This document shows positions 1 to 28,301 of a DNA stretch of 28,301 nucleotides, piece by piece. This stretch comes from a virus. Each line of letters starts with the position of its first letter. Within the stretch, counting starts at the first letter, position 1. Both the position numbers and the translations under genes were made by a program. The stretch is taken from positions 1 to 28,301 of the IMG/VR virus record IMGVR_UViG_3300032242_002194, one strand, 5' to 3'. The notes under the pieces are model-generated. The model was given only the letters and a program-made list of their open reading frames with translations, was not told the origin of the DNA and searched no databases.

Positions 1-2
1 TT

Positions 3-134
3 AAGAATAGCGAGATCGCTGAAGAGCTTGCGCTTCCGCCAGTTAAGATCCACTGTTCAATACTTGCGGAAGATGCTATCAAAGCCGCAATAGAAGATTA
101 TAAAAAGAGAAATCATGAGCAAAGCACAATATAA
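3..134 (+). CDS. iscU: IscU-like Fe-S cluster scaffold, C-terminal part (5' end outside window)
   Basis: The reading frame is open from the window edge to a TAA at 132-134 and encodes the last 43 residues of an IscU-type scaffold, on which [2Fe-2S] clusters are assembled before transfer to apoproteins. Seen: AEELALPPVKIHCSILAEDA, which contains the LPPVK motif bound by the Hsp70 HscA in bacteria and, three residues later, the conserved cluster-ligand cysteine (codon 54-56). The ending AIKAAIEDYKKRN matches the usual IscU C-terminus. A short tail HEQSTI follows because the frame runs 20 nt into nrdB. The gene sits directly upstream of, and overlaps, ribonucleotide reductase beta, an iron enzyme. 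The other two cluster cysteines lie outside the window, so it is not known whether the protein is complete. Confidence 0.88.
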   Translation, partial: KNSEIAEELALPPVKIHCSILAEDAIKAAIEDYKKRNHEQSTI

Positions 135-1215
135 TTTACAGACAAAGACAGACTATTTAAATCGTAAGATGTTTCTAGACCCAGCAGGTCCTGTTACTAT
201 TCAACGTTTTGAAGAAGTTAAGTATAAAAAGATTGCAGACTTTGATACTACTGCACGTGGCTTCTTCTGGCAACCGGAGGAAGTGAGCCTTACCAAAGAC
301 TCAAACGACTTTAAGGAAGCAAGTGATGCAGTCAAGCATATCTTTACCAGCAACCTGCTGCGTCAGACAGCACTGGACAGTTTGCAAGGACGTGGTCCAA
401 CACAGGTCTTTACTCCTGTGTGTTCATTGCCTGAAGTTGAAGCACTTATGTACAACTGGGGTTTCTTTGAAACAAACATACACAGCAAGTCATACTCGCA
501 CATTATCCGTAACATCTACAATGTGCCAAAAGATGTGTTCAACACTATCCATGATACCAAAGAAATCATTGACATGGCATCAAGTGTGGGCAACTATTAC
601 GACAAGCTACATCAAATTAACTGTCGCAAAGAGCTTGGCATAGAAGTCACCGAGAAAGAACATATTCGAGCAATTTGGATGGCTTTGCATGCCAGTTATG
701 CACTAGAAGCATTTAGATTTATGACATCGTTTGCCACTAGTCTAGCCATGGTAGAGAATAAGATCTTTATTGGTAACGGTAACATTATCAGTCTAATCCT
801 ACAAGACGAATTGCTACACAAAGGTTGGACAGCCTACATGATCAATCAAGTGATCAAAGACGATCCACGTTTTGTCGAAGCCAAGGCAGAGTGTGAATCG
901 GAAGTATATGCCTTGTACATGGATGTGATACGTGAAGAAAAAGACTGGGCAACTTATCTGTTCAAGATGGGTCCGGTTATTGGTCTTAACGCAAACATCC
1001 TTCGTGATTTTGTAGACTATACCGCAGTTGATGCACTTAAACAAATTGGCATCAAGTATCAAGCAAGTGCTCCAAAGACTACTCCTATTCCGTGGTTTAA
1101 CAAGCACACTGATACTAGCAAAAAACAAACTGCCTTACAAGAAAACGAATCAACAAATTATGTTATCGGAGTTATGAGCGAAGGCATCGACTACGATCAA
1201 CTACCAGCATTATAA
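115..1215 (+). CDS. nrdB: Class Ia ribonucleoside-diphosphate reductase beta subunit
   Basis: This is the 366-residue R2 subunit, which houses the diiron-tyrosyl radical cofactor that lets the alpha subunit reduce NDPs to dNDPs for phage DNA synthesis. By alignment from memory to E. coli NrdB, the iron ligands are D88 (in ALDSLQGR), E119, H123, E198 (in ALEAFRF), E232 and H235 (in DELLH). The radical tyrosine is Y127 in HSKSYSHIIR. The first Glu-His pair is ETNIH, one residue longer than the familiar ETIH. The C-terminus ends in an acidic/hydrophobic tail (YDQLPAL), as expected for docking to NrdA. The start overlaps the end of iscU by 20 nt with only a weak AAGAGA ribosome site. A glutaredoxin follows after 11 nt. 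nrdA is not in the window. Confidence 0.97.
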   Translation: MSKAQYNLQTKTDYLNRKMFLDPAGPVTIQRFEEVKYKKIADFDTTARGFFWQPEEVSLTKDSNDFKEASDAVKHIFTSNLLRQTALDSLQGRGPTQVFTPVCSLPEVEALMYNWGFFETNIHSKSYSHIIRNIYNVPKDVFNTIHDTKEIIDMASSVGNYYDKLHQINCRKELGIEVTEKEHIRAIWMALHASYALEAFRFMTSFATSLAMVENKIFIGNGNIISLILQDELLHKGWTAYMINQVIKDDPRFVEAKAECESEVYALYMDVIREEKDWATYLFKMGPVIGLNANILRDFVDYTAVDALKQIGIKYQASAPKTTPIPWFNKHTDTSKKQTALQENESTNYVIGVMSEGIDYDQLPAL

Positions 1216-1226
1216 AGGAAACATCT

Positions 1227-1466
1227 ATGACAACCATTGTATGGAGCAAATACCACTGCCCTTATTGCGATCAAGCAAAGGCATTGCTAACACAGAAAGG
1301 TATTCAATTTGAAGAACGTAAAATTGGCGACGGTTTTACCAAAGAAGAATTGCTTGAAGCTGTGCCAACAGCAAGAACAGTTCCGCAAATTGTTATCAAC
1401 GATCAAGTTATCGGCGGCTTTACAGAACTTAAAAAATATCTAGAGGAACAACATGCTAATCAATAA
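1227..1466 (+). CDS. Glutaredoxin
   Basis: This 79-residue dithiol glutaredoxin has active site C11-P-Y-C14, the cis-proline loop T51-V-P53 and a G63-G64 glutathione-binding turn, so the whole thioredoxin fold is present at the usual glutaredoxin length. It follows nrdB by 11 nt behind a good AAAGGAA ribosome site. This points to a job as electron donor to the phage ribonucleotide reductase, as for T4 NrdC and E. coli Grx1. Its 3' end overlaps the next gene by 14 nt, suggesting translational coupling. Confidence 0.95.
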   Translation: MTTIVWSKYHCPYCDQAKALLTQKGIQFEERKIGDGFTKEELLEAVPTARTVPQIVINDQVIGGFTELKKYLEEQHANQ

Positions 1467-1770
1467 AGCAAAATATACAGCAGGCGACATCGTAAGTTTT
1501 AAAATTTCCACAGGAGAAGAGATCCTGGGTAGCTTTAAAGAAGAAGACATGATGGGAGTTACATTAGAAAAACCCTTAATGTTGGCCATGACCAAGAACG
1601 GTCCCGCAATGGCACCGATTATGATGACAGTTGCACCCGATACTAGTCTAACATTCAGCAAAAGCAATATTATTGTTGGCCCCGTAGAAACTGACAAAGA
1701 AATTGCCGATCAATATCGTTTCCAAACTACTGGAATTCAGCTAGCGCCAGCTGGCAACATCATATCCTAA
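1453..1770 (+). CDS. Small conserved phage protein, possibly Sm/Hfq-like beta barrel
   Basis: The 105-residue protein overlaps the glutaredoxin end by 14 nt. The N-terminal part (AGDIVSFKISTGEEILGSF, then GVTLEKPLMLAM) has the look of a small Sm-like barrel: a strand with GD.VSF, a GEE turn and a conserved hydrophobic strand. I recall similar proteins in T4-like phages of aquatic bacteria, but the fold assignment is my inference and the function is unknown. The C-terminal half is richer in Met, Pro and Ala. No signal peptide or membrane segment is visible. The gene ends 20 nt before the first late-promoter motif, so it probably closes the nrdB-grx transcription unit. Confidence 0.75.
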   Translation: MLINKAKYTAGDIVSFKISTGEEILGSFKEEDMMGVTLEKPLMLAMTKNGPAMAPIMMTVAPDTSLTFSKSNIIVGPVETDKEIADQYRFQTTGIQLAPAGNIIS

Positions 1771-1790
1771 TAGACCACTTTTTTGCCATA

Positions 1791-1797
1791 ATAAATA
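1791..1797 (+). promoter_or_regulatory. T4-type late promoter motif ATAAATA
   Basis: The motif is ATAAATA in a short intergenic gap, ending 4 nt before the ATG at 1802. T4 late promoters (TATAAATA) start transcription roughly 6-8 nt after the motif, so the mRNA would begin at or next to the start codon. There is no Shine-Dalgarno sequence between motif and ATG. Confidence 0.65.
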
Positions 1798-1801
1798 CGT
1801 T

Positions 1802-2071
1802 ATGGCTTATAAAGTACTAGCAGGAGCCCCCTTTGATGCGGGCAATCTTTTCACAGTTCCAGCTATAGATGCTGGACTTATTATAAACCCCTATCCAGAC
1901 GCTGAAGTTTCAGTTGTTGATGGGGGTTCTCTTTCCGCTGCCTCGACCTATACAATCGATGGCGGAACAATACCTCTAGAGGGTACTGCAAGCTACGACC
2001 CAACAAAGACCTACGGACCCGACGATGTTGTTATTCTTCCGGGCATAAACGACGGACCTACACCAGCATGA
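1802..2071 (+). CDS. Small acidic protein at head of the fibre operon, unknown function
   Basis: The 89-residue protein is acidic and rich in Gly, Asp, Pro and Thr (for example DGGSLSAASTYTIDGG and KTYGPDDVVILPG). It has no signal peptide, membrane segment or known catalytic motif. It is the first gene after a late promoter motif and has no ribosome-binding site, so it is probably translated from a leaderless or nearly leaderless mRNA. The stop codon overlaps the ATG of the tail fibre gene (ATGA arrangement), indicating coupled translation. Its position suggests a virion or fibre-assembly component, but I do not recognise the family. Confidence 0.75.
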   Translation: MAYKVLAGAPFDAGNLFTVPAIDAGLIINPYPDAEVSVVDGGSLSAASTYTIDGGTIPLEGTASYDPTKTYGPDDVVILPGINDGPTPA

Positions 2072-4269
2072 CAAATCCAACCGGAAGCATATTACTTCGT
2101 AGAGGGCCAACAACAGATCGGTTGGCATTTACTCCAATTGAAGGCGAAATCATCTATGATACACTGCTAAAGAAAATCTTTATTGGTGATGGATTAACGC
2201 CCGGCGGTCGAACAGTAACTAGTGATATTGTTATTAGCGGTACTGGAAATATTCTTAATATTCCAAATACCAGTCTAGAACACAGTACTATATCAGGTGT
2301 AGAACTTGGACAGAACTTAAAAACACTAACATTTGGCACAGGCTTAACGGGCACCAGTTATAATGGATCTACTGCTGTTACAGTGGCAATTGATGCAACT
2401 AGTAACAATACCCTAAACTCCGTTGTTGCTCGTGATACCAACGGCGATTTCTCAGCAAGACGAATCACAGCTGACCTGTTGGGTAATGCTAATACAGTTA
2501 CCAACGGAGTCTACACAAATGGCAGCTATGCTAACCCAAGTTGGATTACCAGTCTAGGTGAATCTAAAGTATTGCCATCGCAGAGCAGTAACACAGGTAA
2601 GGTATTGGCCACTAACGGATCGTCAACCTATTGGACCAACTTAATTCCAGTAAGTCCTGCTGCCAACCAAATGGCAGCGTATGGTAAATGGTTAAACACC
2701 AACGGTACTACACTACAGTGGACTGATCCCTATCCAGCACAATCAGGTAACAGTGGCAAGTTCTTGTCCACTAACGGATCTATTGTTGGATGGGCCAGTG
2801 CTGCGGCAATTGGTTTTCCAAGCATTGTGGGCAATGACGGCAAATATCTAACAGTCAGCGGAACTGATGTTGTATGGGGGGATATTGCCGGAGGTGATTC
2901 AGCCAACACACCAAGCAAACTAGTCTTACGTGATTCAAGTGGAAATTTTGCTGCTGGCACAATTACAGCTAACCTTGTAGGCAACGTAACTGGAAACATA
3001 ACAGGTAATGCAGATACTGTTACTAACGGTGTCTACACATCTAATAGTTATAATCAACCAACTTGGATTACAGGTCTCAGTATTGCACAAGGCGGAACTG
3101 GTGCAGCCAATAGAGGAGATGCTCTTACTAATTTATTACCAACTGGAGAACAAAACGGATATGTATTAACCACAACCAGTCGTGGAACATATTTTTGGGG
3201 ACCCGGCGGTGGAGGTGGCGGTGGCGGCAATGTTGGTAATACTCTAACCTCATCAAGGAACACATTTACAGCAACAGCGGGGCAAACACTATTTACAGGA
3301 GTGGGAACCTATGTTCCAGGAGCCGGCCAACTACGAGTATTCATAGATGGTGTTAGACAGTTTCCAAGTGAGTACACCGAAACTAATTCAACTAGTTTTA
3401 CATTGAATGTTGGCCTGCCTGCTGGTGTTAAGGTGTTTGCCGAAGTTGATGCCTATACAGGAGTTGCTATTCCTGCATCAACTATTACATTTGCTCCGGT
3501 TGGTAACATTGCATCAACTAATGTGCAATTGGCCTTGACTGAACTTGATCAAGAAAAAGCACCAATTGCCAGTCCCACATTTACTGGCACAGTGACAATA
3601 CCTACTGGTGCAAGTATTTCTGGATATGCGCCACTTGCCAGCCCAACGTTTACTGGCACAGTCGGCGGCATTACTGCTTCAATGGTTGGACTTGCTAACG
3701 TTACCAACGAAAGCAAAGCTACAATGTTTGCCAGTCCAACATTTACTGGTACAGTGAGTGGTGTAACTGCTACACATGTTGGATTGGGCAATGTCACTAA
3801 TGAAAGTAAGGCTACTATGTTTAGTAGTCCAACGTTTACCGGTAATGCTGTATTCAGCAGTTATGCATCTATTAAGGCATTGATTGAAACCGCAACAGTA
3901 ACAGTCAGTAGTCCAACATCAACTCAGGCATTTGATGTAATCGCACAGGGTGTACAGTATTACACTGCCAATAGCCAAAATGCATTTACATTAAACATAA
4001 GAGGTAATAGTTCAACTACTTTAGCAAGTATGTTAGCAGTTAACCAATCTATCTCAATTGGTCTATTAGTAACCTGTAGCAACGTCGCTCACTATATGAC
4101 AGCAGTTAATATTGACGGAACAGCCACAGGCGTTACAACTAAATGGCAAGGCGGTGCTACGCCCACTGCCGGAAATACCAGTTCGATAGATGTATACACG
4201 CTAACTATTATCAAGACAGCCGCAACACCCACATACACGGTGTTGGGCACACTGACTAAGTTTGCATAA
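2068..4269 (+). CDS. Tail fibre / structural protein with collagen-like and beta repeats
   Basis: This is a 733-residue fibre. The N-terminal 45 residues (ILLRRGPTTDRLAFTPIEGE, then IYDT, KIFIGDGLTPGG) are a module common at the start of phage tail fibre proteins. The shaft contains two copies of NTVTNGVY-type repeats (about residues 145-165 and 313-335), an AQGGTGAANRGDAL motif and a nine-Gly run near residue 380 that may be a flexible hinge. Four SPTFTGT repeats lie at about residues 500-592, two of them linked by VGL-NVTNESKATMF. The last 135 residues form a separate domain that recurs as a stand-alone protein at 6768-7217. It probably mediates receptor contact at the cell surface. ATGA overlap with the preceding gene implies one operon. 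Confidence 0.88.
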   Translation: MTNPTGSILLRRGPTTDRLAFTPIEGEIIYDTLLKKIFIGDGLTPGGRTVTSDIVISGTGNILNIPNTSLEHSTISGVELGQNLKTLTFGTGLTGTSYNGSTAVTVAIDATSNNTLNSVVARDTNGDFSARRITADLLGNANTVTNGVYTNGSYANPSWITSLGESKVLPSQSSNTGKVLATNGSSTYWTNLIPVSPAANQMAAYGKWLNTNGTTLQWTDPYPAQSGNSGKFLSTNGSIVGWASAAAIGFPSIVGNDGKYLTVSGTDVVWGDIAGGDSANTPSKLVLRDSSGNFAAGTITANLVGNVTGNITGNADTVTNGVYTSNSYNQPTWITGLSIAQGGTGAANRGDALTNLLPTGEQNGYVLTTTSRGTYFWGPGGGGGGGGNVGNTLTSSRNTFTATAGQTLFTGVGTYVPGAGQLRVFIDGVRQFPSEYTETNSTSFTLNVGLPAGVKVFAEVDAYTGVAIPASTITFAPVGNIASTNVQLALTELDQEKAPIASPTFTGTVTIPTGASISGYAPLASPTFTGTVGGITASMVGLANVTNESKATMFASPTFTGTVSGVTATHVGLGNVTNESKATMFSSPTFTGNAVFSSYASIKALIETATVTVSSPTSTQAFDVIAQGVQYYTANSQNAFTLNIRGNSSTTLASMLAVNQSISIGLLVTCSNVAHYMTAVNIDGTATGVTTKWQGGATPTAGNTSSIDVYTLTIIKTAATPTYTVLGTLTKFA
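3568..3845 (+). repeat. Four tandem SPTFTGT-type shaft repeats within the fibre gene
   Basis: The coding sequence AGTCC-AC-TTTACTGG recurs at about 3571, 3640, 3733 and 3825. The last two full units also share VGL-NVTNESKATMF. Unit spacing is 69 to 92 bp, as expected of trimeric beta-fibre shafts. Confidence 0.8.
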
Positions 4270-4277
4270 GGATAACG

Positions 4278-6488
4278 ATGCCAACCATACAGACAAGAGG
4301 TGCAGCGTCGATCAAGGCACTGGGATTTGCAGGTGCTAGTAAACCTCTAGCACCAACAATAGGTACAGTCACTAGAACCAGTGCATCCATTAGTGTACCG
4401 TTTACTGCGGGCTATAATGGTGGCGCTCCGATCACCGGATATACCGTAACATCAACTCCGGGTAATTATACGTTCACTGGTTCTAGTTCACCAATAGCCG
4501 CAACAGGCATGACACTAGGAACTAGTTATACATTTACAGTTCGTGCTACCAACGTCTATGGGGACAGTCCAGAAAGTCAAACTAGTAGCAGTATAAAATA
4601 TGCATCAGTACCCGCAGCTCCTACAATTGGAACTGCAACCGTAACTAGTAAAACGGCAGTTAATGTGACCTTTACTGCCGGTGCCGACGGCGGCGAAACT
4701 ATTACAAGTTATACCGCAGTATCAGATCCCGGGGCAGTTACAGGAACAATAAATCAAGCAGGTAGTGGAACTATTTCTGTTGGTGGATTAACAACCGGTA
4801 CTACATATAGATTTACAGTTTATGCTACCAACGCATTAGGAAACAGTCCATCAAGTTCGCCTACTAGTCTTGGCGTCACGCCTAGTCTACCAAGATATAC
4901 AATTAATACCAACTTGTTGGGTAATGTGGGAGGAGATTTTGTTGACGAAGGTGCAACTGCCACTGTAAGTGTAATCACTAACGAAACTGTAATACCAACT
5001 ACTATATATTGGGCAATAACAGGGTCCGGAGTCACAGTTAGTGACTTTACAGGATTATCGGCATTAAATGGAAGTCTAGCAATATCCGCTAATAGCACAG
5101 CATCATTTGATTTAAATGTAAAGGCCGATTATACCACCGAAGGTACCGAAACTGCGGTATTAACTTTTTATACCAATTCAGGACGAACTATAGCATTATC
5201 CGATTCTGCAATTGGAGGGTATGTAACAGGAACTCCTCGTAATATTCTTATTCAGGATACTTCTCGTACTCCTGTCATTACTTCATACGGATGGTCTCCT
5301 GGACAGTTAAGAGCAGTAGGAACCTCCAACCAGTTTGATGCTTATGTTGAAAATGCAATTGGATTATCTTGGACTTTAACATTAACGCTAAATGGCAGTC
5401 CTAATCAATCTTTCTCAGGAACAATTACATCTAGTCCGCAAGATATTAATTTAAGTCAAACTTTCTCAACAGCAGGCACTTACGAAGCCACGGTACGTAT
5501 AGGACCCACAGGATTCCCATCAGTGAGCTCGCCAATAACTATTACAACTCCTGTCATTACTTCATACGGATGGTCACCGGGGGGGACAATTACAGTAGGA
5601 ACCTCTAGCAGGTATGATACTTATGTTGAAGGTGCAATTGGATTATCTTATACTCAAACAATATATCTAAATAACAACCTTGCAAACTCTTATGCGGGAA
5701 CAATTACATCTAGTCCGCAGAATATTGGTCTAGACTACTACTTCTCATCAGTAGGCACTTGGTCAGCTCTTGTCCGCGTAGGACCCACGGGATTTCCATT
5801 ATCAAATTTGACAATAAATGTTGAAGCTAATTTGCCCCAACTTAATGCAAGTGCCACAGTTTATTTTCCATATATTACTTATACACCAAATAATGATACA
5901 AAGGCGTATTATGTACGCATAAAAAAAGATACATCGGGACCAGCGGTTCAATATTATTCATTATCTGGTAATTATCCTCCTGCTAACCCTAATATAAGCA
6001 CTAGCGAGTCAATATCTCCACCCTCTGGCTCATTCTCTGGTAGTATTACAACTGCCGATGTGACTTTTTATGCACCACATAGTGAAAGATATTTTACTGT
6101 AACGGTAACTGGAAGCGGCTATAAAGCATGGACACAACTCATGTATCTAGGTAATAATTCTTATTACAGTCCCTACACTGTATATAACGGATATGCACAA
6201 GAACGCCCGGATTTATCTGCTAGTCTTGCAGCGCAGGTCGTTATCTTCTACAGAGATTATGGTACGTTTTATGTGACTCAGGATCCAGGGGTACCTCGAT
6301 ATCACCCATATCGTGCGCCGGAAATTGGTGGAGTGAGTTTTTGGGTTACTTATATGACTAACAACGCAATATCATCTACAAGCGATCAGCGATTCCTTGA
6401 TGCGTTTGGTTCAGCCCCAGAGACATTTACACCGAAATACAGTTACAATCCGGGCACAGGATACGACACATTCAGTGATAGACCATAA
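4278..6488 (+). CDS. Fibronectin-III / Calx-beta-like adhesin
   Basis: This 736-residue protein begins MPTIQTRGAASIKALGF, a short N-terminal signature shared with the giant Fn3 protein at 7227. Two Fn3 modules follow (about residues 28-108 and 112-200; TSYTFTVRATN and TTYRFTVYATN strands). Next is a Calx-beta-like segment (about 205-330, VDEGATATVSV ... YTTEGTETAVLTFY), then two ~93-residue repeats starting TPVITSYGWSPG (about 330-515). A Tyr-rich C-terminal domain of unknown fold runs to the end. No signal peptide is present, so export is not expected; it is probably a virion surface or fibre-accessory protein. GGATAACGATG gives the ribosome site 8 nt after the fibre stop. Confidence 0.85.
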   Translation: MPTIQTRGAASIKALGFAGASKPLAPTIGTVTRTSASISVPFTAGYNGGAPITGYTVTSTPGNYTFTGSSSPIAATGMTLGTSYTFTVRATNVYGDSPESQTSSSIKYASVPAAPTIGTATVTSKTAVNVTFTAGADGGETITSYTAVSDPGAVTGTINQAGSGTISVGGLTTGTTYRFTVYATNALGNSPSSSPTSLGVTPSLPRYTINTNLLGNVGGDFVDEGATATVSVITNETVIPTTIYWAITGSGVTVSDFTGLSALNGSLAISANSTASFDLNVKADYTTEGTETAVLTFYTNSGRTIALSDSAIGGYVTGTPRNILIQDTSRTPVITSYGWSPGQLRAVGTSNQFDAYVENAIGLSWTLTLTLNGSPNQSFSGTITSSPQDINLSQTFSTAGTYEATVRIGPTGFPSVSSPITITTPVITSYGWSPGGTITVGTSSRYDTYVEGAIGLSYTQTIYLNNNLANSYAGTITSSPQNIGLDYYFSSVGTWSALVRVGPTGFPLSNLTINVEANLPQLNASATVYFPYITYTPNNDTKAYYVRIKKDTSGPAVQYYSLSGNYPPANPNISTSESISPPSGSFSGSITTADVTFYAPHSERYFTVTVTGSGYKAWTQLMYLGNNSYYSPYTVYNGYAQERPDLSASLAAQVVIFYRDYGTFYVTQDPGVPRYHPYRAPEIGGVSFWVTYMTNNAISSTSDQRFLDAFGSAPETFTPKYSYNPGTGYDTFSDRP
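5268..5826 (+). repeat. Tandem duplication of a ~279-bp unit
   Basis: A 29-nt block is identical at 5268-5296 and 5547-5575, and a 23-nt block is identical at 5418-5440 and 5697-5719, both offset by exactly 279 bp (93 codons). The retained nucleotide identity suggests a fairly recent in-frame duplication of one Ig-like module. Confidence 0.9.
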
Positions 6489-6497
6489 GGAAATAAC

Positions 6498-6746
6498 ATG
6501 TTAACAAGACAACAGGTAATTGACATATTTGTAGCGGGTATTAATGAAATTCCCGTTGATGAATTAATCCAAGTATATGAAACATTTACTCAAGAACAAC
6601 TTGACAAAGTCATTGCAAGAAATTTAGCGGCTCGTCAAGATCCAACATATACACAACGAGTTGCAGAAGACTATCAAAAATATATTGCAGCAACACCAGA
6701 AGAACAAGTAACCTGGACACATGTTGAGCCAAATCCCGCACCATAA
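6498..6746 (+). CDS. Small hypothetical helical protein within the fibre block
   Basis: The 82-residue protein is predicted helical (QQVIDIFVAGINEIPVDELI, then QEQLDKVIARNLAARQ) and has a Pro-rich tail. No signal peptide, membrane segment or catalytic motif is seen. An AAGGAAATAAC ribosome site precedes it, 10 nt after the Fn3 adhesin stop. Its stop codon TAA lies inside the ATAAATA late motif of the next gene. I do not recognise the family. Its place between two adhesins suggests a fibre chaperone or small structural part, but that is a guess. Confidence 0.7.
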   Translation: MLTRQQVIDIFVAGINEIPVDELIQVYETFTQEQLDKVIARNLAARQDPTYTQRVAEDYQKYIAATPEEQVTWTHVEPNPAP

Positions 6747-6749
6747 ATA
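6743..6749 (+). promoter_or_regulatory. T4-type late promoter motif ATAAATA
   Basis: ATAAATA precedes the gene at 6768 by 18 nt. Its internal TAA is the stop codon of the upstream gene. Unlike several other late motifs here it leaves room for a short leader (AAACGGAATAGATA). Confidence 0.6.
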
Positions 6750-6767
6750 TTACAAACGGAATAGATA

Positions 6768-7217
6768 ATGACAACTCAAGTATCAACAGCAGTATGGAAT
6801 TCAATTACCAAAGCAATCTTTGAAACTGCTACAATCACAGCGGCTGCACCTTCTGCCACTGCAAACTTTGATGTGTCAACACAGGCTGTTCAATACTACA
6901 CATCTGCCAGTGCTAACAGTTTTATCTTTAATCTTAGGGGCGATAGTACAACAACATTAGAAACACTCATGTCTGTTGGACAGTCTACCACTGTGGCAAC
7001 ACTGGTTACCTGCAGTAATTCAGCACACTATCTAACTTCATTTAGAATTGATGGCAACGCCAGTGGAGCAAACGGATATACATTTACTGCCAAATGGCAA
7101 GGCGGAACAGCATCAGCATCGGGTAATGCAAACTCTATTGATATCTATACTGTTAACGTGATCAAGACTGCGTCAAAGACCTTTACGATATTAGCCAGCC
7201 AAACTAAGTTTGCCTAA
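6768..7217 (+). CDS. Stand-alone copy of the tail fibre C-terminal domain
   Basis: The 149-residue protein aligns along its length with the last ~135 residues of the fibre at 2068-4269. Both contain ETAT(V/I)T, AVQYYT or GVQYYT, NLRG or NIRG, LVTCSN-AHY, AKWQGGTA or TKWQGGAT, SIDVYT or SIDIYT, and both end LTKFA or QTKFA. A free copy of a fibre tip domain may cap another fibre, compete for assembly, or widen receptor range. The gene is followed after 9 nt by an Fn3 gene, just as the fibre is, so the pair looks duplicated. It is probably a late virion protein. Confidence 0.82.
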   Translation: MTTQVSTAVWNSITKAIFETATITAAAPSATANFDVSTQAVQYYTSASANSFIFNLRGDSTTTLETLMSVGQSTTVATLVTCSNSAHYLTSFRIDGNASGANGYTFTAKWQGGTASASGNANSIDIYTVNVIKTASKTFTILASQTKFA

Positions 7218-7232
7218 GGACTAACGATGCCA
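6786..7232 (+). repeat. Diverged second copy of the fibre-domain/Fn3 gene junction at 3865-4283
   Basis: The C-terminal domain of the fibre and the start of its downstream Fn3 gene recur here. The junctions at 4255-4283 and 7203-7232 are almost the same: ACTAAGTTTGC, one variable base, TAAGGA, an optional C, then TAACGATGCCA. Coding similarity extends upstream over about 135 codons. Confidence 0.75.
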
Positions 7233-10200
7233 GTACTTGGAACATTAGGCGCAGCAACAGCCAAAGGAGTTGGATTCACTGCGGTTCCTGCTGAGCTTCC
7301 AGGTACTCCGACAATTGGCACTGCAACTGTTGTCAGTGGTGTTGCTGTATCAGTTGCTTACACAGCACCCGCTTTCGATGGTAACACTAGTATCTTATCC
7401 TATACTGCGGTTGCCTATAACTATCCAAGCGGAACGTCTACTGGTATCACAGGCATTGCCTACGGGCCAAATAGCGGCAGTGTTACTGTTTCTGGACTAA
7501 CATCGGGCAGTGCCTATACATTTAAGGTCTACGCAACCAACGGTATTGGTAACAGCGGCCTAAGTGGTATGAGTAATAATGTCACTACATGGGTAGTGCC
7601 CGGTGCTCCAACTATAGGCGCAGTAGCTTATACTATCGGTAACTCATACGCATCGGTTGCATTTACACAACCGACTAGTAATGGAGGGACGCCAATTACT
7701 AGTTATACGGCCGTTGCATATGTAGGTGGAGTAGCGTCTGGACAAACTGGAACATTGAGTCAAGCAACATCGGGTAGTATACAGGTTAATGGATTAATTG
7801 CCGGACAGTCTTATACCTTTAGAGTGTATGCAACTAACCTAGTTGGTAACAGTCCAAATAGTAACGCTTCGTCTCCAGCAACGTTAGTATTTACAAAACC
7901 AGATGCACCAACAATTGGAACAGCAACTTATACAGGTGGAACATCTGCAACAGTGGGGTATACAGCACCTGCAAATAACGGCGGCGCAGCTATATCAACA
8001 TATACTGTTAGAGCATATATCAATGGAATAGTAACTGCACTAGTCGGTTCTGGTACATCATCGCCGTTAAGTATAACTGGATTGACTAAAGGTACCGCTT
8101 ACACATTTAGAGTTACTGCCACTAATATATATGGTACTAGTGATGCAAGTAACGACAGTAATTCGATAACAGCGTTGACTGTTCCCGGCAAACCAATTAT
8201 AGGAACAGCTCTAGCAACCAGCGGTACATCAGTTGATGTAAATTTTACAGCGCCAACAGACACTGGCGGTATCAGCACATACATTACATCATATACTGCA
8301 ACATCTACTCCAGGCAGTATATCAGTTACTAAAACAACAGGATTGCCAACTCCAGGTTCAACAAGTGTAATTAATATTTCTGGATTAACCAAAGGTCAAC
8401 CATACACCTTTACCGTGTATGCAACTAATCCAATAGGCAATACTATTAGTGATGCTAGTACTTCAGTTACTCCTGCTGATCCACCTAACGCACCAACAAT
8501 TAATCTTGTAACCACATCGACTGCCAACACTGGCGCAACAGGAACTGTGGTTGTTAATTATTCAGCACCAAGTGATAACGGCGGTGCTACTATCACAAGT
8601 TATACCGCAGTATCAACTCCGGGTAGTATAACTGGCTCAGTATCACAAGCAGGATCGGGCGCAATTACAGTAACCGGATTAACCAAAGGCACTGCTTATA
8701 CATTTGTTGTGTACGCAACTAACCGCGTTGGCAATGGTTCAAACAGTAATACTAGTTCGAGTATTACTCCATTAACATACCCGGCTGCTCCAACAATTGG
8801 CACAGCAACTGCTACAGGTCCAAATAGTGCAACAGTAACTTATACCGCTCCAACAGATACTGGCGGCAGTGCTATTACTAACTATACAGCAACATCGTCA
8901 CCGTCGGCAACGTTAACTCAATCAGTGACCAGCACAGGTGTTATAACAATAACAGGCGGATTAACCAAAGGAACTCAGTATTCATTTACTGTAACAGCAA
9001 CAAACGCAACCGGTACAGGTGCAAGCAGCGGATCATCTAGTCCAAACATTACAACATGGACTGAACCAGGCGCCCCTACAATTGGAACTGCAACTGAAGT
9101 TAATGCTACTACTGTTACCATTGCGTTTACTGCAGGGACAACTGGCGGAACACCTATCCTTGATTTTACAGCCACAGCGTATCTCTACCCAAGCGGAACA
9201 TCTTCAGGCGTTAGCGTTACAGGTACCGCTAGCCCAATTACTGTTACGGGACTAACACAGGGCACTACCTACACAATTAAGGTTGCTGCAAGAAACTCTG
9301 TAGGCACAGGAACATATAGTAGTTCAAGCAATACTGTTCAACCTGCTGATAAACCCAGCAAGCCAACTACTCCTACTGTTTCAACGTCAACTACCTACAC
9401 AGCCGATGGCCGTGTGACAATTACGTTCACTGCTCCCTATGATGGTGGCACTACTATTACTGATTACTATTTTGTATCTAACCCCGTGACCACAACACAG
9501 ACTGTTAGTCAAGCCGGTGGCGGCACATACCTGTTTACAGGATTGGTCAAGGGTACAGCCTATACCTTTGCCTATGCTGCAAAGAACCGTATCGGAACGG
9601 GTACATACAGTGATTATAGTTCTAGTATAACTCCGTTAACTGTGCCGAGCGCACCGGGTATAGGAACAGCATTGAGATACGATGCAACTTCTGTTACTGT
9701 TGCCTATACAAATTCAAACGATGCAGGCGGGACTGGAATTACAAGCTATACTGCAACCTCAACACCCGGCAGTATTACAGGAAGTGGATTTAGTAGTCCA
9801 ATCCTAGTAACTGGATTAACCAAAGGCACGCCCTATACGTTTACGGTACACGCAAATAATTCACGTGGCGCAAGTATTGAGTCAACAACTAGTAATTCTG
9901 CAACTCCTGCTACTGTGCCAAATGCACCAACGATAGGAACGGCAACTACTATCAGTAAGAGTTCTGCCAGTGTGTCATTTACTGCGCCAACAGACAATGG
10001 TGGTAATACGATTATCAGTTATACTGCTGTGTCAAATCCAAGTGGGATATCGCAGACACTTACACAATCGGGATCAGGGACGATCACAGTAACGGGATTA
10101 AGTCCAGCAACGCCATATACATTTACTGTCTATGCAACCAATACCTATGGTGATGGCGCTTCTAGTCTAGCAAGTAATCAGATCACAACAACTAATTCAT

Positions 10201-13172
10201 ATGCTGTATCTGCAAGTCCGACTACTATTAATGAAACTTCTAATAGGACAGTAACACTCACGGTAAACACTATTGGTGTTGCCAACGGCACAACCATGTA
10301 TTGGACCAACACAGGCACTACTGGTGCAGCTGACTTTACAGATGCTGTGAATAGCGGATCATTTCAAATCTCAGCAAGCGGCTCGCCTCCAGTTGGTACG
10401 TACAGTCTTGATAGAACAACAGTAACTGATCTAAATACCGAAGGCCCCGAGACATTGATCTTTAATCTTCAGTATCCGTCTGGTACAACAGTAGCATCAG
10501 CGACAGTAAACGTAACCGATACTTCTCTAACGCCAACGCCTACATACAGTATTACAGCAGACCAAACTTCTATTAATGAAACTACAAATCAAACTGTAAA
10601 CTTCAGTATCACAACTACATATGTTCCAAACGGCACTACATTATATTGGCAACTGTATTCTGGTGTACAAGCTGCTGACTTTACTGCAGGAACCTCAACT
10701 GGTTCAGTTACTATATCAGGAGCCGCTTCGGCAGCACCCGGATTCCCACAGACCGGAGGGACTGCTTCATTTAGTCTAACCACAGTCACTGACCATTTAA
10801 CCGAAGGCGCCGAGGCATTCTTTATCTACCTTGGAACCAACAGTCCAGCAAGTTCATATCAAGTGGCCACATCACAAGTTATAACAATCGCCGATACATC
10901 CTTAACCTACGGTGTTGTTTCATTGTCGTCTACAACAGTTAGTCAAAATATTGTTAAAACTGGACTAGCATTAACAGTAAGCGGATCATTTGTGGTAACA
11001 ATGTCAAGTGGAACCCCGGGCACTATTACACCAACGGATATCGGTGGTACTAATACATTTAGTGCAACTTCGATTACTCCAAGTTCACGAACATTTACAG
11101 CAGTTAATCAAACTCAGATTATTGGTTGGGCAGTAACCACAAATGCTGTTGACTATTCAAATACATCATACACCAAGTCGATTGGGGTATTATTAGACAC
11201 ATCAAACGGTACATATCCGACCCATACAATAACATTGAATCGTATTGCCTATACAGAAGATATTACAGTCAGTCCTACTAGCGGATATACTAACAGTACC
11301 TTTACCTATACTGTTAAAGGAGCCCCAGGTACACAAATAATCACTTGGGATTCAGTTAACGGATATGCAAACAGAGTGACTAATACATTATCAGGAAGTA
11401 TTGGTGACTCCGGTTATGGAACGTTTACAGCTAGTGGGGTGTATTGGGTCACACCCGGAACATATACTGCATATGCTTATTGGTATGCAACCGGTCACGG
11501 TGACCCTAGTCAGGGATTCAGCGCCGGTTATGCAACACATACTAATGTGTCAGTAACAGTCTCGTACCCGCCGGTGGTGGTAACAGTTACAGGTAATTCA
11601 GGAACGGGCCAAGTTGGAGTACCATTCTCCGGAAGTCAATATACCGCTTACCCAGGCAGTGTGGTAAATGTCAGCGCCAGTGGTGGGAGTGGCGGAACAT
11701 ACTCATTCTCAGTTACATCTGGATCATTACCAACTGGAGTAAACATACAAGGTAGTGGGGCCCTAGCTGGACTTGTTACAGGAACTCCTACAGCCAGTGG
11801 TTTTTATTCAGCGACTATAACTGCAACAAATGGTACTACATCGGGAACTGCAACCATCACCGTTGCTATTGTTGCTGCACCAGCAATGGGATCAGTATCC
11901 TTAAATACTGCTCCAAATGGCGGCACCTCTTACTATACTGTAGGGTCCGGCCCAACAGTAACCTGGACGTCAACTGGCACTAGAGGTGTGGGTATTATAA
12001 TAAACAGTTCAGGCCAGGGTGAATTTGGATCTAACAGTAGTCGTAGTTTAACAAACAACTATCTTGGTTCGCAATATGGTGCAGGATCGTATACTGTTGA
12101 ATTATCCCCAGTAGCATTGGCTACAAATCTAAGTTATGTTGGGACAAGTTCTTATGTTAGCTACTCGTTAGTTGCAGCACCAACTGTGACAGGTGTCACA
12201 GTTACTACAACCCCAGGTCCGTATAATTCTTCTACATCTTCGTCAGTAACTGTTAAGGCAGGCACTAATGCATACTATAACTGGAACACAACCAATACAA
12301 CAACATTGGTTTATTATATAAGCACCAACGGTGGAGGATATGTAGGGCCAAACGATGTTACTGGATTTCTACAAGGACCTAGTGGCCCCCAACGATATTT
12401 AGAGGCAACTGCTACAGTATCAGCAACTCAGTCACTTTATCTTATAGCATATAATGCCGCAGGTACATCGGTTACTAGTTCAACAGCAACTATAACATGG
12501 ACGCCATATACTGAATCGGTATCAAACAGTCCTACCACGTTCACAACTGCTGGATCAACAACTATTACAATGACCGGTGGTTATCCAAACGATACAGTTT
12601 ATTTTAGTATTAACAATACAGGATATGCCGACGGAACTGTTACTTTAGACGGATCTGGAAACTTTACCAATTCTAGTGGATATTCAGGCTTTGCTGCGGG
12701 AACCTATACACTCTATGTACGATTTGGCACAACGGGTCATACAGCACAAGCTGCCACAGTGACAATAAATTACTCCTTTGGTACTCCTAAAGGCGGTCAG
12801 TACTGTTCGGGTGTTAATCTAGTACAAGACTACTGGAACGGTACAGGTTCATATTTTACCAGCGTTGTACAATATAACAGTCCGACTTGCGGATATGTAC
12901 CACCTGCTGCCACAATAACAATTAGAGCCTACGGAGATACAAGTAACATTACCATAGTTTGGTCTACAACCAATGCTGGCAGTACATCATGGAGTGCTTA
13001 TATAAGCAGTACTGCTGCTAGCGGAAGTCAATATTTTAACGGTGCTGGCGGAGCATTTGCTGGCGGTAGCTTTAGTATAACTGGTACTGCTAATTCTAAC
13101 AATGGCGGCAGTAATGCAAGTAAAACACTCAATGTTGGGCCAATTACCGGATCATTTGATGTCACAGTATAA
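7227..13172 (+). CDS. Giant multi-domain fibronectin-III adhesin (1981 residues)
   Basis: After the signature MPVLGTLGAATAKGVGF, residues ~25-990 hold ten consecutive Fn3 modules, each about 90-100 residues. They start P-x-APTIGTA and contain GLTKGT-YTF-V-ATN-GT/N strands. Residues ~991-1225 hold two Calx-beta-like units (TINETSNRTVTLTVN and SINETTNQTVNFSI, each with a D-x-(N/L)TEG(P/A)E turn). Further beta segments follow, including a putative-Ig (He_PIG-like) stretch at ~1447-1550 with SGSLPTGV and TPTASGFYSATITATN. A C-terminal part with a few cysteines (GGQYCSGVN, SPTCGY) closes the protein. No signal peptide or transmembrane helix is seen. Such Ig/Fn3 arrays in phage proteins usually decorate virions and bind carbohydrates. 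This is by far the largest gene here. Confidence 0.88.
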   Translation: MPVLGTLGAATAKGVGFTAVPAELPGTPTIGTATVVSGVAVSVAYTAPAFDGNTSILSYTAVAYNYPSGTSTGITGIAYGPNSGSVTVSGLTSGSAYTFKVYATNGIGNSGLSGMSNNVTTWVVPGAPTIGAVAYTIGNSYASVAFTQPTSNGGTPITSYTAVAYVGGVASGQTGTLSQATSGSIQVNGLIAGQSYTFRVYATNLVGNSPNSNASSPATLVFTKPDAPTIGTATYTGGTSATVGYTAPANNGGAAISTYTVRAYINGIVTALVGSGTSSPLSITGLTKGTAYTFRVTATNIYGTSDASNDSNSITALTVPGKPIIGTALATSGTSVDVNFTAPTDTGGISTYITSYTATSTPGSISVTKTTGLPTPGSTSVINISGLTKGQPYTFTVYATNPIGNTISDASTSVTPADPPNAPTINLVTTSTANTGATGTVVVNYSAPSDNGGATITSYTAVSTPGSITGSVSQAGSGAITVTGLTKGTAYTFVVYATNRVGNGSNSNTSSSITPLTYPAAPTIGTATATGPNSATVTYTAPTDTGGSAITNYTATSSPSATLTQSVTSTGVITITGGLTKGTQYSFTVTATNATGTGASSGSSSPNITTWTEPGAPTIGTATEVNATTVTIAFTAGTTGGTPILDFTATAYLYPSGTSSGVSVTGTASPITVTGLTQGTTYTIKVAARNSVGTGTYSSSSNTVQPADKPSKPTTPTVSTSTTYTADGRVTITFTAPYDGGTTITDYYFVSNPVTTTQTVSQAGGGTYLFTGLVKGTAYTFAYAAKNRIGTGTYSDYSSSITPLTVPSAPGIGTALRYDATSVTVAYTNSNDAGGTGITSYTATSTPGSITGSGFSSPILVTGLTKGTPYTFTVHANNSRGASIESTTSNSATPATVPNAPTIGTATTISKSSASVSFTAPTDNGGNTIISYTAVSNPSGISQTLTQSGSGTITVTGLSPATPYTFTVYATNTYGDGASSLASNQITTTNSYAVSASPTTINETSNRTVTLTVNTIGVANGTTMYWTNTGTTGAADFTDAVNSGSFQISASGSPPVGTYSLDRTTVTDLNTEGPETLIFNLQYPSGTTVASATVNVTDTSLTPTPTYSITADQTSINETTNQTVNFSITTTYVPNGTTLYWQLYSGVQAADFTAGTSTGSVTISGAASAAPGFPQTGGTASFSLTTVTDHLTEGAEAFFIYLGTNSPASSYQVATSQVITIADTSLTYGVVSLSSTTVSQNIVKTGLALTVSGSFVVTMSSGTPGTITPTDIGGTNTFSATSITPSSRTFTAVNQTQIIGWAVTTNAVDYSNTSYTKSIGVLLDTSNGTYPTHTITLNRIAYTEDITVSPTSGYTNSTFTYTVKGAPGTQIITWDSVNGYANRVTNTLSGSIGDSGYGTFTASGVYWVTPGTYTAYAYWYATGHGDPSQGFSAGYATHTNVSVTVSYPPVVVTVTGNSGTGQVGVPFSGSQYTAYPGSVVNVSASGGSGGTYSFSVTSGSLPTGVNIQGSGALAGLVTGTPTASGFYSATITATNGTTSGTATITVAIVAAPAMGSVSLNTAPNGGTSYYTVGSGPTVTWTSTGTRGVGIIINSSGQGEFGSNSSRSLTNNYLGSQYGAGSYTVELSPVALATNLSYVGTSSYVSYSLVAAPTVTGVTVTTTPGPYNSSTSSSVTVKAGTNAYYNWNTTNTTTLVYYISTNGGGYVGPNDVTGFLQGPSGPQRYLEATATVSATQSLYLIAYNAAGTSVTSSTATITWTPYTESVSNSPTTFTTAGSTTITMTGGYPNDTVYFSINNTGYADGTVTLDGSGNFTNSSGYSGFAAGTYTLYVRFGTTGHTAQAATVTINYSFGTPKGGQYCSGVNLVQDYWNGTGSYFTSVVQYNSPTCGYVPPAATITIRAYGDTSNITIVWSTTNAGSTSWSAYISSTAASGSQYFNGAGGAFAGGSFSITGTANSNNGGSNASKTLNVGPITGSFDVTV

Positions 13173-13184
13173 AAGGAAAATAGC

Positions 13185-13472
13185 ATGACAGGAATAGTAA
13201 GAACAAACGCAGATGCACATACAGGACATAGTGGCAAGCCATTTCACAAAACCTTTTATAAGGCAGGCAGTCCCAACGTCTTTGTAAATAACGAAGCAGT
13301 GGTTAGAAAGGGAGATAGTCTAGCCTGTGGTGACAAAGCAAGTGGAGTTAGTCCAAATGTATTTGTCAACAATATTGCAGTTCATCGACAAGGTGATGCA
13401 ACAACGGGACACGGTTCATGGGCACCGTGTTCAGCAGCCACAGGTAGTCCAAATGTGTTTGCAAATTCTTAA
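13185..13472 (+). CDS. PAAR-domain baseplate spike tip protein
   Basis: The 95-residue protein has the PAAR layout: three repeats of GSPNVFVNN/VSPNVFVNN/GSPNVFANS separated by V-R-GD turns (AVVRKGDSLACG, AVHRQGDATTGHG). His and Cys residues (H11, H14, C48, H75, C82 by eye) could bind the single metal ion that sharpens the tip. PAAR proteins cap the trimeric spike of contractile tails and T6SS. The gene closes the fibre block, 12 nt after the giant adhesin and behind an AAAAGGAAA ribosome site. This supports a contractile (myovirus) tail. Confidence 0.9.
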   Translation: MTGIVRTNADAHTGHSGKPFHKTFYKAGSPNVFVNNEAVVRKGDSLACGDKASGVSPNVFVNNIAVHRQGDATTGHGSWAPCSAATGSPNVFANS

Positions 13473-13480
13473 GGAATAAG

Positions 13481-13900
13481 ATGAAAAAGTTTTTATGGAA
13501 CGTGTTGGGATTTTTAAGCCTGGGCATGGCCTACGTAGGATTAATAACTCCGGGCATCCCCTATAGTTGTTTTGTAGTATTTGCCGCCTATTGCTTTAGC
13601 AAGGGCAACGAACGTATGCATCGCTGGTTATACAACCATAAGATCTTTGGACCGTTCCTGACCAACTGGGGTGAGAAGCGTGTATTTCCAACTAAGATGA
13701 AATTCTTTATGTTGGCCATGATGTCAAGCAGTCTGGTTATCATGTACTTTACCAATGTACCCACTCGTGGAATTTTATTCACAGGCATCTTCATGTTATT
13801 TGTGGCCATCTGGGCATGGCGCTGGCCAGGTTCAGTAGAAGAACATGATCGTCGTATCGCAGAGGGTAAAAAGATTGGCTGGTTCAATAACTCATTTTAA
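13481..13900 (+). CDS. YbaN/DUF454 family inner-membrane protein
   Basis: This 139-residue protein matches the DUF454 (E. coli YbaN) pattern: MKKFLWNVLGFLSLGMAYVG and PGIPYSCFVVFAAYCFSKGN, then RMHRWLYNHKIFGPFLTNW, then two further hydrophobic helices (about residues 73-90 and 95-115). Topology looks like a small three- to four-helix inner-membrane protein with a basic C-terminus. The cellular role of YbaN is poorly defined. In the phage it may alter the host envelope during infection. It has a TAAGGAATAAG ribosome site 8 nt after the PAAR gene and is followed 1 nt later by the next ATG, so it belongs to the same late operon. Confidence 0.85.
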   Translation: MKKFLWNVLGFLSLGMAYVGLITPGIPYSCFVVFAAYCFSKGNERMHRWLYNHKIFGPFLTNWGEKRVFPTKMKFFMLAMMSSSLVIMYFTNVPTRGILFTGIFMLFVAIWAWRWPGSVEEHDRRIAEGKKIGWFNNSF

Positions 13901-13901
13901 T

Positions 13902-14147
13902 ATGCAAAAAATACCATTAGAACAACTAGTAGACATTGCCGCTGAAGTAGAGCAAGGCGATCCAATTGATTGGGGCCGGCTAAAGCTAGGGCAAGAAGAA
14001 GCATTCAAGTTAGTGGGTACCACTATACTAGACATGTTTGACAAAGAAGTGTATACTTATGAAGACAAGTTAATCATGTTGTCCACAATTACCAAACTGA
14101 CTGTAGAGAACATGATCCTACATACAAAACTACTAGCAGGTGACTAA
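13902..14147 (+). CDS. Small conserved-looking phage protein, unknown function
   Basis: The 81-residue helical, acidic protein reads MQKIPLEQLVDIAAEVEQGD, then a DWGRLKLGQEEAFKLVG segment and TVENMILHTKLLAGD. I chose ATG 13902, which begins one base after the preceding stop, over an in-frame upstream ATG at 13845 that would lie inside the YbaN gene and add a basic, non-matching leader. No catalytic motif, signal peptide or membrane segment is seen. The next gene begins directly after its stop codon (TAA-ATG), so the two are likely translated together. Confidence 0.75.
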   Translation: MQKIPLEQLVDIAAEVEQGDPIDWGRLKLGQEEAFKLVGTTILDMFDKEVYTYEDKLIMLSTITKLTVENMILHTKLLAGD

Positions 14148-14450
14148 ATGAAATGTGAACAAGGCGACATTGCCAAAATCATAATGAGTATCCGACCTGC
14201 TAACATTGGCAAGCAGGTTCTAGTGGATACCTACATCGGACGCTTCACGGAAGGAGACGAGTTCGACTTTCGTGGTATAGTCTGTAAAGCACAGATTACC
14301 GATCACTACTGGTGGGTAGCAACTGACTACGGATTAACCAATATGCTAGGCGATACACCTAAAGCCTACATCCCAGATTCATGGTTAGAACCAATTCGTC
14401 CAGACAGTGTAAGGGCCAAGGCAAAAGAATCGGTTGATTTGTTTGCCTAA
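14148..14450 (+). CDS. Small hypothetical phage protein
   Basis: This 100-residue soluble protein has an N-terminal half that looks like a small beta-barrel (GDIAKIIMSIRPANIGKQVL, then a FDFRGIVCKAQI strand and HYWWVATDYGL). It ends in a basic helix and DLFA. The pattern of GD.A.I and a WW pair resembles small Sm/SH3-like phage proteins, but I cannot assign a family. It starts immediately after the TAA of the preceding gene. A promoter motif for the following exported protein begins within 30 nt of its stop, so it probably ends the PAAR-YbaN operon. Confidence 0.72.
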   Translation: MKCEQGDIAKIIMSIRPANIGKQVLVDTYIGRFTEGDEFDFRGIVCKAQITDHYWWVATDYGLTNMLGDTPKAYIPDSWLEPIRPDSVRAKAKESVDLFA

Positions 14451-14478
14451 TATGTCAACGAAATTATAGCCTAGCACG

Positions 14479-14493
14479 TTAAATATATAAGCG
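14479..14493 (+). promoter_or_regulatory. Variant late promoter: TTAAATA followed by TATAAGCG
   Basis: TTAAATA at 14479-14485 is followed directly by TATAAGCG (to 14493), 16 nt before the ATG at 14509. The same pair (GTAAATA, 2 nt, TATAAGCG) precedes the other exported-protein gene at 28030. A proper AGGAG ribosome site follows. Confidence 0.45.
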
Positions 14494-14508
14494 CACTAGG
14501 AGATTATT

Positions 14509-14844
14509 ATGAAAAGAATAGTAGCCGGATTAATTTTAACATTTATGGCTGTGGCAGCCAATGCACAGCATCATGGATATTACGGACATGGATGTTGCTA
14601 TCGTGGCGGCGTCTATTACGGAGGAAGTAATTGGATTGCACCTGCACTAATTGGTGGTGTTATTGGTTACGAACTAAGTCGTAATAATGCACCCGTTGTA
14701 GTCCAACAACCAGTTATTGTTCAACAACCATCTGTTGTAGTACAACAACCACCTGCAGAAGTAGTTTACATCGACGGTGTAGCATACAAGAAACAAATTA
14801 TGGTCGTCAATGGGGTTGCTCAAGAAGTCCTAGTGAGACTATAA
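14509..14844 (+). CDS. Exported small protein with Gln/Val/Pro repeats
   Basis: The 111-residue protein has a clear signal peptide (MKRIVAGLILTFMAVAANA, cleavage likely after ANA). A His/Gly/Tyr/Cys-rich segment follows (HHGYYGHGCCYRGGVYYGG), then a small-residue helix with Gly spacing (ALIGGVIGYELS). Three VVQQP-type repeats come next, and a C-terminal domain YIDGVAYKKQIMVVNGVAQEV. The layout resembles small periplasmic or outer-membrane proteins with a glycine-zipper-like segment. Phage genes of this kind can alter the envelope or block superinfection, but no function is established here. AGGAG lies 8 nt before ATG. The tmRNA acceptor piece begins right after its stop. Confidence 0.8.
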   Translation: MKRIVAGLILTFMAVAANAQHHGYYGHGCCYRGGVYYGGSNWIAPALIGGVIGYELSRNNAPVVVQQPVIVQQPSVVVQQPPAEVVYIDGVAYKKQIMVVNGVAQEVLVRL

Positions 14845-14916
14845 TTAAAGTTATTGCTGTATGAAGCAAAGAGAAAAGTGTTCTGGACGCGGGTTCGACT
14901 CCCGCCAGGTCCACCA
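14845..14916 (+). ncRNA. ssrA: tmRNA acceptor piece (circularly permuted ssrA, 3' half)
   Basis: The 3' end is unmistakably tmRNA: TGGACGCGGGTTCGACTCCC continuing to an encoded CCA, nearly the same as the E. coli ssrA 3' end. The T-stem is GCGGG 14889-14893 with CCCGC 14901-14905 around loop TTCGACT. Acceptor strand CAGGTCC (14906-14912) pairs with GGGCCTG at 15156-15162, all 7 bp with one G-U. The discriminator is A14913 and CCA is 14914-14916. No 5' acceptor or D arm lies upstream, so it is not an ordinary tRNA. The partner half lies 239 nt downstream, which is the two-piece arrangement. The 5' boundary is uncertain; GCTGT 14856-14860 could pair with ACAGC 15198-15202. Confidence 0.9.
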
Positions 14917-14922
14917 TAAATA
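14916..14922 (+). promoter_or_regulatory. Late promoter motif ATAAATA overlapping the tmRNA CCA end
   Basis: The final A of the encoded CCA (14916) is the first A of ATAAATA. The motif ends 4 nt before the ATG at 14927, the same geometry as at 1802, 19504 and 26579. It could drive the inserted gene and the tmRNA coding piece separately from the acceptor piece. Confidence 0.55.
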
Positions 14923-14926
14923 TATT

Positions 14927-15154
14927 ATGGAGAAACAAAAACTATTAAAATGGATCGCAATGGTGTTGTATGTTACTGAAATAGCATTGACCAGTTTTGA
15001 TCGATATCCAATTAATGTTTTTGTTGGTGTAACAGGTAGCATGTTTTGGACATGGGCCGCAATAGTGACAGAAGATACTCCACTTATTTGGAGTTCTGTA
15101 CTTGCTGTTCTTGTCTTTGGTGCTGGTGTTATAAACTACTTAATGTCTTTATGA
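14927..15154 (+). CDS. Small membrane protein encoded between the two tmRNA pieces
   Basis: The 75-residue protein starts MEKQKLLKWIAMVLYVTEIA and has two or three hydrophobic helices (about residues 8-24, 30-47 and 53-73) with no signal peptidase site, so it should be an integral inner-membrane protein. The ATG at 14927 is preferred to an in-frame ATG at 14861, because the intervening 66 nt is the tmRNA T-arm and CCA. It would be read from the late motif 4 nt upstream, without a ribosome-binding site. Its stop codon ends one base before the mature 5' G of the tmRNA coding piece. I do not recognise the family. Finding a whole gene in the segment processed out of a permuted tmRNA is unusual. 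Confidence 0.72.
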   Translation: MEKQKLLKWIAMVLYVTEIALTSFDRYPINVFVGVTGSMFWTWAAIVTEDTPLIWSSVLAVLVFGAGVINYLMSL

Positions 15155-15155
15155 T

Positions 15156-15338
15156 GGGCCTGCCATGGTTTCGACAGGGCAAAGAGTAACAGAGTGGACA
15201 GCTCGGGAATGTGAAACCCGTAGGATTGGGGTAACCCGGTCGTAGAAGCAAACCAAAGTAAAAGCAAACGATCAAAAGTTCGCCTTAGCTGCCTAAACTC
15301 AGCTTAGGGTAGTTATACCTCGTAACAGAAAATAACAG
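15156..15338 (+). ncRNA. ssrA: tmRNA coding piece (circularly permuted ssrA, 5' half with tag)
   Basis: GGGCCTG (15156-15162) is the 5' acceptor strand, followed by the D-arm-like CCATGGTTTCGACAGGGC typical of tmRNA. A G/C-rich region at 15202-15240 can form PK1-like pairings. Next comes the tag frame at 15264-15296 and the hairpin CCTAA (15292-15296)/TTAGG (15304-15308), which holds the stop codon like helix 5. GGTA/TACC adds another short hairpin. No T-arm or CCA follows, so this piece needs the upstream acceptor piece. tmRNA with SmpB rescues stalled ribosomes and tags the nascent chain for proteolysis. smpB is not in the window, so the host's would be used. Confidence 0.93.
15264..15296 (+). 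other. tmRNA proteolysis-tag reading frame, ANDQKFALAA-stop
   Basis: Resume codon GCA at 15264 opens the frame A-N-D-Q-K-F-A-L-A-A followed by TAA 15294-15296. The AND start and ALAA end are the classic tag determinants: AND-like residues bind SspB/ClpA and LAA binds ClpX. The form ANDxxFALAA resembles beta- and gammaproteobacterial tags, from memory. Confidence 0.93.
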
Positions 15339-15359
15339 AAAGCACCTACGGGTGCTTTT
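15339..15359 (+). terminator. Rho-independent terminator after tmRNA
   Basis: AGCACC (15341-15346), loop TACG, GGTGCT (15351-15356), flanked by AAA upstream and a TTTT run. It ends the tmRNA transcript. Confidence 0.85.
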
Positions 15360-15485
15360 CTTTTGGACAAATTTCCAATATATCGTGACAAACTTGTGCG
15401 TACAAGCACATGTTTTGTTTGTTAGTCTATGTACACTTGTAGGATAAACATTTTTAGTTTATGATCATAACATTAAAGGAAAACT
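15360..15485 (+). promoter_or_regulatory. Intergenic region with inverted repeats and a weak late-like motif
   Basis: These 126 nt between the tmRNA terminator and the next gene hold CTTGT-gcgt-ACAAG (15393-15406) and an imperfect late motif ATAAACA (15444-15450). An AAAGGA ribosome site lies 8 nt before ATG 15486. I see no convincing sigma70 promoter. Which element drives the downstream gene is uncertain. Confidence 0.35.
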
Positions 15486-16400
15486 ATGACTACAACAATC
15501 ACAATCGGCGAAACGCCAATCAATGCAACCTATTCAGCAGTTACTGGCACAACATCTGGCGCTGGCACAGGTGCAAAATTTATCGTAACCAAGACCAATG
15601 GTGTCTACACTACAACAATTGATAGTGCAAATCTTGGTACTGGTTATGCTCCCGGCGACACAATTACTATTCCAGGTGCAAGCCTTGGCGGAGTAACAGG
15701 TGCTAATAATGACATCCTTACTGTAGCCACAGTCGGTGTTGGTGGTAAGATTGCTACATTTGGTACAGTAGGTACCGGCCGAATTGGTAGTGGCATTAAC
15801 ACAACTACTATTGCAGTCAGCGGCACTAGTGACGTTGATACATATACCTTTACAGGTAAGAGCACTGAGTTTACAGTGACCAACGATACAACAAACAAAA
15901 TGGTCACAGCCGCTTCTTTACTTGACACTAGTGTTACTTTCAAGTTGGCAGACCACGAGCGTGTAGTGTTCAGCGATAAAGCAACAGCATTTGATATCAC
16001 TGGCCATGCCGGCGATGTATATGCACTATTGAAAGCATCGATTGGCGGAACCGTTAATCCAGTATATGAAGGTCTTGGCATTAAATTGGAAGACTCTGGA
16101 TTGACCAGCACACAGGTTGCTCAGGCAATTATCAACACTTCAGTGTTTGCCACCGCCGCAGGCGGAACAGGTAATGATAGTTTTGTTCGCCAAGTCTACA
16201 CTAACGTGATCGGTACTGTTCCTACATTGGCACAAGCCAAGCCATTTGTTGATGCACTTAATGCAGGTACAATGACACAGGCTTCATTGCTAGTGGCCGC
16301 CGCACATTTGGACACATTTGACCAAGCAATTGGTTTGGTTGGAGTTGCGGGTGCTACTGGTGCATTAGCCGGTACAGGAATTGACTTTATTCCAGCTTAA
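15486..16400 (+). CDS. DUF4214-like beta-rich structural or surface protein
   Basis: The 304-residue protein is rich in Thr, Gly and Ala. The N-terminal ~200 residues are beta repeats (for example LGTGYAPGDTITIPG and TYTFTGKSTEFTVTND). The C-terminal part (about residues 228-285: GNDSFVRQVYTNVIGTVPT, then a FVDALNAGTMTQASLL helix) resembles DUF4214, a helical domain often found at the end of bacterial S-layer and RTX-type surface proteins. No signal peptide is visible. It stands as a single transcription unit with its own ribosome site (AAAGGAAAAC) and a strong terminator, suggesting high expression. A virion decoration or adhesin role is inferred. Confidence 0.8.
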   Translation: MTTTITIGETPINATYSAVTGTTSGAGTGAKFIVTKTNGVYTTTIDSANLGTGYAPGDTITIPGASLGGVTGANNDILTVATVGVGGKIATFGTVGTGRIGSGINTTTIAVSGTSDVDTYTFTGKSTEFTVTNDTTNKMVTAASLLDTSVTFKLADHERVVFSDKATAFDITGHAGDVYALLKASIGGTVNPVYEGLGIKLEDSGLTSTQVAQAIINTSVFATAAGGTGNDSFVRQVYTNVIGTVPTLAQAKPFVDALNAGTMTQASLLVAAAHLDTFDQAIGLVGVAGATGALAGTGIDFIPA

Positions 16401-16404
16401 TAGT

Positions 16405-16431
16405 TAGGGCCCTTAGTGGCCCTATTTTTTT
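16405..16431 (+). terminator. Strong Rho-independent terminator
   Basis: TAGGGCC (16405-16411), loop CTTAGT, GGCCCTA (16418-16424), then seven T residues. It closes the DUF4214-like gene. Confidence 0.93.
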
Positions 16432-16455
16432 GATACTACACACTGCCTTTTGCTC

Positions 16456-16484
16456 TTGACAACTGTAGGTAAGCGTGTTATACT
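16456..16484 (+). promoter_or_regulatory. Consensus sigma70 promoter (TTGACA-17-TATACT)
   Basis: A perfect -35 TTGACA (16456-16461), 17-nt spacer and TATACT (16479-16484). The sequence GTGTTATACTA around the -10 is shared with the promoter at 18067. It directs the gene starting at 16518. Confidence 0.88.
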
Positions 16485-16517
16485 AGTTGTACAGTTTAAC
16501 AAGTTTGGAGGTTTCTT

Positions 16518-16907
16518 TTGACAATGCATTTAGAAGGCCCGTGGCTCAGTACCACAGGTAAACGCAAAGGCAAGAAAAAGTTTGCATCAGCTGAACACGC
16601 TAGAAAGGCTCGTGAATTGGACGAATCTTGGAAAGAACTTCAAAAGCGGTGGGCTGTAGAAACTGAAGATAAGAAACGAACTCGTGCATTATCGGCGGCA
16701 CCATATGTATCTCCTCCAAGAAATTGGAGAGGTAGCGATGCACCAAAATTGCCAAGTCGAGACACGGGTGCAGGTAATGCCACTCTTAAGCCTATGAAAG
16801 TTTATACAGGAACTAAGGTAAAAGGCATTGCTACTATGCACAAGTCAAATGCAGTACCTGTGTTTTCGGATGAAGAGGCGCAGGATATTTCCAAAATGCG
16901 TCGATAA
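16518..16907 (+). CDS. Conserved basic phage protein, unknown function
   Basis: The 129-residue, strongly basic protein starts HLEGPWLSTTGKRKGKKKFA, then SAEHARKARELDESWKEL. Later come PSRDTGAG and a C-terminal ISKMRR. I recognise this pattern from many T4-like phages of aquatic hosts, where it remains uncharacterised. Its charge would allow nucleic-acid or ribosome binding, which is inference. The start is TTG at 16518, because GGAGG (16507-16511) is 6 nt away; the ATG at 16524 is the alternative at 12 nt. It is driven by its own sigma70 promoter and therefore probably expressed early or mid-infection. Confidence 0.85.
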   Translation: MTMHLEGPWLSTTGKRKGKKKFASAEHARKARELDESWKELQKRWAVETEDKKRTRALSAAPYVSPPRNWRGSDAPKLPSRDTGAGNATLKPMKVYTGTKVKGIATMHKSNAVPVFSDEEAQDISKMRR

Positions 16908-16990
16908 ACGCCGGTTTACTAACTGAAATGATAGAAGTATGCTATATATTACTACGTTTTGCAAAGAAACTAAGATAGTAGGTCTAAAGT

Positions 16991-17170
16991 ATGCCACAAA
17001 CAGAAACAGATCCGCGAGTCTTGGCCTATGAAAAACCCGTGAGATTCGGGCGGTCAAGGCTCCAAAGGCATATAGGTTATGAGACTATGTGTCCAATGGA
17101 GACAACTACACGAACCCAGGGTTCCCTTTTAGAGCCTCGTGAAGTTAACTCCCTTTATGTAATGTTGTAG
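16991..17170 (+). CDS. Possible small protein (59 residues) in a gap
   Basis: A 59-codon frame MPQTETDPRVLAYEKPVRFG ... VNSLYVML-stop occupies most of an otherwise empty 297-nt gap (16908-17204). The start is preceded by a weak GGTCTAAAG. Composition (charged and aromatic residues mixed) is compatible with a real small protein, but I do not recognise it. The same stretch could instead be a structured leader: CCCG-tgagatt-CGGG sits inside. After it, GTTGTA (17164-17169) and TACAAC (17179-17184) form a weak hairpin before the hydrolase gene. Confidence 0.4.
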   Translation: MPQTETDPRVLAYEKPVRFGRSRLQRHIGYETMCPMETTTRTQGSLLEPREVNSLYVML

Positions 17171-17204
17171 AAGTTTTTTACAACACCAAGTCAAAGGAGG
17201 ACTT

Positions 17205-17744
17205 ATGGAAAAAGCAATGAGATTTGGTTTATTGATGTTGGGATTATTACTCAGCGTTATGATGGTATCTACCGTAACCAAAATTAAATTTGAACAATTA
17301 AGAAACAACCAATTTACAGCATCCAAGGATGTGGTAACTATTCGTGATCGTGAACGCCAACTTGACTGTTTGGCCAAGAACATCTATTACGAAGCAGGCA
17401 GCGAACCTTTCGAAGGTAAAGTTGCGGTTGCACAAGTAACTATGAATAGAACGGCTAGCGGAAAGTTCCCTAACGACATCTGTGGAGTAGTATACCAAAA
17501 ATCAGTTATTATGGAACGGGTAGTTTGCCAATTTTCATGGTACTGTGAAAACGGGGGTAAACCTATCATCCGTAGTCGCGAACAATATAACGAAAGCATG
17601 GAAGTGGCAAAGAAAGTTCTTCTCGAAGGCTTCCGTTTGGACATTCTAAAAACAGCCATGTATTTTCATGGCGATTACGTTAGTCCGGGTTGGAACAAAC
17701 CCAAAATTGGTAAAATTGGTCATCACATCTTCTACAAGGATTAA
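17205..17744 (+). CDS. SleB/CwlJ-type cell wall hydrolase (candidate endolysin)
   Basis: The 179-residue protein has an N-terminal hydrophobic helix (about residues 7-26), then a Hydrolase_2 (SleB) domain from ~52 to the end. The catalytic signature is CLAKNIYYEAGSEPFEGKVA with Glu63 the likely catalytic acid. VAQVTMNRTASGKFPNDICG, CQFSWYC, ALYFH-like AMYFHGDYVSPGW and IGHHIFY follow. SleB enzymes are lytic transglycosylases/amidases on peptidoglycan. The uncleaved N-terminal helix suggests a signal-arrest type endolysin held in the inner membrane. AAAGGAGG is a strong ribosome site 6 nt before ATG. A small membrane protein follows after 2 nt, as in lysis cassettes. Confidence 0.93.
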   Translation: MEKAMRFGLLMLGLLLSVMMVSTVTKIKFEQLRNNQFTASKDVVTIRDRERQLDCLAKNIYYEAGSEPFEGKVAVAQVTMNRTASGKFPNDICGVVYQKSVIMERVVCQFSWYCENGGKPIIRSREQYNESMEVAKKVLLEGFRLDILKTAMYFHGDYVSPGWNKPKIGKIGHHIFYKD

Positions 17745-17746
17745 TC

Positions 17747-18049
17747 ATGAATATTGATATTCAAAAAATTAAAGACTTCACTGCTGACAAGTTTTCGCAC
17801 ATGAGTGCCGAAACACTAGGTTGGCTAGCAGTACTGGTTCTTCATGCCGCAACTATTCCTACCCTGCTGGCTGTGGGCAGTGGACTAACGGACAAGATGC
17901 CTCCTGTGGACCTAGTATTACTCTGCTGGTCAGGATTAACTCTGTTATTTCTTAAGGCAGCTGTCCAAAAAGACATGTTAAACATTGTCACAATTGGATT
18001 GGGGTTTATTATCCAATGTGCCTTAATGACATTGATTTTCTTTAAGTAA
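17747..18049 (+). CDS. Three-helix membrane protein, possible holin
   Basis: The 100-residue protein has a ~20-residue charged N-terminus, then three hydrophobic segments (about residues 24-45, 54-70 and 77-99) and ends in a single Lys. It begins 2 nt after the hydrolase stop with AAGGATTAATC as ribosome site, so the two are co-translated. Size and location fit a holin, but no family motif proves it. Similar small membrane proteins also sit near hydrolases in T4-like marine phages without a shown lysis role. Confidence 0.78.
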   Translation: MNIDIQKIKDFTADKFSHMSAETLGWLAVLVLHAATIPTLLAVGSGLTDKMPPVDLVLLCWSGLTLLFLKAAVQKDMLNIVTIGLGFIIQCALMTLIFFK

Positions 18050-18066
18050 TTTGGTTAACACTGAGA

Positions 18067-18095
18067 TTGACAATATATAGTCTCGGTGTTATACT
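18067..18095 (+). promoter_or_regulatory. Consensus sigma70 promoter (TTGACA-17-TATACT)
   Basis: TTGACA 18067-18072, 17-nt spacer, TATACT 18090-18095, with GGTGTTATACTA around the -10. It drives the small gene at 18132 and the lipoprotein genes beyond. Confidence 0.88.
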
Positions 18096-18131
18096 ATATA
18101 AACTGAAACACACAGAGAAAGAAGGCGAATT

Positions 18132-18269
18132 ATGTTTACGTACAAGTTTCGAGTTTATCTTGAGCATCGTACTTTTGATACAACTGCAACAGCAGTTAGT
18201 CCTAGCACAGCGCAAGCTATGGTAGAAGCACAATACAATTGCAAAGTAATTTGCATGGGTCGCGTTTAA
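18132..18269 (+). CDS. Very small protein (45 residues), YKFRV...VEAQY family-like
   Basis: The 45-codon frame begins MFTYKFRVYLEHRTFDTTAT and continues with AVSPSTAQAMVEAQYNCKVI and CMGRV. It lies directly behind a consensus promoter and an AAAGAAGG ribosome site, and its leader (CACACAGAGAAAGAAGGC) is nearly repeated before the next gene (CACACAGAAAGAAGGC). The pattern, a strand, a Thr-rich turn, then A..MVEAQY, a strand and G-V, is one I associate with tiny phage proteins of unknown role. No membrane or signal segment is present. Confidence 0.75.
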   Translation: MFTYKFRVYLEHRTFDTTATAVSPSTAQAMVEAQYNCKVICMGRV

Positions 18270-18294
18270 TTTTTACACACAGAAAGAAGGCAAT

Positions 18295-18780
18295 ATGAAA
18301 AAGGCAATTTTAACAGCAGTGGTCGTCGCAACCTCACTCATTACGGGTTGTTCCTCAATGAAGAGCGTTGAAACTCGTAAAGAGTACGCACAGCCTGATT
18401 GGTATCAAGAATGTCAACAGGCAGGTGTTAAAGGTTACTTCTGGTGGAAGAAAGAGTTCGCCTATGCTTGCGGTGGTGGCGAGTCAGTTCACGCACAGGC
18501 CGCAGAAGAACAGATGTACGCTATTGCAATGAACAACTTTGCAAAACGCATCAACAGTGAAGTTAACAGTGAAACGGTCATTGACATCGTTAACGACAAG
18601 AAGTCTACACATACTAAGATTTCCTATGTGGTTAAGAACACAACAATTCGCGAACACATGCGTTCCGAAACTGCTCAGTTCACTATGAATGGTCGTCACT
18701 ATACCTTTGTGCGTCTTGAGATGCCTAAGGAAGTCTTTGACACATTGATTGCTGAAGCCAAAGCCGCTAAGGTGCAATAA
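18295..18780 (+). CDS. LPP20-like lipoprotein
   Basis: The 161-residue precursor has a lipoprotein signal peptide with lipobox ITGC (Cys19). The mature part contains QPDWYQECQQAGVKGYFWW and GGGESVHAQAAEEQMYAIA, then a long amphipathic region and a strand-rich C-terminus. The PDW start and A..A...A-rich helix are reminiscent of LPP20-type lipoproteins, from memory. It probably sits in the outer or inner membrane facing the periplasm. It is second in a run of small envelope genes, and its TAA overlaps the next ATG (TAATG). Superinfection exclusion or envelope remodelling is possible but unproven. Confidence 0.82.
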   Translation: MKKAILTAVVVATSLITGCSSMKSVETRKEYAQPDWYQECQQAGVKGYFWWKKEFAYACGGGESVHAQAAEEQMYAIAMNNFAKRINSEVNSETVIDIVNDKKSTHTKISYVVKNTTIREHMRSETAQFTMNGRHYTFVRLEMPKEVFDTLIAEAKAAKVQ

Positions 18781-19133
18781 TGAAAGAGGAAATAACGGCT
18801 ATTGCAATTGCAGTAGTTCCTACTCTTTCTTTGGCATGCCTAATGGCGATGACCGGATGCAGTTCGGCACCTAAGGTAGTTGCAGAGAAACCGCAGTACT
18901 GTTATACTAGTCAAACTATCAAGTCTCAGAATAAAGAGATTGTGAATAGTGAAACAACAGTCGAATGCTCAGATGATCGTGCTAAACAATTATCTACTGT
19001 TCGAATGGGTATGGCAAGTAATTGCGGTACGTTTACATATTGGATGAACCTGGGAGGCAAGAATGTTCAACGACAAGGTATCAGCTGTCAAAAATTGGAT
19101 GGTAGTTGGGAAATTGTTGGTGCTTATAATTAG
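18780..19133 (+). CDS. Small lipoprotein
   Basis: The 117-residue precursor has a hydrophobic N-terminus and lipobox MTGC (Cys27). An alternative LAC at Cys20 is less likely because SS follows Cys27. Mature residues hold three or four cysteines (QYCYTS, VECSDD, SNCGTF, ISCQKLDGSWEIVG). The ending C-x4-DG-W-x-V resembles the end of 17-kDa surface-antigen-type proteins. It starts inside the stop codon of the upstream lipoprotein gene and overlaps the downstream exported protein by 71 nt, so the three are likely translated as a coupled set. Confidence 0.82.
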   Translation: MKEEITAIAIAVVPTLSLACLMAMTGCSSAPKVVAEKPQYCYTSQTIKSQNKEIVNSETTVECSDDRAKQLSTVRMGMASNCGTFTYWMNLGGKNVQRQGISCQKLDGSWEIVGAYN

Positions 19134-19494
19134 CACTCCGGTCCTAGCTGACACCGTTGACAATCCTCGTTTCTTTCAATACACATCTGGCACATTCATC
19201 AATCGTCTAGTTGAACTATCTTTTGGATGGTTCAATCGACTAAACGAAGAACAGTCCGATGCATATCAACAAAGCCTCACACAGGCAGTAATGTTTGCAG
19301 AGAATGGCGAAGCAGTACGTTGGTACAAAGGCGATGCTAGTGGTTTGGCAGTGCCTGTAATTACCTGGCCTGTGGGCAGTGGCTATTGCAGACGTATGCA
19401 TATACAGGCCATAGCACACAATACCCAACGTACAATGACTGCGACTGCATGTTTTGATAATGCAAGCACAAAATGGCAATGGGTAAGGGAATAA
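19063..19494 (+). CDS. Exported protein resembling surface-antigen C-terminal domain
   Basis: The 143-residue precursor starts at ATG 19063, which has a strong GGGAGG (19052-19057) 5 nt upstream. An alternative ATG at 19099 shortens the n-region but lacks a ribosome site. Either way a signal peptide ends ...IISTPVLA-DT. The mature part has GEAVRWYKGDASGLAVPV, then SGYCRRMHIQAIAHNTQRTM, TATACF and KWQWV. The W...G...VP / CR / aC-W layout is that of 17-kDa surface antigen-like (COG4520-type) domains, from memory. The stop codon lies within the next late promoter motif. Confidence 0.78.
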   Translation: MFNDKVSAVKNWMVVGKLLVLIISTPVLADTVDNPRFFQYTSGTFINRLVELSFGWFNRLNEEQSDAYQQSLTQAVMFAENGEAVRWYKGDASGLAVPVITWPVGSGYCRRMHIQAIAHNTQRTMTATACFDNASTKWQWVRE

Positions 19495-19497
19495 ATA
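19491..19497 (+). promoter_or_regulatory. Late promoter motif ATAAATA
   Basis: ATAAATA contains the TAA stop of the preceding gene and ends 6 nt before ATG 19504. No ribosome-binding site lies between, so a nearly leaderless mRNA is predicted. Confidence 0.65.
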
Positions 19498-19503
19498 CAT
19501 ACT

Positions 19504-20865
19504 ATGAAAGTAAATTTAAGTGACAAAATTATAGCCTATCTTGCATTGGTTAGTGGCTTAACAATTTCTGCAGTTGCTATTTGGTACAGTGTTGCAGGCC
19601 TAATGGCCATTTTCGCCGCTGCCGTAACGCCTATTATTGTTATGGGCGTTGCCCTTGAAATCAGCAAACTGATTGCTACAGTCTGGCTCAAGACCAACTG
19701 GAGTCGTGCTCCTTTCCTAATTAGAACATATCTAGTATCTGCTATTGCTATCCTAATGGTCATTACCAGTCTAGGTATCTTTGGATTCCTAAGTAAAGCA
19801 CACAGTGATCAAAGTCTTGTAAGTGGTGACGTTACCAGTAAAATCGCTGTCTACGATGAAAAGATAAAAACTGAAAAGGAAAACATCGATGCTAATCGCA
19901 AAGCACTCAAACAGCTTGATGAATCAGTGGACCAAGTTATGGGTCGCAGTCAGGACGAAAAGGGCGCAGAAAAAGCCGTTGCCCTTCGAAAAGCCCAGCA
20001 GAAAGAACGTGGTCGCCTCGCTCAGGACATTACAGATTCTCAGAAAAGAATTGCTACTTACAACGAAGAACGTGCGCCGATTGCCGCTGAGGTTAGGAAG
20101 GTTGAGGCGGAAGTTGGGCCAATAAAATACATTGCGGCCTTTGTCTATGGTGCCAATCCTGATGCCAATGTATTAGAAAAAGCAGTCACATGGGTTATCA
20201 TTATTATTGTTGCTGTATTTGATCCGTTGGCAGTTATTCTATTATTGGCAAGTCAGTACAGTTTCCAGTGGTTCCGTAAAGCTCGAGAAGAAGAGGAAGA
20301 AGAATTACTAATTCACAAAACAGTACCTGCACACATACAAGAAGTTATTGTAACTCCTGAACCAATCATCCCTACTCCTGCAGCGAACGATGAAGAGCAT
20401 GTTGTTGAAGAGCCAAGTGACGATGTATTAGATCCTTGTTACAAGTGCGGCACAATGTTAATTAATGCTCCTGGCATTGGACCTTTCTGTCCCAATAAAA
20501 ACTGTGACGTATCTGACGGTCCGTTTTTAGAAGAGGAAGAAAAACCTTCTATACAAATTAATCTTGATTTCAATAAGCCAGTTGAAGAAGACCCAATTGT
20601 AATCGAACATATCTCACTTGATTCAATTGATGAAGAAATTATTGAGGACAGTAACGAAGAAGATACCGTTGATATAATTGAAGCCAAACGTCTTTGGAAA
20701 GAAGCCAACCGCGATGACTCATTAAAAAATCAACGTCGCTTATTAGAAAGCGGTATAATTGATCAACTGCCATGGGAAGCTGAACCTTTTTTAAAAAAAA
20801 AGAGTCTGACCTATCTAGAGAAAGTGGGCAAGGAACAGATCAAGAAAGAAATCTCCGGGGACTGA
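19504..20865 (+). CDS. Conserved T4-like phage membrane / coiled-coil protein
   Basis: The 453-residue protein has three N-terminal membrane helices (about residues 9-29, 33-53 and 74-97), then a long coiled coil (about 110-205, rich in Lys, Glu and Gln). A fourth helix (about 226-250, TWVIIIIVAVFDPLAVILLL) and a very acidic tail follow. The tail contains a C-x2-C...C-x4-C zinc-ribbon-like patch (CYKCG, near residue 313, and CPNKNC). I recognise the N-terminal half (DKIIAYLALVSGL; FGFLSKAHSDQ) from T4-like phages of aquatic bacteria, where it is called a membrane or structural protein. The role is unknown; anchoring of an assembly complex to the host membrane is plausible. Confidence 0.88.
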   Translation: MKVNLSDKIIAYLALVSGLTISAVAIWYSVAGLMAIFAAAVTPIIVMGVALEISKLIATVWLKTNWSRAPFLIRTYLVSAIAILMVITSLGIFGFLSKAHSDQSLVSGDVTSKIAVYDEKIKTEKENIDANRKALKQLDESVDQVMGRSQDEKGAEKAVALRKAQQKERGRLAQDITDSQKRIATYNEERAPIAAEVRKVEAEVGPIKYIAAFVYGANPDANVLEKAVTWVIIIIVAVFDPLAVILLLASQYSFQWFRKAREEEEEELLIHKTVPAHIQEVIVTPEPIIPTPAANDEEHVVEEPSDDVLDPCYKCGTMLINAPGIGPFCPNKNCDVSDGPFLEEEEKPSIQINLDFNKPVEEDPIVIEHISLDSIDEEIIEDSNEEDTVDIIEAKRLWKEANRDDSLKNQRRLLESGIIDQLPWEAEPFLKKKSLTYLEKVGKEQIKKEISGD

Positions 20866-20928
20866 GTTATTTTCAGAATTCGGAACAAAGCGAACGTTCT
20901 CTTTGGCAACGCATCGTAAGAGCAAACA

Positions 20929-21318
20929 GTGACAAATAAGATAACACTAATAACACCGCCCGACGACATTTTTGACGATGCCCTGCGTGTGTTATTAGTT
21001 GATCTTACGCAAGAACAAAGCCAACTAGTATCTGATGCACTAAACAGCACAGATATTCCTATAGATCTAATAGCCTATGTTTGGAACAATACCAATACTA
21101 TAGAATGGCTAATAGATAAAAAACACAAAAGCCAACTAATCATATTCAATGCTGACGCAGACAATGCCGAACTAACCGGATATTTGTCTGCACACCCTAA
21201 CTCATATTATATGGGTACTTTACGCTCAATTGGGATAACTACTAAAAGAGCCATTAAAGATCAATCCCAGTGCTCTGAAATTTTAAACCATTTTATAGTA
21301 GAATATGATAAGAGATAA
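20929..21318 (+). CDS. Small conserved T4-like phage protein, unknown function
   Basis: The 129-residue protein opens [20 protein letters not shown] with a GTG start at 20929 behind a weak TAAGAG site; no in-frame ATG nearby keeps this conserved beginning. Alternating strands and helices ([27 protein letters not shown]) suggest a small alpha/beta fold. I recall a similarly opening protein in T4-like marine phages with no assigned function. It overlaps the bS21 gene by 14 nt, which suggests translational coupling. The 63 nt upstream show nothing notable. Confidence 0.75.
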
Positions 21319-21541
21319 AAAACTAGTAGGAACAGGCATTACCCTAAAAGACGGAGAAGATATCAATCGTGCTCTCCGTCGTTTCAAGAACAAGATTGTT
21401 GACTCAGGCAAGCTCGATGACCTACGTGCAAAAGAATTCTACGAAAAACCCACTACAGAGCGTAAGCGTAAAAAAGGTGCCGCACGAGCACGTTGGCGCA
21501 AACAAGTAGAAAAAGAGCAATTACCTAAAAAAATGTATTGA
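21305..21541 (+). CDS. rpsU: Ribosomal protein bS21 homologue
   Basis: The 78-residue basic protein fits bS21: an early variable strand ([20 protein letters not shown]), then a helix [20 protein letters not shown] and the K/R-rich [21 protein letters not shown]. coli bS21 is 71 residues. bS21 sits near the anti-Shine-Dalgarno end of 16S rRNA in the 30S subunit and affects mRNA selection. Phage copies are known and are thought to replace the host protein and favour phage mRNAs. It overlaps the preceding gene by 14 nt, and its TGA stop is part of the -35 box of the next promoter. Confidence 0.93.
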
Positions 21542-21566
21542 CATTATATTAGGTTAGTGTTATACT
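21538..21566 (+). promoter_or_regulatory. Consensus sigma70 promoter (TTGACA-17-TATACT)
   Basis: TTGACA 21538-21543 overlaps the bS21 stop codon. A 17-nt spacer is followed by TATACT 21561-21566, with AGTGTTATACTT around the -10. It drives the exonuclease and MazG-like genes. Confidence 0.88.
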
Positions 21567-21598
21567 TTAAGTTCACTATATAGAAAGAACTTAAAATT

Positions 21599-22183
21599 AT
21601 GGCACTAACTGATGTAATGATCGACTTAGAGACTTTAGATGTATTGCCCACAGCAACTATATTGTCCATCGGTGCAGTTAAATTTGACCCGTTCGGCGAC
21701 GATGTAAACAGTCCAAATTGCATTAAATTTTATACACGAGTTGATGTTGATAGCTGTGACCGCTTAGGTGCAACAGTTTCACAGGCCACACTTGATTGGT
21801 GGGCTAACCAAAGCCCGGAAGCACAAGAAGAAGCGTTTCATCCTGACAATCGTATTGACATTAAGATAGCAATGGAACAACTGTACAAGTTCTGTTGGGG
21901 TGCTAAACGTGTCTGGTCACATGGTTCGGGATTTGATATTATCATCCTAGAGCATTATTTCCGCAAGATTGAAAAAGCAATTCCTTGGAGTTTTTGGGAA
22001 GCTCGCGACACTCGAACACTCTTTGACTTAGGTATCAACCCTAATCGTCCCCCAGTTTTAAAACACCATGCCCTAGAAGATGCATGGAATCAAGCAGTTG
22101 GTGTACAAAATGTATATCGTACACTGCAAACAAGCACTATGAGTAACGGCAACTATATTGCCCCATTTGCACGGGAACGTTAA
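21599..22183 (+). CDS. DEDDh 3'-5' exonuclease (Rv2179c-like)
   Basis: The 194-residue protein has a DEDDh nuclease pattern: D9 and E11 in MIDLETLD, D113 in WSHGSGFDIIILEHYF, and H156-x4-D161 in HHALEDA. Such enzymes use two metal ions to remove nucleotides from 3' ends. The overall layout, including WW at 67-68 and the WSHG strand, resembles the Rv2179c-like 3'-5' exoribonuclease family found in many T4-like phages. Substrate (RNA or DNA) cannot be told from sequence. It is the first gene after a consensus promoter, with only a weak AAAGAA ribosome site, and is followed 1 nt later by a MazG-like gene, so both may act in nucleotide recycling. Confidence 0.88.
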   Translation: MALTDVMIDLETLDVLPTATILSIGAVKFDPFGDDVNSPNCIKFYTRVDVDSCDRLGATVSQATLDWWANQSPEAQEEAFHPDNRIDIKIAMEQLYKFCWGAKRVWSHGSGFDIIILEHYFRKIEKAIPWSFWEARDTRTLFDLGINPNRPPVLKHHALEDAWNQAVGVQNVYRTLQTSTMSNGNYIAPFARER

Positions 22184-22184
22184 T

Positions 22185-22469
22185 ATGGATGAACAAAACA
22201 ACGAAGTAATGGATATTCTGCAAGAGGAATGTGCAGAAGTAATTCAAGCGGTTAGTAAAGTACGTAGATTTGGTATTGATAATGCTAAACCTAATACAGA
22301 TTACACTAACCGCGAACACTTAGAAGAAGAAATTGGCGATTTGCTTGCCATGGTAGATATCCTATTGATCAACGATATGGTCAACTGGGGTAATTTACAC
22401 AGAGCAAAACGAGCCAAGATAGAAAAGTTAAAAAAGTGGTCCAATATTCCTAATCTAGATAATATCTGA
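22185..22469 (+). CDS. MazG-like nucleotide pyrophosphohydrolase
   Basis: The 94-residue helical protein has the metal-binding pattern of the MazG/all-alpha NTP-PPase superfamily: E14-E15-C-A-E18 in ILQEECAEVIQAVSKVRRFG and E49-x2-D52 in LEEEIGDLLAMVD. These enzymes hydrolyse NTPs or dNTPs to the monophosphate and PPi. Phage copies may clean up modified nucleotides or adjust (p)ppGpp-related signalling. The start ATG 22185 lies one base after the exonuclease stop and is preferred over an in-frame TTG at 22158 inside that gene. It ends 1 nt before a late motif. Confidence 0.87.
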   Translation: MDEQNNEVMDILQEECAEVIQAVSKVRRFGIDNAKPNTDYTNREHLEEEIGDLLAMVDILLINDMVNWGNLHRAKRAKIEKLKKWSNIPNLDNI

Positions 22470-22470
22470 G

Positions 22471-22477
22471 ATAAATA
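22471..22477 (+). promoter_or_regulatory. Late promoter motif ATAAATA upstream of dnaK
   Basis: ATAAATA is followed by a 75-nt leader before dnaK ATG 22553. A transcript starting ~7 nt beyond the motif would begin near the base of the leader hairpin at 22480. Confidence 0.55.
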
Positions 22478-22479
22478 TT

Positions 22480-22521
22480 TTTGTAGAACGCCGTAAGGGT
22501 TTTACAAAGGGCAGGACGCCC
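22480..22521 (+). promoter_or_regulatory. Two-hairpin dnaK 5' leader
   Basis: Hairpin 1 (22480-22508) pairs TTTGTAGAAC + CC with GG + GTTTTACAAA, closed by a GTAA tetraloop (GNRA class) with one bulged G at 22490. Hairpin 2 is GGGC (22509-22512), loop AGGAC, GCCC (22518-22521). Neither covers the AAGGAG at 22541-22546, so a simple thermometer is not obvious; mRNA protection or protein binding is possible. Confidence 0.6.
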
Positions 22522-22552
22522 AAAACTACTCGCTTAATTAAAGGAGAAAATT

Positions 22553-24457
22553 ATGAGTAAAATTATCGGTATCGACTTGGGTACAACAAATAGCTGTGTG
22601 GCAATTCTAGAAAACGGAAAAGCCAAAGTAATTGAAAACAGCGAAGGCGCACGTACCACACCATCAATTGTAGCTTACACCGGAGACGAAGTTCTTGTAG
22701 GTGCAACAGCTAAACGTCAAGCAGTAACAAATCCAAAGAACACAATCTACGCAAGCAAGCGGCTTATTGGACGTAAGTTTGAAGAACAGGCTGTGCAGAA
22801 AGATATTGATTTGATGCCTTATAAAATCATCAAGGCAGACAATGGCGATGCATGGGTAGAAGTAAACGGAGATAAATTAGCACCTCCACAAATTTCAGCT
22901 GAAGTTCTTCGCAAGATGAAAAAGACTGCTGAAGACTATCTTGGTAAAGAAGTAACACAGGCTGTTATTACAGTTCCTGCCTACTTCAATGACAGCCAAC
23001 GTCAGGCAACCAAGGATGCAGGTAAGATTGCAGGACTTGAAGTTCTACGTATTATCAATGAGCCAACAGCGGCTGCATTGGCCTATGGTGTTGACAAAGA
23101 AGATAAACGTGATCGTAAGATTGCTGTATACGACTTAGGTGGTGGTACATTTGATATTTCTATCATTGAAATTGCCAACATCGAAGGCGAAAAACAAATT
23201 GAAGTGTTGAGCACTAACGGCGACACATTCCTAGGCGGTGAAGACTTTGACCAAGTTCTCATGGATCACTTGGTAGACGAGTTTAAGAAAGAATCCGGTG
23301 TTGATCTCAAGAAAGACATGTTGGCCTTGCAACGTCTAAAAGAAGCTGCTGAAAAAGCCAAGATCGAATTATCAAGTACTGCCAGCACTGGTGTTAACTT
23401 GCCTTACATCACAGCAGACGCAAGTGGCCCTAAACACTTGAACGTGACTATCAGTCGTGCCAAGTTTGAGAACATGGTTGAAACATTAATTCAACGCTCA
23501 ATTGAGCCATGTAAGATTGCCATGAAAGATGCAGGAGTTACAGCCGCTGACATCGACGAAGTTATTCTTGTTGGTGGTCAGACACGTATGCCTAAGGTAC
23601 AAGAAGCTGTTGAAGCATTGTTTGGTAAAGCACCACGTAAGGATGTTAATCCAGACGAAGCAGTGGCTGCAGGTGCCGCAGTACAAGGTGCTGTTCTAGC
23701 TGGTGACAAGACAGACGTTCTATTGTTGGACGTTACACCATTAAGCCTTGGTATTGAAACTATGGGCGGTGTGTTTACCAAGGTTATCAAGAAGAACACA
23801 ACAATTCCAACTAAGGCATCACAAACATTCTCTACAGCACAGGACAACCAACCTGCTGTGACTATTAAAGTTGGCCAAGGTGAACGTGAAATTTTCCAGT
23901 ACAACAAGGTACTAGGAGAGTTTAACTTAGAAGGGATTGATCCTGCTCCACGTGGCATGCCACAGATTGAAGTTACCTTTGATATTGACGCAAATGGTAT
24001 CCTTGACGTGAGTGCCAAAGATAAGGCAACAGGCAAGGAAAAGAAGATTACTATTCGTGCAAGCTCTGGTCTAACTCCAGAAGAAATCGAACGCATGGTA
24101 ACGGACGCTGAAGCCAATGCTGAAGAAGATAAGAAACAAAAAGAACTTATTGACATTAGAAATAGTGTAGAAAATGAATTGCATATGAATAAGAAATTCA
24201 TTGATGAAAATAAAGAAGAGTTTACTGAAGAACAGCAAACTGAACTTGACGGTTACATTAAAGCCCTTGAAGAAGCCATTGCTGGCACTGACTCGGGTGC
24301 AATGCAAGATGCCGCTGGCAAGTTTGATACTATTCTAAATCCAGTAAGACAGAAATTAGCAGAAGCTGCTAAGGTCAAGGAGAATACAACTAATCCTGAG
24401 CCAACAGCATCTACTGTTGATGAAAATGTAGTTGACGCTACCTTCACTGAGAAGTAA
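22553..24457 (+). CDS. dnaK: Molecular chaperone DnaK (Hsp70)
   Basis: The 634-residue full-length Hsp70 is close to the usual 638. The ATPase domain has phosphate loop [10 protein letters not shown] (D8, T11), [30 protein letters not shown] and [15 protein letters not shown]. The linker DVLLLDVTP lies near residues 388-396. The substrate-binding domain has [15 protein letters not shown] and [21 protein letters not shown] helical lid and an acidic tail ending VVDATFTEK follow, keeping the DnaK-type end. The sequence looks like a proteobacterial DnaK, not HscA. No dnaJ or grpE is in the window, so host co-chaperones would be needed. It heads a cluster with hsp20 and clpS and has a strong AAAGGAG site. 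Acquisition from a host is likely, though codon use resembles its neighbours. Confidence 0.98.
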
Positions 24458-24467
24458 AATCAGATCC

Positions 24468-24490
24468 GTGGGGTGCCTTCGGGGCCCCAC
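24468..24490 (+). promoter_or_regulatory. dnaK-hsp20 intergenic hairpin with UUCG loop
   Basis: GTGGGGT then bulged G75, then CC pairs with GG then GCCCCAC around a TTCG tetraloop (24478-24481), giving 9 bp. It lacks a following T run, so it is not a standard terminator. Its bulged G next to CC-tetraloop-GG copies hairpin 1 of the dnaK leader. Confidence 0.65.
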
Positions 24491-24520
24491 CTACGTTCTT
24501 GCTTAACAAAGGAGAAAATT

Positions 24521-24964
24521 ATGAACGGACTAACTAAAATTGACGCACAAGTCATCAACCAACTAAACAGGGCCCTCATCGGCTTTGATCGTATGTTCGA
24601 CATCGTTGAACAACGTTCTCTTAGTACTACAGGATATCCTCCACACAACATTGTACGTTTAGATGAAAATCTATACTGCATTGAAATGGCAGTGGCTGGA
24701 TTTAAAAAATCCGAAGTACAGGTCGAAGTTGAAGACAACACATTAACTGTTCGTGGAACAAGTGAAACACCAAATGAATCTGCTACACGTGAATATCTAT
24801 ATCGCGGCCTATCCAGCAGAGATTTTGCACGTAGCTTTCCTCTAGCAGAACACATGGTTGTTCGAGATGCTAAGATTGAAAACGGAGTACTGACTATCAA
24901 CATTGAACGAATCATTCCCGAAGCTCTAAAGGCACGGGTGATTGACATTGTAGAAGTTAAGTAA
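24521..24964 (+). CDS. Small heat-shock protein, Hsp20/IbpA type
   Basis: The 147-residue alpha-crystallin protein has an N-terminal helix (ALIGFDRMFDIVEQ) and an alpha-crystallin domain from YPPHNIVRLDENLYCIEMAV and AGFKKSEVQVEVEDNTLTVR through EYLYRGLSSRDFARSFPLAE to IENGVLTINIER, then IPEALKAR at the end. The pattern is that of IbpA/IbpB, ATP-independent holdases that pass clients to DnaK. The start is ATG 24521, which has AAAGGAG 6 nt upstream; an in-frame start at 24473 would run through the leader hairpin. Its last 17 leader bases through the start codon match those of dnaK. T4-like phages often carry Hsp20, but seldom beside a complete DnaK. Confidence 0.95.
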   Translation: MNGLTKIDAQVINQLNRALIGFDRMFDIVEQRSLSTTGYPPHNIVRLDENLYCIEMAVAGFKKSEVQVEVEDNTLTVRGTSETPNESATREYLYRGLSSRDFARSFPLAEHMVVRDAKIENGVLTINIERIIPEALKARVIDIVEVK

Positions 24965-24976
24965 TATAATAAACAT

Positions 24977-24998
24977 GTAGGGAGAATTTTCTCCCTAC
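24977..24998 (+). promoter_or_regulatory. Perfect palindrome in the clpS leader
   Basis: GTAGGGAGA (24977-24985), loop ATTT, TCTCCCTAC (24990-24998): 9 perfect base pairs 12 nt after the hsp20 stop. No T run follows. Processing site, transcript stabiliser or weak attenuator are all possible. Confidence 0.7.
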
Positions 24999-25017
24999 TA
25001 ACGGAGTTTAACTAATA

Positions 25018-25320
25018 ATGTCACAAGAGCAAATCGTACTCAGCGAAAAAACTAAATCTCAAGTTGAAGAACCCAAACGTTGGAAAGTTCTTTTTCTTAA
25101 CGATAACAGCACTCCAATGGAGTTTGTTATTGAGCTATTAACTAAAATTTTACATCATACAGAAAGTGTTGCACGAGATCTTACTCTAGAAATTCATAAC
25201 AGCGGTAGTGCAGTTGTTGGGATTTTCTCTTTTGAGATAGCAGAGCAAAAAGGTCTTGAATGCACTCAACTAGCACGTGACAACGGTTTTCCTTTACAAA
25301 TTACAGTAGAAGAAGAATAA
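25018..25320 (+). CDS. clpS: ClpS adaptor of the ClpAP protease
   Basis: The 100-residue adaptor has a flexible N-terminal extension (1-20) and a folded core RWKVLFLNDNSTPMEFVIEL. The N-degron pocket is conserved: N28, D29 (third position Asn30 where E. coli has Asp), T32-P33-M34 and H60 in LEIHNSG. ClpS delivers proteins with bulky hydrophobic N-terminal residues to ClpA and, in E. coli, reduces ClpAP action on ssrA-tagged chains. No clpA or clpP is visible, so it would act on the host protease. It follows a palindromic leader and is 1 nt upstream of the heme oxygenase start, in one operon. Confidence 0.94.
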   Translation: MSQEQIVLSEKTKSQVEEPKRWKVLFLNDNSTPMEFVIELLTKILHHTESVARDLTLEIHNSGSAVVGIFSFEIAEQKGLECTQLARDNGFPLQITVEEE

Positions 25321-25321
25321 C

Positions 25322-25894
25322 ATGAGTCTTAAAGATCTAACACACGCAGCACATAAAGAAGCAGAAACTCAGCCCTTTGTAAAAATTCTATTTTCTGGAA
25401 AAGTCAATCCGGACCTATATGCAACATATTTGTTTAATCAACATCCATGTTATGATCTATTAGAGACATATGCAATGGCATTTGGTCAACTTAACAATCT
25501 ACCGGATATTCGACGAGCTCCTAAAATCAACGAAGACTTTCGTGAGATATGGGGTAACAAGGCAGAAAGACCAGTTGACTTACCAGTGGTAAAAGAATAT
25601 CTTGATTACATAAAAAATCTTGCAGAAACTGCCCCAGAAAAACTGTTCAGTCACATCTATGTAAGACATATGGGTGACCTAGCTGGCGGACAAATGATTG
25701 CTAAACGTATACCCGGGTCTGGACTTATGTATCAGTTTAAAGATCCCGAAGCACTTAAAGAAGAAATTAGATCTCGTTTATCGGATGATATGGCAGACGA
25801 AGCTATTGTTTGTTTTAAATTTGCTGCTCAACTTTTTAAAGAAATGGGTGAAGTAGATCTTCCGCATTTTAAAGAAGAGTCTGCGGATGAGTAA
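25322..25894 (+). CDS. Heme oxygenase (HO-1 type)
   Basis: The 190-residue enzyme opens heme to biliverdin IXalpha, Fe2+ and CO using reduced ferredoxin and O2. Proximal heme ligand His11 is in THAAHKEAE, and the distal helix carries HMGDLAGGQMIAKRI (G118-D119...G122-G123-Q124), the usual GDLSGGQ motif. Length fits bacterial and cyanophage HO. The stop region overlaps the following bilin reductase start by 8 nt, giving coupled production of biliverdin and its reductase. T4-like cyanophages carry ho1, but there is no sign here of a photosynthetic host: no psbA or phycobilisome gene is in the window. Confidence 0.94.
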   Translation: MSLKDLTHAAHKEAETQPFVKILFSGKVNPDLYATYLFNQHPCYDLLETYAMAFGQLNNLPDIRRAPKINEDFREIWGNKAERPVDLPVVKEYLDYIKNLAETAPEKLFSHIYVRHMGDLAGGQMIAKRIPGSGLMYQFKDPEALKEEIRSRLSDDMADEAIVCFKFAAQLFKEMGEVDLPHFKEESADE

Positions 25895-26570
25895 TGTTTG
25901 GGACACCTTAATTGAAATAGAACAATACTTCGAAAGTAAATTCTATGCCACGGGCAGTATTATCAACGAGCCTGGAATGGAACGTTTTAATCAACCCGGA
26001 TGGGTAAACAAGGTATGGACCTCAAGTCGATATCGACGTGCTCACATTGATGTAGTTGATGCTCGCGAAACTAGGGGTCTATGGATGATGCATTGCTGCA
26101 TTTTCCCTCATACACATAATCCTGCCCCTATCTTTGGGTTTGATGTAATTGCAGGCAAAAATAAAATTACAGGTTGTTTTTACGATTATAGCCCTGCTGG
26201 CGATAGCGAACATTACATGTTGGACATGTTTGCAGAAGAAGCTCAGAAACTGCAATGGAATAAAACACGAAAACTGCCAGATTGGGCAGAACGTATATTC
26301 AGCGGTTGTATGATTGCTGCGGGTAATGTGAGTAACGAAAAAGAACTTAAACAGCTCTTTGCCATGGCTAAAACTGGTATTGATCAATATCTGTTAGAAG
26401 TTGCAGAAACTAACAATACTGCGGGCGCAAACACAATAGCAGCTCAGAACTATTATTGCGAAAATCAGAAACAAAATCCGCATACTCCTAAGGTTATGGT
26501 CAGTTTGGGCCTAAGTGAAGAAGATGTTAAAGTGTTTATACAAGATTGTCTGTTCCCTGAATTGCGATAA
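25887..26570 (+). CDS. Ferredoxin-dependent bilin reductase (PebS/PcyX-like)
   Basis: The 227-residue protein has FDBR family features: WMMHCCIFPHTHNPAPIFGF, with the central catalytic Asp (D86 in PIFGFD), then AGKNKITGCFYDYSPAG. The diagnostic C-terminus is YYCENQKQNPHTPKVMVSLG, then SEEDVKVFIQDCLFPEL. These enzymes reduce biliverdin with electrons from ferredoxin and no metal or flavin cofactor. The closest pattern from memory is the phage group that includes PebS (phycoerythrobilin) and PcyX (phycocyanobilin); the exact product cannot be read from sequence. The Glu that PcyA uses is not obvious. It overlaps heme oxygenase by 8 nt, forming a two-step heme-to-bilin unit. Its TAA lies inside the next late motif. 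Confidence 0.92.
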   Translation: MSNVWDTLIEIEQYFESKFYATGSIINEPGMERFNQPGWVNKVWTSSRYRRAHIDVVDARETRGLWMMHCCIFPHTHNPAPIFGFDVIAGKNKITGCFYDYSPAGDSEHYMLDMFAEEAQKLQWNKTRKLPDWAERIFSGCMIAAGNVSNEKELKQLFAMAKTGIDQYLLEVAETNNTAGANTIAAQNYYCENQKQNPHTPKVMVSLGLSEEDVKVFIQDCLFPELR

Positions 26571-26573
26571 ATA
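26567..26573 (+). promoter_or_regulatory. Late promoter motif ATAAATA
   Basis: ATAAATA contains the stop codon of the bilin reductase and ends 5 nt before ATG 26579. No ribosome-binding site intervenes. Confidence 0.65.
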
Positions 26574-26578
26574 CTTGC

Positions 26579-27952
26579 ATGAGATTTAATGAATTCAACC
26601 CACTATTGACCGAATCTAGAGGTGTTACGGCTAGAACAGCAGGAGAAGTATATACAAGTACAACTGATCCTAATGATACACTAACAATACAAAATATTGA
26701 TGTTGTTGTACCGCAAGGTGCCAAACAGTTCGAAACTAGTGAAGAAATGCTAGATGCAGTTAATACTGCTATTCCCCCTGACGAAATCAAAATTGAAGAT
26801 AATAAACCAACAAACTCTTCTAAAGCTGCTATTGTTGCAACAGTTATAGATGCAGAGGGAAAAACACAATATTGGGTTAGATATATTAAAGAAGTTCCGG
26901 CAGCTGGTGTACACGGTACTTGGTTGACTCTGAAAGGTTATAAGCTAGATCAGGGCACTAGAACTGAAAGTATACCTATTAAAGCTACAGATATTATTAA
27001 AGACGATGCACCAAGAACCCCATCAGCTGTTGCCGCAGCAGTCAAACAAGGCATTAAGGGATTAGTTGCCAATACAAATCACACTGCTATTGTTCCGGTT
27101 ATTAACACTGCTGTTGATCTTGCCCTTAAAGGACAGACTGCTCCTATTAAGGACGGTGCAAAGTATCTGAACATTGTTGCAAAATACGGTGGAGAATATC
27201 TTGGACCCATTGCAATAACACAGGGAAATGTAGTTGCTGGTGATATCTCAGCAATGTTAAAACAGTTTAAGTTGCCAAGCCTAGCTGGTGCAACTATTGT
27301 ATTCCCACAAAATGCACAAGAAGAACTAATTGACAGTATTTTAAAAATGCCAAATGGCGTTGATATTAATGTCAGCACAAAAGTACACAAAGGCGGCGGT
27401 GCAGCAAGCAGTCTAAGCGGAGTTGCTAAACAACTAACTCCTGCTATTATAAAAAAGTATCCAATTGGGTCACAAATTATCACAGATCTTGGAACAGAAA
27501 GTTCTGTAATTGGACCTGCTAAGGCTGCATTAGATTTGGGTATTATCAATCAAGCAGATTACAATGCATTATTATCTGTTGGTAAGGCAAGTAGAAATAT
27601 AGCAGATCTTAAAACTAAAAGGTTGCAACAAATGACCCTGGCACAGGGCATGGATGAAGGTGCAGAACAACGTGAAGAATATCGCGTATTGTGGCATGCA
27701 CTTACTGCTGTGGTTAATGCTATTATGGCCAAAGTTAATCCAATGCCAGAATTCCAACAGGCTATGCTGGCTGCACTTAATAACAATAACTATCTACAGT
27801 TAATCACTGATGCTAAGCCAAACGGCAATGATCTAACACTTAGCTATTACGGAAAATTTCCTGCAGTTTTCCAAGGTAAGCCACAGCTAAGAAATAAAAG
27901 CTATTTTGTTACTGGACAAAAAGGCCGCCTCGGCTTTAAATTAGTCTACTAA
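26579..27952 (+). CDS. Unknown 457-residue phage protein, MRFNEF start
   Basis: I do not recognise a family with certainty. The first residues MRFNEFNPLLTES match a short opening seen in several proteins of T4-like aquatic phages. Residues ~35-150 look like alpha/beta with VDAEGKTQYWVRYIKEV. The middle (165-300) includes AVKQGIKGL, a GGEYLGPIAITQGN segment and a KVHKGGGAASSLSGVAKQL stretch rich in Gly and Ser. The C-terminal half is helical until a strand-rich ending KSYFVTGQKGRLGFKLVY. The Lys/Gly-rich loop could bind DNA or nucleotides, which is speculation. It has no signal peptide. It is read from a late motif 5 nt upstream and ends in a hairpin. Confidence 0.8.
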   Translation: MRFNEFNPLLTESRGVTARTAGEVYTSTTDPNDTLTIQNIDVVVPQGAKQFETSEEMLDAVNTAIPPDEIKIEDNKPTNSSKAAIVATVIDAEGKTQYWVRYIKEVPAAGVHGTWLTLKGYKLDQGTRTESIPIKATDIIKDDAPRTPSAVAAAVKQGIKGLVANTNHTAIVPVINTAVDLALKGQTAPIKDGAKYLNIVAKYGGEYLGPIAITQGNVVAGDISAMLKQFKLPSLAGATIVFPQNAQEELIDSILKMPNGVDINVSTKVHKGGGAASSLSGVAKQLTPAIIKKYPIGSQIITDLGTESSVIGPAKAALDLGIINQADYNALLSVGKASRNIADLKTKRLQQMTLAQGMDEGAEQREEYRVLWHALTAVVNAIMAKVNPMPEFQQAMLAALNNNNYLQLITDAKPNGNDLTLSYYGKFPAVFQGKPQLRNKSYFVTGQKGRLGFKLVY

Positions 27953-27973
27953 GTTAAACTGCTCGTTTAACTT
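27951..27973 (+). terminator. Hairpin immediately after the 26579 gene
   Basis: AAGTTAAAC (27951-27959), loop TGCTC, GTTTAACTT (27965-27973): 9 perfect pairs beginning in the TAA stop codon. The following tract is only TTT-AG, so it is a weak terminator or 3' stabiliser. Confidence 0.55.
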
Positions 27974-27975
27974 TA

Positions 27976-28028
27976 GCTCGCTCCCACGTAAATACTTATA
28001 AGCGGAACTTCTGCCGCTTGGAGCGAGC
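27976..28028 (+). promoter_or_regulatory. Nested inverted repeats with promoter motif before the last gene
   Basis: The outer pair is GCTCGCTCC (27976-27984) and GGAGCGAGC (28020-28028), 9 of 9 complementary. The inner pair is AAGCGG (28000-28005) and CCGCTT (28014-28019). The right outer arm holds the GGAG ribosome site of the gene at 28030. A late-like GTAAATA (27988-27994) and TATAAGCG (27997-28004) lie between the arms, so a transcript from here would carry only the inner hairpin. Confidence 0.6.
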
Positions 28029-28029
28029 G

Positions 28030-28301
28030 ATGAAAAAAACAAAAATAATTCTAGGAATCTCTGCCCTCTTAATGTCATTGTCAGTATTAGGACAAACTGT
28101 CATTAATCAAGGCGGCTATGACTCAAAAAGTCTAGTTGATACTAATAGTACAAGTACTAGTACCAGCACGATCAACACTAATAATGTTAATAGTGGCACA
28201 GTTACCACTAATAACAATACTGCGTTAAGTGGTGGTACAACTAATACTAATAACAATAATAATGTTAATAGCGGCACTGTGACCAACAATAATAACAATA
28301 A
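28030..28301 (+). CDS. Exported Asn/Thr-rich low-complexity protein (3' end outside window)
   Basis: The 90 visible codons begin with a signal peptide (MKKTKIILGISALLMSLSVL, then GQ), followed by QTVINQGGYDSKSLVDTN and then an almost pure Asn/Thr/Ser/Gly sequence with repeated NNVNSGTVT units (28186-28208 and 28260-28283). The composition suggests a secreted or envelope-anchored unstructured or beta-solenoid chain. GGAG at 28020-28023 is the ribosome site, within an inverted repeat. The family and the C-terminus are unknown. Like the gene at 14509, it follows a TAAATA plus TATAAGCG promoter pair. Confidence 0.75.
   Translation, partial: MKKTKIILGISALLMSLSVLGQTVINQGGYDSKSLVDTNSTSTSTSTINTNNVNSGTVTTNNNTALSGGTTNTNNNNNVNSGTVTNNNNN

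Follow-up and report, generated by a model that had tools for sequence, protein, structure and literature searches.

Permuted two-piece tmRNAs have been described in phages, among them the OM43 phage Melnitz and pelagiphages such as Mosig, and are reported to be common in aquatic phages (PMC9004378). In the sections considered here, no nested gene is mentioned for Melnitz (PMC9004378). By our own measurement, the spacer between the two pieces comprises 44 nt in Mosig, and we judged it non-coding by inspection. In the corresponding parts of the paper on a tmRNA database of 97,179 sequences, one permuted spacer is reported to hold a tRNA-Ala and the longest a repeat, with no protein gene mentioned, while homing-endonuclease genes occur only in intron-form genes (36 of the 883 intron forms) (PMC11915505). 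The locus analysed here shares with Melnitz and Mosig a phage-encoded permuted tmRNA, and with the Rfam family of permuted tmRNAs (RF04321; alpha, beta and cyanobacterial lineages) the order acceptor piece, spacer, coding piece as well as the acceptor stem, the T-arm and the tag frame, but it differs from these systems in that its spacer is a protein-coding gene. A protein gene is likewise nested in the tmRNA gene in the intron form, where a group I intron in the T-loop carries a homing-endonuclease gene (PMC11915505); there, however, the gene is in one piece, interrupted by a self-splicing intron, and its exons become ligated, whereas here the gene occupies the natural spacer and the pieces are predicted to stay separate. 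As in phage moron or cassette insertions, diverse small genes are swapped at a conserved site, but in this case the site is part of a single RNA gene, and translation signals would come from the RNA helix that flanks it. Two-piece phage tmRNAs are thus known, but our literature search, whose coverage left out key older papers, returned no account of protein genes in the spacers of permuted tmRNAs.

We analysed the complete IMG/VR record IMGVR_UViG_3300032242_002194, a linear viral fragment of 28,301 bases that is referred to as the window in the following. ARAGORN called a single gene in the window, a tmRNA* at 14824-15387 with the tag ANDQKFALAA, and the Rfam model RF04321 (tmRNA_permuted) matched positions 14855-15296 over its full length (model positions 1-213) with 113.7 bits (cut-off 47, E = 9e-22). 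An earlier note, made from the sequence of this DNA, had proposed a permuted two-piece tmRNA with a protein gene between its halves; every coordinate that we checked is right, and the covariance model returns the permuted two-piece form and neither a one-piece tmRNA nor a tRNA, both of which are ruled out at this site by ARAGORN and Rfam. The assignment of 14855-15296 as a circularly permuted two-piece tmRNA is thereby confirmed computationally. The features of the locus are as follows:

14855-14916, plus strand: acceptor (3') piece (ARAGORN tmRNA*; RF04321)
14889-14905, plus strand: T-arm
14906-14912, plus strand: acceptor 3' strand CAGGTCC
14913, plus strand: discriminator A
14914-14916, plus strand: encoded CCA
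14917-15155, plus strand: intervening segment (IVS, the spacer) of 239 nt, flanked by the CCA and the acceptor 5' strand; its excision from the precursor is predicted
14917-14927, plus strand: 5' strand of the IVS end helix (UAAAUAUAUUA), pairing with 15141-15151 with one mismatch in the MFE fold
14927-15154, plus strand: nested ORF of 75 aa plus TGA (UGA at 15152-15154), ending ...YLMSL* (translation, codon usage, weak DUF6552 match)
15141-15151, plus strand: 3' strand of the IVS end helix and also the last ORF codons (conserved pairing; MFE fold)
15152-15155, plus strand: UGAU, the ORF stop and base -1 (of 64 distinct IVS ends, 63 read UGAU or UAAU)
15156-15296, plus strand: coding (5') piece with acceptor 5' strand GGGCCTG (15156-15162), D-like region, resume codon and tag (ARAGORN; RF04321)
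15264-15296, plus strand: tag frame ANDQKFALAA*
15339-15364, plus strand: probable intrinsic terminator AAAGCACC-TACG-GGTGCTTT followed by TCTTTT, from our reading of the sequence (the scan reported the inverted repeat on the minus strand only)

The acceptor stem between the two pieces comprises 7 bp (GGGCCTG/CAGGTCC) and includes G3.U70, the alanine identity pair, and the tag frame has a degron-like ALAA end and a stop codon. The short non-coding spacer that is usual for the class, although not formally defining, is absent, its place being taken by 239 nt with the 75-codon ORF. Some phage tmRNAs are degenerate in general, and the gene could be a decayed remnant that serves as a mere insertion site and from which no two-piece tmRNA is made. 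The full-length Rfam match, the intact ALAA-ended tag, G3.U70 and, in relatives, the covariation of the two acceptor strands flanking the nested gene all argue against decay, which we consider highly improbable. Two further candidates were rejected: (i) a group I intron-form tmRNA, as the T-arm is intact at 14889-14905 and no intron family reached the gathering threshold, and (ii) a minus-strand ORF at 14851-15042 (WRESNPRPE), a well-known artefact of translating a tRNA-like T-arm.

We gathered several hundred loci via neighbouring genes and tmRNA sequence patterns and kept those in which a T-arm and a CCA-bearing acceptor 3' strand are followed downstream by an acceptor 5' strand complementary to the latter, which gave 94 distinct permuted phage tmRNAs. 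An IVS-filling ORF is present in 48 of these 94, a set that is enriched in spacers bearing a Shine-Dalgarno (SD) motif since two of the scans used this motif; among the loci gathered without regard to spacer content, 47 distinct spacers have 50 nt or more, and 16 of these are coding. The ORFs start just inside the spacer and stop 1-15 nt before the coding piece, in 38 of 48 cases at exactly -1. BLAST grouping of the 48, together with 17 ORFs that run into the coding piece, resulted in 35 families, about 30 of them unrelated after run-in and trivial families were dropped. The cargo includes a complete IscU inside the 405-nt IVS of locus L361 (Pfam NifU_N, E 3e-55), a complete thioredoxin with WCGPC inside the IVS of L320/L266 (Pfam, E 4e-21) and a single-helix micropeptide of 22-24 residues (MNDxLxxLAIGVVVVLVVFALVLL) in at least 12 distinct spacers. 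Nine spacers with ORFs from eight unrelated families have identical ends, TAAGGAAGTTT...AGTTTCTTTATGAT, a pattern suggestive of cassettes being exchanged between fixed ends. Judged by these sequences, the window case is not unique and dozens of related viruses carry different small genes in the same tmRNA gap. An assembly chimera of a tmRNA and an unrelated gene, which a single metagenomic record with no identical second copy found might suggest, is already largely refuted and receives next to no weight here, as the same architecture occurs in dozens of independent contigs and identical or near-identical IVS genes are found across different metagenomes. Among 84,980 bacterial species genomes, the search for SD-type spacers gave 14 pattern matches, in none of which the parser found a permuted tmRNA; ARAGORN on these 14 gave one ordinary tmRNA call only.

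Two syntenic relatives of the window, L113 and L122, carry the same tmRNA with an empty spacer. Their upstream gene has 69-72% DNA identity to that of the window, both tmRNA pieces are orthologous (94% identity over 72 nt for the acceptor piece, 80-84% for the coding piece), and their spacer, TAAGAGTATAATGTATTTTTATGAT, comprises 25 nt only. Since orthologous halves are found with this short spacer, the nested gene is an insert in an existing permuted gene and dispensable for the tmRNA. No relative with a broken copy of the frame, which the earlier note would have taken as evidence against its proposal, was found: relatives either are without the frame (25-nt IVS) or hold a different intact gene.

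The pairing between the two halves extends beyond the acceptor stem. The description of this pairing as 7 bp only holds for the stem but not for the restriction, because a further helix of 11 positions joins the IVS ends, with the first 11 spacer bases pairing with bases -15 to -5. Across 64 distinct IVS end pairs, 93.6% of the positions are paired in register compared to 50-62% when the strands are slid by one or two, and 659 pairs are observed versus 472 ± 12 with partners re-dealt. In the predicted fold of the window precursor, U-1 faces A73, G-3 faces C75 and U-4 faces A76; as the stop codon at -4 to -2 faces the CCA, it would therefore also have a structural role in pairing the CCA end.

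Covariation of the IVS ends as one helix makes it unlikely that the two halves stem from separate transcripts, the alternative offered by the earlier note. In such an arrangement, the ORF would form its own small operon between or across them. The helix continues the acceptor stem and both of its ends are needed on one RNA when folding takes place; moreover, the orthologous genes have a 25-nt spacer, and the ORF starts and ends in or beside the end helix. The protein gene between the pieces is itself what suggests separate transcription, and promoter-like matches do lie nearby, but in chance number (5 versus 3.5) and all on the minus strand. We consider this arrangement very unlikely.

In most coding spacers, the 5' strand of the end helix reads UAAGGA... 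and places an SD 5-8 nt before the AUG, whereas the window strand is without SD. Within the unselected set, an SD-like motif is found in 15 of 16 coding and 0 of 22 non-coding spacers (Fisher p 1e-9). End helices are weaker in coding than in non-coding spacers (-10.9 versus -13.8 kcal/mol, p 5e-7), as expected if the SD must open.

The 75-codon membrane-protein gene said to fill the spacer is borne out by the ORF at 14927-15154, its codon usage and its predicted helices. Only one base separates its UGA from the mature coding piece, and the openness of the frame has p ~0.004 by shuffling. With codon usage learned from 32 other window ORFs, the log-odds amounts to +18 in the ORF frame, compared to -60 and -39 in the two remaining forward frames and -39.5 ± 13.8 in shuffled sequences, so that the usage lies about 4 sd above shuffles in that frame and fits phage genes. 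Pfam DUF6552 (PF20189) matches residues 6-69 on model positions 13-76 of 78 with E 9.6e-5 and 23.1 bits, below the cut-off of 27; the protein is likely a distant relative of this family and is not counted as a member. In a single-sequence AF2 model of moderate confidence (mean pLDDT 69), helices span residues 2-24, 28-47 and 54-74, and the product is predicted to be a small three-helix membrane protein. The PDB fold search with this model gave no significant match, PHROGs and NCBIfam gave no useful match, and no close homologue was found in IMG/VR viral contigs at the sensitivity used. A weak match to the nested ORF in Pelagibacter phage Mosig was discarded, as it lies 2 kb away from the Mosig tmRNA and outside the Mosig spacer.

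Translation of the window ORF is the least certain step because no Shine-Dalgarno sequence precedes its AUG (UAAAUAUAUU-AUG). The tmRNA could be real and the ORF an untranslated open frame or a relic in a tolerated loop, with only SD-bearing relatives expressing theirs, and both the lack of a close viral homologue in the IMG/VR search and the relatives with the same tmRNA but no insert fit this explanation. Against it, the frame keeps phage codon usage, a weak DUF6552 match and three predicted helices, and the stop at -1 is the one used in 38 of the 48 coding IVSs. An SD-like motif occurs in 17 of 32 window genes, and about half of them are, like the nested ORF, without one. Overall, we regard an untranslated or relic ORF as improbable.

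The check for a bias towards synonymous substitutions, proposed earlier for the inserted frame, is positive for several spacer genes of relatives (pN/pS 0.08-0.45). Within-family pairs gave pN/pS values of 0.16, 0.08, 0.19, 0.18 and 0.15, and 0.45 for the micropeptide, some of these ratios resting on few substitutions; most of the computable shifted-frame controls are higher than the true frame. Families L303/L318 and L359/L364 have too few substitutions for pN/pS. By these ratios, most spacer ORFs with usable relatives are under purifying selection. The strongest such case is the family MNIEQxFKxQLDSGATxMFFY..., whose embedded copies have a pooled pS of 0.51 and pN of 0.19 (ratio 0.37), with shifted frames at 1.1-1.2. 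It is embedded across four acceptor stems (CAGGTCC/GGGCCTG, CGCCTCC/GGGGGCG, CCGATCC/GGGTCGG and CACCTCC/GGGGGTG), each internally complementary, and hence compensated, across the ORF. The family also occurs as a free-standing gene (L376, L377 and L384-L386), where the copies end ...PLFKER, KETA, KEPQ or KNK; embedded copies end ...KVSL because their last codons are read from the helix strand.

We propose, with a probability of roughly 80%, that the locus encodes a dual-output transcript, i.e. a permuted, functional-looking phage tmRNA whose spacer was colonised by a protein gene. One precursor would be transcribed through acceptor piece, ORF and coding piece and would end at the probable terminator at 15339-15364. 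In the folded precursor, the acceptor stem and the spacer-end helix would hold both pieces together, and cleavage by RNase P in front of G15156, together with 3' processing downstream of the CCA at 14916, would release the two-piece tmRNA. Translation of the ORF would take place either before excision, on nascent or unprocessed RNA, or afterwards on the free linker, presumably yielding a small membrane protein. As the helix usually contains both the SD and the last codons, translation of the spacer and processing of the precursor would be expected to interfere with each other. The spacer would represent a general cassette site in this phage group, where unrelated small genes are swapped between near-constant helix ends; usually, the 5' strand would contribute the ribosome-binding site and the 3' strand the last codons ahead of the stop. 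A more far-reaching form of this proposal, which we put forward tentatively and consider doubtful, regards the spacer as a dedicated dual-function element: maturation of the tmRNA would free a minimal mRNA with its ribosome-binding site in the processing helix and a CCA-pairing UGA at its 3' end, translation and maturation would co-regulate, and the excised mRNA could be a substrate of its own tmRNA.

As a permuted precursor needs cuts at both spacer ends, the mRNA of the spacer gene would be made, and possibly released, by tRNA-processing enzymes, which would couple protein expression from the spacer directly to maturation of the ribosome-rescue RNA. Dozens of examples with recognisable cargo (IscU, thioredoxin) provide a system in which phage gene packing, RNase P products as mRNAs and trans-translation acting on its own by-product can be tested. 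A segment usually taken as waste would thus have a function, and current pipelines easily miss or mis-annotate such genes.

The closest named relative of the window NrdB is that of Xanthomonas phage X1 (61%), followed by Stenotrophomonas phage Mendera and similar phages (55%), and the nearest relatives of a neighbouring 129-aa protein are found in phages of Synechococcus, Acidovorax and Delftia; the host is likely a beta- or gammaproteobacterium. In isolated phages of Xanthomonas, Stenotrophomonas and Alcaligenes that carry a permuted tmRNA, the spacers comprise 56-126 nt and were judged non-coding by inspection, which counts against our proposal. The permuted tmRNAs that ARAGORN finds in Stenotrophomonas phage vB_Sm_QDWS359 (QDWS359, L372) and Xanthomonas phage X1 (L370) are unannotated in their records, and in the QDWS359 record a reverse-strand hypothetical CDS is drawn over the permuted tmRNA. 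Elsewhere in the window, genes that are host-like by sequence appearance encode DnaK (Hsp70, 22553-24457), a small heat-shock protein (24473-24964), a ClpS-like adaptor (25018-25320) and a heme oxygenase (25322-25894); the presence of a ClpS-like adaptor in the vicinity of a tmRNA that adds a degron tag may deserve attention.

The survey provided further observations on spacer content. The micropeptide (consensus like MNDNLGSLAIGVVVVLVVFALVLL) is found at L279, L295, L182, L194, L201, L236, L353, L369, L033, L157, L269, L213 and L265. Two ORFs in a row occupy the spacers of L321 (474 nt) and L350 (256 nt); the first is common to both, and the second one in L350 is similar to the only spacer ORF of L284. 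SD-bearing spacer ORFs run in frame past the mature 5' end in L148, L160, L165 and L019 (101-nt spacers), in L221, in L359/L364 and in L099/L188/L326, with pN/pS values of 0.35 for the CPxC...HxC group and 0.94 for the L099 group; such ORFs (e.g. the L148 and L221 groups) would be non-stop messages if translated from the excised RNA. Long predicted tags of about 26-31 residues (e.g. ANADTFDFSAMSFTGNTVSGKSKVALAA) are encoded by permuted phage tmRNAs of L009, L012, L014, L033 and others.
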